NCBI RefSeq assembly: GCF_034043515.1
Contig: NZ_CP138214.1
Location: 5,649,501 to 5,713,500, forward strand
DNA: 64,000 bases
DNA from: Pseudomonas sp. MUP55
GTDB lineage: Bacteria > Pseudomonadota > Gammaproteobacteria > Pseudomonadales > Pseudomonadaceae
Direction of reading: 5' to 3'
The notes beneath the pieces were generated by a model. It saw only the letters and a list, made by a program, of their open reading frames with translations, had not been told where the DNA came from and made no database searches. Numbering within the stretch: the stretch's first letter is position 1; each line of letters begins with the position of its first letter. This document shows positions 1 through 64,000 of the stretch, piece by piece. The position numbers and the translations under genes were made by a program.

Positions 1-105
1 AACAGCAAAGTGATCCTGATGCCGCTGGAGGCCAGCCAGGTGATTGGTGCCGTGGGCGGTATCGGTGAGATCGTCAAAGCGACTTTCGACAGCAAGAAAG
101 GCTGA
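1..105 (+). CDS. SPFH/Band 7 domain protein, C-terminal end only
   Basis: The window opens inside a gene; only the last 34 codons are present, ending with TGA at 103-105. The tail (VIGAVGGIGEIVKATF, then a lysine-rich end) resembles the C-terminus of stomatin/prohibitin-like membrane proteins. The NfeD gene starts 10 bases downstream, and SPFH-NfeD pairs are a well-known two-gene operon in bacteria. The family assignment rests mostly on this pairing, since the SPFH domain itself lies outside the window. Confidence 0.6.
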   Translation, partial: NSKVILMPLEASQVIGAVGGIGEIVKATFDSKKG

Positions 106-115
106 GGTCGCCGAC

Positions 116-562
116 ATGTGGGATTTCCTTCAGCATCTATCGTTCTGGGACTGGTTGGCGCTGGGCACCGTGTTGTTGATTCTCGAGGTGTTCGGCGCTG
201 GCGGTTACCTGTTGTGGATGGGTATCGCCGCAGCTGCCGTAGGGGTGATCAAGTTTATCGTCCCGCCCCTCGGGCTGGAGTGGCAACTGCTCTTGTTCGC
301 CTTGTTGTCGATACTGACGGCGGTGTATTGGTGGAAACGCCAACGCAGCAGCACCAAGGCCAGCGACCAGCCCGGCCTGAACGAGCGCGGTTCAGAGCTG
401 ATCGGGCGCACCTTCGTGGTGCATCAGGCGATTGTGGACGGCCGAGGCAAGGTTAAAGTCGGCGATGGCGTATGGATGGTCACCGGTACCGATGCGCCTG
501 TAGGCGCTCAAGTACGCGTGATTGGCCAGGATGGGGTGGTTTTAAAGGTTGAAACTGTTTAG
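116..562 (+). CDS. NfeD family membrane protein
   Basis: A 148-residue protein of the short NfeD class. Residues ~10-70 hold hydrophobic membrane segments (WLALGTVLLILEVFGAGGYL and onward, to AVYWW). The C-terminal third is a beta-rich OB-fold-like domain (LIGRTFVVHQAIVDGRG ... GAQVRVIGQDGVVLKV). Family members partner with SPFH/stomatin proteins in membrane microdomain organisation, and the upstream gene fits that partner. The frame is open further upstream, but ATG 116 is preferred: it follows the SPFH stop by 10 bases and begins the conserved membrane part. Confidence 0.85.
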   Translation: MWDFLQHLSFWDWLALGTVLLILEVFGAGGYLLWMGIAAAAVGVIKFIVPPLGLEWQLLLFALLSILTAVYWWKRQRSSTKASDQPGLNERGSELIGRTFVVHQAIVDGRGKVKVGDGVWMVTGTDAPVGAQVRVIGQDGVVLKVETV

Positions 563-630
563 TCAGTGATGGAACTGGATCAGGTTATCTACAATCAAAA
601 CGTACAGATAACCCACCGGAGTCACCCATC

Positions 631-948
631 ATGCGTCTTAAATATGCTGTCGCAACCCTCGCTGTGCTTTCCCTCCCTGTCGGCTCAGCCATGGCCGACA
701 GCTTCTGGCGTAATGTCATCTCGTCGGGTGCCACCACCGGCTCGACGTACCTGACCTTCAAGGACCACAAGCTGGTCGTCGCCGCCCAGGACGATGCAGG
801 CAGCTTCGTTGCCAGCGACGGCGGCATCCGCGGCCCATACCTGGAAGCCGCCATGCAGAAAGTCCGCGCCGACAACCCTGGTCTCCAGGCGACCGACATG
901 GAATTGGCCAACGCGATCCTGGCAAAAAACGCCATTGCTGCCGAGTAA
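631..948 (+). CDS. DUF2388 domain secreted protein
   Basis: A 105-residue protein with a clear Sec signal peptide (MRLKYAVATLAVLSLP, cleavage likely after SAMA/D). The small mature domain is typical of the Pseudomonas DUF2388 family (TTGSTYLTFKDHKLV, then DDAGSFVASDGGIRG). Function is unknown; family members are small periplasmic or secreted proteins often found in paralogues. It is a single transcription unit, closed by a strong hairpin terminator about 20 bases downstream. The start follows an ACCGGAG-like ribosome site. Confidence 0.8.
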   Translation: MRLKYAVATLAVLSLPVGSAMADSFWRNVISSGATTGSTYLTFKDHKLVVAAQDDAGSFVASDGGIRGPYLEAAMQKVRADNPGLQATDMELANAILAKNAIAAE

Positions 949-970
949 GATCGCTAGGTAAACGCTCAAT

Positions 971-1008
971 AAAAAATGCCAGTCAGTGTTGCTGACTGGC
1001 ATTTTTTT
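971..1008 (+). terminator. Rho-independent terminator after the DUF2388 gene
   Basis: A perfect inverted repeat, ATGCCAGTCAG / CTGACTGGCAT with a 5-base loop, flanked by A-run and T-run. It can work in both directions and lies just after the stop at 948. Confidence 0.9.
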
Positions 1009-1164
1009 CATGCTGAATTCATTTGTCGACGGACATCACCCTGACAGCTCCTGTTTCCTACAGCCCACGTTAATGATCGAGCGCTAAAACCAGACTATTC
1101 CTGTTGGGCAGCCTGACCCGGAGCAACAAGCTATCAGCTCCGTTCATAGCCCACCGGTAAACCA

Positions 1165-1836
1165 ATGATTACGCGAAAACTGTCTTCTGCCCTTCTGCTT
1201 GCCACATTCGCGGCACCTTTTGCCCAGGCAGACGGCTGGTATGGTTCGGCAAAACTCAACAGTGCCCGCCAGAACCTGTCCAGCGCGCTGCTGACCAGCC
1301 CTCGTGTCACCGACCGAGTCGAAGCCCCCGACAGCAGCAAAACCTTTACCGGCTCATTCGCCGTGGGCTACGCCTTTGCCGATGGCTGGCGCCTGGAAGG
1401 TGAATACACCACGCGCAGTAGCGCGACATTTGACTCCTACTGGGCGCCATTCAACGCCAACGTCAACCGCCTTGAGGTCGACAGCCAGCGCTTGATGCTC
1501 AACGGTTACAAAAACATCCCGATCAACGAGTGGCTGTCGTTCTACGGTATGGCGGGAGTGGGCATGGCGAAGATTGATGCCGAGGGCTTTCAGAGCAACC
1601 CCTCACGCCAGTTCGCCAGCAATACCCAATACAACTTCGCCTACAGCGTAGGCTTGGGACTGGACGCCAAGGTCAGCGAAAAGCTCACGCTGGGCACGGG
1701 CTGGCGTTATGTGGACATGGGCAAAGTCGAAACGGGTTACAACACTTTCGCCAACCGGATAAACGCCCGCGACGAGCAACTCAAAGGCCAACTCAAGGAG
1801 CAGAATGTGTTTCTCGAAGCCCGCCTGGCCTTCTGA
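1165..1836 (+). CDS. outer-membrane beta-barrel protein (OmpA/opacity-like)
   Basis: A 223-residue protein with a signal peptide ending in PFAQA/DG. The mature part alternates short amphipathic strands (GSFAVGYAFADGWRLEGEYT; FYGMAGVGMAKIDAEG; AYSVGLGLDAKVSEKLTLGTGWRY) and ends in LEARLAF, with the C-terminal phenylalanine that marks outer-membrane barrels. The pattern fits an 8-stranded barrel of the opacity/COG3637 kind. No OmpA peptidoglycan-binding domain follows. Its role is unknown. It sits alone between two terminators, so it is probably monocistronic. Confidence 0.75.
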   Translation: MITRKLSSALLLATFAAPFAQADGWYGSAKLNSARQNLSSALLTSPRVTDRVEAPDSSKTFTGSFAVGYAFADGWRLEGEYTTRSSATFDSYWAPFNANVNRLEVDSQRLMLNGYKNIPINEWLSFYGMAGVGMAKIDAEGFQSNPSRQFASNTQYNFAYSVGLGLDAKVSEKLTLGTGWRYVDMGKVETGYNTFANRINARDEQLKGQLKEQNVFLEARLAF

Positions 1837-1846
1837 CACCGCAGGC

Positions 1847-1874
1847 AATGCCGCTGACACAGCGGCATTTTTTT
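1847..1874 (+). terminator. Rho-independent terminator after the beta-barrel gene
   Basis: Hairpin AATGCCGCT / AGCGGCATT with a 5-base loop, followed by a run of T. It lies about 10 bases after the stop codon at 1836. Confidence 0.9.
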
Positions 1875-1979
1875 GCCCGCAACATGACGTTTCGTTCACG
1901 CATGACAGGCTATATTCAGTCACACCGTGCAACCATGCGGTACTGAGTTCTCTTATCTGAAACGGATGCCTTCTTCGTC

Positions 1980-3122
1980 ATGAGCCAACAGCCCTTCCTG
2001 CCGTTCTCCAAACCTACCATTGATGAAGCCACCATCTCGGCAGTCGGCGATGTGCTGCGCTCGGGCTGGATCACCAGCGGACCGAAGGTGCAGGCGTTCG
2101 AAGCGCAGTTGTCGGAATACTTTGGCGGCCGCCCGGTACGCACCTTCAACTCCGGCACCTGCACCATGGAGATTGCCCTGCGTATCGCCGGTATCGGGCC
2201 TGGAGATGAAGTCATCACCACGCCGATTTCCTGGGTTGCCACGGCGAACGTCATCCTCGAAGTGGGCGCCACCCCGGTGTTCGCCGATATCGACCCGGTG
2301 ACCCGCAACATCGACCTGGCCCAGGTTGAAGCAGCGATTACTCCGCGCACCAAGGCGATCATCCCGGTCTACCTGGCCGGCTTGCCCCTGGACATGCCGA
2401 TGCTTTATGCACTGGCCAACAAGTACAACCTGCGCATCGTCGAGGATGCCGCCCAGGCCCTGGGGTCCAGCTGGGACGGCGAACGCATCGGCGCTACCGG
2501 CGACTTCGTATCGTTCAGCTTCCAGGCCAACAAGAACATCACCTCATCGGAAGGCGGCTGCCTGGTGCTTAACAACGCCGAAGAAGCCCGCCTGGCCGAG
2601 AAATACCGCTTGCAGGGCGTTACCCGCAGCGGATTTGATGGCCTGGATGTGGACGTGTTGGGTGGCAAATTCAACATGACCGATATCGCGGCCACCATCG
2701 GCCTGGGTCAATTTGCCCACATCGAGAAGATCACTGCCCATCGCAAGAACCTGGCAAGGCACTACTTCGAATGCTTCGGCACTGATTTTGAACAACAGTA
2801 CGGCGCCCAACTGCCGCCGGCGGACTTCGAGAACAGCAACTGGCACTTGTTCCAACTGGTATTGCCGGAGCGTCTGGACGGCTTGCCGGCCCGCGCCACC
2901 TTTATGGAGCAGATGCAGGCCCACGGCGTCGGCATTGGCTATCACTACCCGCCGATCCACCTGCTGAGCCTGTATCGGGCACAGGGGTTCAAGGACGGCA
3001 TGTTCCCGGTTGCGGAGAAAGTGGGGCGTTTGATCGTGTCGTTGCCGATGTTTACGGCGATGACAGAGGCGGATGTAGAGCGAGCCGTGGCGGCGGTAAA
3101 AGCAGTATTGAAAGCAGACTGA
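1980..3122 (+). CDS. DegT/DnrJ/EryC1/StrS family PLP aminotransferase
   Basis: A 380-residue protein. It has the fold-type I sugar-aminotransferase motifs: GSGWITSGPKV-like N-terminus, NSGT at ~58-60, VEDAAQALG at ~154-162 (Asp156 to the PLP ring nitrogen), and SFSFQANKNITSSEGG with the likely Schiff-base Lys185. Such enzymes usually aminate keto-sugars for surface polysaccharides or antibiotics. No sugar-nucleotide genes adjoin it here, so the substrate cannot be deduced. It is convergent with gcvH, with a REPIN between. The ribosome-binding site before ATG 1980 is weak. Confidence 0.88.
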   Translation: MSQQPFLPFSKPTIDEATISAVGDVLRSGWITSGPKVQAFEAQLSEYFGGRPVRTFNSGTCTMEIALRIAGIGPGDEVITTPISWVATANVILEVGATPVFADIDPVTRNIDLAQVEAAITPRTKAIIPVYLAGLPLDMPMLYALANKYNLRIVEDAAQALGSSWDGERIGATGDFVSFSFQANKNITSSEGGCLVLNNAEEARLAEKYRLQGVTRSGFDGLDVDVLGGKFNMTDIAATIGLGQFAHIEKITAHRKNLARHYFECFGTDFEQQYGAQLPPADFENSNWHLFQLVLPERLDGLPARATFMEQMQAHGVGIGYHYPPIHLLSLYRAQGFKDGMFPVAEKVGRLIVSLPMFTAMTEADVERAVAAVKAVLKAD

Positions 3123-3130
3123 TCACCTGA

Positions 3131-3221
3131 TGTGGGAGGGGGCTTGCCCCCGATGGCGGAGTGTCAGCCAATGCATCTTTGACTGAACCACCGCTGTCGG
3201 GAGCAAGCCCCCCTCCCACAT
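3131..3221. repeat. REPIN (two inverted REP sequences) between degT-like gene and gcvH
   Basis: Two inverted copies of a GTGGGAGGGGGCTTGC-type REP, separated by about 40 bases, make a long imperfect hairpin. It sits between convergent genes. The same element recurs at 6574, 16561, 39057, 47811 and 61997. Confidence 0.92.
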
Positions 3222-3232
3222 GGGCCTTGCGT

Positions 3233-3616
3233 TTACTCGCCGATAGCGGCTTTGTAGCCGGCAGCGTCGAGCAGATTTTCCAGATCAGCCGGATTGTTTG
3301 GCTTGAGCTTGAAGATCCAGGCGCCGTACGGGTCAGAGTTCAACAGCTCCGGTTCACCGCTCAATGCCTCATTAACTTCGATCACTTCGCCAGCAACCGG
3401 CGAGTAGATATCCGAGGCGGCTTTCACCGATTCGACCACACCCGCTTGATCAGCGGCTAAAAGCACTTTGCCGACCTCAGCCAGTTCAACAAACACCACA
3501 TCGCCCAAGGCTTCCTGTGCATGGTCGGAGATCCCGACAGTCACGGTGCCGTCGGCTTCCAGACGGGCCCACTCGTGACTTTTGGCAAAACGCAGGTCGG
3601 CAGGGATATTGCTCAT
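3233..3616 (-). CDS. gcvH: glycine cleavage system H protein
   Basis: A 127-residue lipoyl carrier protein of normal length. It shuttles the aminomethyl group between the P, T and L proteins of glycine cleavage in the cytoplasm. The lipoylated lysine is Lys65 in ESVKAASD, followed by the typical [14 protein letters not shown] and YGAWIFKLK segments. The reading frame is open a few codons upstream, but ATG 3616 ([10 protein letters not shown]) is the family start. gcvT lies 54 bases upstream on the same strand, so they form a gcvT-gcvH unit. No gcvP is present in the window, so the decarboxylase must be encoded elsewhere. Confidence 0.97.
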
Positions 3617-3670
3617 AGTCTGTGTCCTCAAGAAGAAATGTCAGCGGCCTTTGGCCTGCCGGAAAATTTG

Positions 3671-4753
3671 TTAGATCAAGGTTTTGCCATGGCGCACGAA
3701 GGTCGGCTTGACCACTCGGACCGGGTACCACTTGCCGCGGATTTCCACTTCAGCCCGGTCGGCAGTCGCCGTCGGCACGCGCGCCAGTGCAATGGATTTG
3801 CTAAGCGTAGGAGAGAAACTACCACTGGTGATCTCCCCTTCGCCAACATTGGCGATACGAACCACCTGGTGAGCGCGCAAAACCCCACGCTCTTCCAGGA
3901 CCAGACCTACCAGTTTGAACTGCACACCGGCGGCTTTTTCCGCTTCCAGCGCGGCGCGGCCGATGAAATTCCTGGTTGCCGGCTCCCAGGCGATGCTCCA
4001 GGCCATGTTGGCGGCCAGGGGGGACACCTGCTGGTGGATGTCCTGGCCATACAGGTTCATGCCGGCTTCCAGGCGCAAGGTATCGCGGGCACCCAGGCCA
4101 ATGGGGGAAATACCGGCGCCCACCAGGTCGTTGAAAAACCCCGGCGCCTGGTCGGCAGGCAGGACAATTTCCAACCCGTCTTCGCCGGTGTAACCGGTGC
4201 GGGCGATAAACCAGTCGCCGTCGGCCTGGCCTTCGAACGGTTCGAGCTGATGAATCAGGGTGCCACGGGACTGGGTCACCAGCTCGGCGATCTTCTGCCG
4301 CGCGTGAGGGCCTTGAATGGCGAGCATGGCCAGCTCGGAGCGCTCCTGGAGCTGCACGGAATAGTGGCCCAGTTGCGCCTGCATCCAGGCCATGTCCTGG
4401 TCACGGGTGGCGGCGTTGACCACCAGCCGGTAACCGGTTTCGGTACGGTAGACGATCATGTCGTCCACCACCCCGCCCTGCTCATTGAGCATGGCGCTGT
4501 ACAACGCACGGCCGCAGCCGTGCAGTCGATCGACATCATTGGCCAGCAGGTGCTGGAGCCATTCCTTGGCCTGAAGGCCGCTGACATCGATCACGGTCAT
4601 ATGAGATACATCGAACACCCCGCAGTCGCGTCGCACCTGATGGTGTTCCTCAACCTGCGAGCCGTAATGCAAAGGCATATCCCAACCGCCAAAATCGACC
4701 ATTTTCGCGCCGAGGGCGAGATGCAGGTCGTACAGAGGCGTACGCTGTCCCAT
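3671..4753 (-). CDS. gcvT: glycine cleavage system T protein (aminomethyltransferase)
   Basis: A 360-residue tetrahydrofolate-dependent aminomethyltransferase. It starts with the signature TPLYDLHLALGAKMVDFGGW and continues with CGVFDVSHM and the folate-domain segment GYTGEDGLEI. The C-terminal barrel ends in PTFVRHGKTLI. ATG 4753 is chosen because an AAGGAG site lies 6 bases upstream; the open frame extends 52 codons further, but without homologous sequence. It is transcribed with gcvH. I looked for a glycine riboswitch in the 156 bases upstream and saw none. Confidence 0.96.
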   Translation of the reverse strand: MGQRTPLYDLHLALGAKMVDFGGWDMPLHYGSQVEEHHQVRRDCGVFDVSHMTVIDVSGLQAKEWLQHLLANDVDRLHGCGRALYSAMLNEQGGVVDDMIVYRTETGYRLVVNAATRDQDMAWMQAQLGHYSVQLQERSELAMLAIQGPHARQKIAELVTQSRGTLIHQLEPFEGQADGDWFIARTGYTGEDGLEIVLPADQAPGFFNDLVGAGISPIGLGARDTLRLEAGMNLYGQDIHQQVSPLAANMAWSIAWEPATRNFIGRAALEAEKAAGVQFKLVGLVLEERGVLRAHQVVRIANVGEGEITSGSFSPTLSKSIALARVPTATADRAEVEIRGKWYPVRVVKPTFVRHGKTLI

Positions 4754-4909
4754 GGGTTTCTCCTTCCGGGCTTGGCGAAGGTGTGCAGAGCCACCGCTAG
4801 TGCCGCACGCCTTGAATGACAAGGCCTGCAGACACCTGTGGCAACCCGCCTCGAAAGACGCGGCACACCGAATGCCGCGCATTGTAGCCGCAAGCTGTAG
4901 GACTGGCAC

Positions 4910-6526
4910 CTAACCGATTTGTCGTGCGGAGCGTCGGATCAGTCCGATGACCGGCAACAACCCGACCAGCACCAGGGTCAGCGCCGGCAGCGAGGCCCGC
5001 GCCCATTCTCCTTCACTGGTCATTTCGAAGATCCGTACCGCCAGGGTGTCCCAGCCAAACGGGCGCATCAGCAAGGTGGCGGGCATTTCCTTGAGCACAT
5101 CGACGAACACCAGCAGTGCCGCGCTCAGGGTTCCGGGCAGCAACAGCGGCAGATACACCTTGCAAAACAGTCGGGGTCCACTCACGCCCAGACTTCGTGC
5201 GGCCTCGGGCAACGATGGGCGAATACGCGCCAGGCTGTTTTCCAGAGGGCCGTAGGCCACCGCCAGAAAGCGCACCAGATACGCCAGCACCAGCGCCGAC
5301 AGGCTGCCCAGCAGCAACGGTTTGCCCGCGCCGCCCAGCCAGCCCGACAGTGGCACCACCAGCTCACGGTCCAGATAGCTGAAGGCCAACATGATCGACA
5401 CCGCCAGCACCGAGCCGGGCAAGGCATAACCGACATTGGCCAGGCTGATGCCGGAACGAATCGCCCGCGTCGGGGCCAGGCGGTTGGCGAAAGCCAGCAC
5501 CAGCGCCACGCTGACCGTTATCAGCGCCGCGATGCCGCCCAGGTACAGGGTGTGCACGATCAGGCCGGTGTAGCGCTCATCCAGATCGAACCGGCCGCGC
5601 TGCCAGAACCAGGCCACCAGTTGCAGCATCGGGATTACAAACGCGCAGGCAAACACCACGCCACACCAGGCACTGGCCGCAGCCGCCTTGAGCCCATGCA
5701 GGTGATACAACGCCTTGCTTCGCGGGCGCTCGTTGCCGGGCCGGCTCGCTCCGCGGGCGCGCCGCTCGCCATACAGCACCAGCATCACCACCAGCAGCAA
5801 CAGGCTGGCCAGTTGCGCCGCACTGGACAGGCTGAAAAAGCCGTACCAGGTCTTGTAGATGGCGGTGGTGAATGTGTCGAAATTGAACACCGAGACCGCG
5901 CCAAAATCCGCCAGGGTTTCCATCAAGGCCAAGGCGACGCCGGCACCAATCGCCGGGCGAGCCATCGGCAGCGCCACGCGCCAGAACGCTTGCCAGGGCG
6001 ACTGGCCGAGCACCCGTGCCGCTTCCATCAAACCCTTGCCCTGGGCCAGGAATGCCGAGCGCGCCAGCAGGTAGACATAGGGATAGAACACCAGCACCAA
6101 TACGATGATCACCCCGCTGGTGGAACGCACACGCGGCAGGCGCAGCCCGTTACCGAACCACTCGCGCAGCAGGGTTTGCACGGGGCCCGCGAAATCCAGC
6201 AACCCCACGAACACGAAGGCCAGCACATAGGCCGGAATCGCAAAGGGCAGCATCAGCGCCCAATCCAGCCAGCGGCGCCCCGGGAATTCGCACAGGCTGG
6301 TCAGCCAGGCCAGGCTCACGCCCAGCAACGTCACGCCAAGACCGACGCCGAGCACCAACGTCAAGGTGTTACCCAACAAGCGGGGCATCTGGGTGTCCCA
6401 CAGGTGGGACCAGATCTGCTGGTCGATGCTTTGCCAGGACAGCAACAGCACGCTCAGCGGCAGCAGCACCAGGGCGGCGACGCTGAAGACTGGCAGGTAC
6501 CAGCGGCGTTGGGCGGGATGGGCCAA
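4910..6526 (-). CDS. Fe(III) ABC transporter permease (two-domain)
   Basis: A 538-residue inner-membrane permease made of two fused halves, each with about six membrane segments. Each half carries an ABC coupling (EAA) loop: EAARVLGQSPWQAFWRVALP and EAARSLGVSGPRLFCKVYLP. This layout is that of SfuB/FbpB-type iron permeases. The start is TTG at 6526: an AGGGAA site sits 7 bases upstream, whereas the next TTG (6532) has only 1 base of spacing. The binding-protein gene lies upstream on the same strand with a REPIN between them. No ATPase gene is adjacent, so the ATPase must come from elsewhere. Confidence 0.88.
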   Translation of the reverse strand: MAHPAQRRWYLPVFSVAALVLLPLSVLLLSWQSIDQQIWSHLWDTQMPRLLGNTLTLVLGVGLGVTLLGVSLAWLTSLCEFPGRRWLDWALMLPFAIPAYVLAFVFVGLLDFAGPVQTLLREWFGNGLRLPRVRSTSGVIIVLVLVFYPYVYLLARSAFLAQGKGLMEAARVLGQSPWQAFWRVALPMARPAIGAGVALALMETLADFGAVSVFNFDTFTTAIYKTWYGFFSLSSAAQLASLLLLVVMLVLYGERRARGASRPGNERPRSKALYHLHGLKAAAASAWCGVVFACAFVIPMLQLVAWFWQRGRFDLDERYTGLIVHTLYLGGIAALITVSVALVLAFANRLAPTRAIRSGISLANVGYALPGSVLAVSIMLAFSYLDRELVVPLSGWLGGAGKPLLLGSLSALVLAYLVRFLAVAYGPLENSLARIRPSLPEAARSLGVSGPRLFCKVYLPLLLPGTLSAALLVFVDVLKEMPATLLMRPFGWDTLAVRIFEMTSEGEWARASLPALTLVLVGLLPVIGLIRRSARQIG

Positions 6527-6573
6527 GAGCAAATTCCCTGGGAAAGGACTATCTGAAAGCAGACATAAAACAC

Positions 6574-6662
6574 TGTGGGAGGGGGCTCGCCCCCAATGAG
6601 GGAGTATCAGTCACTATTGATTAGACTGACACTCCGCCATCGGGGGCAAGCCCCCTCCCACA
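6574..6662. repeat. REPIN inside the iron ABC operon
   Basis: Paired inverted REPs (GTGGGAGGGGGCTCGC ... GCAAGCCCCCTCCCAC) between two same-strand genes, the binding protein upstream and the permease downstream. Such hairpins in transcripts can protect upstream mRNA from 3' exonucleases. Confidence 0.92.
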
Positions 6663-6687
6663 TTTTGATCTGCGGCGATTTACAGGA

Positions 6688-7692
6688 TCAGTTCCAGCCG
6701 GCGCGGTCCATCAAGCGGATAGCCTCGGCCTGGCGCTTGCCCGCCACTTCCACCGGCAAGGTATCGGCCACGAATTTACCCCAGCTCGCCACTTCCGCCG
6801 ACGGCGGTACCGCCGGGTTGGCTGGGAACTCCTGGTTTACATCGGCGAAGATTTTCTGCGCTTCGGGCGTGGTCATCCACTCCACCAAAGCCTTGGCCGC
6901 CTCTGGGTGTGGCGCGTGTTTGGTCAAGCCGATGCCCGACAGGTTCACATGCACACCACGGTCGCCCTGGTTCGGCCAGAACAGCTGCACCGCCAGGTCC
7001 GGCTTCTGCTTGTGCAGGCGACCGTAGTAGTAGGTGTTGACGATGCCCACATCGCATTGCCCGGCATTGATCGCCTCCAGCACCGCGATATCGTCGGAGA
7101 ACACATCGGTGGACAGGTTATTCACCCAGCCCTTGACGATTTCTTCAGTCTTGCTCGCCCCATGGGTTTCGATCAGCGTGGCGGTGAGTGACTGGTTGTA
7201 GACCTTTTTCGCCGTGCGCAGGCACAGGCGGCCTTCCCACTGTTTGTCGGCCAGGGCTTCGTAGGTGGTCAGGTCGCCCGGTTTTACGCGGTCGGTGGAA
7301 TAGGCGATGGTGCGCGCACGCAGGCTCAAGCCGGTCCAGGCGTGGGCTGAAGAGCGGTATTGCAGCGGAATGTTCTTGTTGATCACCTCGGAGGTGAACG
7401 GTTGCAGGATGCCCATCTGCTCGGCCTGCCAGAGGTTGCCGGCATCGACGGTGAGCAGCAGGTCGGCGGTGGCGTTTTCGCCCTCGGCCTTGATGCGCTG
7501 CATCAGCGGGGCTTCCTTGTCGGTGATGAATTTGACCTGCACACCGGTTTTCTGGGTGTAGGCGTCGAACACCGGTTTGATCAGTTCATCGATGCGCGAG
7601 GAGTAGACCACCACTTCGTCGGCGGCCTGCACGGTGGTGCTGCCGATCAGGGTGAGTGCCAGGGCAGTCAGGAGGCGCTTGGGTGCCAACAT
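6688..7692 (-). CDS. Fe(III) ABC transporter periplasmic binding protein
   Basis: A 334-residue protein with a signal peptide cleaved after TVQA. The mature protein starts [17 protein letters not shown] and carries the ferric-binding-protein features: [14 protein letters not shown], a NTYYYGRL segment containing the paired tyrosines that bind Fe(III), and ANPAVPPS near the C-terminus. It delivers iron to the permease encoded downstream on the same strand. The start ATG at 7692 is followed by a good signal peptide. Upstream lie a Fur-box-like sequence and a 9-bp inverted repeat, both listed separately. Confidence 0.9.
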
Positions 7693-7721
7693 GGGTGCGG
7701 TCGCTCATTTGCAAAAAGAGG

Positions 7722-7740
7722 GCAAATGATAAGGACTCAC
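7722..7740. promoter_or_regulatory. candidate Fur box upstream of the iron-binding-protein gene
   Basis: The 19-base segment GCAAATGATAAGGACTCAC matches 12 of 19 positions of the classical Fur consensus by eye. It lies 30-48 bases upstream of the start of the iron-binding-protein gene. The match is moderate, and the call leans on the gene's function. Confidence 0.4.
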
Positions 7741-7743
7741 ATT

Positions 7744-7770
7744 TGGTAACGCTTGGTGGAGGCGTTACCA
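7744..7770. promoter_or_regulatory. 9-bp inverted repeat upstream of the iron-binding-protein gene
   Basis: TGGTAACGC and GCGTTACCA are perfect inverted 9-mers with a 9-base centre. They lie about 55 bases upstream of the binding-protein start and downstream of the ubi operon. No T-run follows on either strand, which argues for an operator rather than a terminator. Confidence 0.45.
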
Positions 7771-7813
7771 GATGTTGCACGGTTTGAGGTATGTGTGAGG
7801 GCTGGCGACCTCA

Positions 7814-7836
7814 TCGGGGGCAAGCCCCCTCCCACA
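7814..7836. repeat. single REP sequence
   Basis: One copy of the TCGGGGGCAAGCCCCCTCCCACA half of the REPIN, without an inverted partner nearby. It lies just after the end of the ubiI-like gene. Confidence 0.8.
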
Positions 7837-7853
7837 GGAGACCGCATTTCAAT

Positions 7854-9077
7854 TTACAGTTTGGCGAGGTCCGGAAGGTCGCCGGTCAAGCCCAGGGCCT
7901 GACGCACAAACACCGCCTTGGCTTCCGGGATCTGATCGACGATCTTCAGCCCGGCATTGCGCAACCAGCGCAACGGCAGTTGATCGGCCTGGAACAGGCG
8001 CTCGAAGCCCTCCATGGCCGCCATCAGCGCCAGGTTATGCGGCATGCGCCGACGCTCGTAGCGGCTCAGCACCTTCACATCCGCCAGACGCTCGCCACGT
8101 TCGTTGGCCGCCAGCAGCACTTCGGCCAGCACCGCAGCATCCAGAAACCCCAGATTCACGCCCTGCCCCGCCAAGGGGTGGATGACGTGGGCTGCATCGC
8201 CAATCAGCGCAAGGCCCTCGGCCACATAGCGTTTGGCGTGGCGCTGACGCAACGGCACGCAGACGCGCGGGTCGGCGCTGATCACGTTGCCCAGACGCCC
8301 TTCAAAGGCACGCTCCAGTTCCCCACAGAAGCGCTCGTCATCCAGCGCCATCAGGCGCTCGGACTCCGCCGGCGTGGTCGACCAGACGATCGAGCACCAA
8401 TCCTCATGCCCATCCCGCACCAGCGGCAGAAACGCCAGCGGGCCGGTGTCGGTAAAGCGTTGCCACGCCGTGCGCTGGTGCGGCTGGCTGCTGCGCACGC
8501 TGGTCACGATGGCGTTGTGCAGGTAATCCCACTCACGGGTGGGGGTGCCGGTCAGGCGGCGCACCGCGGAGTTGGCGCCGTCGGCGGCGACTACCAGCGG
8601 CGCGCGCAGCTTGCGGCCGTCGGCCAGGGTCAGCAGCCAGTCGTCACCGGAGCGACGCATCTGTTCCAGGCGCGCATTGGCCAACAGCCCCAGGTCGCAA
8701 TCATGCAGACGGTCCAGCAAGGCATCCTGGACCACGCGGTTCTCGACGATATGCCCCAATACCTCGGCATGCACGCTGGCCGCCGAGAAGTGGATCTGCC
8801 CGGTGCCGCTGCCGTCCCACACTTGCATCTGGCCATACGGGCTGGCGCGACGCTGGACGATGCCGTCCCACACACCAAGGCGTTGCAGAATGCGCTGGCT
8901 GGCGGAGGACAACGCACTCACCCGCGGTTCAAAGGCCGCTGCCGGCTCGAACGGCTTGACGCTCAGCGGGCTGCCGTCAAGCAGCAATACCTGCAGGCCA
9001 CTGCCTTGCAACGCCAGCGCCAGGGCGCTTCCGACCATTCCGGCCCCGACGATCAGCACATCTGCGCGCATGTCCAT
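7854..9077 (-). CDS. ubiI: FAD-dependent ubiquinone-biosynthesis hydroxylase, UbiI/VisC-like
   Basis: A 407-residue UbiH/COQ6-family flavoprotein monooxygenase that hydroxylates the aromatic ring of the quinone precursor. It has the N-terminal Rossmann motif VGAGMVGSALALAL and the second FAD motif ALIGDAAHVIHPLAGQGVNLG. The third conserved element, DGANSAVRRLTG, is also present. It is the last gene of ygfB-pepP-ubiH-DUF4442-ubiI, matching the E. coli order ygfB-pepP-ubiH-ubiI. ATG 9077 is used: it lies 2 bases after the previous stop and has an ACAGG site, whereas the upstream TTG would overlap that stop. Which ring carbon it acts on cannot be read from the sequence. Confidence 0.88.
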   Translation of the reverse strand: MDMRADVLIVGAGMVGSALALALQGSGLQVLLLDGSPLSVKPFEPAAAFEPRVSALSSASQRILQRLGVWDGIVQRRASPYGQMQVWDGSGTGQIHFSAASVHAEVLGHIVENRVVQDALLDRLHDCDLGLLANARLEQMRRSGDDWLLTLADGRKLRAPLVVAADGANSAVRRLTGTPTREWDYLHNAIVTSVRSSQPHQRTAWQRFTDTGPLAFLPLVRDGHEDWCSIVWSTTPAESERLMALDDERFCGELERAFEGRLGNVISADPRVCVPLRQRHAKRYVAEGLALIGDAAHVIHPLAGQGVNLGFLDAAVLAEVLLAANERGERLADVKVLSRYERRRMPHNLALMAAMEGFERLFQADQLPLRWLRNAGLKIVDQIPEAKAVFVRQALGLTGDLPDLAKL

Positions 9078-9079
9078 AG

Positions 9080-9565
9080 TCAAGCCTGTCTCGCTGGCGG
9101 CTTGCGCCGCACGTAAAGGGTTTTGTCGACTCGCGCCACCAGGGTGCCGGAGCCGTCATGAATCTGGACCTTGAGGCGAGGCAAATATTTCTCGCCATCG
9201 GCGGTCTGTCGGCGCACCTCGTCGAGCAAGGTGTCGTCGATGGAAAATTCGGCATACACCGGGCCTTTGCCCGGCGAGATGAAGTCGATGCTGGCGGCCT
9301 TGTCCCACACAATGTAGTCGCGGCCCAGGTTCTCCATCAGCATCAGCATGTAGAACGGGTCGACCATCGAATACAGGCTGCCGCCGAACTGCGTGCCCAC
9401 ATAATTGCGGTTATACCAGCCCAGGCCCATGCGTACTTTGACGTGACGAAAGTCAGCGCTCATCTGCTGCACGCTGACACCGGCGCCCAGATACGGCGGA
9501 TAAAGCGTCATCACCCAACGCAACAGCCGCGCCTTGCCCAGCCGCTCGATCAGCCATTTACGCAT
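9080..9565 (-). CDS. DUF4442 (hotdog-fold, YiiD-like) protein
   Basis: A 161-residue protein (MRKWLIERLGKARLLRW...) with the DUF4442 hotdog-fold pattern: GLGWYNRNYVGTQFGGSLYS, then PFYMLMLMENLG and KAASIDFISPGKG. Relatives are thioesterase-like, but no activity is established. It sits inside the ubiquinone operon, overlapping the ubiH stop by 8 bases and ending 2 bases before ubiI, which implies coupled translation. A role linked to quinone or lipid metabolism is inference. The open frame extends upstream into ubiH, but ATG 9565 begins the conserved part. Confidence 0.82.
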   Translation of the reverse strand: MRKWLIERLGKARLLRWVMTLYPPYLGAGVSVQQMSADFRHVKVRMGLGWYNRNYVGTQFGGSLYSMVDPFYMLMLMENLGRDYIVWDKAASIDFISPGKGPVYAEFSIDDTLLDEVRRQTADGEKYLPRLKVQIHDGSGTLVARVDKTLYVRRKPPARQA

Positions 9566-10745
9566 CGGAGCGCGTGCCCAGGCCCATGGCCTGGCGGGCG
9601 AACCAGCGTTTGGCCGGCGGCAGCAGATCCAGGCCGAGCAGGCCCATGTTGCGCCCCAGCGCAACCAACGGTTGCCCGCTGCCAAACAGGCGCGTGACCT
9701 GGTCGGAGAAACCCACGGTCAATTGCTGGTCCAGGCGCTGGCGCTCGCGATAGCGTTGCAGCGTTGCCAGGTCTCCGGGCACTTGCGGCCCGGCCAGCAA
9801 GGCTTCGGCCAGGGCGCTGGCATCGCGCAGGGACAGGTTGAAGCCCTGCCCGGCAATCGGGTGCAGGCTGTGCGCCGCATTGCCCAGCACCACCAGGTGC
9901 GAGCGCACTTGTTCTTCGGCTTCCACCAGGGTCAGCGGATAAAGATGCCGCGCGCCCACTTGTTTCAGGGTGCCCAGGCGATAGCCGAACACCTCCTGCA
10001 ATTGGCTCAGGAAACTGCGCTCATCGAGGTTGGCCAGACGCTGGGCGTCCATGCCGATGCGGGTCCAGACCAGCGCGCAGCGGTTGTCGGGCAGCGGCAG
10101 CAGGGCCATCGGGCCGTCATCGGTAAAACGCTCGAACGCTTCGCCATTGTGGGCTTCGCTCGGGGTGATATTGGCGATCAACGCGCTCTGATTGTAAGGC
10201 CGGGTTTTCACGCCGATGCCAAGCTGCTCGCGCAGACCGGAGCGACCGCCATCGGCCAACACCGCCAGGTCGCACTCCAGCACGGTTTCGTCATTGAGGG
10301 TCAGGCGATAGCCGCCTTCCAGCGGCTCCATGCGTGTGACCTCCGCCGGGCAGCGCCAGCTCACCACGTCCTTGTCCAGGCCTTGCCACAGGCACTGGCC
10401 GAGCCAGGCGTTTTCCACCACGTAACCCAGGGCCGGCACGCCTTCTTCCAGGGCCGACAAGCGCGCGGTGGAGAAACGTCCGCGGTCCGACACATGAATC
10501 TGCTTGATCGGCTCGGCGCGCTGGGAAATCGCTTGCCACAGGCCCAGGCGCTGATAAATCTGGCGGGCGCCGAAGGACAACGCTGAAGACCGCGCATCGT
10601 AGCTCGGCTGGTAGCTGTCACCCGGAGCGAAGGGCTCGATCAGGGCGATGGTCCACCCGCGCGCCTTGGCCCCGGCCTGCAACGCCAGTGCCAGGCTGGC
10701 GCCCACCAGGCCGCCGCCGATGATCGCCAGGTTGACCCGGCTCAT
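9558..10745 (-). CDS. ubiH: 2-octaprenyl-6-methoxyphenol hydroxylase
   Basis: A 395-residue FAD monooxygenase of ubiquinone biosynthesis. It has the dinucleotide-binding motif IIGGGLVGASLALALQ, the middle motif LADGGRSGLREQLG and the C-terminal FAD motif VVLGNAAHSLHPIAGQGFNL. Its start ATG overlaps the pepP stop (ATGA at 10742-10745), so translation is probably coupled. It is distinguished from the neighbouring ubiI-like paralogue by its position directly after pepP, as in E. coli. Confidence 0.92.
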   Translation of the reverse strand: MSRVNLAIIGGGLVGASLALALQAGAKARGWTIALIEPFAPGDSYQPSYDARSSALSFGARQIYQRLGLWQAISQRAEPIKQIHVSDRGRFSTARLSALEEGVPALGYVVENAWLGQCLWQGLDKDVVSWRCPAEVTRMEPLEGGYRLTLNDETVLECDLAVLADGGRSGLREQLGIGVKTRPYNQSALIANITPSEAHNGEAFERFTDDGPMALLPLPDNRCALVWTRIGMDAQRLANLDERSFLSQLQEVFGYRLGTLKQVGARHLYPLTLVEAEEQVRSHLVVLGNAAHSLHPIAGQGFNLSLRDASALAEALLAGPQVPGDLATLQRYRERQRLDQQLTVGFSDQVTRLFGSGQPLVALGRNMGLLGLDLLPPAKRWFARQAMGLGTRSDA

Positions 10746-12064
10746 CGGGCAGCCGCCATCAGCGCTTCGATCTCGGCCACCGTCTTGGGCACCGCGCCGG
10801 TCAGGATTTCACAGCCTTGCTTGGTCACTATCACGTCGTCCTCGATGCGTACGCCAATGCCACGCCACTTCTTCGCTACGTTCTGGTTGTCCGGTGAAAT
10901 ATAGATTCCCGGCTCTACGGTCAAGGCCATGCCGACTTCCAGCACGCGCCATTCACCGCCTACTTTGTACTCGCCCACATCATGCACATCCATGCCGAGC
11001 CAGTGACCGGCGCGGTGCATGTAGAAGGCGCGATAGGCTTCACTGGCGATCAGCTCGTCAACGTCGCCTTGCAGCAGCCCCAGCTTGACCAGCCCGGCCG
11101 TGATGACCTGCACGGTCGCCTCATGCGCCTGGTTCCAGTGCTTGTTCGGCGCGATCTGCTGGAAGGCAGCTTCCTGGGAGGCCAGCACAATTTCGTAGAT
11201 CGCCTTTTGCTCGGGCGAGAACTTACCGTTGACCGGCCAGGTACGCGTGATGTCACTGGCGTAGCAGTCGATCTCGCAACCGGCATCGATAAGCACCAGG
11301 TCGCCGTCCTTGAGCAACGCGTCATTCTGCTGGTAATGCAGGATGCAGGTATTACGCCCGGCGGCAACGATGGAGCCATAGGCCGGCATTTTCGCGCCGC
11401 CCTTGCGGAACTCGTAATCCAGCTCGGCCTCCAGGCTGAACTCATGCAGGCCGGCACGGCTGGCCTGCATCGCCCGCACATGGGCCGCGCAGGAAATTCG
11501 CGCCGCCTCGCGCATCACCTTCACTTCCGCCGCCGATTTATACAGGCGCATGTCGTGAAGCAAATGATCCAGGGCAACGAATTCGTTCGGCGGCTGGGCG
11601 CCCAGGTGCGCCTTGGAGCGGATCACGTTGATCCACTCCATCAGATGCCGGTCGAACTCGGCATTGCTGCCCATGGCCGAATACACCCGGTCACGGCCTT
11701 CGATCAGGCCGGGCAGGATGTCGTCGATATCGGTGATGGGAAACGCATCGTCCGCCCCGAAATCACGAATCGCGCCTTCAGTGCCGGCGCGCAGGCCATC
11801 CCACAATTCGCGCTCGGCGTTGCGCTCGCGGCAGAACAGCACGTACTCGCCATGCTGGCGACCGGGCATCAGCACGATCACCGCCTGCGGTTCGGGGAAT
11901 CCGCTCAGGTACTGGAAGTCGCTGTCCTGGCGGTAGACATGCTCCACGTCGCGATTGCGGATCGCCACGGCGGCGGCGGGCAGGATAGCGATGCTGTTGG
12001 GTTCCATCTGCGCCATGAGCGCCTTGCGGCGACGGGTGTATTCCGCTTTGGGGATATGGATCAT
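10742..12064 (-). CDS. pepP: Xaa-Pro aminopeptidase P
   Basis: A 440-residue cytoplasmic metallopeptidase that removes N-terminal residues preceding proline. The pita-bread catalytic domain shows its metal ligands: LIDAGCEIDCYASDITR (two Asp), HRAGHWLGMDVHD (His), VEPGIY (Glu) and VRIEDD (Glu). The N-terminal domain is the AMP_N type (FQYLSGFPEPQAVIVL). It is second in the ubi operon, 20 bases after ygfB and overlapping ubiH by 4 bases. Its link to ubiquinone genes is conserved but not mechanistically explained. Confidence 0.95.
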   Translation of the reverse strand: MIHIPKAEYTRRRKALMAQMEPNSIAILPAAAVAIRNRDVEHVYRQDSDFQYLSGFPEPQAVIVLMPGRQHGEYVLFCRERNAERELWDGLRAGTEGAIRDFGADDAFPITDIDDILPGLIEGRDRVYSAMGSNAEFDRHLMEWINVIRSKAHLGAQPPNEFVALDHLLHDMRLYKSAAEVKVMREAARISCAAHVRAMQASRAGLHEFSLEAELDYEFRKGGAKMPAYGSIVAAGRNTCILHYQQNDALLKDGDLVLIDAGCEIDCYASDITRTWPVNGKFSPEQKAIYEIVLASQEAAFQQIAPNKHWNQAHEATVQVITAGLVKLGLLQGDVDELIASEAYRAFYMHRAGHWLGMDVHDVGEYKVGGEWRVLEVGMALTVEPGIYISPDNQNVAKKWRGIGVRIEDDVIVTKQGCEILTGAVPKTVAEIEALMAAAR

Positions 12065-12084
12065 GGGCAGATGGGTTTCCTCTC

Positions 12085-12642
12085 TTAGTGCAGCGACGGC
12101 TTGGGTGCCGCCGGTTCAGCGGACTTGCGGGTCTCGGTGAACAGCAACAATGGCGCGACGCGCAGGTATTCCATGACTTCCATGTAGTCGCCCTCGCCGT
12201 CCTCGGACTCTTCCAGGGCATCTTGCACCTGGGAGATGGCTGCCAGGTCCTGCAGCACTTCCTTGGCATCGGTGCTCAGTTCCAGGCCACCGGCGTTCAC
12301 GCCGAAACCATGGAGGAAACCCTGGCACCATTGGCCCAGTGCAGCGGCGCGTTCGGCCAGCGGCACATCGTCGGTCGGCAGCAGCAGGACCACGGTGACG
12401 TCATCACCGGTCAGCTCGCCCTTGACCATCTCTTGCAGGCCGATCAGCGCATTGCGCACGTTATCTTCAGGTTCCTTTTCGAGCAGCTCGGCCACATCGG
12501 CCAGCCAGTTGTCGGCGTCGAAGCCGACACCGGTGCAGCTGCGGCCCAACAGCACGCCGTGCAGTTCGGCAGGCGAGCAAGGATGACCGCTGGTGCTCAG
12601 CAGTTTGGAAAAAGCATCGTACGGGGAGTTCTGAATGGGCAT
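12085..12642 (-). CDS. ygfB: UPF0149 (YgfB/YecA) family protein
   Basis: A 185-residue protein of the all-helical UPF0149 family: [14 protein letters not shown], then [14 protein letters not shown]. Near residues ~105-125 it carries [17 protein letters not shown], the conserved core. It is the first gene of the ubi operon. In P. aeruginosa YgfB is reported to influence ampDh3 and beta-lactam tolerance; whether this copy does so is unknown. The start ATG 12642 lies about 140 bases from the divergent TIGR02449 gene, so the promoter is in that space. Confidence 0.9.
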
Positions 12643-12780
12643 GGTGAGCTAGGCGCCAGACGGCGCAATGTCTAGAATGGAGCGCTGTATCCTAGCACCG
12701 GCAGACGTACCAAGACTATCGAGGGCGTCAGATCGTTTATCCTGCAGTTGCCATTCATCAGACAAATCCAGTGGAACCCA

Positions 12781-12990
12781 ATGGAAGACACCGACCTGCA
12801 AGCGCTGATGGCCAGACTCGAACTGCTAATTGATCGGGTCGAGCAACTTAAGAGTCAAAACGGACTCCTACAAGCTCAGGAAAAGACCTGGCGCGAGGAA
12901 CGCGCTCACCTCATTGAAAAAAACGAAATCGCCCGGCGTAAGGTCGAATCGATGATTTCGCGCCTGAAGGCCCTGGAGCAAGACTCATGA
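12781..12990 (+). CDS. TIGR02449 family small coiled-coil protein
   Basis: A 69-residue protein that is almost wholly coiled coil (LQALMARLELLIDRVEQLKS, then EKTWREERAHLIEKNEIARR). It resembles the cell-division factor ZapB in size and heptad pattern. It ends in an ATGA overlap with zapA, so the two are translationally coupled. The start ATG 12781 begins the conserved MEDTDLQ; the open frame runs 11 codons further upstream with no support. A ZapA partner role is inference from the pairing. Confidence 0.82.
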   Translation: MEDTDLQALMARLELLIDRVEQLKSQNGLLQAQEKTWREERAHLIEKNEIARRKVESMISRLKALEQDS

Positions 12991-13304
12991 GTTCAAGCAA
13001 TAGCGTTACCGTGCAGATCCTAGACAAAGAATATTCGATCATCTGCCCCCAGGAAGAGCGCAGCAACCTGGTGAGCGCTGCCCGCTACCTGGACGGCAAG
13101 ATGCGCGAGATCCGCAGCAGCGGCAAAGTGATCGGCGCCGACCGCATCGCCGTGATGGCCGCGCTGAACATTACCCACGACCTGCTTCATAAGCAGGAGC
13201 GCCCTGATGTGCAGGCCAGCGGTTCGACCCGCGAGCAAGTGCGCGACCTACTCGAACGCGTTGATCTGGCACTCTCCACCGATTCAGAAGCACCCAAGGG
13301 CTGA
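12987..13304 (+). CDS. zapA: cell division protein ZapA
   Basis: A 105-residue FtsZ-ring stabiliser. The globular N-terminal domain contains VTVQILDKEYSIICPQEE and AARYLDGKM, and the C-terminal half is an amphipathic helix (DRIAVMAALNITHDLL...). It starts inside the stop of the TIGR02449 gene (ATGA). 6S RNA follows directly and then fau, the arrangement long known for zapA-ssrS-fau loci in proteobacteria. Confidence 0.94.
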   Translation: MSSSNSVTVQILDKEYSIICPQEERSNLVSAARYLDGKMREIRSSGKVIGADRIAVMAALNITHDLLHKQERPDVQASGSTREQVRDLLERVDLALSTDSEAPKG

Positions 13305-13323
13305 TTGCCGAATCTGTTTAAGG

Positions 13324-13329
13324 TATACT
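13324..13329 (+). promoter_or_regulatory. -10 element for 6S RNA
   Basis: TATACT lies 8-10 bases before the predicted 6S 5' end. A TTGCCG at 13305-13310 has only 13 bases of spacing, so the -35 is uncertain. Confidence 0.55.
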
Positions 13330-13336
13330 CGCCTCA

Positions 13337-13515
13337 CTCCCTGGCGTGTTTGCCAGTCGGCGATGTCCCGGAGCCGATTCGCACTACCCTGGAAGTTGCA
13401 CGTTGGGCTGGTGTGCATGTCCGCTAGACGGAAAGCCTTAAAGCCTACTGCTTCTTCCACCTTGAACTTTCGGGTTCAAGGGCTTAGTCGACAGCGGCTC
13501 TGCCGGGGAGCCTGA
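13337..13515 (+). ncRNA. ssrS: 6S RNA
   Basis: A non-coding interval of about 180 bases between zapA and fau, the standard location of 6S RNA, the global RNA regulator that binds sigma-70 RNA polymerase. Its 5' part (CCCTGGCGTGTTTGCCAG) and 3' part (GCGGCTCTGCCGGGGAGCC) could form the closing stem around a large central bubble. Recognisable internal segments are TTGCACGTTGGGCTGG and CTTGAACTTTCGGGTTCAAG, a perfect hairpin. The ends are estimated from the -10 element and the terminator, so they may be off by several bases. Confidence 0.85.
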
Positions 13516-13528
13516 ATTCCCAAACTCA

Positions 13529-13556
13529 ATGCCAGTCCCAGGACTGGCATTGTTTT
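13529..13556 (+). terminator. Rho-independent terminator after 6S RNA
   Basis: Hairpin AATGCCAGTCC / GGACTGGCATT with a 2-base loop, then GTTTT. It ends immediately before the fau reading frame. Confidence 0.88.
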
Positions 13557-13571
13557 ATGAGCCGAAAAGCC

Positions 13572-14201
13572 ATGAACGAACCTGCGCCACTATCACGTCC
13601 GCAACTTCGACGCATGTTGCGCAAGGCCCGCCGCGCACTCACCCCCAGCGAGCAGCGCCAGGCCGCTTTGGGGCTATATCGACAACTGGCACAGCACCCG
13701 CTGTTTCGCCGGGCCAAACATATTTCTTTATATCTACCGACGGACGGTGAAATCGATCCGCGTCTGCTGCTGCGCGCTGCTCAGCGCCAGGGCAAGGCCA
13801 CTTACCTGCCCGTACTGAGTGCGTGGCCGCGAACCAAGATGGTGTTCCAGCGCGTGCGGCCTGGGGATAAGTTGCTGCCCAACCGCTTTCGCATTCTTGA
13901 GCCACGGCCCAATGCCCAACGCCAACGCAAGGTGTGGGCGCTGGACCTGGTGCTGCTGCCGCTGGTGGGGTTCGATAATGAGGGCGGGCGATTGGGCATG
14001 GGTGGCGGATTCTATGACCGCAGCCTGGCCTACCTGGCCCGGCGCAAAAGCTGGCGCAAGCCGACGCTGCTTGGGCTGGCCCATGAGTGTCAGCAAGTGG
14101 ATCGCTTGGCGCAGGCGAGTTGGGACGTGCCGCTGGCGGGCACTGTCACCGATAAGCATTGGTATGTCGCAGAAGCGCCGCTGGAACCAGCGACGCCTTG
14201 A
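13572..14201 (+). CDS. fau: 5-formyltetrahydrofolate cyclo-ligase
   Basis: A 209-residue enzyme that converts 5-formyl-THF to 5,10-methenyl-THF using ATP. Motifs are LRKARRALTP and ISLYLPTDGEIDPRLLL at the N-terminal substrate region. The ATP/Mg site at the C-terminal half contains LVLLPLVGFDNEGGRLGMGG and FYDRSLAYL. An in-frame ATG at 13557 overlaps the terminator T-run and lacks a ribosome site, so ATG 13572 is preferred. The start is the least certain part. The position after 6S RNA is the conserved one. Confidence 0.92.
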   Translation: MNEPAPLSRPQLRRMLRKARRALTPSEQRQAALGLYRQLAQHPLFRRAKHISLYLPTDGEIDPRLLLRAAQRQGKATYLPVLSAWPRTKMVFQRVRPGDKLLPNRFRILEPRPNAQRQRKVWALDLVLLPLVGFDNEGGRLGMGGGFYDRSLAYLARRKSWRKPTLLGLAHECQQVDRLAQASWDVPLAGTVTDKHWYVAEAPLEPATP

Positions 14202-14208
14202 AGTCGTG

Positions 14209-14355
14209 TTAACGCTTGAATTGCTGTTGCACAGGCGAGAGCTCAACCGGTGCATCGGTCTTGTTCGACCACAGGCTCTGGGCATACCCGGTGGTCACGA
14301 CGCCCAGACCAAACAAAATAACCAATATCCATAGTAAATCCGGTTTACGTTGCAT
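14209..14355 (-). CDS. 48-residue single-span membrane peptide
   Basis: A short gene read on the minus strand. It starts at ATG 14355 with a strong AAGGGGGG ribosome site 7 bases upstream and ends with TAA at 14209. The product begins MQRKPDLLWILVILFGLG, a positively charged start and one transmembrane segment. This is followed by a TTGYAQSLWSNK turn and a polar tail ending in VQQQFKR. Charge distribution predicts N-in. It lies between fau and the EVE gene, convergent with fau. Function is unknown. I believe it is real because of the ribosome site, codon usage and membrane topology. Confidence 0.7.
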   Translation of the reverse strand: MQRKPDLLWILVILFGLGVVTTGYAQSLWSNKTDAPVELSPVQQQFKR

Positions 14356-14549
14356 CGATTGCCCCCCTTCAGGCACCTCGTACACGATGACAACAACGTT
14401 CCAAAGTAGTCCGTTGCAGCTGCGCCAAGCTTAAAAGCCGGCATTCTGCGGTAACGTGAACCAACACGCAAACCTTGGCGCCAACCGACTGTCGGTTTGT
14501 CACGGCATTGCCCGACAACTTGCCCAATACCCTTTTCAGGAGCCCGAAA

Positions 14550-14999
14550 ATGGCCTACTGGCTGATGAAATCCGAGCCTGACGAACTGTCCATCCATGAT
14601 CTGGAAAAGCTCGGCAAAGCGCGCTGGGACGGGGTGCGCAATTACCAGGCGCGTAATTTCCTGCGCGCCATGGCGGTGGGCGATGAATTTTTCTTTTACC
14701 ACTCCAGCTGCCCGGAACCGGGCATTGCCGGCACCGGCACAATCATCGAGGCCGCCTATCCGGACCCGACCGCGCTTGAGCCGGACAGCCACTATTTCGA
14801 CGCCAAGGCCACCCTTGAGAAAAACCCGTGGAGCGCAATCGACGTCGCGCATGGGCAGACTTTTGCAAAGGTGTTGGGACTGGGCTACCTGAAGCAGCAG
14901 ACCGCGCTGGCCGAACTGCCCTTGGTGCAAAAAGGCAGCCGGCTCTCGGTGATGCCGGTCACTGCCGAGCAATGGGCGGCGGTCATGGGTTTGTGTTGA
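14550..14999 (+). CDS. EVE domain protein
   Basis: A 149-residue single-domain protein of the EVE/PUA-like fold. It has the hallmark start MAYWLMKSEPDELS, followed by WDGVRNYQARNFLRAM, FFYHSS and GIAGTG. EVE domains bind modified bases in nucleic acid; some family members act with restriction or tRNA-modification systems, but the stand-alone bacterial form has no fixed role. AGGAG sits 7 bases before ATG 14550. The open frame continues upstream without conservation. Confidence 0.9.
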   Translation: MAYWLMKSEPDELSIHDLEKLGKARWDGVRNYQARNFLRAMAVGDEFFFYHSSCPEPGIAGTGTIIEAAYPDPTALEPDSHYFDAKATLEKNPWSAIDVAHGQTFAKVLGLGYLKQQTALAELPLVQKGSRLSVMPVTAEQWAAVMGLC

Positions 15000-15003
15000 G
15001 GCG

Positions 15004-15411
15004 TTACTGGATGATCAGGTTGTTGAACAGCAGGTCTTCCACCACCGGCTTGCCGGTCTCATCGTTCATGACTTGCTGGGTTTGCTTCAACGCTTCCTGA
15101 CGCAGCTTTTCCTTACCTTCTACGCTGCTCATGGTTTCGTTGGTCTGCTGGGTAAACAGCGCCACCAGTTGGTTGCGAATCAACGCATCGTTGGCTTTGA
15201 CCGCTGCGGCGGCTTCGGTACCGGTCACGCGCAGGGCGATGTCGGCCTTGAATACCTTGAGCTTGGCCGTGCCATCAAGCCCGTAGTTGCCCACGAACGG
15301 CGGGGTAAGGCTGATATAGCTGACTTTCGGCGCCTCGCCCTCTTTGGCTTCTTCGGCCTGGGCTGCCATCGGCAAGGTCAGGGCAAGCATCAACAGGATC
15401 CACGCTTTCAC
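15004..15411 (-). CDS. FliL-like secreted protein
   Basis: A 135-residue protein with a signal peptide (MKAWILLMLALTLPMAAQA). Its domain resembles the periplasmic part of flagellar FliL: YISLTPPFVGNYG, then LKVFKADIALRVTG and IRNQLVALFTQQ. True FliL has an N-terminal membrane anchor and flagellar neighbours, and neither is seen here, so flagellar function should not be assumed. The start is GTG 15411 with a GAGGAA site 8 bases upstream. It converges with the EVE gene, ending 5 bases from it. Confidence 0.78.
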   Translation of the reverse strand: MKAWILLMLALTLPMAAQAEEAKEGEAPKVSYISLTPPFVGNYGLDGTAKLKVFKADIALRVTGTEAAAAVKANDALIRNQLVALFTQQTNETMSSVEGKEKLRQEALKQTQQVMNDETGKPVVEDLLFNNLIIQ

Positions 15412-15561
15412 AGTTCATTCCTCGAATTCGGTTGCCGGGTAGCATAACGCTAGCAAGGCTGAGCACAAGCTTATGGGGGCTTATCAGGCGCGGGCATGCT
15501 CATTGACCCACGGGTGTACCCTCCTACACTTATCGGCCACGACGCCAAAAGGAATAGTCCG

Positions 15562-16539
15562 ATGAAAGCTGTGCTGTGCAAAGCCTTCGGTCCTGCCGAA
15601 ACTCTGGTGCTGGAAGAGATCGCCAGCCCCACGATCAAGAAGAACGAAGTCCTGCTGGACGTGCACGCGGCCGGGGTGAATTTCCCGGACACCCTGATCA
15701 TCGAAGGCAAATACCAGTTCAAGCCGCCCTTTCCGTTTTCACCGGGTGGCGAAGCGGCGGGCGTGGTAAGCGAGGTGGGGGAGAAGGTCAGCCACTTGAA
15801 AGTCGGCGATCGCGTGATGGCCCTCACCGGCTGGGGCAGCTTTGCCGAGCAGGTCGCGGTGCCGGGCTACAACGTGCTGCCGATCCCGCCCAGCATGGAC
15901 TTCAACACCGCCGCCGCCTTCAGCATGACCTACGGCACCTCGATGCACGCGCTGAAACAGCGCGCCCACCTGCAACCCGGCGAAACCCTGTTGGTACTCG
16001 GCGCCTCCGGTGGCGTGGGCCTGGCCGCCGTGGAAATCGGCAAGGCCATGGGCGCCCGGGTGATCGCCGCCGCCAGCAGCGCCGACAAACTGGCGGTGGC
16101 CAAGGCGGCCGGCGCCGATGAGCTGATCAACTACAGCGAAGCCAGCCTCAAGGACGAGGTCAAGCGCCTGACCGACGGCAACGGCGCCGACGTGATCTAC
16201 GACCCGGTGGGTGGTGACCTGTTCGACCAAGCCATCCGTTCGATCGCCTGGAACGGCCGCCTGCTGGTGGTGGGCTTCGCCAGCGGGCGCATTCCGGAAC
16301 TGCCGGTGAACCTGGCACTGCTCAAGGGCGCGGCAGTGGTGGGCGTGTTCTGGGGTTCGTTTGCCCAGCGTCAGCCGCAGGACAATGCGGCGAACTTTCA
16401 GCAGCTGTTCACTTGGTACGGTGAGGGCAAGCTCAAGCCGTTGGTGTCGCAGGTGTATGCGTTGGAACAGGCCGCCCAGGCAATCAATGACCTGGGGCAG
16501 CGCAAGGCGGTGGGCAAGGTGGTCGTCCAGACCCGCTGA
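15562..16539 (+). CDS. NADPH:quinone oxidoreductase family protein (zinc-independent MDR)
   Basis: A 325-residue medium-chain dehydrogenase/reductase of the quinone oxidoreductase/crotonyl-CoA reductase-like class. Motifs are AAGVNFPDTLIIEGKYQ, PGGEAAGVVSEVGEKV and the NADPH site LGASGGVGLAAVEIGKAMG. It lacks the cysteine set for structural zinc. ATG 15562 follows an AAGGA site; the frame is open 22 codons further upstream but without support. It faces the FliL-like gene divergently. The substrate is unknown. Confidence 0.88.
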   Translation: MKAVLCKAFGPAETLVLEEIASPTIKKNEVLLDVHAAGVNFPDTLIIEGKYQFKPPFPFSPGGEAAGVVSEVGEKVSHLKVGDRVMALTGWGSFAEQVAVPGYNVLPIPPSMDFNTAAAFSMTYGTSMHALKQRAHLQPGETLLVLGASGGVGLAAVEIGKAMGARVIAAASSADKLAVAKAAGADELINYSEASLKDEVKRLTDGNGADVIYDPVGGDLFDQAIRSIAWNGRLLVVGFASGRIPELPVNLALLKGAAVVGVFWGSFAQRQPQDNAANFQQLFTWYGEGKLKPLVSQVYALEQAAQAINDLGQRKAVGKVVVQTR

Positions 16540-16560
16540 CCGGTATGAAATGCATTCAAA

Positions 16561-16650
16561 TGTGGGAGGGGGCTTGCTCCCGATGGCGTTGTGTCAGTCA
16601 CCTGATGTATCAACTGACCCACCGCTATCGGGAGCAAGCCCCCTCCCACA
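16561..16650. repeat. REPIN downstream of the quinone oxidoreductase gene
   Basis: Inverted REP pair (GTGGGAGGGGGCTTGC ... GCAAGCCCCCTCCCAC), 22 bases after the stop. It lies upstream of the glpT promoter region. Confidence 0.92.
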
Positions 16651-16706
16651 AGTGGATCTCCCGTGTCTGCAGAATCCATTTACGACCACAACTTATCTAT
16701 TAGCGA

Positions 16707-16726
16707 CATGTTCATAAGAGAACATG
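16707..16726. promoter_or_regulatory. candidate GlpR operator upstream of glpT
   Basis: CATGTTC and GAACATG form a perfect inverted repeat with a 6-base centre. The ATGTTC-N6-GAACAT half-sites and spacing match the E. coli GlpR operator consensus. It is about 107 bases before the glpT start. No glpR is in the window. Confidence 0.45.
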
Positions 16727-16771
16727 CAATTGCTCCGTTTTCCTGTGTTTGCAGATAAGAGGCGATGCTAT

Positions 16772-16785
16772 TTTCGGTAACGAAA
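16772..16785. promoter_or_regulatory. inverted repeat near the glpT start
   Basis: TTTCG-GTAA-CGAAA is a perfect 5-bp inverted repeat about 48 bases before glpT. It resembles the TTTCG-containing motif I recall for GlpR in pseudomonads, so it competes with the upstream palindrome as the operator. Confidence 0.35.
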
Positions 16786-16833
16786 CTGTAACATTCGCAT
16801 CCGCAGTCAAAACAAGAAATTTGGAGCTCTTGA

Positions 16834-18171
16834 ATGTTTGCTTTCTTTCGACCTGCCGCACACCAGGCGCCCCTGCCTGAAGAAAAAATAGACAGTACCT
16901 ACCGACGGCTGCGCTGGCAGATCTTCGCCGGTATTTTCTTCGGTTACGCCGGCTACTACCTGCTGCGCAAAAACTTCTCCCTGGCCATGCCCTACCTGAT
17001 CGACGAGGGTTACACCCGCGGTGAGCTGGGCCTGGCGATGTCGGCCATCGCGATCGCCTACGGCCTGTCCAAGTTCCTCATGGGCCTGGTGTCCGACCGC
17101 TCCAACCCGCGCTACTTCCTGCCCTTCGGCCTGCTGGTTTCAGCCGGGGTCATGTTCATTTTCGGTTTCGCACCCTGGGCAACGTCCAGCGTGACCATGA
17201 TGTTCATTTTGCTGTTCATCAACGGTTGGGCCCAGGGCATGGGCTGGCCGCCAAGTGGGCGGACCATGGTGCACTGGTGGTCGCAGAAGGAACGCGGCGG
17301 CGTAGTGTCGGTATGGAACGTGGCGCATAACGTCGGCGGCGGCCTGATCGGCCCGCTGTTCCTGCTGGGCATGGCCTGGTTCAACGACTGGCATGCGGCC
17401 TTTTATGTACCGGCGACCGTGGCGTTGCTGGTGGCGGCGTTTGCCTTCATCACCATGCGTGACACCCCGCAGTCGGTAGGCCTGCCGCCTATCGAGAAGT
17501 ACAAGAACGACTACCCGGAAGGCTACGACGCCAGCCACGAAGACGAATTCAGCGCCAAGGAAATCTTCGTCAAGTACGTACTGCGCAACAAAATGCTGTG
17601 GTACATCGCGTTCGCCAACGTGTTCGTCTACCTGCTGCGCTACGGCGTACTGGACTGGGCGCCGACCTACCTGAAAGAAGCCAAGCATTTCACGGTGGAC
17701 AAGTCGTCCTGGGCGTATTTCTTTTACGAGTGGGCAGGTATCCCGGGCACGCTGCTGTGCGGCTGGATGTCGGACAAGATCTTCCGTGGCAATCGCGGCC
17801 TGACCGGCATCGTGTTCATGGCGCTGGTAACCGTGGCGACCCTGGTTTACTGGCTCAACCCGCCGGGAAATCCAATGGTCGACATGATCGCGCTGTTCTC
17901 CATCGGCTTTTTGATCTATGGCCCGGTGATGCTGATCGGCCTGCAGGCGCTGGAACTGGCACCGAAGAAAGCCGCCGGCACGGCTGCGGGCTTCACCGGC
18001 CTGTTCGGCTACCTGGGCGGTTCGGTGGCGGCGAGTGCGGCGATGGGCTACACCGTGGACCACTTCGGTTGGGACGGTGGTTTCGTGCTGCTGATCGGCG
18101 CGTGCATCCTGGCGATTGCGTTCCTGATCCCAACGCTGTGGCACACCAACAGCGTCAGCTCGGCGCGCTAA
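16834..18171 (+). CDS. glpT: glycerol-3-phosphate:phosphate antiporter
   Basis: A 445-residue major-facilitator transporter with 12 membrane segments that imports sn-glycerol-3-phosphate in exchange for phosphate. The substrate-binding arginines are visible in [13 protein letters not shown] (equivalent of Arg45 in E. coli) and [12 protein letters not shown] (equivalent of Arg269). RSNPRYFLP and WGPTYL-like sequences complete the OPA-family pattern. It overlaps the convergent chaC gene by 4 bases at the 3' ends. Other glp genes (glpD, glpK, glpF, glpR) are not in the window. Confidence 0.95.
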
Positions 18172-18821
18172 CCGCCTGAGCAATCCTTTGCACAACGCTT
18201 GAGCCGCGCCTCCAGGTTTTTATCTGGCATGGCGTGGCTACGCAGGGCGTTCACGGTCTGCTCGACATAATCGCGAGTGGTGCCGTAACGCCCGCAAGCG
18301 CTTTGCAGCACATGATTGAGCACGATATCAGGCAAGTTGCCGGCATAGCTGGGCAAGTGCCGTTCCAGCACAAACCCCAATGCCTGTACCTGACTGCCAT
18401 CCTCCAGCCGGCAACTGAGCCAGTGCGGTCGATAGGACGGGTACGGCATCTCGCGTTGCCATAACGCATAAAGCGAAGCCTCCAGCTGATCCTCCGGCAA
18501 GCGGTAAGCAAACCCGCTGCACGACCCGCCGCGATCCAGCCCGAACACCAGGCCCGGCAACTCCGGCGTACCGCGGTGCTCGTGGGACCACAGGTACAGG
18601 CCCCGGTGATAGCCATGGACCCGTGCGCGCACCCGCTCGGTGGAGGAGCATTCAGGACGCCAGATCAGCGAACCATACGCAAATAGCCAGACCGGCCCAC
18701 CCTTGTGCCGACCCATAGTGGCCTGCATCGAGCTCATCAATTGTTCGTGAGTGAGTTGCGGCCCCAGATCGAGCCGCGGAGGGTAAGCCAACTGCAAAAG
18801 ATCGGTTTCGATGGCGGTCAT
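18168..18821 (-). CDS. chaC: gamma-glutamylcyclotransferase, ChaC-like
   Basis: A 217-residue ChaC-family enzyme, expected to cleave glutathione into 5-oxoproline and Cys-Gly in the cytoplasm. The family glycine motif appears as [13 protein letters not shown], and the [16 protein letters not shown] and [13 protein letters not shown] segments are diagnostic. The catalytic glutamate should lie in the RLPEDQLEA region. It is convergent with glpT and 27 bases downstream of the TonB receptor gene, from which it may be co-transcribed. Confidence 0.9.
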
Positions 18822-18848
18822 GGCGAAAAGCGGTGCGCCTCCTGTGTG

Positions 18849-21236
18849 TTACCAGTTGTAAGCAACTTTACCGTAATAAAACGCGCCGCTGTAACCGTAC
18901 GGCGAAAAAGTGCTATAGGCCAGATTGCCGCCGCTGCTGGCGTAGGCATTGACCTTCTCGGGGTATTTGTCGGTGACGTTGTCGCCGCCCAAGGTGAAGG
19001 TCCAGTTCTTCAGTTTGTAATCCGCCGACAGGTCCAGCACCCAGGCTGCCTTGAAGGTCTGGTCGTTGACCTTGTCCGCCTGGTAGCTGGTGAACTCACC
19101 ATAGCGCACCAGGTTGCTGTGCAGCGCCCACTGGCCGAAGGTGAAATCGTTGCCCAGGCTCAGCTTGTGCTGGGGCGTGGTGTCACCGAGCAAACCAATG
19201 CGCTCGCGACGGTCCACCCGCACCAGGTTGGCACCCAGACTGTCGAGGACCGCCGGATTGGCCTTCACGTCGGTGACTTTGGTGTGGTTGTAGTTGTAGC
19301 CCACGGTGCTGTTCCAGCGAATACCGTTATCGAACTGATAGCGATAGTTGGCCACCAGGTCGACACCGTCGGTGCTGGTGTCGGTGGCATTGGTGAAGTA
19401 ACGCGCGGTGGTGTAGTTGATATTGCCGACCCCGTTGGCTTGCAGGTAGGCAACCGTCGCCGGGTTGAGCGAGAGGTTGGACGAGAGGCTGATGCGGTCG
19501 CGTATGTCGATGCGATACACATCCAGCGTCACCGTCAGGTCGTCGGCAGGCTCCAGCACCAGGCCAAGGCTGTAGTTGCGCGACTTTTCGGCCTTGAGGT
19601 CTTCGGCGCCGAGCAGTCGCGCCACCTGGCTGTTGGCAGGGAACGTGCCGGCCTCCTGGATCGTATTGCCGATCAACTGCGACGAGGTATAGGCGAAATT
19701 CTGCTGGGCCAGGGACGGCGCGCGAAAGCCGTTGGAAATACTGCCGCGCAACGCCACTTGCGGGGTGAAGTCGTAACGGGCCGACAGCGAACCGCTGAGG
19801 TTGGAGCCAAAATCACTGTAGTCCTCATGCCGCACCGCAGCCGAGGCGCTGAGTTTTTCGGTGAAGTTGGTTTCCAGGTCCAGATACTGCGCCCAGTTGT
19901 GCCGGGTGCTGGTGCCGGCATCGGCATCGCGAAAGCCACCGAGGCCCGAGCTGCCGGTCTGGTAGTAGGACGCGGGCTCCCCTGCTTCGATTTCATAACC
20001 TTGATGCAGGTATTCACCGCCAAACGCCACGGAAACCGGGTATGGCAGCAACCCCAGGTCAAACTCACGGGACAGGTCCAGGCTGACTTGCTTCTGATCG
20101 TTGCTCAAGGTGCCATTGTTGAATTTGCGCGGCGTGCTCAGGCCCAGGGACGTATTGATGGTTTCAGTGCCCAGCTCATACTGGTTCTTGCCGTAGTTGG
20201 CCGACAAATCGTAATGCCAGTCGTAAGCCAGCAGACCGCGCAAGCCGACCACCAGGGACGTGTCTTCCAGGTTGCCCTTGATCAGCGGCAGGTAGCCGTT
20301 GGGGTTGAGCGCCGCAATGTTGTTGGACGCATTGCTCGCTCGATAGAACGCCGCCGTCTCGCCGCGTCGCTTGCTGTAGCCGCCGAAGGTGTAGAACTCG
20401 GCCGCATCGTTGAAGGCATATTCAGAGTTGAACTGGAACTTGCCTTCGTTGGTGGCCGGCTCGCCCTGACGGAACACACGCTGACCGTAGGTGGTGGAGC
20501 CGACGCTGCCGGGGCGGTAATCATTGCCCGCGCGATTGGTGTAATCGTTGTCGGCGCCTTCGCCCGAGAGGTTGATAAAGCCGTTGTCGCCCAAGGCCAG
20601 GCCGGTGTTGCCACTGATATTGCGCTGGATTCCGTCACCCTTCTTGTACTCACCGAACTTGGTGGAGACCGAGCCGCCATGATCGGTGTGCTTGAGAATC
20701 ACGTTGATCACCCCAGCGATCGCGTCTGAGCCATAACGAGCAGAGGCGCCATCACGCAACACTTCGATGTGGTCGACCGCCGACAGCGGGATTGCATTCA
20801 AGTCTGCCGGTGCCGAACCGCGGCCCACCGCTCCGCCGAGATTGACGAAGGCACTGGTGTGACGGCGCTTGCCGTTGACCAGCACCAGCACCTGGTCCGG
20901 CGACAGGCCGCGCAACTGCGCCGGGCGCACCAGTTCGGCGCCATCGACCAGGCTTGGCCGGGGAAAGTTGATCGATGGAATCAGGCGCGCCAACACGGCG
21001 CCCAACTCGTCGGAGCCGGTGCTGCGCAGGGTTTCGCCGGAGATCACGTCGATAGGCGACAACGAAGCGCTGGCAGTGCGCTCCTGGGCGCGGGTACCGG
21101 TGACGATCACCGTGTCGAGCCTGGGCGCTTCGGCGGCAGGCGTTTCGTCTGCCAGGACGGGATTGAAGCCCACAGCGGTCAGCAAATTGGCCGACAAAAT
21201 CGCTGAGTACAGCGCGTGTTTCTTGTAACTCCCCAT
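18849..21236 (-). CDS. TonB-dependent outer-membrane receptor
   Basis: A 795-residue receptor. It has a signal peptide (ending PVLADE), a TonB-box-like LDTVIVTGTRA, and a plug domain containing LRGLSPDQVLVLVNGKRRH and GSDAIAGVINVILK. A long barrel follows, with repeated aromatic strands, and ends in YYGKVAYNW. The plug resembles the large receptors often associated with carbohydrate or general nutrient uptake rather than a classical siderophore receptor, but the substrate cannot be stated. No sigma/anti-sigma pair or TonB genes adjoin it. ATG 21236 has a GGGAG site upstream. Confidence 0.9.
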   Translation of the reverse strand: MGSYKKHALYSAILSANLLTAVGFNPVLADETPAAEAPRLDTVIVTGTRAQERTASASLSPIDVISGETLRSTGSDELGAVLARLIPSINFPRPSLVDGAELVRPAQLRGLSPDQVLVLVNGKRRHTSAFVNLGGAVGRGSAPADLNAIPLSAVDHIEVLRDGASARYGSDAIAGVINVILKHTDHGGSVSTKFGEYKKGDGIQRNISGNTGLALGDNGFINLSGEGADNDYTNRAGNDYRPGSVGSTTYGQRVFRQGEPATNEGKFQFNSEYAFNDAAEFYTFGGYSKRRGETAAFYRASNASNNIAALNPNGYLPLIKGNLEDTSLVVGLRGLLAYDWHYDLSANYGKNQYELGTETINTSLGLSTPRKFNNGTLSNDQKQVSLDLSREFDLGLLPYPVSVAFGGEYLHQGYEIEAGEPASYYQTGSSGLGGFRDADAGTSTRHNWAQYLDLETNFTEKLSASAAVRHEDYSDFGSNLSGSLSARYDFTPQVALRGSISNGFRAPSLAQQNFAYTSSQLIGNTIQEAGTFPANSQVARLLGAEDLKAEKSRNYSLGLVLEPADDLTVTLDVYRIDIRDRISLSSNLSLNPATVAYLQANGVGNINYTTARYFTNATDTSTDGVDLVANYRYQFDNGIRWNSTVGYNYNHTKVTDVKANPAVLDSLGANLVRVDRRERIGLLGDTTPQHKLSLGNDFTFGQWALHSNLVRYGEFTSYQADKVNDQTFKAAWVLDLSADYKLKNWTFTLGGDNVTDKYPEKVNAYASSGGNLAYSTFSPYGYSGAFYYGKVAYNW

Positions 21237-21565
21237 ACCACTCCCCTTGAATCAGGAATCAGAACTTCACTGCTCTGAATTCGTACGATCGATCCGGCTG
21301 GCGGGCGGTGGCGGTCAGTGTGTTGGTGACTGAAAGAAGATCGGTAGTCCGTTGAGATATAGCTTAATGATATTTATCTAACAAATTAAATACCTTTAAA
21401 GAATAAGCGAAAGCATAAGCAAGCAAGCTCTGCCGTCAGGATTGAGGGCAACAATCCCGCTACTTTCAGCCCCGGTTCAGCCTGGGAATTCGCCAAACCG
21501 TCAAAATGGCGCGTACAGAACGACCACTTAGCCGCCCTTCTAACCGACTATCGAGGTCGCACCCC
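21237..21565. other. 329-bp intergenic region, divergent promoters
   Basis: This gap lies between the minus-strand receptor and the plus-strand PagP-like gene, so it should hold both promoters. It is notably AT-rich at about 21355-21420. A weak Fur-like stretch at 21363-21381 matches only about 11 of 19 consensus positions by eye, too few to call. No coding sequence or RNA was recognised. Confidence 0.6.
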
Positions 21566-22048
21566 ATGAAGAAATTCCGATTGCCTGGCCTGTTGTTCCT
21601 CGCCCAGGCCACCACGGCACTGGCTGGCGAAACGCTGGCTGTCGAGGACGAAAAAGGCTTCTGGTACGCCCAGACCAGCGTCTACACCCGGCACTTCGCG
21701 CCTGACCCGGAGCACAACAACAACCAGGACCTGATCGGCCTGGAGCACAACGAAGCCTCGGGTTTTGTGTACGGCGGGGCGACGTTTCGCAATTCGTTCC
21801 GCCAGCGTTCGTACTATGCCTATGCAGGTAAGCGCTATGACATGGCCGAGTACCCGGTGTACCTGAAGGTCACGGGCGGGGCGATCCAGGGTTATCGCGG
21901 CAAGTATCGCGATAAGATCCCGCTGAACCGTTATGGCGTGGCGCCGGTGATCATCCCCTCGGTAGGCACGCATTACGGGCCGGTGGCGGCGGAAGTGGTG
22001 CTGCTGGGGTTCAATGCGGCGATGGTGACGACGGGGTTACGGTTCTGA
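21566..22048 (+). CDS. PagP-like outer-membrane lipid A acyltransferase (divergent)
   Basis: A 160-residue protein with a signal peptide (MKKFRLPGLLFLAQATTALA) and an 8-stranded-barrel pattern ending in TTGLRF. Aligned by eye with E. coli PagP, it shares order and motifs. VYTRHFAPDPEHNN sits where PagP has its catalytic-His loop. ATFRNSFRQRSYYAYAGKRY matches the FKDSF segment holding Asp76-Ser77 (here Asn-Ser), and SVGTHYGPVAAEVV matches SVGYGPV. PagP moves palmitate to lipid A in the outer membrane. Relatives are sometimes annotated as glycerol-3-phosphate transporters, which the size and barrel contradict. The start is ATG 21566; the frame is open upstream without a signal sequence. Confidence 0.62.
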   Translation: MKKFRLPGLLFLAQATTALAGETLAVEDEKGFWYAQTSVYTRHFAPDPEHNNNQDLIGLEHNEASGFVYGGATFRNSFRQRSYYAYAGKRYDMAEYPVYLKVTGGAIQGYRGKYRDKIPLNRYGVAPVIIPSVGTHYGPVAAEVVLLGFNAAMVTTGLRF

Positions 22049-22127
22049 GCGGGCGCGGGTCAATGCGCGGGGGGTTGCTCACACATGCGTTTCGTCAGTC
22101 GACCTATGTGTAAACCGATCCATTGCA

Positions 22128-22151
22128 ATCGCGGGCAAACCCACTCCCACA
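22128..22151. repeat. single REP-like sequence, variant type
   Basis: ATCGCGGGCAAACCCACTCCCACA resembles one REP half but belongs to a different sequence type from the GTGGGAGGGGGCTTGC pairs. It has no partner nearby and lies between the PagP-like gene and the end of the reductase gene. Confidence 0.6.
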
Positions 22152-22187
22152 ATTGATCGGCGTTTAACCCTGATGTTTTTGCTCTGC

Positions 22188-23156
22188 TCAGGGCCGGGGG
22201 GCGTAGGCAAATACGTCAGCGCGCATCTGGTGCGCATCCATCCCGGCGTCGACCAATGCGTCCAGCGTGCCGTAGATCATCGCCGGTGAGCCGCTGGCGT
22301 AAACATGCACGGCCGTCAGGTCGGCAATGTCTTCGCACACAGCTTCATGCAGTAACCCGCAACGCCCTTCCCAACCGCACAAGTCGCTCACAACCTTGTG
22401 CAGGAACAGGTTGGGCAGTTGCTGCCACTGTTCCCAGTGTTCGATCTCGTAGAAGTCTTCCGGACGACGCACGCCCCAATACAGGTGCACAGGGTGCTTG
22501 AAACCGGAAGCCCGGCAATGCTCGATCAGGCTGTGCATCTGGGCCATGCCGGTGCCGGCGGCGATCAGTACCAGCGGCCCGTCCGGCAACTCGGCCAGGT
22601 GGGTGTCACCGAACGGCAGTTCAATACGCGCCATTTGATTGCGCTGGAGCTGGTCCAGCAGGTTGCGTGCGCTGTCTTCACGGGCCAGCACGTGCAGTTC
22701 CAGCTCACGCCCGGAGTGAGGCGCCGACGCCAGGGAAAACGCCGACTTCTCGCCGTTCTCCCGCTCGATCATCAGGTATTGCCCGGCGTGATAACGCACC
22801 GCCTTGCCCGCCGGGGCTCGCAGGCGCACGCGCCACACATCGCCACCGACTTCCACGCATTCGCTCAATTGGCACGACAACTTGCGCAACGGCAACTCTC
22901 CCGGCGCCAGCACGCCATCCCACAACACAATGCAATCTTCCAGCGGCTCGGCGATACAGGTAAAGAACTCACCGTGATCACGCACCTCACCGGCCTGCTG
23001 CACCCGGCCCTCCACCAGCAGCGCCGCGCACACGTGGCATACGCCGTTGCGACAGGCCTGAGGGCACTCGTAGCCGAGGCGACGTGCGCCGTCGAGGATT
23101 CGTTCGCCAGGGTCCAGCTCCAGTACAGCGCCGGAAGGTTGCAGGGTTACACGCAT
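22188..23156 (-). CDS. 2Fe-2S ferredoxin-flavin NAD(P)H reductase (AscD/Fre-like)
   Basis: A 322-residue fusion. The N-terminal ~90 residues form a plant-type ferredoxin (CPQACRNGVCHVCAALL, with another Cys in FTCIAEP). Then come an FAD domain (YHAGQYLMIE, KSAFSLASAP) and an NAD(P)-binding domain (LIAAGTGMAQMHSLIEH, ending DVFAYAP). Relatives are labelled CDP-6-deoxy-glucoseen reductase, but no dideoxysugar genes are present. Its start overlaps the ubiD stop by one base (TGATG). In E. coli the flavin reductase gene fre follows ubiD, so a supply of reduced flavin for UbiX/UbiD is plausible but inferred. A TTG one codon upstream is rejected in favour of ATG 23156. Confidence 0.85.
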   Translation of the reverse strand: MRVTLQPSGAVLELDPGERILDGARRLGYECPQACRNGVCHVCAALLVEGRVQQAGEVRDHGEFFTCIAEPLEDCIVLWDGVLAPGELPLRKLSCQLSECVEVGGDVWRVRLRAPAGKAVRYHAGQYLMIERENGEKSAFSLASAPHSGRELELHVLAREDSARNLLDQLQRNQMARIELPFGDTHLAELPDGPLVLIAAGTGMAQMHSLIEHCRASGFKHPVHLYWGVRRPEDFYEIEHWEQWQQLPNLFLHKVVSDLCGWEGRCGLLHEAVCEDIADLTAVHVYASGSPAMIYGTLDALVDAGMDAHQMRADVFAYAPRP

Positions 23157-24622
23157 CAATCTATTCCCAATTCTTTCCAGATTGCATCGACGCGAGCCGT
23201 CACTGCGTCATCCTTGACGATTACCCGGCCCCACTCACGGGTGGTTTCGCCCGGCCATTTGTGCGTGGCATCCAGGCCCATTTTTGACCCGAGGCCCGAC
23301 ACCGGCGAGGCGAAATCGAGGTAGTCGATCGGCGTATTGTCGATCATTACCGTGTCGCGCTTGGGGTCCATACGCGTGGTAATGGCCCAGATCACGTCGT
23401 TCCAGTCGCGAGCGTTGATGTCGTCGTCGGTGACAATAACGAACTTGGTGTACATGAATTGTCGTAAAAACGACCACACACCCAGCATTACCCGCTTGGC
23501 ATGGCCGGGATACGACTTTTTCATGGTGACGATGGCCATGCGGTACGAGCAACCTTCCGGCGGCAGGTAGAAGTCGGTGATTTCCGGGAACTGCTTTTGC
23601 AGGATCGGCACGAACACTTCGTTCAGCGCCACGCCGAGGATGGCAGGCTCATCCGGTGGCCGGCCGGTGTAGGTGCTGTGGTAGATCGGTTTGATCCGGT
23701 GGGTGATGCGCTCAACGGTGAACACCGGAAAACTGTCGACTTCGTTGTAATAACCGGTGTGGTCGCCGTAAGGCCCTTCATCGGCCATTTCGCCGGGGTG
23801 AATCACGCCTTCGAGGATGATTTCGGAGGTGGCTGGCACCTGCAGGTCGTTACCGCGGCATTTCACCAGTTCGGTGCGATTGCCGCGCAGCAGGCCGGCA
23901 AAGGCGTATTCGGACAGGCTGTCGGGCACCGGCGTCACGGCGCCCAGGATGGTGGCCGGGTCGGCGCCCAGCGCCACGGAAACCGGGAACGGCTTACCCG
24001 GGTGCTTTTCGCACCACTCACGAAAGTCCAGGGCGCCGCCACGGTGGCTCAGCCAGCGCATGATCACTTTATTGCGACCGATCACTTGCTGACGGTAGAT
24101 GCCCAGGTTCTGGCGATCCTTGTTCGGGCCTTTGGTGACGGTCAGGCCCCAGGTAATCAGCGGGCCGACATCGCCGGGCCAGCAGGTCTGCACCGGGAGC
24201 ATGGCCAGGTCGACATCATCGCCTTCGATGACCACTTCCTGACACACCGCGTCCTTGACCACCTTGGGCGCCATGGCAATGATCTTGCGAAAGATCGGCA
24301 GCTTCGACCAGGCGTCCTTCAAGCCTTTGGGCGGCTCGGGCTCCTTGAGGAAAGCCAGCAGCTTGCCGATCTCGCGCAACTCGCTGACCGACTCGGCGCC
24401 CATGCCAAAGGCGACGCGCTCGGGCGTGCCGAACAGGTTGCCGAGCACCGGGATGTCATAGCCGGTCGGGTTCTCGAACAGCAGCGCCGGGCCCTTGTTG
24501 CGCAGGGTACGGTCGCAAATCTCAGTCATTTCCAGTACCGGTGAAATCGGCATCTGGATACGTTTCAACTCTCCGCGCTGCTCAAGTTGCTGCACGAAAT
24601 CCCGAAGATCCTTGAATTTCAT
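23156..24622 (-). CDS. ubiD: 4-hydroxy-3-polyprenylbenzoate decarboxylase
   Basis: A 488-residue prenylated-FMN-dependent decarboxylase of ubiquinone biosynthesis. It starts with the family sequence [17 protein letters not shown]. Conserved parts include [33 protein letters not shown], and the catalytic Glu-Asp region around [23 protein letters not shown] 24622 begins the conserved sequence; a GTG four codons upstream is also possible. It leads a two-gene unit with the ferredoxin reductase. Confidence 0.95.
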
Positions 24623-24681
24623 TAACCATGCCACCCGTAAAATAGGCGTACATCCTACCTGCTCCGGAGGCGGCTGGCAGC

Positions 24682-26664
24682 TTAATTGGCGGTCAATCCT
24701 CTTGATTGCAACGAACTGAACAACGGCTCCAGGAAGGCCTCGATATGCCGCGCGCCCACGTCGGAAAGGTGATTATCGTCGGTGTACAGCGCCCGGCCAT
24801 TGAGTTCCACCCGGCACAGCCCGTCGGTGCCACACAGCAAGGGCGCGGGATCCAGCACCCTGACACCGCTGTCGGCAGCCGCAAGCTCGTCGAACAACTG
24901 GGTGATAAAGGCCTGGCGCTTCACATGCTCGGCCACGGCGAGCCCTTCGCCGTCCACCGGTCGGTTCATCATCGCCAGGCGACTGAGGCGGTAAGGCACG
25001 ATGATTTCCTGCAGCGGCACTTCCTTGACCAACCAGACCTTATGCCCGGCAGCGCGCAGCGCCTGGATACGCTCGCGCAGGCCCTGGGCAAAGCGCTGCT
25101 CAGCCACCGCGCGCACATACTTGCCGGTGCTCGGATCCTTGAGCGCATGCTCCTTGTCACCGGACATTTGCCCATAGACATACAGACTCCAACGCGCCGC
25201 CAGCACCACATCGCTGAATTTCTTCTCGGCCATCGCCTTCTCCACGCGATGGTTGAAATGCGCGCAGCGGGTGATGTTCTCCAGGCCATCCAACGGGATG
25301 CAGCCCGCGAAACTGGCTTCAACCAGGCTGATGTCGTGGCGATCAGCGCCTTCCTTGAGTGCGGGAATCAGCGCGGTGGCATGGCTGTCGCCCCATACCA
25401 GCGCCGAGACGGACTGGGTTTGCGGACCGAAATGGCAGAACAACCGTTCATCGGGCGTGTCTTTGTCAGCCATGCACGCCAGCAGCTCCGGGCTCCACTT
25501 CTTCGCCTGGGCGAAGCGCAGCGCCTGTTCGGACAAACGCGAAGGCACACCGTCGAACTCGCGTATCGCAAGGCCCGTAAAGCCCAGCCCCAGAATGCCG
25601 ACCATGGCTGCCGCCAGAATCGTCTTGCGGGTGGCCAGCAAGCGTTTTTCCCGGAACGGCGTTTCCACGAAGCGCCATGACAGATAGCCCAGCACCAGCG
25701 AAAGCAGCATCAGCCCGCCCAGCTCCAGGGCGCTCAGGCCATCCACCGCCGCGTACTTGGCGTACACGAACACCGGCCAGTGCCAGAGGTACCAGGAATA
25801 GGAAATCAGCCCGATGCCGACCATTACCCGCGTGCTCAACAGGCGCGCGACCCAGGTGTGTTGCTGGCCGTCGGCCCAGATCAGGCCGACGACACCCAGC
25901 ACAGGCAACAGCGCGGTTGCGCCGGGGAACGGTGTTTTCGCGTCGTAACCCAATACGGCGATCAGAATCAGCCCCAGGGAAGCCAGGCTGATCCCTTGCG
26001 CCAGGGCAGGAGAGGCGCGCCACTCATATTTGGGCAGCACCGCCAGCATCGCGCCGGCCAGCAATTCCCAAGCCCGCAGGTGCAGGAGGAAAAAGGCTTT
26101 CTGCGGCTCATGCTGAACCGCCCAGACACTCATGCCAAACGAGCCCAGCAACACCGCGAACAGCGCCAGGCGCCAATGCTTCAGGCGACTTGAGAGCAAC
26201 GTGAGCAGCAGCGGGAAAAAGATGTAGAACTGCTCTTCCACCGCCAGTGACCAGGTATGCAGCAGGGGCTTGATGTCCGAAGATGCATCGAAGTAGCCAT
26301 GCTGGCGCGAGAACAGCAGATTGGAAGTGAAGGTCACCTGATAGTGTGCAGACCGCCCCAGCTCTTCGTAGTCCTTGGGCGCCAACAGAAACCAGCCCAC
26401 CGCCAATGTCGCCGCAATCATGACAAATAGCGCCGGCAGAATGCGCCGTGCGCGTCGGGCCCAGAAGTCGATGAAACTGAAGCGCCCGGCCTGACGCTCG
26501 CGCCAGATAATGGAAGTGATCAGAAAGCCGGAAATGACGAAGAACACATCAACGCCAACGAAACCGCCGGTGATGCCAGGTACGCCGAAGTGAAACAACA
26601 CGACTGAAAGGACAGCGATGGCACGCAGTCCGTCGATGTCTCTGCGGTAAGCAAGAGTGGTCAT
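24682..26664 (-). CDS. OafA/YrhL-type membrane acyltransferase with SGNH domain
   Basis: A 660-residue protein. Residues ~1-370 form an acyltransferase-3 domain with about ten membrane spans. Its motifs include [20 protein letters not shown] (likely catalytic His25) and [15 protein letters not shown]. The periplasmic C-terminal part is an SGNH esterase-like domain with [12 protein letters not shown] and a final [12 protein letters not shown] carrying the Asp-His pair. This class O-acetylates lipopolysaccharide or exopolysaccharide. The substrate is unknown, and it stands alone between ubiD and rho. Confidence 0.88.
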
Positions 26665-26767
26665 AAGAATTGTGGTCAGTCAGTGACGAAAGGAGTGAGC
26701 GTAGTCGCGAGTACAATTTTTGTTACTTAACGGACACTTATGCCACAAAACACAATGAATCTCGACG

Positions 26768-26803
26768 CAAAAAAAATGGCGCCCCATTCGGGGCGCCATT
26801 TTT
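26768..26803 (-). terminator. Rho-independent terminator after rho
   Basis: The stem TGGCGCCCC / GGGGCGCCA has a 4-base loop. On the minus strand it is followed by a run of at least seven T. It lies just past the rho stop at 26822. Confidence 0.9.
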
Positions 26804-26821
26804 CGGACCTGAAACGCCGTA

Positions 26822-28081
<1,260 letters not shown>

Positions 28082-28277
28082 ATAGGAATGACGTAATCAT
28101 TTATGGAGGGGGGAAATTAAGCTTTTGGCTTAATGAGGCCGCGCCGCAGAGAAGGCGACAGGATCGCGTACTAATCGAAAAGGAATGCGTCGGCGACGGC
28201 TTGCAGGGGGCAGTGGAGAAACCAGTGCGGGGCCGAATGTACCACCTGAGTTTCGGAGCGTCTAGCCCTGTTTTACC
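28082..28277 (-). promoter_or_regulatory. rho 5' leader region
   Basis: This 196-base stretch between the trxA terminator and the rho start must contain the rho promoter and leader. rho is autoregulated by premature termination in its leader in E. coli; that this happens here is assumption. No convincing -35/-10 pair or stem-loop was picked out by eye. Confidence 0.45.
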
Positions 28278-28307
28278 AAAAAGCCCCGAGATTTTCGGGG
28301 CTTTTTT
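28278..28307 (-). terminator. Rho-independent terminator after trxA
   Basis: The stem GCCCCGA / TCGGGGC with flanking A-run and T-run lies 9 bases past the trxA stop. It looks usable in both directions. Confidence 0.9.
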
Positions 28308-28315
28308 GGCGACGC

Positions 28316-28645
28316 TTAGATGTTGGCGTCGAGGAAAGCTTGCAGCTGGGACTTCGACAGCGCGCCGACTTTAGTGGCTTCGACGTTACCGTTCTTGAAC
28401 AGCATCAACGTTGGGATACCACGCACGCCGTGCTTGGCCGGGGTTTCCTGGTTTTCGTCGATGTTCAGCTTGGCAATGGTCAATTTGCCTTCGTACGTGG
28501 TTGCAATGTCGTCCAGAACCGGAGCGATCATTTTGCAAGGGCCGCACCATTCAGCCCAGTAGTCAACCAGCACTGGGCCCTGGGCCTTAAGTACATCTGC
28601 CTCGAAGGACGCGTCGGTGACGTGCTTGATAAGATCGCTGCTCAT
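28316..28645 (-). CDS. trxA: thioredoxin 1
   Basis: A 109-residue cytoplasmic disulfide reductase, of exactly the expected size. The redox motif WCGPC lies at 33-37 (Cys34, Cys37). The cis-proline segment [11 protein letters not shown] is followed by the usual C-terminal helix. ATG 28645 starts [11 protein letters not shown]; the open frame 14 codons further upstream has no homology. It lies upstream of rho, as in other gamma-proteobacteria. Confidence 0.98.
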
Positions 28646-28771
28646 GGATGTCTCCGGATTGTAAGCAAAAAAAACGTGACCCATCATAGCCGCCCTTCCC
28701 CCGTTCAGGAAGCTGCCTCTGATTGAGTCTTGCTATGGTGACGCATGAGTCTGAGTATCGCCTGCTCAAGG

Positions 28772-29461
28772 CTAGACGGGTGTGACGAAGGCAATGCCCG
28801 TGCGCAACGCGGCATTACGTACATGTTCCTGCATGGTTTTCTGCGCTGGCCCACTGGTGCGTCGGGCCAGAGCGCGCAGGATCCTGCGATGTTCCTGCCA
28901 GGTTTCCATGGCGCGTTCCGGCCGGATGAACGGTAGCTTCTGGCTTTCCAGGAATACCTCGGCGCTGGCGCTCAGAATGCTCACCATCGCCTGATTGCCA
29001 CTGGCCAGCAGGATGCGCTGGTGAAACTCGAAGTCCAGCCGGGCGGCGGCGTCAAAGTCACCGGCTTTGAGGACCTTGCGCATCGCCTCCACATTGTCTT
29101 GCAGGCTGTCGAGCTCATCAATGCTCAATGTGACCGCCGCCAAACCTGCAGCGAAGCCTTCAAGGGCGTAACGCAGCTGAAAAATGTCCAGCGGCGTGGC
29201 CTGCGCCGCAAACGGCCAGGCGAGTTCGGACGGCGGCTGCGGCGCCTGCACGAACACCCCCTTGCCTGGCTGCACACTGACCACACCCAAGGCGCTCAAG
29301 GACGACAACGCCTCGCGCAACGAGGTCCGGCTCACCCCCAACTGCAGCGCCAGATCGCGCTGAGAAGGCAATGCATCGCCCGGCCCGAAGCCCTGTTCCT
29401 TGATCAGTTTGCGGATGGCCTGCAGGGCCGCTTCCGGTACGGCTTGGGCGATGGAATTCAT
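28772..29461 (-). CDS. GntR/FadR-type transcriptional regulator
   Basis: A 229-residue regulator. The N-terminal winged helix has LIKEQGFGPGDALPSQRDLA followed by GVSRTSLREALSSLSALGVV. The FadR-type helical effector domain contains FQLRYALEGFAAGLAA and DFEFHQRILLASGN. The effector is unknown. It is divergent from a four-gene polar amino-acid ABC transporter, so it probably controls that operon. ATG 29461 is used because the winged helix starts soon after it; the open frame extends 70 codons upstream without similarity. Confidence 0.88.
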   Translation of the reverse strand: MNSIAQAVPEAALQAIRKLIKEQGFGPGDALPSQRDLALQLGVSRTSLREALSSLSALGVVSVQPGKGVFVQAPQPPSELAWPFAAQATPLDIFQLRYALEGFAAGLAAVTLSIDELDSLQDNVEAMRKVLKAGDFDAAARLDFEFHQRILLASGNQAMVSILSASAEVFLESQKLPFIRPERAMETWQEHRRILRALARRTSGPAQKTMQEHVRNAALRTGIAFVTPV

Positions 29462-29524
29462 GGAAAACTCAAGGTTGCAATCAACTGAGCGGCTAGTTGT
29501 AAAGCTATTCACGCCCGTCGGCAA

Positions 29525-29554
29525 GCCGCGCCCCAAAGGGGCTCGCGGGTTTTT
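29525..29554 (+). terminator. terminator-like hairpin in the GntR-ABC intergenic region
   Basis: CCGCGCCCC and GGGGCTCGCGG can pair with a two-base bulge around an AAA loop, followed by TTTTT. It points rightward, toward the ABC operon, and lies about 160 bases before that operon's first start. It could attenuate a leader transcript or insulate the two genes. Confidence 0.45.
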
Positions 29555-29592
29555 ACGACGCTCGAAAAGGGTGCGAAAAGCCTCGCAACTGT

Positions 29593-29609
29593 TCAGACCA
29601 GTCAGACCA
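29593..29609. promoter_or_regulatory. candidate operator: tandem 8-mers
   Basis: TCAGACCA occurs twice with a one-base gap (TCAGACCAGTCAGACCA). It lies between the GntR gene and the transporter genes. FadR-family sites often contain GGTC/GACC-type halves, so this is a possible site for the adjacent regulator. Confidence 0.4.
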
Positions 29610-29715
29610 TCTCGCCTCAACGGGTCCGCGCCTTGCAGACCATTCCAAGCGGGCTGGCATGGGCTGTGCACTGAGCAAACTCAGAAAATTCCTTCGCCCT
29701 TCTCGGAGAATTGCC

Positions 29716-30501
29716 ATGACCAAGCGCTACAGCGCCCTGCTCACTGCCCTGTTTGCCAGCCTGATGCTGAGCCAGGCACCGGCCCAGGCCAACGGTCTGG
29801 ACGATATCGTCGCCCGTGGCACCCTCAAGGTTGCCGTGCCCCAGGACTTCCCGCCGTTCGGGTCGGTGGGCCCGGACATGCAACCCCGCGGCCTGGACAT
29901 CGACACCGCCAGGCTGCTGGCCGACCAGCTCAAGGTCAAGCTGGCGCTGACCCCGGTCAACAGCACCAACCGCATCCCGTTCCTCACCACCGGCAAGGTC
30001 GACCTGGTGATCTCAAGCCTGGGCAAGAACCCTGAGCGCGAAAAAGTCATCGACTTCTCCAAGGCCTACGCGCCGTTCTACCTCGCCGTGTTCGGCCCAC
30101 CTGACGCGGCGATCCACACCATCGACGACCTCAAGGGCAAGACCATCAGCGTGACCCGTGGCGCCATCGAGGACATCGAGCTGACGGCGGTCGCGCCCAA
30201 GGAGGCGACCATCAAGCGCTTTGAAGACAACAACTCGACCATCGCCGCCTACCTGGCTGGCCAGGTCGACCTGATCGCCAGCGGCAACGTCGTGATGGTG
30301 GCGATCAGCGAGCGCAACCCGAAGCGCGTACCGGCGCTGAAAGTGAAGCTCAAGGACTCGCCGGTCTACGTGGGTGTGAACAAGAACGAACCGGCGTTGC
30401 TGGAGAAGGTTAACCAGATACTGGTCGCGGCGAAGGCCGATGGCAGCCTGGAAAAGAACGCCATGCAGTGGCTCAAAGAGCCGCTACCGGCTGATCTGTG
30501 A
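29716..30501 (+). CDS. polar amino-acid ABC transporter, periplasmic binding protein
   Basis: A 261-residue protein with a signal peptide cleaved after APAQA/N. The mature part has the family-3 solute-binding pattern: GTLKVAVPQDFPPFGSVGPD, GLDIDTARLLADQL and DLVISSLGKNPEREKVIDFS. It delivers a polar amino acid or related compound to the permeases encoded downstream. GGAGAA precedes ATG 29716. The ligand cannot be deduced. It is the first of four genes divergent from a GntR regulator. Confidence 0.9.
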   Translation: MTKRYSALLTALFASLMLSQAPAQANGLDDIVARGTLKVAVPQDFPPFGSVGPDMQPRGLDIDTARLLADQLKVKLALTPVNSTNRIPFLTTGKVDLVISSLGKNPEREKVIDFSKAYAPFYLAVFGPPDAAIHTIDDLKGKTISVTRGAIEDIELTAVAPKEATIKRFEDNNSTIAAYLAGQVDLIASGNVVMVAISERNPKRVPALKVKLKDSPVYVGVNKNEPALLEKVNQILVAAKADGSLEKNAMQWLKEPLPADL

Positions 30502-30518
30502 CGCGACGGAGCTGACTG

Positions 30519-31187
30519 ATGGCGTATCAATTCGACTTTGTACCGGTATTGGCCAACACCGACCTGCTGTTGCGCGGCGCGCTGTTTACCCTTGAGCTGA
30601 CCGCTATCGGCGCGATTCTGGGAGTGGCCCTGGGCACCGTCGGCGCGCTAGTGCGGGCGTGGAAGATCCAGCCGTTTGCCTGGTGCTTTGGCGTGTACGT
30701 CGAGCTGATCCGCAACACGCCATTTCTGGTGCAGCTGTTCTTCATCTTCTTCGGCCTGCCGTCGCTGGGCTTGAAAATCACGGAGTGGCAAGCCGCCGTG
30801 CTGGCAATGGTGATCAACCTGGGTGCCTATTCCACCGAGATCATCCGTGCCGGCATCCAGGCCATACCGCGCGGGCAACTGGAAGCCTCAGCGGCCTTGG
30901 CAATGACGCGCTTCGAAGCGTTTCGCCACGTGGTACTGCTGCCGGCACTGGGTAAGGTGTGGCCGGCCCTGAGCAGTCAGATCATCATCGTGATGCTGGG
31001 CTCGGCCGTCTGTTCGCAGATCGCCACCGAGGAGCTGAGCTTTGCCGCCAACTTCATTCAGTCGCGCAATTTCCGCGCCTTTGAAACCTATGCCCTGACC
31101 ACACTCGTGTACCTATGCATGGCGCTGATGATTCGCCAGTTGCTCAACTGGATCGGCCGCCGCTACGTGATGAGGAACAGCCGATGA
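30519..31187 (+). CDS. amino-acid ABC transporter permease 1
   Basis: A 222-residue HisM/GlnP-type inner-membrane permease with about five spans. It has the domain start LLRGALFTLELTAIGAILGV and the N-P element VELIRNTPFLVQLFFIFFGL. The ATPase-coupling loop is GQLEASAALAMTRFEAFRHV. It begins 17 bases after the binding-protein gene and overlaps permease 2 by 4 bases (ATGA). Confidence 0.9.
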   Translation: MAYQFDFVPVLANTDLLLRGALFTLELTAIGAILGVALGTVGALVRAWKIQPFAWCFGVYVELIRNTPFLVQLFFIFFGLPSLGLKITEWQAAVLAMVINLGAYSTEIIRAGIQAIPRGQLEASAALAMTRFEAFRHVVLLPALGKVWPALSSQIIIVMLGSAVCSQIATEELSFAANFIQSRNFRAFETYALTTLVYLCMALMIRQLLNWIGRRYVMRNSR

Positions 31188-31834
31188 GTGATTTTTCCTT
31201 GTGGGACATCGTGCGCAACCTGCTCAGCGGCCTGCAATGGACGCTGTTGTTGTCGCTGGTGGCGTTTGTCGGCGGCGGTGTGATCGGCCTGCTGGTGATG
31301 GCGATGCGTATCAGCCATAAGGCATTCCCGCGCAACATTGCCCGCACCTATATCGAACTGTTTCAGGGCACGCCTTTGCTGATGCAACTGTTCCTGGTGT
31401 TTTTCGGTGTTGCATTGCTCGGGGTAGATATTTCGCCCTGGCTGGCGGCGGCCATTGCCCTGACCCTGTTTACCAGCGCCTACCTGGCCGAGATCTGGCG
31501 CGGCTGCGTTGATTCCATTGCCCATGGGCAGTGGGAGGCATCGGCCAGCCTGGCGCTCAATCCCCTTGAACAACTGCGCTACGTGATACTGCCCCAAGCG
31601 CTGCGCATCGCCGTGGCACCGACCGTGGGGTTTTCGGTGCAGGTGGTCAAATGCACCGCCGTCACCTCGATCATCGGCTTTACCGAGCTGACCAAGACCG
31701 GCGGCATGCTCGCCAACGCCACCTTCGAACCCTTCATGGTGTACGGCCTGGTAGCCCTCGGTTACTTCCTGCTCTGCTACCCCTTGTCCCTCAGTGCGCG
31801 CTACTTGGAAAGGAGACTGCATGCCTCTGCTTAG
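31184..31834 (+). CDS. amino-acid ABC transporter permease 2
   Basis: A 216-residue paralogue of the previous permease, with LLSGLQWTLLLSLVAFVGGG, YIELFQGTPLLMQLFLVFFG and the coupling loop GQWEASASLALNPLEQLRYV. It pairs with permease 1 as the heterodimeric membrane core. Its start overlaps the previous stop, and its end overlaps the ATPase gene by 14 bases. ATG 31184 is preferred to upstream in-frame starts because of this coupling. Confidence 0.9.
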   Translation: MSDFSLWDIVRNLLSGLQWTLLLSLVAFVGGGVIGLLVMAMRISHKAFPRNIARTYIELFQGTPLLMQLFLVFFGVALLGVDISPWLAAAIALTLFTSAYLAEIWRGCVDSIAHGQWEASASLALNPLEQLRYVILPQALRIAVAPTVGFSVQVVKCTAVTSIIGFTELTKTGGMLANATFEPFMVYGLVALGYFLLCYPLSLSARYLERRLHASA

Positions 31835-32558
31835 AATTTCCGCCCTGCATAAATATTACGGCGATCACCACGTACTCAAGGGCATCGACCTGACCGTTGA
31901 AGAAGGCCAGGTGGTGGCGATCATCGGCCGCAGTGGCTCGGGTAAATCTACCTTGCTGCGCACCCTCAATGGCTTGGAATCGATCAACGACGGCGTGATC
32001 GAAGTCGACGGCGAATACCTCGACGCCGCCCGCGCCGACCTGCGCAGCCTGCGGCAGAAGGTCGGGATGGTGTTCCAGCAGTTCAACCTGTTCCCGCACC
32101 TCACTGTGGGCGAGAACGTCATGCTCGCCCCGCAAGTGGTCCAGAAGGTGCCCAAGGCCAAGGCGGCGCAGTTGGCCAAACAGATGCTGGAGCGGGTCGG
32201 CCTGGGGGAAAAATTCGACGCTTTCCCGGACCGGCTGTCCGGCGGCCAGCAGCAGCGTGTCGCCATTGCCCGTGCCCTGGCCATGTCACCCAAGGTGCTG
32301 CTGTGCGACGAAATCACCTCGGCCCTGGACCCGGAGCTGGTCAACGAAGTGCTCAGCGTGGTGCGCCAACTGGCCAAGGATGGCATGACGCTGATCATGG
32401 TGACCCATGAAATGCGCTTTGCCCGCGAAGTCGGTGACAAGCTGGTGTTCATGCACCAGGGCAAGGTGCATGAAGTGGGCGACCCCAAGGTCGTGTTTGC
32501 CAACCCGCAGACGCCCGAACTCGCCAACTTCATCGGTTCTGTGGAACAGCCGGGCTGA
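31821..32558 (+). CDS. amino-acid ABC transporter ATPase
   Basis: A 245-residue GlnQ/HisP-type ATPase. Walker A is IIGRSGSGKST, the signature motif is LSGGQQQRVAIARALA, and Walker B is VLLCDEITSALDPE. The switch histidine is in MVTHEMRFARE. AAAGGAG precedes ATG 31821. It ends the transporter operon, and its last 29 bases overlap the convergent fimbrial gene. Confidence 0.94.
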   Translation: MPLLRISALHKYYGDHHVLKGIDLTVEEGQVVAIIGRSGSGKSTLLRTLNGLESINDGVIEVDGEYLDAARADLRSLRQKVGMVFQQFNLFPHLTVGENVMLAPQVVQKVPKAKAAQLAKQMLERVGLGEKFDAFPDRLSGGQQQRVAIARALAMSPKVLLCDEITSALDPELVNEVLSVVRQLAKDGMTLIMVTHEMRFAREVGDKLVFMHQGKVHEVGDPKVVFANPQTPELANFIGSVEQPG

Positions 32559-33078
32559 CCAGTTCAAAACTGCCTTGCCCCTCCCATACCGTCTGGCTGC
32601 GTACCTGCAGGGCGTCGGCGGGCAGGTCGACGTCAATGTCGACCTGGGCCGTCAAACGCTGGCCTGTCACCGGCATCCCTGCAGCGCGTGCCGCCAGGAT
32701 CTGCCCGGGTAGCAGCTGCCCACCCGCGCCACCACTGGGCTGGCTCCCGCCTGCCCACTCGACGACACGCCCATCAAGCCGGGCATGCCTGAGGCTAAGA
32801 CGTAACCGCCCCTGCTGACCGAAGCGGAACGCTTGCCCATCGGCAGGACCAACAAACCGTAACGCTATCGCCGACGGTTCGACGCACAACACGTTGAGCA
32901 GCAGCGTGCGCGTAGCGAGCCTCACCGTAGCGCTTTCGACCAGCGCCTCCCTGCGAATCACACCGTAGTCGATACGCGGCTGACTGACGGACAATCGGCA
33001 GTTTTCGGCTCGCGCCCCTTGCGCCAACAGCACCGTACAGCAAAAGGCACAGCCGATACTTTTAAGCCTACCGACCAT
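32530..33078 (-). CDS. fimbrial subunit/tip-like protein of the chaperone-usher operon
   Basis: A 182-residue secreted protein with a signal peptide (cleavage near GARA/ENC). A beta-sandwich-like mature part follows: LSVSQPRIDYGVIRRE, LNVLCVEPSAIALRF and DLPADALQVRSQTVWEG. It resembles the DUF1120-type subunits of pseudomonad fimbriae, and as the last gene of the operon it may be a minor or tip subunit. It overlaps the usher stop by 11 bases. An ATG 12 codons upstream (33114) is an alternative start; 33078 is chosen because it begins the signal peptide directly. Confidence 0.65.
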   Translation of the reverse strand: MVGRLKSIGCAFCCTVLLAQGARAENCRLSVSQPRIDYGVIRREALVESATVRLATRTLLLNVLCVEPSAIALRFVGPADGQAFRFGQQGRLRLSLRHARLDGRVVEWAGGSQPSGGAGGQLLPGQILAARAAGMPVTGQRLTAQVDIDVDLPADALQVRSQTVWEGQGSFELVSPAVPQNR

Positions 33079-35569
33079 GGCACACCGCCGCTGTCGTTTC
33101 GTAGAACGTGTCATGGTCAGGCTGCCCCTCAGGTGAAATGTTCAGCAGGCAACTGGCAGAGTCCGGTAATGAAACCCTCAGGTCTTGCATGTCGTTCGCG
33201 TCGTTGAGAAAGATCATGCCCTCGCCGACTACGCTGGTCAGAAAACGATCGCCCTTGCCGAATACCGCTGCCCCCTGAGGCAATGGCCGACCTTGATCAT
33301 CGCTGGCGTTGATCAGCATGCGGCGCACTTTCACCACATCGAATGTCACGGCGTTGACAGAACCACGACCTGCGGTGAGCACTCGGGTGCCGTTCTTCAA
33401 ATCAACGCGTTTTGGCAAGGACCGGGTTTGTACTTCGATATGGCTGTTGGTGTAGGCAGGCAAGCCTGGAAGCACCGCCTGCCCGGTAAAGTCGGTCCAC
33501 ACCGGGCCTTGCGGCTTGTCGATCCTTGCAGAGGCAACGTCTCCCACCGACGCGATACCAAACGTGTCTTGCACCGCGTAAGGCGAGAAGGTAACGCCTC
33601 CTTCGTGAGCAACCACGCCACCCTGCAATTGACCGGTATAACGGGTGCCCGACGGGTCGCGACTCACACCTAGACCGACGCGGGTGTAACGCGGCGTGAG
33701 GTCTACCTGACCGCGCATCGACTGCTGCTTCGCACTGAGGTCGCGCTCGACGCCGACTTCATAGTTCACATACTCATTGACCCGTTCAGTGAGCGCCGTA
33801 CCGGTCCGGGACTGCCCCCCACGGCGGCTGACGTAGCTGTTCACGCGACGATCACCGCCCAGGGGCACGCTGACCTGCAACCGCAAGGACAGGTCACCGT
33901 CGAGGTTGGTGTCGCGCCGGGTTCTATTCTGCGTGGCATCTCGGCGCGCCTGGGTGCTGCCTATCTGCGAATCGGCAATCAACGCCACATCGGCATAGCG
34001 CAACGACTTGTTCCATGACGCGAATACGTGCTCGCTCGACTGCCCATCAAATTGGGCGCTGCGGGAGTAGCTCAGGGAAAACGCCCCCAGGGTCGGGTCG
34101 ACCCATGTCACACCCGCCGTGTACTGGTTCTTGAAGCGCGACTCCAACACGTCGGTCGGGGTCAAGCGACTGACCTCGGTCACCTCGCGATAACTGCGGG
34201 TCTGGCGGGTTGCGCTGAGGCTGAGGTCGATGTTGGCGGACACCGGACTGTTCACCGACACGCTGCTGCGTGCACCGGAAACCCCCTCACGGCTGTCGCG
34301 GGAAAGGTTATGGCGAGCGCCCACCGACACGCGCTGGAAGAACACACTGCTCAACGTGCCACCTGCCGACCAGTACTCGTCGGTGCTCAGCAAGCCGAAA
34401 CCGCCGGATGAGTCTCGGCCCAGGCCCCAGGTCCCGCTGCCCATGGCGACGATGGGCGACGGCCCCTCCCCGTGCGTCTCTTCACGTACCTTGCCAAGGG
34501 AAAAATAATACCCGGGCGCCGCCGGCGCGGCCCCGGCGAACGACGCCGCTGGCACCACAAAGCTGCGTCGGGTCCCGCGTACATCGATCACACTGACCTC
34601 AAGGTCGCTCGCGCCGTTGATCAGCGGCAGACCGCTCAGCCGGAACGGCCCTTCGGGCACCAGCGTGCTGTGGATCAACACGCCGGACTGACGCACCTCG
34701 ATCCGCGATTGGCTCTGCGCCAGGCCTTCCACCACGGCATTGTTGCTGCCGGCCGGCAGGCGCGACTGACCGTCGGGCGAAAACTGCACGCCCGATAGCT
34801 GGATGCCGCCAAACAGCGGGTTGTTGCTGGAAAGCTGGCCGGCCTGGAAAGTCGATTGCAATGCAGCGATATCACGCTGCGCATAGGCATACAGGTGTTC
34901 GTTGCGTGTCACCCCGTTATCGGAAACATGGATTTGGCGACTGCGAACAATCCAATCACCCAGGTTGAAACCCGCTTCGGTGTAGGCCGATACGAACCGG
35001 TTGTTACCGTCGCGCGAGTGGCTGTCGAAACCTTGCACGTCATAGTTGAACAATGCCGCTGCGCCACCCCGGGCGAACGCCCCGGACTCCCACTGCGGCT
35101 CGCGCAATGACGAGGTGGGCACCACCAACGCCACTTCATCGTTGCTTGGGCGCAGCCGCACCATAGTCGTGGGGAAAGCGCCCAGAAAGTCATGGCATGC
35201 CTGGTCGGCAGTGGCGCCTTTGCGCAGGATACCCGCAGGCTTTACCAAGCCGGCTTTTTCCAGCAATGCCGGGGTAAAGCACAATTGCCCATGGGCATCG
35301 AACTGCGCATCCACCAGCCCGAGCGGGTTACCGTTGACCTTCAGCCCCACCACCTGGGTGCCCTCGCGAAAGCGCGCCGCGGTGCGAAAATAGTCTGAAA
35401 CCTTCGGATCAATCCCGTGGGTGCTCAATGCCGCCAGGTCAAAGCCCTCGCCCAGCTCCAATGCAGGGACAACGCCAGGCAGACTCCACAGTGTCGCGAC
35501 GCCCATGAGCAGCGTTGGCCGCCGGTTCCGAAAGAACGCCCCGGTTCGGTGACTCGACAAATTTGTCAT
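33068..35569 (-). CDS. fimbrial outer-membrane usher
   Basis: An 833-residue outer-membrane assembly platform. The N-terminal periplasmic domain binds chaperone-subunit complexes (LGEGFDLAALSTHGID, then a two-cysteine region with LCFTPALLEKAGL). The large barrel has many alternating strands (FASWNKSLRYADVALIADSQ), and a C-terminal domain follows (GRGSVNAVTFDVVKVRRM). It resembles the TcfC/CS1-type ushers more than FimD. It starts 7 bases after the chaperone gene; a longer start 8 codons upstream is less likely. Confidence 0.88.
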   Translation of the reverse strand: MTNLSSHRTGAFFRNRRPTLLMGVATLWSLPGVVPALELGEGFDLAALSTHGIDPKVSDYFRTAARFREGTQVVGLKVNGNPLGLVDAQFDAHGQLCFTPALLEKAGLVKPAGILRKGATADQACHDFLGAFPTTMVRLRPSNDEVALVVPTSSLREPQWESGAFARGGAAALFNYDVQGFDSHSRDGNNRFVSAYTEAGFNLGDWIVRSRQIHVSDNGVTRNEHLYAYAQRDIAALQSTFQAGQLSSNNPLFGGIQLSGVQFSPDGQSRLPAGSNNAVVEGLAQSQSRIEVRQSGVLIHSTLVPEGPFRLSGLPLINGASDLEVSVIDVRGTRRSFVVPAASFAGAAPAAPGYYFSLGKVREETHGEGPSPIVAMGSGTWGLGRDSSGGFGLLSTDEYWSAGGTLSSVFFQRVSVGARHNLSRDSREGVSGARSSVSVNSPVSANIDLSLSATRQTRSYREVTEVSRLTPTDVLESRFKNQYTAGVTWVDPTLGAFSLSYSRSAQFDGQSSEHVFASWNKSLRYADVALIADSQIGSTQARRDATQNRTRRDTNLDGDLSLRLQVSVPLGGDRRVNSYVSRRGGQSRTGTALTERVNEYVNYEVGVERDLSAKQQSMRGQVDLTPRYTRVGLGVSRDPSGTRYTGQLQGGVVAHEGGVTFSPYAVQDTFGIASVGDVASARIDKPQGPVWTDFTGQAVLPGLPAYTNSHIEVQTRSLPKRVDLKNGTRVLTAGRGSVNAVTFDVVKVRRMLINASDDQGRPLPQGAAVFGKGDRFLTSVVGEGMIFLNDANDMQDLRVSLPDSASCLLNISPEGQPDHDTFYETTAAVCHGR

Positions 35570-35576
35570 GGGTCGA

Positions 35577-36293
35577 TCAACCCCCGTCGGCATTGATCGG
35601 CGCCCGGTAGTTTTCTACCGAAAAGCCGTAGATCGTGGCTGGCTGAATCTCGATGCCAGTCAATCCTTCCAGGGAGCCGTCAACCTTCACCGCCAGGGCT
35701 TCGCCCGGCAAAATGTAGCTTCGCGGCAGCGTGGCTGTGGTTCCCTGTGGCAGTAACCGCACCTGCGGGGCCATGCGCACCACATAAGCGCTGTCGTTAT
35801 GCACCGTCAGACGTTGCCCTGCGCGTTGCCACTTCAGCAGCTCCCAAGGCGTGTGATGGATCGGCAGGCCCTGGGGATGCAGGATCAGCGGCAAATTCTG
35901 ACGCAAGGTGATACCAATGGTCGCACCGCCCGCAGTTCGCGCCTGGGGGATGCCCTCGAAGGACACGCGCTTGAGTCGCTGCGTCTTCAACGGGGCCTTC
36001 AACGTGCTGATAAAACGCACCAGTTGCGTTTCGCCGCCCTCCACTCGCGCAATGGGCGGCGTCACGATCAGGAGCGGTTCCACATCCTCCGGTATATTTT
36101 CTATGACTGAATGCAGCAACGCTGGCGCCGCGTCGGTGTTCTTGATGTTTATCGTCGCTTCGCCCTGTTCTTCATTCAGTACTATAACCGTGGTTTCCGG
36201 CAACATGCCGTCAGCCACCGCAACACCGGCAAGACACAGAAGTAACACTGGATATAAAAAACGCATACTTTTTATGACTGGAAGACTAAGCAT
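35577..36293 (-). CDS. fimbrial periplasmic chaperone
   Basis: A 238-residue PapD-like protein that donates a strand to pilus subunits in the periplasm. It has a signal peptide (ending GVAVA/DG) and the first Ig domain with TVIVLNEEQGEATINIKNTD. The conserved LVRFISTLKAPLKTQRLKRV element and ITLRQNLPLILHPQGLP follow. ATG 36293 is favoured: GGGGA lies 7 bases upstream, whereas ATG 36266 lacks a ribosome site. The pilin gene is 104 bases upstream. Confidence 0.86.
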   Translation of the reverse strand: MLSLPVIKSMRFLYPVLLLCLAGVAVADGMLPETTVIVLNEEQGEATINIKNTDAAPALLHSVIENIPEDVEPLLIVTPPIARVEGGETQLVRFISTLKAPLKTQRLKRVSFEGIPQARTAGGATIGITLRQNLPLILHPQGLPIHHTPWELLKWQRAGQRLTVHNDSAYVVRMAPQVRLLPQGTTATLPRSYILPGEALAVKVDGSLEGLTGIEIQPATIYGFSVENYRAPINADGG

Positions 36294-36342
36294 TCCATGT
36301 TCCCCACAACCTTGAAATTGACCGTTAAATGCCGAGCGCCCA

Positions 36343-36386
36343 TATAAAACAGCCGACCGGAAATACAAGACTTCTCGATCGGCTGT
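36343..36386 (-). terminator. hairpin with T-run between pilin and chaperone genes
   Basis: ACAGCCGA and TCGGCTGT (36349-36386) are perfect inverted 8-mers around a loop of about 22 bases. On the minus strand they are followed by TTTTAT. It sits between the pilin stop (36398) and the chaperone start, suggesting partial termination or a processing/stabilising hairpin. Confidence 0.55.
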
Positions 36387-36397
36387 CGCTATGTCGC

Positions 36398-37054
36398 TTA
36401 GATGTAACTCAACTCAAGTGTTGCGCGCCCATCAAGGGTAACGTCGCGGCTCAGGTCCAGATCCTGGCCTCTATTGATAACAGCGCGCACGGCGATCGTA
36501 CCGGTCAACTGAGAGATCGAGGCAGGGGTAGCGGCCGTGCCACTGCGCCAGGAATACTGGTTAGGCGATTGTGCGACTTTGCCATCACTGTTCTGCCAGG
36601 CGCCGGTGCTGACTCGCATGATCGGAGACAGTGTTGCGGTCGGCGAACGCAGGTCCCTGAGCGTAACGGCGAAGCCACCTGTCTTACGGCCGCCGACAGC
36701 CCCCAGCCCATAGTTATGCGCCTCGGTGTAGCCAGCCCCGAGTGCGTTGAGGATGCCCGGCACCTTGCTGCCGGCCTGCAAGTCGACAAATTTGAGCCCG
36801 AACTTGCCCGGCGTGGTGCCACAGCTGATGGTGATCGGCGTGGTTTTTTCGGTCAGCGGGTTGAACGCCGTCTGGGACAGTTGGCCCGAAGGGATGTCGC
36901 CGTAGTTGATAATGCCACCGCCGCTCATGCTGAGGTTACAGGCAGCGGGCTTGATGACCCCCCTGACGATCAGTTCGGCACTGGTGGCAGCATAAGCGCC
37001 AATATTGGCAGCAAGGCAAGCGAGACCCAGGGTTAATCCAACAATTTTTTTCAT
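36398..37054 (-). CDS. DUF1120-type fimbrial (pilin) subunit
   Basis: A 218-residue secreted protein with a clean signal peptide (MKKIVGLTLGLACLAANIGAYA). The mature domain carries the DUF1120 pattern: SAELIVRGVIKPAACNLSMS, with a disulfide-forming second Cys in PITISCGTTPG. The strand-exchange-like C-terminus is DGRATLELSYI. It is the first gene of pilin-chaperone-usher-subunit and is probably the major subunit. The start is ATG 37054. It is divergent from ppx. Confidence 0.85.
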   Translation of the reverse strand: MKKIVGLTLGLACLAANIGAYAATSAELIVRGVIKPAACNLSMSGGGIINYGDIPSGQLSQTAFNPLTEKTTPITISCGTTPGKFGLKFVDLQAGSKVPGILNALGAGYTEAHNYGLGAVGGRKTGGFAVTLRDLRSPTATLSPIMRVSTGAWQNSDGKVAQSPNQYSWRSGTAATPASISQLTGTIAVRAVINRGQDLDLSRDVTLDGRATLELSYI

Positions 37055-37535
37055 ATTCGACCTGTCACTTGAAAGTTATCAGGTGCTCTCTATGTTCGTC
37101 TTGGCGGTTCCATCGCCAAACGGATTATCTTCCTGGATGTCCACAACGACATATAAATAACACCAAGGCAAAATTGCCGAGTGACAGTGTGTCGCCTTGG
37201 CGCTTCATTAAAGAATCAGACAACGCTTGGGTTAATGCGAGAACTGTAAAACTTGCTGGTCATTTAAAGCCAATTTAAAAGTAGGTTAAAACGAAATAAC
37301 CAATGACATAACCAGACGCGCCTTGTAGGGAAAATCAAGACACGGCTTTACAACGAAACGAAGTTAAAACTCCTACAAAAAAAATTACTACTCGTTAATT
37401 ACCATGAGGCACCATCCTACCTATCTCACAAGTTCTCCCCACAGACAGCCTGAGAAAAATTACCGAAGCACAACGCGTTGGCTCCCGCGGTCGATCGTGG
37501 CACGATGGCAAGGTTATCGACCGAGACCCCAAACC
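37055..37535. other. 481-bp intergenic region between fimbrial operon and ppx
   Basis: This region holds divergent promoters for the fimbrial operon (minus) and ppx (plus). It is unusually AT-rich from about 37080 to 37400 compared with its neighbours. That is typical of promoters bound by MvaT/H-NS-like proteins (inference). It contains an inverted repeat CCAAGGC (37163-37169) / GCCTTGG (37194-37200). No gene or RNA was recognised. Confidence 0.55.
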
Positions 37536-39038
37536 ATGCCGCAATCCCAAGCCAAGAATCTGTCCCTGATCGCTGCCATCGACCTGGGCTCCAACAGCTT
37601 TCACATGGTCGTGGCCAAGGCCCAGAACGGTGAAATCCGCATCCTTGAGCGGCTCGGCGAGAAAGTGCAACTGGCTGCCGGGATCAACGACGAGCGTCAG
37701 CTCAACGAAGAATCCATGCAGCGCGGGCTCGACTGCCTCAAACGCTTTGCGCAACTGATCAACGGCATGCCCCCTGGCGCTGTGCGAATAGTGGGCACCA
37801 ACGCATTGCGTGAAGCGCGTAACCGCAACGAATTCATCCATCGCGCCGAAGAAATCCTCGGGCATCCGGTGGAGGTTATTTCCGGTCGCGAAGAGGCACG
37901 CCTGATCTATCTCGGGGTTTCCCATACGCTGGCCGACACCCCGGGCAAACGCCTGGTGGCGGACATCGGCGGTGGCAGCACCGAATTCATCATCGGCCAG
38001 CGTTTCGAACCCCTGCTGCGCGAAAGCCTGCAGATGGGCTGCGTCAGCTACACCCAGCGTTATTTCAAGGACGGCAAGATCACGCCGGCGCGCTACGCCC
38101 AGGCCTACACGGCGGCGCGGCTGGAGATCATGAGTATCGAACACGCCCTGCACCGCCTGAGCTGGGATGAAGCCATCGGCTCTTCCGGCACTATCCGGGC
38201 CATCGGCCTGGCGCTCAAGGCCGGCGGCCACGGCACCGGCGAGGTGAATGCCGAAGGCCTGGCGTGGCTCAAGCGCAAGCTGTTCAAGCTGGGGGATGCC
38301 GAAAAAATCGACTTCGACGGCATCAAGCCTGACCGCCGCGCCATCTTCCCAGCCGGCCTGGCCATTCTTGAAGCTATCTTCGATGCCCTCGAGCTGCAAC
38401 GCATGGACCATTGCGACGGCGCCCTGCGCGAAGGTGTGCTCTACGACCTGCTTGGCCGTCACCACCATGAAGACGTGCGTGAGCGCACCCTCAGTTCGTT
38501 GATGGAGCGTTACCACGTAGACCTGGAGCAAGCGGCGCGCGTCGAGCGCAAAGCCCTGCACGCCTTCGACCAGGTGGCCGACGACTGGGACCTGCAAAAT
38601 GGCGTATGGCGCGAACTGCTGGGCTGGGCCGCCAAGGTGCACGAAGTGGGCCTGGACATCGCCCACTACCATTACCACAAGCATGGCGCCTACCTGATCG
38701 AGCACTCGGACCTGGCCGGGTTCTCACGCGAAGATCAGCAGATGCTGGCGTTGCTGGTGCGCGGCCACCGTCGCAATATCCCCAAGGACAAGTTCGCCGA
38801 GTTCGGCAAGGACGGCATCAAGCTGATTCGCCTGTGCGCGTTGTTGCGCTTTGCCATCCTGTTCCACCACATCCGCGGCACCCAGGAAATGCCCCAGGTG
38901 AAACTGCGCGCCGACGGCGACAGCCTGGAAGTGATGTTCCCCAAAGGCTGGCTGGACGAAAACCAGCTGACCCAGGCGGACTTCGCCCAGGAAGCGGAGT
39001 GGCTGACGCGGGTGGGGTTCAGCCTGAACGTGCGCTGA
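37536..39038 (+). CDS. ppx: exopolyphosphatase
   Basis: A 500-residue enzyme that releases orthophosphate from the ends of polyphosphate. It belongs to the Ppx/GppA actin-like fold: the phosphate-1 motif is [14 protein letters not shown], the next conserved element [10 protein letters not shown], and the phosphate-2 motif [12 protein letters not shown]. The HD-like C-terminal domain contains [23 protein letters not shown] 37536 starts [10 protein letters not shown]; the frame is open upstream without similarity. It converges on ppk with a REPIN between, so the pair controls polyphosphate turnover. Confidence 0.96.
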
Positions 39039-39056
39039 CGCCCAGCGCAAAACAAG

Positions 39057-39146
39057 TGTGGGAGGGGGCTTGCTCCCGATCGCGGTGTGTCAGTCAGTTG
39101 ATACGTTGACTGAGTTACCGCCATCGGGGGCAAGCCCCCTCCCACA
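39057..39146. repeat. REPIN between ppx and ppk
   Basis: Inverted REP pair (GTGGGAGGGGGCTTGC ... GCAAGCCCCCTCCCAC) between the converging ends of ppx and ppk. Confidence 0.93.
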
Positions 39147-39166
39147 TTTTTTGACCGCGCGGACTG

Positions 39167-41389
39167 TTAGTTCACCGTCAGGATCGGGCTGCCCAGCTTC
39201 TCCAGCAGCGTCGCCTGCGCACTGCGCGGGTTCTGGTTGCCGGTTGGGGTGTTGCGCACGTACCGACCGTCCGACTGCAGGCTCCAGCTGTGGGTGTTGT
39301 CGGTCAGGTAGCTTTCCAGCTCCTTCTTGACTCGCATGATCAGCTTCTTGCCCTCGACCGGGAAGCAGGTCTCCACACGCTTGTCGAGGTTGCGCTCCAT
39401 CCAGTCGGCGCTGGAGAGGAACATCTGCTCCTCGCCACCGTTAAGGAAATAGAACACCCGCGTGTGCTCAAGGAACCGGCCGATGATCGAGCGCACATGG
39501 ATGTTATGCGAGACGCCGACAATGCCCGGGCGCAGGCAGCACATGCCACGTACCACCAGGTCGATGCGCACCCCTGACTGGCTGGCCTTGTACAGCGCGC
39601 GGATGATCTTCGGATCGGTCAGCGAGTTGAATTTGGCAATGATGTGGGCCGGCTTGCCATCGAGGGCGAACTGGGTCTCGCGGGCAATCATGTCGAGCAT
39701 GCCCTTCTTCAGCGTGAACGGCGCGTGCAGCAGCTTCTTCATGCGCAAGGTCTTGCCCATGCCGATGAGCTGGCTGAATAACTTGCCGACGTCTTCGCAC
39801 AAGGCGTCGTCGGAGGTCAGCAGGCTGTAGTCGGTGTAGAGCTTAGCGTTACCGGCGTGGTAGTTGCCGGTGCCCAGGTGCGCGTAACGCACGATCTCAC
39901 CGGCTTCGCGGCGCAGGATCAACATCATCTTGGCGTGGGTCTTGAAGCCGACCACGCCGTAGATCACCACCGCACCCGCTGCTTGCAGGCGGCTGGCCAG
40001 TTGCAGGTTGGACTCCTCATCGAAACGCGCCCGCAGCTCGATGACCGCGGTGACTTCCTTGCCGTTACGCGCAGCGTCGACCAGGGCATCGACGATTTCC
40101 GAGTTGGCGCCGGAACGATACAGCGTCTGGCGCACGGCCAGGACATGCGGGTCCTTCGCGGCCTGGCGCAACAGGTCGACCACCGGGGTGAACGACTCGA
40201 AGGGGTGCAACAGCAGAATGTCCTGCTTGCTCACCACGCTGAAGATGTTCTCGCTGTTTTGCAGCAGTTTCGGGATTTGCGGGGTGAACGGCTTGTATTG
40301 CAGCTCCGGGTGGCTGTCCAGGCCAGTGATGCTGAACAGACGCGTCAGGTTGACCGGGCCATTGACCTGGTACAACTCGGACTCGGCCAAGTTGAACTGC
40401 TTGAGCAGGTAGTCCGACAAGTGTTTCGGGCAGGTGTCGGCCACTTCCAGGCGCACTGCATCGCCGTAGCGCCGCGAGAACAGCTCGCCGCGCAGGGCAC
40501 GGGCCAGGTCTTCGACGTCTTCGGAGTCCAACGCCAGGTCGGCGTTACGCGTCAGGCGGAACTGGTAACAGCCCTTGACCTTCATGCCCTGGAACAGGTC
40601 ATCGGCGTGCGCATGGATCATCGACGAAAGGAATACATAGTTATCGCCAGCCCCCCCTACCTCTTCGGGTACCTTGATGATCCTTGGCAACAGGCGCGGC
40701 GCCGGGATGATCGCCAGGCCAGAGTCGCGGCCGAAGGCGTCGATGCCTTCGAGCTCCACGATGAAGTTGAGGCTCTTGTTCACCAGCAACGGGAACGGGT
40801 GCGTCGGGTCGAGGCCGATCGGGGTGATGATCGGTGAAATCTCGTCACGGAAATAACGGCGCACCCAGGTCTTGATCTTGGTGGTCCAGTGACGGCGACG
40901 GATGAAGCGGACCTGATGTTTTTCCAGTTCCGGCAGCAGGATGTCGTTGAGGATGGCGTACTGGCGGTCCACATGGCCGTGTACCAGCTCACTGATGCGC
41001 GCCAGGGCCTGGTGCGGTTGCAGGCCATCGGCACCGGCTTGTTCACGGGCGAAGGTGATTTGCTTCTTGAGCCCTGCGACACGGATCTCGAAGAACTCGT
41101 CGAGGTTGCTCGAGAAGATCAGCAGAAATTTGAGCCGCTCCAGCAACGGGTAGGACTCATCCAGCGCCTGCTCCAGCACGCGGATGTTGAATTGCAGTTG
41201 GGACAGCTCGCGGTGGATGTACAGGCTGCTGTCATCCAGGTTGGTGACCACGGCCACCGGCGCCGGGGCCGGCGCTTCGGCGGCCACCACAGGCGGAGCA
41301 GGCTCCAGCTCCGGCGGGGTCTCGGCGATTTGTTCAACCACCGGATGAGCGTCTTTTACGGCAACTTCTTTAAGTCCTTCGGTATTCAT
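39167..41389 (-). CDS. ppk: polyphosphate kinase 1
   Basis: A 740-residue enzyme that polymerises ATP gamma-phosphate into polyphosphate. The N-domain begins [20 protein letters not shown], followed by [16 protein letters not shown]. The catalytic core holds [14 protein letters not shown] and the autophosphorylated histidine region [15 protein letters not shown]. The [15 protein letters not shown] segment lies downstream of it. A Pro/Ala/Glu-rich N-terminal extension of about 50 residues precedes the conserved part. AGGAA lies upstream of ATG 41389. hemB is 18 bases upstream on the same strand. Confidence 0.97.
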
Positions 41390-41407
41390 CGAGTGTTCCT
41401 GTGAGGG

Positions 41408-42442
<1,035 letters not shown>

Positions 42443-42629
42443 TTACGGGCGAGCGGTGCAGTTATAAGCGGCCATTATGACGAAGGAATGACAGTTGTGC
42501 TTATCGATGCGACCTGTAGTCGCATTCATCAGTTATGTAGGAATTGTTCACTTCGTGACACATCTCGATACTTTCATGAATCTTCGTGAAGGCGTAGGCT
42601 GCGCGTTCATTTCGCCAGCACCCTAGACC

Positions 42630-43262
42630 ATGCTTCAACAATTTCTGCATGACTTCGGCTACTTTGCCCTCTTCCTCGGCACATTCTTCGAAGGCGAGAC
42701 GATCCTCGTACTCGCAGGCTTCCTGGCGTTCCGTGGATACATGGATATCAACCTGGTGGTGGTCGTTGCCTTCTTTGGCAGCTACGCCGGCGACCAGCTT
42801 TGGTATTACATGGGGCGCAAACACGGCCGCAAGTTGCTGGCACGCAAGCCGCGCTGGCAATTGATGGGCGACAAGGCGCTGGAACATATCCGCAAGCATC
42901 CGGATATCTGGGTACTGAGCTTTCGCTTCGTCTACGGTTTGCGCACGGTGATGCCCGTGGCAATCGGCCTGTCCGGCTACCCTCCCCTGCGCTATTTGAT
43001 CCTTAACGGTATCGGTGCGGCGATATGGGCGGCTGCGCTGGGGGCTGCGGCCTATCATTTCGGCGCGGTCCTGGAAGGTATGCTTGGCAGCGTCAAGAAA
43101 TACGAGCTGTGGGTGCTGGGTGCCTTGCTGGTGCTGGGTTTTGGCCTGTGGCTGCGGCGCCGCTTCAAGAATGCCCGCATCGCCCGCGAGGCATGTGCGG
43201 CCAAGGCTCGGCTCGCTGCCGAACCCGCCCCGGTCGAAACACCTAAGACGCCAAGCGAGTAA
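42630..43262 (+). CDS. DedA family membrane protein
   Basis: A 210-residue DedA/SNARE-associated family protein with about five membrane segments. Conserved elements are FLGTFFEGETILVLAGFLAF and FGSYAGDQLWYYMGRKHG. The acidic/arginine motif RFVYGLRTVMPVAIGLSG is followed by GAAIWAAALGAAAYHFG. DedA proteins are implicated in lipid-carrier recycling and proton-motive-force maintenance. The C-terminus is a charged tail. Its last 20 bases overlap the converging hydroxylase gene. Confidence 0.9.
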   Translation: MLQQFLHDFGYFALFLGTFFEGETILVLAGFLAFRGYMDINLVVVVAFFGSYAGDQLWYYMGRKHGRKLLARKPRWQLMGDKALEHIRKHPDIWVLSFRFVYGLRTVMPVAIGLSGYPPLRYLILNGIGAAIWAAALGAAAYHFGAVLEGMLGSVKKYELWVLGALLVLGFGLWLRRRFKNARIAREACAAKARLAAEPAPVETPKTPSE

Positions 43263-44478
43263 ACCGGCCTCTGCAGCAGTAAAGGCCGATCACACTGAGC
43301 AAGCTGTAGCTCACCAGGGCCAGCCACCCAAGATGGCTGGCGGGCCACAGCCCGACCCACGGGGCCAGCCCTACCAAAGGCACATTCAGCCCCAGGCGCA
43401 CGCATTCCGCCTTCAGCGCCCACGGGCGATTCTCCAGCGCGACCCCCAGCGTGAACAGCCCCAGCGCCATCGCCCCCCAGCCGAGGATCAGCGCCGCCGT
43501 CGGCAGACGCTCGCCGAAGTTCATCAAATAGCTGCCAAACCCTACATAAACCGCAAACTGCAAAGCGACGTAAACCTGTTGGCGCGTACCCAGCGGCACT
43601 TCGAATTTGCGGAACTGGGTCAAGTCCGGCTTGGCCATCGGGTACTTGGCTTTCACGTCTGCAGGGCGCCAGCCCGTGCGCATGAACCAGATGCGCAGCT
43701 TGTCCCAAAGGCTTTCAGTACGGCGGGCATCGTTCCACAGCTGCGCATAAAACTGCAGGTTCGCCCACAGCGGATTCCAACTGGCCAGCGGGGTGGTCAC
43801 ACCGAAGACCACCGGCTCGTTGTCGTCCTCTTCCTGGAACGTGCCGAATAGCCGATCCCAAAAAATGAACACCCCGCCGTAGTTGCGATCCATGTAGAGG
43901 GCGTTCTGTGCGTGGTGGGCCCGATGATTGGAAGGTGTGACGAAAAACCATTCGAACCAGCCGAGCTTGGGCACGTGACGGGTATGCACCCAGAATTGAT
44001 ACAACAGGTTGAGCGACGCCACGCTGATGAACACCACCAATGGCACACCGAGCACGGCCAGCGGCAGGTAGAAGATCCAGCTCAGCAGGAAGCCGGTGCT
44101 GGTCTGACGCAACGCAGTGGTGAGGTTGTAGTCCTCGCTCTGGTGGTGCACTGAATGCGCGGCCCAGAGGATATTGCGCTCATGACCCAGACGATGCAGC
44201 CAGTAGTAGCAGAAGTCGTAGAACACAAACGCCAATAGCCATGTCCACACGCTCTGGGGCGACAACTCGATCAGCGCCAGGTGCTTGAGGGCGAACGCAT
44301 AAGTCAGCAGGCCCACACCTTTGGTCAGCAAACCCGTGGTAGTGGACAGCACGCCGGTGCTGAGGCTGTTGATCGCATCAGCCACTCGATAGTTGCGCGC
44401 ACCGCGCCAACGATCGGCCAGCAGCTCAACCACGATCAAGGCAATGAAAAACGGCACTGCGTAAGGCACGAAGTCCAT
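43243..44478 (-). CDS. fatty acid hydroxylase/sterol desaturase-family di-iron membrane enzyme
   Basis: A 411-residue integral membrane protein. Histidine motifs for the di-iron centre are HRLGHE (~96-101), HSVHH (~108-112) and NHRAHH (~190-195), within about eight membrane segments. Such proteins hydroxylate lipids; the closest functional analogue by pattern is the alkylglycerol monooxygenase-like group, but the substrate is not known. The 3' end overlaps dedA, and no lipid-synthesis partner is nearby. The start is ATG 44478. Confidence 0.85.
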   Translation of the reverse strand: MDFVPYAVPFFIALIVVELLADRWRGARNYRVADAINSLSTGVLSTTTGLLTKGVGLLTYAFALKHLALIELSPQSVWTWLLAFVFYDFCYYWLHRLGHERNILWAAHSVHHQSEDYNLTTALRQTSTGFLLSWIFYLPLAVLGVPLVVFISVASLNLLYQFWVHTRHVPKLGWFEWFFVTPSNHRAHHAQNALYMDRNYGGVFIFWDRLFGTFQEEDDNEPVVFGVTTPLASWNPLWANLQFYAQLWNDARRTESLWDKLRIWFMRTGWRPADVKAKYPMAKPDLTQFRKFEVPLGTRQQVYVALQFAVYVGFGSYLMNFGERLPTAALILGWGAMALGLFTLGVALENRPWALKAECVRLGLNVPLVGLAPWVGLWPASHLGWLALVSYSLLSVIGLYCCRGRFTRLAS

Positions 44479-44592
44479 GGGCTAGTCCGGTCTATTTTTG
44501 TTACATCAGATTAGGTGCACTTGCGTGAGATCCCATTGGCAACAGGTTACAAATTAGTAGACATTTAACGCCATGAATCAGGAGAAATGCCC

Positions 44593-45258
44593 ATGAGCAA
44601 AAAGATTGCAGTGATCCTTTCCGGCTGTGGCGTGTACGACGGTGCAGAAATCCATGAAAGCGTGATCACCCTGCTGCGCCTGGACCAGCGCGGCGCGCAG
44701 GTTGAGTGCTTTGCGCCGGATATTGCGCAGTTGCATGTGATCAACCACCTCACCGGCGAAGAAATGCCCGAATCGCGCAATGTGTTGGTGGAGTCAGCGC
44801 GCATCGCCCGCGGCGCGGTGAAGGATATTCGTGAGGCCAACGTTGCAGACTTCGATGCGCTGATCGTGCCGGGCGGGTTTGGCGCGGCGAAGAACCTGTC
44901 CAACTTCGCCGTGGAAGGCGCTGGCTGCAGCGTCAACCCACAGGTCCTGGAATTGGCGGAAGCCTTTGCCGCAGCCGGCAAGCCCGTGGGGCTGATCTGC
45001 ATATCCCCTGCCCTGGCCGCAAAAATCTACGGCCCTGGGGTCACCTGCACCATCGGCAACGATACCGACACCGCAGCGGCCTTGAATAAAATGGGCGCTA
45101 CCCACCAGGAGTGTACGGTGGAGGAAATCGTCGAGGACAAGGCGCGCAAGTTGGTGAGCACACCGGCGTATATGCTGGGTAAGAACATCAGTGAGGTGGC
45201 GTCGGGCATCAACAAGCTCGTGGACCGGGTGTTGGAGCTGACCCACGAGGACGACTAA
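44593..45258 (+). CDS. elbB: isoprenoid biosynthesis glyoxalase ElbB-like (DJ-1/PfpI fold)
   Basis: A 221-residue DJ-1/PfpI superfamily protein of the ElbB type. It starts KKIAVILSGCGVYDGAEIHE and has FDALIVPGGFGAAKNLSNFA. The nucleophile elbow VGLICISPALAAKIYG contains the active-site cysteine. Despite the label, its cellular role is not firmly known. Two ATGs are in frame; ATG 44593 is favoured because AGGAG is 8 bases upstream, versus 2 bases for ATG 44587. Confidence 0.9.
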   Translation: MSKKIAVILSGCGVYDGAEIHESVITLLRLDQRGAQVECFAPDIAQLHVINHLTGEEMPESRNVLVESARIARGAVKDIREANVADFDALIVPGGFGAAKNLSNFAVEGAGCSVNPQVLELAEAFAAAGKPVGLICISPALAAKIYGPGVTCTIGNDTDTAAALNKMGATHQECTVEEIVEDKARKLVSTPAYMLGKNISEVASGINKLVDRVLELTHEDD

Positions 45259-45269
45259 CGTCCTCTTTC

Positions 45270-45369
45270 TGTAGGAGCGAGCTTGCTGGCGAAAAACCTG
45301 AGAACGCCGAGTTCATCCGAAGTGCCCGCGTCATCGCTGACGTTCTTCGCGAGTAAGCTCGCTCCTACA
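45270..45369. repeat. inverted repeat element, GTAGGAGCGAGCTTGC type
   Basis: TGTAGGAGCGAGCTTGC and the matching GCGAGTAAGCTCGCTCCTACA form an imperfect palindrome of about 100 bases. It is a second REPIN class, different from the GTGGGAGGGGGCTTGC elements. It separates the converging elbB and yaiI genes and contains the yaiI stop codon. Confidence 0.85.
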
Positions 45370-45820
45370 TGGGCTTCATCAAACGGGTAAGCAGGCGGTC
45401 CAGCGCGTTGGCAAACGCCTGCTTGTCCTTCTCGCTGTGCGGCGGCGGCCCGCCGCCCATCTGGCCTTGCTCGCGCAAGTCGGTGAACAGGTTGCGCACC
45501 GCCAGCCGCTCACTCATGTTCGCCGGGCTGAACTCTTTGCCGCGCGGGTCGAGGGCCGTAACGCCCTTCTTGACCAGCCGGTCGGCCAAAGGCACATCGC
45601 TGCAGATCACCAGTTCGCCGGGCACGGCGTGCTCCACCAGATAGTCATCCGCCGCATCGGGGCCGCTGGGCACCACGATCAGCTTCACACAGGCAAAGCC
45701 GGGCTTGATCTGGCTCTGGCCCGCCACCAGCACCACTTCAAATTGGCGCTTGAGGGCGAATTTAACCACCTGATCCTTGGCGGCCCGAGGGCAGGCGTCC
45801 GCGTCGATCCAGACCCGCAT
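45365..45820 (-). CDS. UPF0178 (YaiI/YqxD) family protein
   Basis: A 151-residue protein of the PIN-like YaiI family: MRVWIDADACPRAAKDQVVK, then VVPSGPDAADDYLVEHAVPG and VICSDVPLADRLVKKGVTAL. Conserved aspartates resemble a nuclease-like metal site, but no activity is proven. A glycine/proline stretch (GGGPPPHSEKDKQAF) is near the C-terminus. Its stop codon lies within the inverted repeat at 45270-45369. It starts 2 bases after the FTR1 gene ends, so it is co-transcribed. Confidence 0.88.
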   Translation of the reverse strand: MRVWIDADACPRAAKDQVVKFALKRQFEVVLVAGQSQIKPGFACVKLIVVPSGPDAADDYLVEHAVPGELVICSDVPLADRLVKKGVTALDPRGKEFSPANMSERLAVRNLFTDLREQGQMGGGPPPHSEKDKQAFANALDRLLTRLMKPM

Positions 45821-45822
45821 GC

Positions 45823-47718
45823 CTACGCCGCCACTCGCTGCTTCTCGGCCAAGCGACTGCGCCCATACAGCACCACAATCGCCAGGATCGCCACGGCCTG
45901 CGCACTCAACGAATACGCATCGGCGTGAATACCCAGCCAGTCGAAGTCAAAGAACGCCACCGGCCGCGTGCCGAAGATGCCCGCCTCTTGCAGCGCCTTG
46001 ACGCCATGCCCGGCGAAGACCACCGACAGCGCACACAGCAGCGCAGCGTTGATGCCGAAGAACAGCGCCAGCGGCAATTTGGCCGAACCGCGCAGAATCA
46101 CCCAGGCCAGGCCCACCAGCAGCACCAAGGCGGTGGCACCACCGGCCAGCACTGCGTTGTGCCCGGCCGGCCCGGCTTGCAGCCAGAGGGTTTCGTAGAA
46201 CAGGATCACTTCGAACAGCTCGCGGTACACCGAGAAGAAGGCCAGCAGCGCAAAACCAAAGCGCCCGCCACCGCCCACCAGGCTGCTCTTGATGTAGTCC
46301 TGCCAGGCTGCGGCGTGACGTCGATCGTGCATCCACACACCGAGCCACAGCACCATCACGCTGGCAAACAGCGCCGTGCAGCCTTCAAGCAGTTCACGCT
46401 GGGCACCGCTGACGTCAATCACGTACGCCGCCAGCGCCCAGGTGGCCAAGCCCGCCAACAGCGCCAGGCCCCAGCCGGCGTTGACGCTGCGCACTGCCGA
46501 TTGCTGGCCAGTGTTACGCAGGAAGGCCAGGATAGCGGCCAGTACCAGGATCGCCTCCAGGCCTTCGCGCAGCAGGATCAACAAGCCGGAGATGTAGCTC
46601 AACGACCAGCTCAGGCCATCGCCGCCAAGCAACCCGGCGGACTCGCCAAGCTTGCCCTTGGCGGCGTCCAGGCGCTGCTGTACTTGTTCGATCGGCAGGC
46701 CGTCCTGCAACGACTGCCGGTAGGCCATCAGCGCCTTCTCGGTGTCTTTGCGCACATTGGCGTCGACGTTATCCAGCGAGCTTTCCACCAGCTCGAAGCC
46801 TTCCAGATAAGCGGCTACAGACAGGTCATAGGCTTGTTCGTGGTCGCCGTTGCGGAACGCGGCCAGGCTTTTGTCCAGGGTGGCGGCGGTGTAATCAAGC
46901 AACTGCGCCGGGCCACGCTTGACCTGCGGCGGTTGCGCGCGCTGGGCGCGGAAAGTCGCGGCCGCCGCCGGGCCGTCTGCGGCCAGCACTTCGTTGGGCG
47001 TCTGGCGTGCCAGGTCAGCCAGGTTGAAGGCGTGTTCGCTTTTGGCAGCAGCAGGGTCAGCCGTGAAACTTGCGATGTAGGTAGCGAGGTCCCAGCGCTG
47101 GCGGTCATCCAACTGGTCGGCAAAGGACGGCATGTCAGTGCCTTCGACACCCAGGCCCAGGGTGTTGTAGATCGCATAGAGGCTCAGGCGATCCAGACGC
47201 GCGGCATCGCGCAGGTTGGCCGGCGGCGGGGTCATGCCCATGCCCGCAGGGCCATCGCCGCCGCCCGCCGTGCCGTGGCACACGGAGCAGTGCTGGGCAT
47301 ACAGCGGCGCACCGCGCGTGGGATCGGGGGTGATCGCCGGCGCCTGGCTGACTTCATACGCCACCGCCAGCTTGGCGCCCAGCTGACGGGCCTGATGGGC
47401 GACGCTTGCGCCGTCTGCATGGGCGGTGACTGCGGCGAGCAACTCAGCGACGCCCTTGATCAACTCGGCGCGCTCGGGCTTTTCCGGCAGCTGCGCAACC
47501 AACCCCTGCAACACACCGAGAAATTCCACCTGTTCGCGAAATTCCGATTCGTCCACCACCTTGCCCGCCTCCACTGTGGGTGGGTAGTCGGCACCAATAT
47601 AGTCCAGCAAATGCAGAGCCTGGGGCGCGCCTTCGGCCGTTGCGGCCAACAGATTAAAGCTGCACGACATCAACGCCGGCAGCATCAGCCAGGCGAGAAA
47701 ACGCAAGGAGGCAGTCAT
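45823..47718 (-). CDS. FTR1-type iron permease with N-terminal cytochrome c domain
   Basis: A 631-residue fusion protein. It has a signal peptide, then a cytochrome c domain with the heme site CSVCHG and a likely axial Met in VEGTDMPSFAD. A helical spacer with an imelysin/EfeO-like look follows. The C-terminal FTR1 permease has seven membrane spans and the iron-binding motifs REGLEAILV and YRELFEVILF. FTR1 takes up iron; the heme domain probably handles the oxidation step at the outer face (inference). The Gly-rich loop VGGGGRFG lies between spans. It stands apart from any Efe genes. Confidence 0.9.
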   Translation of the reverse strand: MTASLRFLAWLMLPALMSCSFNLLAATAEGAPQALHLLDYIGADYPPTVEAGKVVDESEFREQVEFLGVLQGLVAQLPEKPERAELIKGVAELLAAVTAHADGASVAHQARQLGAKLAVAYEVSQAPAITPDPTRGAPLYAQHCSVCHGTAGGGDGPAGMGMTPPPANLRDAARLDRLSLYAIYNTLGLGVEGTDMPSFADQLDDRQRWDLATYIASFTADPAAAKSEHAFNLADLARQTPNEVLAADGPAAAATFRAQRAQPPQVKRGPAQLLDYTAATLDKSLAAFRNGDHEQAYDLSVAAYLEGFELVESSLDNVDANVRKDTEKALMAYRQSLQDGLPIEQVQQRLDAAKGKLGESAGLLGGDGLSWSLSYISGLLILLREGLEAILVLAAILAFLRNTGQQSAVRSVNAGWGLALLAGLATWALAAYVIDVSGAQRELLEGCTALFASVMVLWLGVWMHDRRHAAAWQDYIKSSLVGGGGRFGFALLAFFSVYRELFEVILFYETLWLQAGPAGHNAVLAGGATALVLLVGLAWVILRGSAKLPLALFFGINAALLCALSVVFAGHGVKALQEAGIFGTRPVAFFDFDWLGIHADAYSLSAQAVAILAIVVLYGRSRLAEKQRVAA

Positions 47719-47810
47719 GAATGAATCTCAAGTGGAAATACGAAGTAACACTATTGTTGAGCTTTAACGGATTTGACTCAAGGTGTTATTTCGTCACGCC
47801 ACAAAACCAA

Positions 47811-47899
47811 TGTGGGAGGGGGCTTGCTCCCGATAGCAGGGTATCAGTCAGCTCATCTCTAGCTGAACCACCGCTATCGGGAGCAAGCCCCCTCCCACA
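47811..47899. repeat. REPIN upstream of the FTR1 gene
   Basis: Inverted REP pair (GTGGGAGGGGGCTTGC ... GCAAGCCCCCTCCCAC) about 90-180 bases upstream of the FTR1 start and just after the LysE gene end. A promoter for the FTR1 gene would lie in the short remaining space. Confidence 0.92.
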
Positions 47900-47919
47900 T
47901 TTTGATCCGGTTTCGTCAA

Positions 47920-48552
47920 TTACGCCGTGGCGCGGTGCAGGCTGGCGAGGAACCCGGCAGCACCGACGAACAACCCGGCAAACGTGCGGTTGACACGCTT
48001 CTGCTGTTTGGGCGAGCGCAACAGGCGCAGGACTTTCGAGGCCAACCCCGTGTAACCGGCCATCACGATCATATCGACGCTGATCATCGTCGCCCCGATG
48101 ATCAAGTACTGGATCGCCAACGGCGCCTGTGGATTTACGAACTGCGGCAGCACCGCGAGCATGAACACCAACGCCTTGGGGTTGCTGGCGTTGACCAGGA
48201 AACCGCGAAACATCATTGCCATCGGCTTGCCGATCGGACGTATTGCGGCTTCATCGGTCATGTCCATAGGCAAGGCGCGCCATTGCTTGACGGCCAGGTA
48301 TATCAGGTACGCCACACCAAACCATTTGATCGCATAGAACGCGGTTGACGATGCCGCCAGGATCGCACCCAGGCCGCCCGCCACCACCGCAATCTGCATC
48401 GCCAGACCCAGTTGCAGGCCAATGGCGTTCCAGTAACCGCGCACAAAACCATACTGCAGCCCGCTGGACATCGAGGCGATGGCGCCGGCACCGGGGGAAA
48501 GGGAGATGATCCAACTGGCCAGGAAAAAGGCCAGCCACGTGTCGAGTGCCAT
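47920..48552 (-). CDS. LysE/RhtB family amino-acid exporter
   Basis: A 210-residue membrane exporter with six spans. It carries the family start (LASWIISLSPGAGAIASMSS) and the conserved FLVNASNPKALVFMLAVLPQ. Substrates are typically amino acids or homoserine lactones; the specific one is unknown. GAGG precedes ATG 48552 by 6 bases, while an upstream in-frame start lacks support. Confidence 0.9.
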   Translation of the reverse strand: MALDTWLAFFLASWIISLSPGAGAIASMSSGLQYGFVRGYWNAIGLQLGLAMQIAVVAGGLGAILAASSTAFYAIKWFGVAYLIYLAVKQWRALPMDMTDEAAIRPIGKPMAMMFRGFLVNASNPKALVFMLAVLPQFVNPQAPLAIQYLIIGATMISVDMIVMAGYTGLASKVLRLLRSPKQQKRVNRTFAGLFVGAAGFLASLHRATA

Positions 48553-48640
48553 TGCACACCTCAGCAAGGAGTTTTTGGTTGTGCCTTAAGCTAACGCCGC
48601 GGACCTGAGGCTGGCTATAAATTTTTACAGGATGTGATTT

Positions 48641-49213
48641 CTAACGGTCGCCAGGGAATACATGCGTACCGGGCCAACGTCGAACCGAACGCTGGAAGAA
48701 CAGGCTGTTGGGCACTTGCACCATCGCGCTGTCGGTGCCGGCTTCCTGCACCTCGATCAGCGTGGTGTAGAGCAGATTGATCGCCACGACGCGCCCTTTC
48801 ACACCGGGTTTGTCGACAGTGTCCACCAGCTCCACGATGTCACCCAGGCGAAATGGCCCCACGGTGAAGATCAAAATGGCGCACAACAAATTGGACAAGA
48901 CGGACCACATGGCGAAGAACGCCACCGCCGCCACCGCCACAAACCCTGACAGCGCCGTCCACAGCACCGTGGCCGATACGCCCAGGCGACCCAACACGAA
49001 GATCAGCGCGCTGCCCATGATCAGCCAGCGCAGACCACCGCGCAGCGGCATCAGCAATTGTGGCGGGAACGGATAGCGCTCACCCAGACGGGTCAGCCCT
49101 TTGGCGACAAAACGCTGGGCAAGGTAGCCGGCCAGCAGGATCAGCAGGATTTGCACGCCGATCCACACAGGCTCGATCCATTGCGCCGGCAAGGGCAGTT
49201 GCAACGCTTCCAT
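48641..49213 (-). CDS. small MscS-family mechanosensitive channel
   Basis: A 190-residue protein, shorter than MscS (~286 residues). It retains membrane segments at the N-terminus (VWIGVQILLILLAGYLAQ). The pore-helix-like FFAMWSVLSNLLCAILIF is followed by the start of the beta domain, FRLGDIVELVDT. The vestibule domain is largely missing. Its ATG is joined to the ABC-F stop (TGATG), so it is translationally coupled. Channel function is probable but unproven. Confidence 0.82.
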   Translation of the reverse strand: MEALQLPLPAQWIEPVWIGVQILLILLAGYLAQRFVAKGLTRLGERYPFPPQLLMPLRGGLRWLIMGSALIFVLGRLGVSATVLWTALSGFVAVAAVAFFAMWSVLSNLLCAILIFTVGPFRLGDIVELVDTVDKPGVKGRVVAINLLYTTLIEVQEAGTDSAMVQVPNSLFFQRSVRRWPGTHVFPGDR

Positions 49214-51123
49214 CAGGACAGCGCCTCCAGCTCCGCTTGCAGGGTTTCAAGCAGCTCGAGGGCCTCCATCCAGGCTTCCTCCAGTTGCCCTTCACGCACC
49301 TTGAGCTTGGCCTGCTCGGCCAGCAAGTCGCGCAGTTCATCCTTGCGCGCCGCCTCATACACGGCGCTGTCGCCCAGGCTGGTTTCGATCTTGGCCAGGC
49401 GCTCATGCACCTTGCCCAGCTCGGCCTCCAGCTTGTCGGCTTCGCGCTTGTGCGGCGCCAACTGCTGACGCAGTGCGGCGGCGGCCTGGCGCTGGGCCTT
49501 CTTGTCGGTCTTGTCCGGGTTGACCGGCGTGTTGCTGACCGGCGCATTGCGCAGGCGGTAGTCGGTCAGCCAGCGCGCATAGTCGTCCAGGTCGCCGTCG
49601 AACTCTTCAACCTTGCCGTCGGCCACCAGCAGGAAGTTATCGGTGGTGCTTTTGAGCAGGTGGCGATCGTGAGACACCACCAGTACCGCGCCACTGAATT
49701 CCTGCAGGGCCATGGTCAGCGCCAGGCGCATTTCCAGGTCCAGGTGGTTGGTCGGTTCGTCGAGCAGCAGCAGGTTCGGGCGGTCCCAGGCGATCAGGGC
49801 CAGGGCCAGGCGTGCCTTTTCACCACCGGAAAAATTCAGCACCGGCTCATCGATACGTGCGCCACGGAAGTCGAAACCACCGAGAAAATCACGCAGGGTC
49901 TGTTCGCGCTCGGTGGGTGCCAGGCGTTGCAGGTGCAGCAGCGGGCTGGCCTTGGAGTCCAGCGAGTCCAGCTGATGCTGGGCGAAGTAGCCCACCACGG
50001 TGTTCTCGCCGCGGGTCAGGCGACCGGCCAAGGGTTCCAGTTCACCGGAGAGGTTCTTGATCAGCGTCGACTTGCCCGCGCCGTTAGGACCCAGCAAACC
50101 GATCCGCGCGCCGGGTGTGAGCTGCAGCCTCACCTTCTCCAGGATGGTCTTGTCGCCGTAACCCAGGCGGGCGTCCGACAGATCGAGCAAGGGGCTGGAG
50201 ATCTTCACCGACTCACGGAACACGAAGTCGAACGGCGAATCGACATGGGCCGCTGACAGCTCTTCCATGCGCTCCAGCGCCTTGATCCGGCTCTGGGCCT
50301 GACGAGCCTTGGTGGCCTGGGCCTTGAACCGGGCGATGTAGCTTTCCATGTGCGCGCGCTGCGCCTGCTGCTTCTCAAATGCCTGTTGCTGCTGGGCCAG
50401 GCGTTCGGCACGGGCGCGCTCGAAGGCGGTGTAACCGCCACGATAGAGCGTGATTTTCTTCTGCTCGACATGGGCGATGTTGTCGACCACGGCGTCGAGG
50501 AAATCCCGGTCGTGGGAAATCAGCAACAGGGTGCCCTGATAATTCTTGAGGAAGTCTTCCAGCCACAGAATCGCATCGAGATCCAGGTGGTTGGTCGGTT
50601 CGTCGAGCAGCAACAAGTCGGAAGGGCACATCAGCGCCTGCGCCAGGTTCAGGCGCATGCGCCAGCCACCGGAGAAGTCGGCGACCGGGCGGTCCATCTG
50701 TTCGTTGGTAAAGCCCAGGCCGGCGAGCATCTTGCGAGCGCGGGCGTCAGCGGTGTAGCCGTCGGCGCTGTCCAGCTCAGAATGCAGGCGGGCTTGGGCG
50801 GCGCCGTCCTGGGCTTGTTCAGCGGCGGCGAGGTCGTGCTGTACCTGGCGCAGGCGCAGGTCGCCATCGAGCACGTAGTCGATCGCAATGCGGTCCAGGG
50901 TGTCGATCTCCTGGCGCATATGGGCGATGCGCCAGTCGGCCGGCAGCAGGCAGTCGCCCGAATCCGGGGTCAGCTCACCCAGCAACAGGGCGAACAACGT
51001 GGATTTGCCGGCGCCATTGGCACCGATCAGGCCGGCTTTGTGACCGGCGTGCAGGGTCAGCTCGGCATCTTCAAGAAGACGTTGCGGGCCACGCTGTAAT
51101 GTTAGGCTTTGAAGTCGGATCAT
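49213..51123 (-). CDS. ABC-F family ATPase (Uup/YheS type)
   Basis: A 636-residue soluble protein with two ABC domains: Walker A GANGAGKST and GPNGAGKST, signature segments FSGGWRMRLNLAQAL and FSGGEKARLALALIAW, and Walker B LLLLDEPTNHLDL twice. A linker and a coiled-coil C-terminal region follow. ABC-F proteins act on ribosomes rather than transport. The start is ATG 51123, where the first domain begins; the open frame upstream is spurious. TIGR02444 is divergent. Confidence 0.93.
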   Translation of the reverse strand: MIRLQSLTLQRGPQRLLEDAELTLHAGHKAGLIGANGAGKSTLFALLLGELTPDSGDCLLPADWRIAHMRQEIDTLDRIAIDYVLDGDLRLRQVQHDLAAAEQAQDGAAQARLHSELDSADGYTADARARKMLAGLGFTNEQMDRPVADFSGGWRMRLNLAQALMCPSDLLLLDEPTNHLDLDAILWLEDFLKNYQGTLLLISHDRDFLDAVVDNIAHVEQKKITLYRGGYTAFERARAERLAQQQQAFEKQQAQRAHMESYIARFKAQATKARQAQSRIKALERMEELSAAHVDSPFDFVFRESVKISSPLLDLSDARLGYGDKTILEKVRLQLTPGARIGLLGPNGAGKSTLIKNLSGELEPLAGRLTRGENTVVGYFAQHQLDSLDSKASPLLHLQRLAPTEREQTLRDFLGGFDFRGARIDEPVLNFSGGEKARLALALIAWDRPNLLLLDEPTNHLDLEMRLALTMALQEFSGAVLVVSHDRHLLKSTTDNFLLVADGKVEEFDGDLDDYARWLTDYRLRNAPVSNTPVNPDKTDKKAQRQAAAALRQQLAPHKREADKLEAELGKVHERLAKIETSLGDSAVYEAARKDELRDLLAEQAKLKVREGQLEEAWMEALELLETLQAELEALS

Positions 51124-51173
51124 AATGGCGGCGGAGTCTACCAGCTTCGTTGGCCGCTGGCTTGGGTGTGAAT

Positions 51174-51638
51174 ATGTGCGCTGACCTGTGGAGCTTTGCC
51201 CTCTCGACTTATGCCCGCCCCGGTGTGGAGGCGGCTTGCCTGCGGTTGCAGGAGCAAGGAGCGGATGTGTGCCTGTTACTGTGTGGCGCGTGGCTGGAGC
51301 AACGTGGTGTGGCGCGGTTACCTGAACGCGTTGTGGCGCTGCAACAGCTTGCGCGGCCGTGGCGCATGGACGTGGTTGAACCCTTGCGCGAGATACGCAG
51401 GCAATGGCGGGTGATCGCACAGCAGGATGTGCAACTGGCGGCGTTACGCGAACAGCTCAAAACAATGGAGCTGCAAGCCGAGCGAACCTTGCTGACACGC
51501 CTGGAAGCGCTGGCTCAGACCTGGCCGACCAACGAGGTAACGGGACAATACGAATGGCTTGAAGGCCTGACGAGCGAAACCGTCGACCTTGACCACGACG
51601 CGCTGCAGCAGCTGCGCGTCGTGGTCACCCGCACTTAG
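51174..51638 (+). CDS. TIGR02444 family protein
   Basis: A 154-residue protein that begins MCADLWSFALSTYARPGVEA, then CLRLQEQGADVCLLLCGAWL. This is the conserved TIGR02444 pattern, rich in Leu, Cys and helical residues. Function is unknown. It is divergent from the ABC-F gene and convergent with algP, overlapping it by 4 bases. ATG 51174 is chosen because the conserved region begins there. Confidence 0.82.
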   Translation: MCADLWSFALSTYARPGVEAACLRLQEQGADVCLLLCGAWLEQRGVARLPERVVALQQLARPWRMDVVEPLREIRRQWRVIAQQDVQLAALREQLKTMELQAERTLLTRLEALAQTWPTNEVTGQYEWLEGLTSETVDLDHDALQQLRVVVTRT

Positions 51639-52780
51639 GAAGCGCTGGTTGGGGTGACGCTTGGCGCTACCGGTGCAGAAGTGCTGCTGGCCGGTGCGGT
51701 TGGAGCGGAGGATGCAGTCGCGGTAGCGACAGGTGCTGCGGGAGTGGCTGGCTTTGCAGGTGCTGGTTTTGCGGCGGCTGGCTTGGCGGCTGGTTTTGCA
51801 GCAGCAGGTTTGGCAGCTGGCTTGGCGGCCGGTTTCGCGGCAGCAGGTTTGGCAGCTGGCTTGGCGGCCGGTTTTGCAGCAGCAGTTTTAGCTGCTGGCT
51901 TGGCGGCTGGTTTTGCGGCAGCGGTTTTTGCAGCTGGCTTGGCGGCCGGTTTTGCAGCAGCAGTTTTTGCAGCTGGCTTGGCGGCTGGTTTTGCAGCAGC
52001 GGTTTTTGCAGCTGGCTTGGCGGCCGGTTTTGCAGCAGCGGTTTTAGCTGCTGGCTTGGCGGCTGGTTTTGCAGCAGCGGTTTTTGCAGCTGGCTTGGCG
52101 GCTGGTTTTGCAGCAGCGGTTTTTGCAGCTGACTTGGCGGCTGGTTTTGCGGCTGGTTTTGCGGCAGCGGTTTTTGCAGCTGGCTTGGCGGCTGGTTTTG
52201 CAGCAGCCGTTTTAGCTGCTGGCTTGGCGGCTGGTTTCGCAGCAGCCGTTTTTGCAGCTGGCTTGGCGGCTGGTTTTGCAGCGGCCGTTTTAGCAGCTGG
52301 CTTGGCGGCGGCTTTAGCCGGCGCCTTCGCTGCAACAGCTTTGCTCGCTGGCTTCTTGGCTGCGACGACTTTTGCCGGAGTACGAGCACCCAGCGCCTTG
52401 GCTACGGCTTCCTTCACACGACCAACACCCTGGGCCAGTTTCAGGCTTTCCTGAGCGTCTTTTTTGAGCTGGGAGATGTAGCTGCGGGTTTCAGCCTGGC
52501 GGTCCTTGAGAGCGTCCAGCAGGTCCTCAAGTTCTTTGACAGCGTCTTTGGCTTTGGCTTGTGCCTTGGCCTTGCCGGCAGTGGCGGCATCTTGCAATTT
52601 GGTACGGGATTTATGCAGCTTTTCTTGCGCTTTGCCGCGTTGTTTTTCGAGTTTGGCGAGCAGTTTTTCTGCATCGGCCAAGGCCTGGGAACAAGCGCTT
52701 TCCAGATGTTCGAGCAAGCTGCCCGACAATTGTTGGAGTAAGTGCAACGGGGTATTTACAGGCTTCTGTTTGGCCGACAT
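51635..52780 (-). CDS. algP: AlgP, histone H1-like alginate regulator
   Basis: A 381-residue DNA-binding protein. The N-terminal ~110 residues form a coiled coil (AEKLLAKLEKQRGKAQEKLH, LEDLLDALKDRQAETRSYIS). From about residue 130 a lysine/alanine/proline domain follows, resembling eukaryotic H1 tails. It is made of about a dozen 13-residue repeats of the KPAAKPAAKTAAA kind. AlgP (AlgR3) was described in P. aeruginosa as an activator of algD expression. The repeat number is prone to variation. A unit KPAAKPAAKSAAK interrupts the regularity. Confidence 0.93.
   Translation of the reverse strand: MSAKQKPVNTPLHLLQQLSGSLLEHLESACSQALADAEKLLAKLEKQRGKAQEKLHKSRTKLQDAATAGKAKAQAKAKDAVKELEDLLDALKDRQAETRSYISQLKKDAQESLKLAQGVGRVKEAVAKALGARTPAKVVAAKKPASKAVAAKAPAKAAAKPAAKTAAAKPAAKPAAKTAAAKPAAKPAAKTAAAKPAAKPAAKTAAAKPAAKPAAKSAAKTAAAKPAAKPAAKTAAAKPAAKPAAKTAAAKPAAKPAAKTAAAKPAAKPAAKTAAAKPAAKPAAKTAAAKPAAKPAAKTAAAKPAAKPAAKPAAAKPAAKPAAKPAAAKPAAKPAAAKPAPAKPATPAAPVATATASSAPTAPASSTSAPVAPSVTPTSAS
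51760..52310. repeat. tandem 39-bp repeats in algP
   Basis: The coding sequence contains about a dozen imperfect direct repeats of 39 bases encoding KPAAKPAAKTAAA-like units. They are visible as recurring GGCTTGGCGGCTGGTTTTGC. Copies differ by silent and a few coding changes. The end coordinates are approximate. Confidence 0.85.
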
Positions 52781-52972
52781 GGTTTACCTCCTGGCTGACG
52801 TGGGTGCGGCTCATACTAGCCCTCTGCTCTTACCGCCGCTAGCGCATGTTGACAGTATCGATTGCGTTGCGTTGCAACGTACGAAAATTCTTATCCATAT
52901 AACAGAAAACTACCCCACTGCTCAGCCACTCACGCTGGCATAATCCGTCGCACTTTCGGCGGGAGGCCCCCC

Positions 52973-53650
52973 ATGTCGCGTTACCTTTTCCTAGTGCTCG
53001 GACTGGCGATTTTCGGCGCCGAGGCGAGCGAACCCTCTCCGCCAAAAACAGCTGGCCAGGATCAGCATGACCTCGCCTACAGCCTGGGCGCCAGCCTCGG
53101 TGAGCGCCTGCGTCAGGAAGTCCCGGACCTGCAGATCCAGGCCCTGATCGACGGACTCAAACAAGCCTACCAAGGCAAACCATTGGCGCTCGATAACACA
53201 CGCATCGAACAGATTCTTGCACAGCACGAAGCACAGAACGCCACCGACACCCAGGCACCGCAGAGTGAAAAAGCGCTCGCCGCCGAACAGCAATTTTTAT
53301 CCAGGGAAAAAGCGGCAAAGGGAGTACGCGAATTGGCGGACGGTATCCTGCTCACCGAGTTGACGCCGGGCACTGGCAACAAGCCGCTGGCAAATGATGA
53401 GGTGCAGGTCAAATACGTAGGGCAATTGCCCGACGGAACCGTTTTCGATAAAAGCACGCAGCCGCAATGGTTTCGCCTGGACAGTGTGATAAGCGGCTGG
53501 GCCAGTGCATTGCAACAGATGCCCGTCGGTGCGAAATGGCGCCTGGTGATCCCTTCGGCGCAGGCTTACGGCGCGGACGGCGCAGGCGAATTGATTCCAC
53601 CCTACACGCCCTTGGTCTTCGAAATCGAATTGCTTGGGACTCGCCACTGA
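52973..53650 (+). CDS. FKBP-type peptidyl-prolyl cis-trans isomerase
   Basis: A 225-residue secreted isomerase with a signal peptide (MSRYLFLVLGLAIFGAEASE). A FKBP_N dimerisation-type domain follows (YSLGASLGERLRQEVPDLQI). The FKBP fold itself has VKYVGQLPDGTVFDKSTQ, VISGWASALQQMPVGAKWRL and YGADGAGELIPPYTPLVFEI. It helps fold periplasmic proteins. GGGAGG precedes ATG 52973. It lies between algP and algQ, where the homologous gene sits in P. aeruginosa. Confidence 0.93.
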   Translation: MSRYLFLVLGLAIFGAEASEPSPPKTAGQDQHDLAYSLGASLGERLRQEVPDLQIQALIDGLKQAYQGKPLALDNTRIEQILAQHEAQNATDTQAPQSEKALAAEQQFLSREKAAKGVRELADGILLTELTPGTGNKPLANDEVQVKYVGQLPDGTVFDKSTQPQWFRLDSVISGWASALQQMPVGAKWRLVIPSAQAYGADGAGELIPPYTPLVFEIELLGTRH

Positions 53651-53656
53651 TCCCAT

Positions 53657-53687
53657 AAAAAACGGTGCGACATGCGCACCGTTTTTT
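53657..53687. terminator. bidirectional terminator between FKBP gene and algQ
   Basis: The stem CGGTGCG / CGCACCG with a 4-base loop has A-run and T-run flanks. It lies between the converging ends of the FKBP gene (53650) and algQ (53705). Confidence 0.92.
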
Positions 53688-53704
53688 AATCGTGTTTCAA
53701 CGCT

Positions 53705-54163
53705 TCATACCTGAGTTGCAGGCTCTTCTTTATGAGCGTTGTGCAGCACCTCAATCAGGCAATCTTCCAGTTCAAAGCGCTCATGCAACAGTGCGCCCAG
53801 CTCCTTGAATTTTTCAGCAACACACTTCCCCGCATCACACAGGTCAGTGAACGCCAGCAGCTTTTCGGTGATGACATCGATGCGCGGGTAAAGGGTCTCC
53901 GCCAACTTCAGGCCTCGCTTGTCATCGAAAGCCTCTGCCTCTTTGGTCAGTTGCTCATAGACACCGAAATGACCTGCGGACACGTAGTCCACCAGCACCC
54001 CGCAGAAGTCTTGCAGCGGCTCGCGCTTCTCAGCCAGTGCCTCGGGCTTGGCACCGAGAGCATCAAAGGCCCGAACCAGTTCGTGACGTGCTTTCAACCA
54101 GCTGTCGATCAGCTTGTGCACCCCACCCCAGCGTTCCTGAGCATTCTGACAACTTTCCAGCAT
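53705..54163 (-). CDS. algQ: anti-sigma-70 factor Rsd/AlgQ
   Basis: A 152-residue helical protein. It begins [20 protein letters not shown] and has [20 protein letters not shown]. The C-terminal [19 protein letters not shown] is characteristic. In Pseudomonas, AlgQ binds sigma-70 and influences alginate and other genes. It converges with the FKBP gene, and the terminator is shared. Confidence 0.94.
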
Positions 54164-54341
54164 GATGATCTCTCTTCCCTATAGGGGACGCTGCTGCCCT
54201 GCGCCTGCGTAACATTTCAAGGTTAAAGCGGCAGCGGGCCAGGCCACGTCTGACAAGCGGTTTCGTTAACGCGTGCGGGCCAGATTATGCCCGCATCACT
54301 ATGGCTTCAAGGTACGCACGAGAGAAAGTTCATACAAGCGT

Positions 54342-54893
54342 TTAATCCCGTCCGACAACATGAAGCGTATTTTCCTCGCTTCGCGATAGGTAACGTCGGC
54401 CCAGTAACAACCGACAAAGCGGCATGCCCCCCAGAATCAGAACCGCCACGAAAAAAAGCAGGCTCCACTCCGGAAGGCTGAGGTCAAACAACGTCCAATT
54501 GATTTCGACGCAATCCACAGTCCCCTTGAAAGCCGACCGCACAGCCTGCCAGAACGACAGGTTTTCAATCATGTATTCAAGGCTGGGCCAGCAGTTCGGT
54601 ATCTGGTCTGAAGGAGCGTTCTGCAGCAGCACTTGGCGCCCGGCGGTGACCGCGCCAAACAGCGCACACCCCATGCTCGCCAGCCCGTACAGGCACGCGC
54701 CGGAGCGGGCAGGGTTGTGTAGGGCGGCGATCAGGTTGATCAGTACAAAGGCGGCGAGAACCAGCCGTTGTACCTGGCACAGAAAACATGGCTGTAACAG
54801 TGCGCCATATTCCAGGTAGAAAGACACGCCCAACGTCAGCGCACCGGCCATGAACGCCAGGAAAAACAAGGAGCGTAAGGGGGCCAAAGACAT
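54342..54893 (-). CDS. disulfide bond formation protein B (DsbB/DsbH)
   Basis: A 183-residue inner-membrane quinone-linked oxidase that reoxidises periplasmic DsbA. The first redox pair is CFLC (Cys36, Cys39); the second loop holds Cys101 and Cys128. Four membrane segments fit the family. In P. aeruginosa the gene at this position is dsbH, a second DsbB. It is separate from algQ, with about 180 bases between. Confidence 0.88.
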   Translation of the reverse strand: MSLAPLRSLFFLAFMAGALTLGVSFYLEYGALLQPCFLCQVQRLVLAAFVLINLIAALHNPARSGACLYGLASMGCALFGAVTAGRQVLLQNAPSDQIPNCWPSLEYMIENLSFWQAVRSAFKGTVDCVEINWTLFDLSLPEWSLLFFVAVLILGGMPLCRLLLGRRYLSRSEENTLHVVGRD

Positions 54894-55130
54894 TGTTTAT
54901 CCGCAACGCAAGAGATAGGTCGCTACGGTAGAGGAAAGGCCCGACCGCTTTCAATACGCCTTGGAGCAGACAATTCCGCGAACGCGCAGGGAGATCCCAC
55001 CTACACGCTGGGGAAATCGCCCTTCAAGACGTAAGAATTGATGACGGACCCGCTTAAGCCGAGCGTTTACAGAGGGTTGAAGGATTGGGTTGGAGATTCT
55101 TCTGAGCCAATCCTTTCGCCCTTTCCTACC

Positions 55131-56372
55131 TCAAGCTTGCGCGGGGGCTGGCAACGGTGCGGCCAGCAGACGATTGTCGAGTAACCCCAAGCCTTCCTGG
55201 AACAGCTGGTTGCTGCGCTCGGTATCACCCAACTGAGCCAGCAAACGGGCCAATTCAGCACAGGCCTCGGGATTGCGCTGCACCCGCAGGCTGCCTTCCA
55301 GATAATCCCGTGCCTTGCCCCACAGGCTGTTCTGCAGGCACAGACGACCCAAGGTCAGCAACAGGCTGGCGTCGCCTGGATGATCCTTGAGCCACCCCTC
55401 GGCAAACTTCAACTGACGGGCCGGGTCGCTGCCGCGCAGCAGGCCGTAGAGCCGAATAAGATGGCTGTCATAGCTGCGCTTGATCGCGCCGCGCAGTGCT
55501 TCCTCGGCCTTGGCATCAGCGCCCAGTCGACGCAGTTGGTCAGCATAAGCCAACACCAGCTGTGGCTCCTGGCGCTGGGCGGAAGTCAGTTGCTCCCAGG
55601 CACGCTCAAGGGACCGCAAGCCGGCCTCGCCCTGCTCTTCACGTTGTGCGGCCAGGCCAAGGTTTTCTCCCCACGCCCGGCGCTCCAGCTCAGCCAGCTC
55701 ACTGGCCGGCAGCACCTTGTCCTTGCGCAGCTCAGGCATCAGGCGAATCACCGATGACCAGTCGCCACGTTGCTGGTGCAGTCGCTGCAGCTGTCGCAGC
55801 ACCTGGGCATTGTGAGGATGGCGCTCATGCATCGCCTGCAGGGTGACCAGTGCGCCTTCCGTATCGCCACGGTCCATCTGCAACTGCGCGTGGCTCAAGG
55901 CAACGGCCAGTTCCGCCTGGGGCTGGCGCGCCAGAGCACGCTCCAGCAAAGCATCCGACTCTTCGTAACGGCCCAGCTCATTGGCCGCGCGTGCCGCGCC
56001 AAGGTAGTACAGCAGTGGTTGGCGCTCTGCTTCAGCGGCACGGTGCAGGTGGCGCTCGGCACTGGCCCAGCGGCCTTCGGCGAGGTCCATCTGGCCTTGC
56101 TCGATTGCGATCTGCACCCGTCGGCTGCGATTGCGCCGCGACCAGGGGTTGACCACGCCGCCAGAGGCAGTGACCAGACTCAGCAGGACGCGGATCAGGT
56201 AGATCCCAAGGCCGATGGCAAACACGGCCACCAATGTGGCCCACAAGCTCGACTCGTAATGCAGCAGATGGGGATAGGTAATCAGCACGTAGCCAGTGTG
56301 TTTCGAAATGCCCACGGCCAGTGCCAGGGCAATCGCGATTGCCAGTACCAGGATCACATAGAAACGCTTCAT
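55131..56372 (-). CDS. hemY: HemY, TPR membrane protein of heme operon
   Basis: A 413-residue protein with two N-terminal membrane spans (FYVILVLAIAIALALAVG; LWATLVAVFAIGLGIYLIRV). Tetratricopeptide-like helices follow (AEGRWASAERHLHRAAEAER, AANELGRYEESDALLERALA). It is anchored with HemX in the heme operon and is thought to help organise late tetrapyrrole enzymes; its biochemistry is not settled. It starts 5 bases after hemX. Confidence 0.92.
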   Translation of the reverse strand: MKRFYVILVLAIAIALALAVGISKHTGYVLITYPHLLHYESSLWATLVAVFAIGLGIYLIRVLLSLVTASGGVVNPWSRRNRSRRVQIAIEQGQMDLAEGRWASAERHLHRAAEAERQPLLYYLGAARAANELGRYEESDALLERALARQPQAELAVALSHAQLQMDRGDTEGALVTLQAMHERHPHNAQVLRQLQRLHQQRGDWSSVIRLMPELRKDKVLPASELAELERRAWGENLGLAAQREEQGEAGLRSLERAWEQLTSAQRQEPQLVLAYADQLRRLGADAKAEEALRGAIKRSYDSHLIRLYGLLRGSDPARQLKFAEGWLKDHPGDASLLLTLGRLCLQNSLWGKARDYLEGSLRVQRNPEACAELARLLAQLGDTERSNQLFQEGLGLLDNRLLAAPLPAPAQA

Positions 56373-56377
56373 CGGCT

Positions 56378-57493
56378 CTACTCCTGGGTCGCAGGCTTGG
56401 CAGCCGAAGCCTTGGCTTCGTCGGCAGACAAATGACGACGCTCAAGGTACGCCTGCACAGCCGCAAGGCTCGCGGCCAGGTCGGGTGTTACCACCGACAC
56501 GGCTTTAGGCTCAAGCTCGGCGATACGCGCCAGCATCGCCTTGCTCTGTGGGTTGTCCTGATTGAAGTTATCTTGCAAGACGCTGCGCGCTTCACCCAGC
56601 GAACGGCTATACACCGCCGATTCACCATTGAGCGCTGCCCACTGTGCTTGCTCCAGCGCCAGGCTCAAGGCCAGACGCACCTGGTTCAACCCTTGGCCCG
56701 CCAGCAGCGGACGAATGTTGTCATCGGGGTTGAAGTCGATACGGAAATAACGCGATATCTGCTCCCACCATTGGCTCAACTGGTTACCCGTGTCGCTGGT
56801 AGGGCGTCCCTGGGAAGCCGGCTCCGTGAGTTGATATTCCGGGGCAATGGCCGCCAGTTGCACCACCTGGTCGCGCAACGCTGCCAACTGCAGGTACAAC
56901 CCGGTGCGGTCCGGCTGTTCGGTGCTGCGCAACGCCGCGAGGCTCTTGGCCAGTTGCTCGCGCGCCGCGAATGCGCCTGGGTCGCTCTGCTCACGAAGAA
57001 TCTCGTCGGCACCCTGGACGAGCGACTGGGCGCTGTTGATGTCCTGCAAGGCGGATAAACGCAGACTGGCCAGACGAATCAGATGCTCGGCTTCAGCCAG
57101 GCGCCAGTCCTTGCGGCTGGCGCCCAGCACGGTTTCCAGACGCTGACTCAGGCGTTGCTGATCGCCCTGCAACTGGGCGACCAGGCGTCGGCGCTCTTCC
57201 AGCTCATCGGCGCCTGGCAACTGCGCAAGGCGGGCAGCCAACTGCTGCTGGGCCTGCTTGAGGCCCTGGGATTGGTCATCCAGGGTCTGTACCTGGCCCA
57301 GTTGCTGCTGGCTGCTGGCTTGCAGGGCCCGGACCTGCCAGATCCCCCAGCCGCCGGCGGCAACGCCCGCAGCACCCAGCAGCAAAGCGACGACGGCAAG
57401 GCCATTGCCACGGCGTGGCGCGGCGACCGGCGTTCCGACCGGCGCATCAAGCGCGGGCTGAGCTTCATCTTTAGGCAAGGCTGTTTCGCTCAC
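56378..57493 (-). CDS. hemX: HemX, uroporphyrinogen-III C-methyltransferase-like membrane protein
   Basis: A 371-residue protein with one membrane span (~30-50; GLAVVALLLGAAGVAAGGWG). A large coiled-coil periplasmic part follows (LDDQSQGLKQAQQQLAARLA). Homologues are called HemX and, in many annotations, uroporphyrinogen-III C-methyltransferase. No SAM-dependent methyltransferase motif is visible, so that enzyme name is doubtful. The start is GTG 57493 with AAGGA upstream. It follows hemD on the same strand. Confidence 0.9.
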   Translation of the reverse strand: MSETALPKDEAQPALDAPVGTPVAAPRRGNGLAVVALLLGAAGVAAGGWGIWQVRALQASSQQQLGQVQTLDDQSQGLKQAQQQLAARLAQLPGADELEERRRLVAQLQGDQQRLSQRLETVLGASRKDWRLAEAEHLIRLASLRLSALQDINSAQSLVQGADEILREQSDPGAFAAREQLAKSLAALRSTEQPDRTGLYLQLAALRDQVVQLAAIAPEYQLTEPASQGRPTSDTGNQLSQWWEQISRYFRIDFNPDDNIRPLLAGQGLNQVRLALSLALEQAQWAALNGESAVYSRSLGEARSVLQDNFNQDNPQSKAMLARIAELEPKAVSVVTPDLAASLAAVQAYLERRHLSADEAKASAAKPATQE

Positions 57494-57511
57494 GTATCCG
57501 TCCTTTGCGTA

Positions 57512-58270
57512 TCAGAGAGTGGGAACGGGATTGCTCCCTAACGCCACTAACAAAGCCGCGGCACTCGCGCCGCGACAATCCACAACTTTTTCTGCGCCCG
57601 CGGCTCGCGCCATTTCATAGACGCGCGGGCTGGGCACGAACAACGGCAGCTGTGCCACCTCAGGCCAATCGGAGCCGGCCAAGGCCTGCAAGTGTAGAAA
57701 ACCTTGCCCACTGCTGACCACCAGGCCGTTCAAGCGTTCCAACTCGATGCGCCGGGCCAGTGCGCCCGTGTCATGGGCCGGCAGCAAACGGCGATACAAC
57801 TCCAGATAGTCGACACTAACACCAAGCTCGCGCAAACGCTGCGCAAGCAACCCCCGCCCTCCCTCGCCGCGCACGATCAGCACCCTGGCGCCGGGCCGTG
57901 CGACAGCCTCGCGCAATGCCGGCAACTCAAGCAATGCCTCGCTGTCGTCACCCGCTGGCGGATAGTGCACGTCCAGGCCATGATCGGCCAGTATCTGTGC
58001 CGTGGCGGCGCCGACACTGAACCACGGCATTCGGGGCAAGGGCGCGATCAATTGTTGCAAGGCAAGACGCGCCGCAGGCTTGCTCACCACGATCACCGCG
58101 CAATAGCGCTGCAGCGCCGCAAAGGTCGCCTGCTGTTCAGGCGTGACCGGTAACGCTTCAATCTCCAGCAAGGGCAACGTGCTGCTGAAAACACCAGCCT
58201 CGGCCAATGTCGCCGCCAAAGCTGTCGATTCCTCGGCAGGCCGTGTCAGCAGCAAGCGCCAATGGCTCAC
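57512..58270 (-). CDS. hemD: uroporphyrinogen-III synthase
   Basis: A 252-residue enzyme that cyclises hydroxymethylbilane with inversion of ring D. Features are [36 protein letters not shown] and [16 protein letters not shown] at the end. The start is GTG 58270, overlapping the hemC stop by 4 bases (GTGA), so translation is probably coupled to hemC. It is followed by hemX and hemY in an operon. Confidence 0.94.
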
Positions 58271-59208
58271 TGCGGGCCGGCCTCGCCGTAGATTTTTTGC
58301 AGAATGGCGCCGGCGCCCTTGTCCAACAGTTCCTCGGCGACCTGAATGCCCAAGGCCGTGGCCTCACGTTGCGGGCCGCGCACTTCGGCGGTCAGCAGCG
58401 TGCCGCCGTCCGGGTCCCCGACCAGACCACGCAACCACAGGTTTTCACCTTCGAGCACGGCATAGCAGGCGATCGGTACCTGGCAGCCACCGTTGAGGTG
58501 TTTGTTCAGGGCGCGCTCGGCCGTGACGCGAACTTCGGTGTCCGCGTGATCAAGCGGCTTGAGCAGTGCGTGAATTTCGCTGTCGGCGGTACGGCATTCA
58601 ATCCCCACTGCGCCCTGCCCTCCGGCAGGCAAGCTGTCCTCGACACTGATTGCGCTGGTGATGCGATCTTCGAAGCCCAGACGGATCAGGCCGGCAGCCG
58701 CGAGGATGATCGCGTCGTATTCGCCCGCATCCAGCTTGGCCAGGCGCGTGTTGACGTTGCCCCGCAGAAAGCGGATCTGCAGGTCGGGGCGACGGGTCAG
58801 CAGTTGGGCCTGACGACGCAGGCTGGAGGTTCCCACGATGCTGCCCAGGGGTAATTCATCCAGGGACGCGTAGGTGTTTGAAACGAAGGCATCGCGCGGG
58901 TCTTCGCGCTCGCAGATGCAAAAGAGGCCCAAACCTTCAGGGAAGTCCATGGGCACGTCTTTCATCGAATGCACAGCGATGTCGGCTTCATGCTCCAGCA
59001 GTGCGGTTTCAAGCTCCTTGACGAACAGACCCTTGCCGCCAATTTTAGACAGCGGCGAGTCCAGCAGCTTGTCGCCGCGACTGACCATGGGCACCAGGGA
59101 CACCCGCAGACCAGGGTGGGCCTGTTCAAGGCGTGATTTGACGTATTCGGCCTGCCATAAGGCCAGGGCGCTTTTACGGGTGGCGATGCGGATTTCGCGA
59201 GAAGACAT
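58267..59208 (-). CDS. hemC: porphobilinogen deaminase (hydroxymethylbilane synthase)
   Basis: A 313-residue enzyme that assembles four porphobilinogens. The dipyrromethane cofactor cysteine is Cys242 in [11 protein letters not shown]. Substrate-binding elements include [29 protein letters not shown] and [12 protein letters not shown]. It is the first gene of hemCDXY. algR is upstream on the same strand, 138 bases away. Confidence 0.97.
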
Positions 59209-59346
59209 GGATCAATCCGTACTGAATAGATACGGCAGATAATAACAGCTCAGGCAAATACGCTTTGATTTGTATCAGCAAGTGCGGGGCCTCCCTGGCC
59301 GCGTCGCACCGGGATAAGGACTGCAGGACTCGCCACAGCCCCTTGG

Positions 59347-60093
59347 CTAAAGCTGTTGCATCATCTTGCGCACGCCAGCGACATGGCGCCGACTGACGAT
59401 CAAGGCATCACCATTGAGCCCCTTCAGAAAGAGCTGAAAGTGCCCCAGAGGCGTGCGTTGCAAGCGCTCGATTCGCTCGCGGGCCACCAGCGCATTGCGA
59501 TGGATACGCACGAAAAGGTCGCCGAACTCATCTTCAAGGGCTTTGAGCGGCTCATCGAGCAGCACTTCGCCCGCTTCGTGACGCAAGGTCACGTATTTGT
59601 GGTCGGCGATAAAGTAGACCACCTGAGCGAGGGGAATCAGTTCGATGCCCTTGCGGGTCCGTGCACTGATATGGCTGCGGGGGCCGTTTCCACTTTGGGC
59701 GGCAGGCTGGGTCAAGGCGGCAAGCTGAACGCGGCTGGGTCGCTCGGCCTTCTTCAACGCCTTGAGCAGGCTTTCGGTCGCCACCGGCTTGACGAGGAAA
59801 CTGACACCGCTGTCTTCCAGCGTCTGTGCAGAAAACTCTTCCTGGGCCGCGCATAACACCACGGCGGGTGGAGACTCGCGCTCACTCAAGCGGGCCGCGA
59901 CTTGCAGGCCATCGAGGCCCGGCATACGGATATCGAGCAACACCACATCCGGCTTGAGGCTGTCGATCAACGTCAACGCCTCCTCACCGCTGGTGGCACT
60001 CGGCTCAAGGACTGTATAACCCTCGAGTTCACTGACCAGACGGCTCAGTCGCTCGCGGGCTTGGGGTTCGTCATCAACGATCAGGACATTCAT
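59347..60093 (-). CDS. algR: AlgR, LytTR-type response regulator
   Basis: A 248-residue protein, the normal AlgR length. The receiver domain has the acidic pair Asp7-Asp8 and phospho-acceptor Asp54 in VVLLDIRMPG, with the conserved Lys in FLVKPVATE. The C-terminal LytTR DNA-binding domain contains ISARTRKGIELIPLAQVVYF and FVRIHRNALVARERIERLQR. AlgR controls alginate, twitching and virulence genes in P. aeruginosa. All key residues are intact, yet its cognate kinase gene upstream is degraded (see 60090-60530). ATG 60093 overlaps the last codons of the kinase remnant. Confidence 0.96.
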   Translation of the reverse strand: MNVLIVDDEPQARERLSRLVSELEGYTVLEPSATSGEEALTLIDSLKPDVVLLDIRMPGLDGLQVAARLSERESPPAVVLCAAQEEFSAQTLEDSGVSFLVKPVATESLLKALKKAERPSRVQLAALTQPAAQSGNGPRSHISARTRKGIELIPLAQVVYFIADHKYVTLRHEAGEVLLDEPLKALEDEFGDLFVRIHRNALVARERIERLQRTPLGHFQLFLKGLNGDALIVSRRHVAGVRKMMQQL

Positions 60094-60530
60094 ATTGCGC
60101 TGGATTCCTGCGTGAGTCTCGCACAAGGATAACGTAGACAGGTGCGGTGACTTGCGTCACAGCGATCCACGCTAAGACTAGTGCGAGCGGCAAAAAGTGC
60201 CCCGAGAGCGGCACCCAAATTTACCCGGACCTGTTCAATAGCGCCCAAAACCTGCTGCCTTAGCGCATCGTTGTAGGGTTTGCTGATACACAATCCGAAT
60301 ACCCCCCTTTTTTAATGGATAGTCTGGGCTCTGACCGCATCACCCGACTTTGGTGCATTCACACACTATCAGTCCAACTGTAGACGCTCGCCGAGACGAT
60401 ATTGCTCAATCGTCAAATATCGTTTCAATAAGTACCTGTTGCCAGTCTCGTCCTGGATGCGGTCGGCGGCAAGGCACTTAGCCATCCTTTGCACAAAAAA
60501 ATTGCCGCCCACCCACAGCATCGCGTCCGC
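60090..60530 (-). pseudogene. algZ: remnant of algZ (fimS) sensor kinase gene
   Basis: Between algR and argH, where algZ normally lies, only 502 bases remain instead of the ~1.1 kb gene. Two separated algZ-like pieces are visible on the minus strand. At ~60372-60440 the frame encodes YLLKRYLTIEQYRLGERLQL, the signature after the phospho-His helix of LytS/AlgZ kinases, and ends in TGA at 60369-60371. At 60090-60293 another piece encodes CISKPYN (N-box-like) and HRTCLRYPCARLTQES, which looks like the kinase C-terminus. Its stop overlaps the algR ATG (ATGA). The membrane domain, the His box and most of the ATPase domain are absent. Confidence 0.8.
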
Positions 60531-60542
60531 GGACAACCCTGT

Positions 60543-60548
60543 TATTAT
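60543..60548 (+). promoter_or_regulatory. possible -10 element for argH
   Basis: TATTAT lies about 48 bases upstream of the argH start. No clear -35 was found, so this is tentative. Confidence 0.3.
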
Positions 60549-60595
60549 CGCCGGCACACCTTCACGCCTCTTTTAAGCAGATCACGAGCGAATCC

Positions 60596-61990
60596 ATGAG
60601 CACCGACAAGACCAACCAGTCCTGGGGCGGCCGCTTCAGTGAACCCGTCGACGCCTTCGTCGCGCGCTTCACCGCCTCCGTCACCTTCGACCAGCGCCTG
60701 TACCGCCACGACATCATGGGCTCCATCGCCCATGCCACGATGCTGGCCAAGGTCGGCGTACTGACCGACGCCGAGCGCGACAGCATCATCGATGGCCTGA
60801 CCACCATCCGTGGCGAAATCGAAGCCGGTACCTTCGACTGGCGCGTCGACCTGGAAGACGTGCACATGAACATCGAGGCTCGCCTCACTGATCGCATCGG
60901 TGTAACTGGCAAGAAGCTGCACACCGGTCGCAGCCGTAACGACCAGGTGGCCACCGATATCCGCCTGTGGCTGCGCGATGAAATCGACCTGATCCTGGCT
61001 GAAATCACCCGCCTGCAGAAAGGTTTGCTGGAACAGGCCGAGCGTGAATCGGACACCATCATGCCCGGCTTCACCCACCTGCAGACCGCTCAGCCCGTAA
61101 CCTTCGGCCACCATCTGCTGGCCTGGTTCGAAATGCTCAGCCGCGATTACGAGCGCCTGGTGGACTGTCGCAAGCGCGCCAACCGCATGCCGTTGGGCAG
61201 CGCCGCGCTGGCGGGCACCACGTACCCGATCGACCGTGAGTACACCGCGCAGCTGCTGGGTTTCGACGCTGTCGGCGGCAACTCTCTGGACGGCGTGTCG
61301 GACCGTGATTTCGCCATCGAATTCTGCGCCGCCGCGAGCATCGCGATGATGCACCTGTCGCGTTTCTCCGAAGAGCTGGTGCTGTGGACCAGCGCGCAGT
61401 TCCAGTTCATCGACCTGCCGGACCGGTTCTGCACCGGCAGCTCGATCATGCCGCAAAAGAAGAACCCCGACGTGCCCGAGCTGGTGCGTGGCAAGAGCGG
61501 CCGCGTATTCGGCGCATTGATGGGCCTGCTGACCCTGATGAAAGGCCAGCCGCTGGCCTACAACAAGGACAACCAGGAAGACAAGGAGCCGCTGTTCGAC
61601 GCCGCCGACACCCTGCGCGACTCACTGCGTGCGTTTGCCGACATGATCCCGGCGATCAAGCCCAAGCACGCGATCATGCGTGAAGCAGCCTTGCGGGGTT
61701 TCTCCACCGCGACCGACCTGGCCGACTACCTGGTGCGTCGTGGCCTGCCCTTTCGTGACTGCCATGAGATCGTTGGCCATGCCGTGAAATACGGCGTGGA
61801 CACCGGCAAGGACCTGGCTGAAATGAGCCTGGAAGAACTGCGCCAGTTCAGCGACCAGATCGAGCAGGACGTGTTCGCCGTACTGACCCTGGAAGGCTCG
61901 GTGAATGCCCGCAACCACGTCGGCGGCACTGCGCCGGCGCAGGTCAAGGCAGCGGTCGCACGTGGTCAGGCCCTGCTGGCCAGCCGCTGA
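60596..61990 (+). CDS. argH: argininosuccinate lyase
   Basis: A 464-residue enzyme that cleaves argininosuccinate to arginine and fumarate. It has the fumarase-superfamily signature [12 protein letters not shown] with the catalytic serine. The N-terminal [19 protein letters not shown] and the [11 protein letters not shown] and [12 protein letters not shown] elements are also present. No other arg gene is in the window. It is divergent from algR/algZ remnant and convergent with the GST gene. Confidence 0.98.
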
Positions 61991-61996
61991 ATAAGA

Positions 61997-62087
61997 TGTG
62001 GGAGGGGGCCTGCCCCCCGATGGCAGAGTGTCAGGCAATACATGCGCTGGCTGACTCACCGCTATCGGGGGCAAGCCCCCTCCCACA
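61997..62087. repeat. REPIN between argH and GST genes
   Basis: Inverted REP pair with one change in the first arm (GTGGGAGGGGGCCTGCC). It sits between the converging argH and GST genes. Confidence 0.9.
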
Positions 62088-62092
62088 TTGGA

Positions 62093-62752
62093 TTACTTTT
62101 TGGCTGCAATCATTGCCATAAAACCCGGCATCGCCGCCAGCCTGTCCGCCTCTACCTTTTGCGCATTGGGCATTGCATTCAAACGCTCCAGCAACGCCTT
62201 CGCCTTCGGCAACTCAGCCAACAGGTCCAGCCCAAACAGCTTCTCGCCCACCCCCACGGCCAGGTTCAAGCTGTACATGAAATACAGATCGGCAATCGTG
62301 AAGCCCTCCCCCGCCACGTAAGGCGCGAACTTACCGTGCCGACCTAGCGTACCGACGCCAAGCAACAGTTCAGCTCGGGATTTCTCCTTGATCGCCTCCG
62401 GCACCGTCATGCCAAAAAAGGCTTCGGCGAAGCACGCCCGCGCGGGCAACTCGATATACAGCTCGATCTCGCGGCACAACGCCAGCACCTGAGCACGTTG
62501 AAACGGGTCGGCAGGAAGCAGCGCAGGCCCTTGCTGAGTCTGCTCGATATAATCGAGGATCACGCTGGTTTCGTTGATAAAGCCTTGCTTGACGCCGAGC
62601 ACCGGCACTTTGCCTCGCGGGCTCACTGCCAGGGTTTCAGGCGTTTGTCCTGCGTAAAAAGGTACCTCTTGGAAAGGCACTCCTTTCTCCATCAGCGCCA
62701 GCTTGACCATGTTGTAGTAGTTACTGACAGCAAAACCGTAGAGCTTGAGCAT
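62093..62752 (-). CDS. glutathione S-transferase family protein
   Basis: A 219-residue protein. The N-terminal thioredoxin-like domain starts MLKLYGFAVSNYYNMVKLAL and has the cis-proline motif GKVPVLG. A glutathione-binding ETSVILDYIEQ follows, then a helical C-terminal domain. The predicted active-site residue is a Ser or Tyr near SNYYN rather than a cysteine. The substrate is unknown. It starts at ATG 62752. Confidence 0.9.
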   Translation of the reverse strand: MLKLYGFAVSNYYNMVKLALMEKGVPFQEVPFYAGQTPETLAVSPRGKVPVLGVKQGFINETSVILDYIEQTQQGPALLPADPFQRAQVLALCREIELYIELPARACFAEAFFGMTVPEAIKEKSRAELLLGVGTLGRHGKFAPYVAGEGFTIADLYFMYSLNLAVGVGEKLFGLDLLAELPKAKALLERLNAMPNAQKVEADRLAAMPGFMAMIAAKK

Positions 62753-62878
62753 TGCGGGTGCCTCCAGGCCAGGTGTGGGGTTGGCTGCAAGCGTTATAGA
62801 CGCTCAGGCGTGGCCTGACCAGCAGCATCACTTGTCTGAATGGAGTTAGACTGGCGCCCTTTCCTTGAGGAGCCTGCC

Positions 62879-63163
62879 ATGAGCGAGCCGACCGATATCG
62901 ACAACGACGAAGAAGAATTCACCGAAAACACGCTGATCGAAGCGATTGAAAACCAGATCGAAAGCGACAACCCGCCAGCGGCCAAGGCGACCTTCAACAA
63001 ACTGACGCTGGTCGGTTATGAGCGCGACGAGATCCTGAATCTCATGGCCCATGTGCTGGCCTTCGAAATCGATGCAATGCTCGATGAAGACCGAGCCTTT
63101 GATACCCAGTGGTATGAAACCGCGCTGCGAGCACTGCCTGAGTTGCCGCCGGAAAAAGAATAA
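62879..63163 (+). CDS. conserved hypothetical acidic protein
   Basis: A 94-residue soluble protein that I cannot name. It has an acidic N-terminus (DIDNDEEEFTENTLIEAIEN) and a helical body (FNKLTLVGYERDEILNLMAH). It ends ALRALPELPPEKE. GAGGAG lies 5-8 bases before ATG 62879, which supports translation; an in-frame ATG 13 codons upstream lacks such a site. No signal or membrane segment is visible. It is divergent from the GST gene. Confidence 0.7.
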   Translation: MSEPTDIDNDEEEFTENTLIEAIENQIESDNPPAAKATFNKLTLVGYERDEILNLMAHVLAFEIDAMLDEDRAFDTQWYETALRALPELPPEKE

Positions 63164-63259
63164 CCCTCGGGCGCGCAGCAACACGCTGGACAGTTCGGCA
63201 AAGTACGTTCACCTTATGGCCTGCTAGCCTCTAATAAATTTAGAAAGTCTGGAGTCCTT

Positions 63260-63514
63260 ATGTCGTATACCCCTGAGTTGGTTGCCGAACTGGAAATCCT
63301 TGTACTCTTCCCCCTGGACAGCACCCAGGAAGGTCTGAAAGTCCATCAGACCGCTGCTCCCACTGCCATCGCCGCCGCCAAGCGCCTCCATGCCAAAGGC
63401 CTTATCGACCAACCGGACGGAGGCTACCTGACCAGCCTTGGCCGGGACGCCGCCGAGCAAGCCCAGACCCTGCTGACTATCTTGACCACCGCGTCGACCA
63501 AAGAAGCCGCCTGA
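63260..63514 (+). CDS. TIGR02647 family small protein
   Basis: An 84-residue protein with the TIGR02647 pattern: YTPELVAELEILVLFPLDST, then QEGLKVHQTAAPTAIAAAKR and GLIDQPDGGYLTSLGRDAAE. The arrangement looks like a winged-helix DNA-binding fold, but function is not known. GGAG precedes ATG 63260. It stands alone, with about 170 bases before cyaA. Confidence 0.82.
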   Translation: MSYTPELVAELEILVLFPLDSTQEGLKVHQTAAPTAIAAAKRLHAKGLIDQPDGGYLTSLGRDAAEQAQTLLTILTTASTKEAA

Positions 63515-63682
63515 TACCTGATGCCGCCCATGGAGTCCGCCCCGCTGCGGATTCCGAGGGCGTTGCTGCGCCATTCACAAAAATCCAACGCCAACACCAT
63601 TTCCCGCTAAACCTCCTACGCTACTGCCTGTAAACTCCTACACGGCCGCCCACGTCGGGCCCTGCGAGCCACCGAGTTCGAC

Positions 63683-64000
63683 ATGACCCGCACCCATGAA
63701 ATCCGCCCCGACCTGGACGAAGGCATCGACCGTAAGGTGCTGACCCAGTTGCGCGCGCGTTTCATGGCCCTCAATGAAGGCCGCATGGCCCGGGCCGTCG
63801 AAGGGCTGACCCCGCGCCAGCAAAGCGTGCTGACCTTGTTGCCGCTGTTTTTCCATGTGAACCACCCATTGCTGCCAGGCTATGTTTCCAGCGGCACGCC
63901 GGCCGGGCTGTCGAATTTCGAACCCGACGCCCAGGCCCTGGCTGAGGCCCAGCGCCTGACACGTTCGTTCTCCTACAAGCCGCGCCACGGCAACCCGCCC
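63683..64000 (+). CDS. cyaA: class I adenylate cyclase, N-terminal part
   Basis: The first 106 codons run to the end of the window. They start MTRTHEIRPDLDEGIDRKVL, continue with ALNEGRMARAVEGLTPRQQS and LLPLFFHVNHPLLPGYVSSG, and reach TRSFSYKPRHG. This matches the N-terminal region of class I (CyaA) adenylate cyclases, which make cAMP. Minus-strand reading frames opposite are shadows. The gene continues past the window. Confidence 0.88.
   Translation, partial: MTRTHEIRPDLDEGIDRKVLTQLRARFMALNEGRMARAVEGLTPRQQSVLTLLPLFFHVNHPLLPGYVSSGTPAGLSNFEPDAQALAEAQRLTRSFSYKPRHGNPP

Follow-up and report, generated by a model that had tools for sequence, protein, structure and literature searches.

The sensor kinase gene algZ has been lost repeatedly in Pseudomonas, about seven times if it was never regained, a number subject to uncertainty in the tree. 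What is left of the gene in front of algR retains the same short sequences across separate losses, and AlgR, the response regulator partner of AlgZ, has changed mainly in the beta4-alpha4-beta5 segment of its receiver domain in algZ-less lineages. From the remnant, the repeated loss, the retained sequences and the segment-specific relaxation, we infer a change in the control of AlgR. The window analyzed here is a stretch of 64,000 nucleotides from Pseudomonas sp. MUP55 (NZ_CP138214.1), in which the original prediction, made from sequence alone, placed a decayed algZ beside an intact algR (Table 1).

In the window, algR and argH are separated by 502 bp, and this spacing is occupied by the algZ remnant. 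It was searched by tblastn with the intact 355-aa AlgZ of a relative (row L017:638-1702), whose own algR-argH gap is 1264 bp. AlgZ codons 219-355 aligned across the window gap in a single gapped alignment (48.5% identity), which agrees with the predicted presence of two AlgZ-like pieces in the right order and strand. The strongest part covered codons 272-355 (60%, E 7.8e-23, window positions 60093-60347) and contained one internal stop. The predicted ATGA overlap of this C-terminal piece with algR is retained, and its final residues are CLRYPCARLTQESSAI; however, the piece is longer than had been stated, reaching back to codon 272. The first piece reads RYLTIEQYRLGERLQLD and is then ended by TGA. 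Intact relatives have TGG (Trp) at the same position (TTG GAC TGA in the window versus TTG GAC TGG), exactly as had been proposed. Position, order, strand and the ATGA overlap all identify the two pieces as remains of algZ; in P. aeruginosa the gene order is argH-algZ-algR-hemC.

At the DNA level, blastn against the intact algZ of row L190 detected two blocks in the window, island A and a 3′ block spanning roughly 60294 to 60090, the latter extending further at the protein level (codon 272, window position 60347). The algZ codons up to about 220, and again those from about 240 to 287, had no blastn match in the window. The transmembrane sensor part, the H-box and the N-box had no DNA-level match in the gap, and the H-box region (phospho-accepting His, around codons 166-174) had no counterpart there, the alignment beginning near codon 219. 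Most of the kinase gene is thus gone, as predicted. Possible leader remains upstream of the old algZ start were noted by eye and are weak. A terminator-like hairpin with a T-run lies between argH and algR (one found versus 0.4 expected), and a REP-like inverted repeat of the GGGGGCAAGCCCCCTCCCACA type was seen by eye downstream of argH. The window also contains a 6S RNA and a Pseudomon-Rho leader RNA, both ordinary features.

Table 1. Features of the window discussed in the text (window coordinates)
Feature	Position	Strand	Remark
6S RNA	13335-13513
Pseudomon-Rho leader RNA	28138-28237
algR	59347..60093	-	intact; 248-aa response regulator, REC + LytTR
AlgR residues 76-103, beta4-alpha4-beta5	59785..59868	-	relaxed in algZ-less lineages
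algR codon 82	59848..59850	-	Ala in the window; Thr in 83/83 algZ+ rows
Codon of phospho-acceptor Asp54	59932..59934	-	kept in 96/96 algZ-less rows
algZ 3′ remnant, codons about 272-355 + stop	60090..60347	-	ATGA overlap with algR start
Inverted repeat GTGAC-N4-GTCAC	60147..60160		in conserved 3′ block; expected 0.05 in window
AlgU-type promoter site GCACTT-N17-TCTTA	60173..60200	-	inside old algZ coding sequence, before algR
Island A, algZ codons about 221-240 (first piece about 218-240)	60370..60424	-	inverted arms CGATATT...AATATCG; TGA end for ancestral Trp
Element A, CGTCTACAGTTGGAC, core CGTCTACAGT	60372..60386	-	core invariant in algZ-less rows
Possible algZ leader remains	60442..60486	-	upstream of old start; by eye, weak
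Terminator-like hairpin with T-run	60503-60520	-	between argH and algR
argH	60596..61990	+	flanking landmark, divergent from algR
REP-like inverted repeat	61994-62090		downstream of argH; by eye

AlgR itself is intact, with Asp54 and the LytTR domain in place, and is an orphan in the window genome, where no other AlgZ-type kinase was found; both points had been predicted. A search of the whole genome with AlgZ matched only the remnant in the gap, leaving no relocated copy of the kind the prediction had allowed for, and the PF06580 profile gave 0 matches. That an assembly or sequencing error masks an intact algZ is extremely improbable, given that the genome is a single contig (5.95 Mb) and that many separately sequenced relatives share the remnant layout. 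All 24 algZ-less loci compared with intact algZ by blastn, including those of the P. putida group, matched in the same two places, and this recurrence, together with the core of element A in every algZ-less row, led us to reject both error and chance. In the P. putida group, little matched algZ of L190 beyond these two places.

The original prediction treated the loss as a feature of one strain; its scale is much larger. The AlgZ query matched 257 of 298 genomes of the genus at any level, and algZ was full-length in 88 of the 298 (among the matches listed), one of these 88 having a stop in the matched stretch. A single genome, G080, had algZ split over two frames, and the remaining 168 matching genomes held partial or weak algZ (among the matches listed). 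In other genera of the family, a full-length match was present in 76 of 89 genomes by hand count, and in 22 of these 76 the matching sequence is interrupted by one stop. Phylogenetic relationships were assessed with a hemC plus argH tree of 101 rows, each a locus together with its flanking genes; 80 of them are named records, and the window is included. The window belongs to a clade corresponding to the P. fluorescens subgroup, and none of its 17 rows has a full algZ. The sister of this clade consists of seven rows around P. fuscovaginae, all with full algZ. All ten P. putida-group rows of the tree were algZ-less.

The full/lost label requires at least six changes on this tree, and the starred branches force at least five. 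Assuming that algZ was never regained, there were seven losses on the 101-row tree, but 25 of the 98 inner branches are weak, and the exact number is therefore uncertain. The genome with the split gene corresponds to row L193, in which algZ is nearly complete (codons 3-285 and 284-355 in separate frames), owing either to recent decay of the gene or to an error in the assembly. AlgR of L193 is near the algZ+ consensus, with three differences in residues 76-103. This row was kept outside the full and lost classes in the 180-row count described below, was labelled remnant by an automatic rule in the tree, and was counted as holding algZ for the loss number. The outgroup row L110, with no argH in view, was counted as full in the 180-row count. 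One record titled Pseudomonas viridiflava (isolate p11.D4, L113) falls in the P. fluorescens subgroup and is probably mislabelled; the other P. viridiflava record (L144) sits far from it, near P. tremae and P. capsici.

The parsimony estimate of six changes is blind to gain versus loss. If algZ was lost once, long ago, and then reacquired by several lineages, the P. fuscovaginae clade among them, the apparently independent losses would be one event; the start of the remnant near codons 199-223 in many rows fits such a history. However, we consider it quite unlikely. Several regains would be required, and rows L191 and L150 hold an extra piece near codons 130-158 which is missing in the other algZ-less rows compared, implying that the deletion is not common to all algZ-less rows. 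Moreover, the longer remnant blocks are slightly closer to P. fuscovaginae-type than to P. syringae-type algZ (83 versus 80% identity in L191, 80 versus 78 in L150, 78 versus 74 in L121 and 75 versus 70 in L145), as vertical descent predicts, and AlgR of the P. fuscovaginae clade retains the ancestral segment. The short island A pieces did not discriminate between the two algZ types.

The AlgR comparison included 180 non-redundant rows (211 minus 31 duplicates), of which 83 had full algZ, 96 had lost it and one was split. In residues 76-103, the algZ+ rows showed 0-4 differences from the algZ+ consensus (median 1) and the algZ-less rows 4-20 (median 11), whereas the medians for algZ+ and algZ-less rows were 6 versus 8 in residues 1-75 and 6 versus 4 in the LytTR domain. 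Similar patterns were observed for pN/pS, calculated from phylogenetically separate tip pairs (21 algZ+, 23 algZ-less): 0.027 versus 0.246 in residues 76-103, 0.091 versus 0.083 in residues 1-75 and 0.061 versus 0.027 in LytTR. The relaxation is imperfectly confined, since residues 104-125 rise too (0.106 versus 0.195); values for residues 126-145 were 0.134 versus 0.060. The nonsynonymous share in residues 76-103 was 0.038 in algZ+ and 0.333 in algZ-less pairs (permutation p 0.0002), although pair shuffling leaves some shared ancestry and the rows are non-independent, with about seven losses behind the 96 algZ-less rows.

Secondary structure elements were taken from an AlphaFold model of AlgR (mean pLDDT 85, pTM 0.53), with beta4 at residues 77-83, alpha4 at 89-95, beta5 at 99-102 and alpha5 at 106-115. 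Nonsynonymous counts in algZ+ and algZ-less pairs were 0 and 22 in beta4, 1 and 29 in the following loop, 12 and 63 in alpha4, and 0 and 36 in beta5. No clear difference was found for alpha1 (24 and 30) or alpha5 (44 and 59), the ratio for alpha5 alone being 1.26 (interval 0.67-2.51). Neither alpha1 nor the DNA-binding LytTR domain was relaxed, and LytTR remains under constraint. Without AlgZ, AlgR has thus lost constraint chiefly in the stretch that runs from beta4 through the beta4-alpha4 loop and alpha4 to beta5, where Thr82 and Tyr99 are located.

Thr82 of AlgR has been proposed to contact phosphate, according to the part of a 2014 review that covers it (PMC4064291). Among the 96 algZ-less rows, residue 82 was Thr in 52, Ala in 38, Val in 3, Ser in 2 and Met in 1; all 17 rows of the window's clade have Ala82, so that the expected switch residue is absent there. 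P. putida-group rows have Thr82 in 10 of 10 cases, yet show 11-16 changes in residues 76-103. The phosphate pocket behaves differently: every one of the 96 algZ-less rows has Asp8, Asp54 and Lys102, 95 of them also have Asp7, and the window has all four. Remnants are well preserved in three single lineages, L191, L150 and L121, whose best pieces match AlgZ at 82, 77 and 69% identity; their AlgR proteins showed 6, 4 and 5 changes, respectively, in residues 76-103. Gap length and AlgR change were not correlated across the 96 algZ-less rows (Spearman 0.05, p 0.62). Neither the loss of Thr82 nor the change in beta4-alpha4-beta5 was noticed in the original prediction, which also overlooked what is likely algR promoter DNA in the remnant.

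The intact pocket, and a constraint on residues 1-75 unchanged by the loss of algZ, would be expected if another histidine kinase phosphorylated the algZ-less AlgR and the beta4-alpha4-beta5 changes were adaptations to new partners. We regard such rewiring as unlikely. The window genome has no PF06580 kinase (the search was limited to this type), and alpha1, the usual kinase-docking helix of receivers, shows no extra change. In addition, 44 of 96 rows have a residue other than Thr at position 82 (Ser in two of these), which a classical phospho-switch should not tolerate, and the changes, compared by eye, differ between lineages.

Sequence comparison suggests that the surviving algZ DNA likely carries control elements of algR, namely an AlgU-type site and element A. 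In the window, the first base of the AlgU-type site is 107 bp upstream of the algR start. With small variation allowed, the pattern was matched by 78 of 96 algZ-less and by 80 of 83 algZ+ rows, compared to 10 of 1920 shuffled sequences; 18 of the 96 algZ-less rows had no such site under the pattern used. The AlgU site of algR in P. aeruginosa is given as GCACTT-N17-TCTGA in the relevant part of the 2014 review (PMC4064291), from which the last five bases of the window site differ at one position; the same source places a second algR start at least 160 bp upstream. AlgU-activated promoters that control algR alone are located inside algZ, as stated in a 2026 paper (PMC13001225). No sigma-70-like site was detected in the gap by a promoter scan, and neither an Rfam search of the gap nor the plasmid records searched gave a match.

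The 10-mer CGTCTACAGT was found upstream of algR in 96 of 96 algZ-less rows (window included) and 45 of 83 algZ+ rows, at 150-368 bp from the algR start in algZ-less rows. The 15-mer of element A had one exact copy in the window genome; with two mismatches, it gave 3 matches versus 15 for a reversed control, so that a regulon-wide binding site is not supported. The arms of island A adjoin the 10-mer, and P. putida-group rows, compared by eye, keep the 10-mer without the arms. A further inverted repeat, GTGAC-N4-GTCAC, occurred in 78 of 96 algZ-less and 35 of 83 algZ+ rows and is a possible operator. In the gap alignment, the first nine algR bases were added to every row, and the last columns are invariant by construction.

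Synonymous-codon identity in intact algZ was 0.73 overall and 0.86-0.97 over codons 326-355, so that constraint at the DNA level is older there than the loss. Values were near the average for codons 316-325 (0.75-0.77), which contain the first hexamer of the AlgU-type site. Within island A, they were likewise near the average for codons 221-230, the first half (0.72-0.74), and higher for codons 231-240 (0.81-0.86). A retained small protein was also considered for the 3′ remnant, in which a 73-codon open frame recurs in many algZ-less rows. This candidate was rejected: pN/pS over codons 283-325 was 0.77 in algZ-less pairs versus 0.20 in intact algZ (gapped pairs left out; 16 of 23 algZ-less and 18 of 21 algZ+ pairs used), implying that the remnant looks non-coding now, and 17 of 96 rows were open for just 1-35 codons. 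Divergence of these codons in the remnant was low (pS 0.121), which suggests constraint as DNA.

These data also bear on another view of the locus, an ordinary pseudogene in which the islands are the slowest-decaying parts, AlgR drifts neutrally and function is unchanged. Synonymous sites of island A are indeed under only weak constraint in intact algZ, and residues 76-103, at a pN/pS of 0.246, have not reached 1. However, the core of element A persists in all 96 rows across separate losses, the more decayed lineages have no blastn match between the islands, and most of the relaxation of AlgR falls within a single structural segment, while alpha1 and LytTR show no increase. We therefore find this explanation very unlikely.

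The original prediction further proposed that the loss would rewire the control of alginate and motility in this strain, which remains a conjecture. The 2014 review reports that P. aeruginosa may not require AlgR phosphorylation for alginate (PMC4064291), and PilY1 had no match in the window genome. The window genome does have two PF13372 matches, representing alginate-export-type proteins. According to the sections of a 2018 P. aeruginosa study that deal with these genes (PMC5979040), FimS-AlgR activates the operon of the type IV pilus gene PilY1, minor pilins and PilY1 restrain FimS/AlgZ, and a fimS mutant retains about half of twitching; for the minor-pilin operon, AlgR phosphorylation is described as non-essential and small phosphate donors are suggested. 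Of the 88 genomes with full algZ (among the matches listed), 84 had a PilY1 match, as did 86 of the 209 without it (G080 apart; not corrected for shared ancestry). A simple rule that algZ goes with type IV pili is thus half true, since PilY1 is still present in those 86 genomes. No PilY1 match was found in seven genomes of the window's clade (G000, G004, G017, G052, G059, G186 and G296) or in eight P. putida-type genomes with short algR-argH gaps of 297-440 bp (G003, G007, G009, G015, G024, G025, G045 and G057).

Considering all observations, we think it probable that AlgR no longer switches under the control of AlgZ and that its output now depends chiefly on AlgU-driven expression, with its phosphate pocket kept. 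On this model, algZ was lost several times by deletion of its front and middle and drift of the rest, whereas the part of its coding sequence that drives algR would have been indispensable. This part would comprise an AlgU-type promoter within the final 110 bp and a second element at a greater distance from algR. In the window lineage, the retained sequences would act as algR promoters. AlgU, acting on the promoter that survives within the former algZ, would set the level of AlgR. The part of the receiver that once held the switch would be free to drift, with the acid pocket (Asp7, Asp8 and Asp54) and Lys102 staying and the DNA-binding domain unrelaxed. AlgR output would then depend mainly on the amount made, reflecting envelope stress via AlgU, and perhaps on small phosphate donors acting at Asp54.

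The perfect retention of Asp54, Asp8 and Lys102 implies that phosphate or Mg2+ still matters, which is awkward for a purely expression-set AlgR. This kept pocket is the main fact that the expression-set reading leaves unexplained. The simplest solution would be input from small donors like acetyl phosphate, which were reported to act on P. aeruginosa AlgR (PMC4064291). Further points against the model are the small number of losses behind the non-independent rows, the lack of correlation with gap length, the rise in residues 104-125, Thr82 in 52 of 96 algZ-less rows, the 18 algZ-less rows without the AlgU-type pattern, the near-average synonymous identity over parts of the islands in intact algZ and the absence of a sigma-70-like site. 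A more speculative possibility, which we rate as rather unlikely, is a receiver class arising after repeated kinase loss, in which a selected Asp-phosphate/Mg2+ pocket is kept and the Thr/aromatic switch and the beta4-alpha4-beta5 output surface are abandoned. AlgR would then sense a metal or a small phosphate donor through this pocket and act by another output mechanism, and element A could be the operator or promoter of an unnamed algR input.

Several known systems resemble the one described here. AlgZ(FimS)-AlgR of P. aeruginosa has the same AlgR architecture, a kinase gene upstream of algR and an AlgU-type GCACTT-N17 before algR (PMC4064291), as well as AlgU-driven algR promoters inside algZ (PMC13001225). 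In contrast, this kinase is gone in the window, its AlgR has Ala82 and an altered beta4-alpha4-beta5 segment, and PilY1 was not found in the genome. PprA, the AlgR of P. putida WCS358, is an ortholog from a species group whose ten tree rows are all algZ-less (WCS358 is outside the tree). PprA reportedly made an algR mutant of P. aeruginosa mucoid again, and the AlgR-ortholog section of the 2014 review is silent on a missing kinase (PMC4064291). Unlike the window, P. putida-group AlgR has kept Thr82 along with its changes in residues 76-103.

Orphan response regulators share the absence of an adjacent kinase and an intact output domain, but here the kinase remnant and conserved islands are visible and protein change accompanies the loss. 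Atypical (pseudo-receiver) response regulators are a known class, and AlgR of the window resembles them in the lost switch residue and changed switch segment. However, it still has the phospho-acceptor Asp (Asp54 in 96 of 96 rows) as well as the acid pair and the Lys, placing it outside this class. In the open-access literature, we found no description of algZ loss, the retained islands or the matching AlgR change; subscription papers were mostly outside this search, and earlier notice is possible. The case is thus an orphan response regulator beside a kinase pseudogene, interesting by its repetition: several losses, the same DNA kept and the same receiver segment changed.

The action of AlgZ on AlgR, and the surface involved, have been hard to demonstrate. 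As of 2014, interaction and phosphotransfer between the two were undemonstrated, according to the part of the review concerned (PMC4064291), and a two-hybrid interaction of FimS/AlgZ with AlgR was reported for P. aeruginosa in 2018 (PMC5979040). The natural, repeated deletion of algZ and the accompanying protein record point to beta4-alpha4-beta5, not alpha1, as the part of AlgR held fixed by AlgZ-dependent signalling. They also suggest caution, in that models of AlgR phosphorylation from P. aeruginosa may not transfer to P. fluorescens and P. putida. The locus looks like a clear case of a gene reduced to the part that serves its neighbour.
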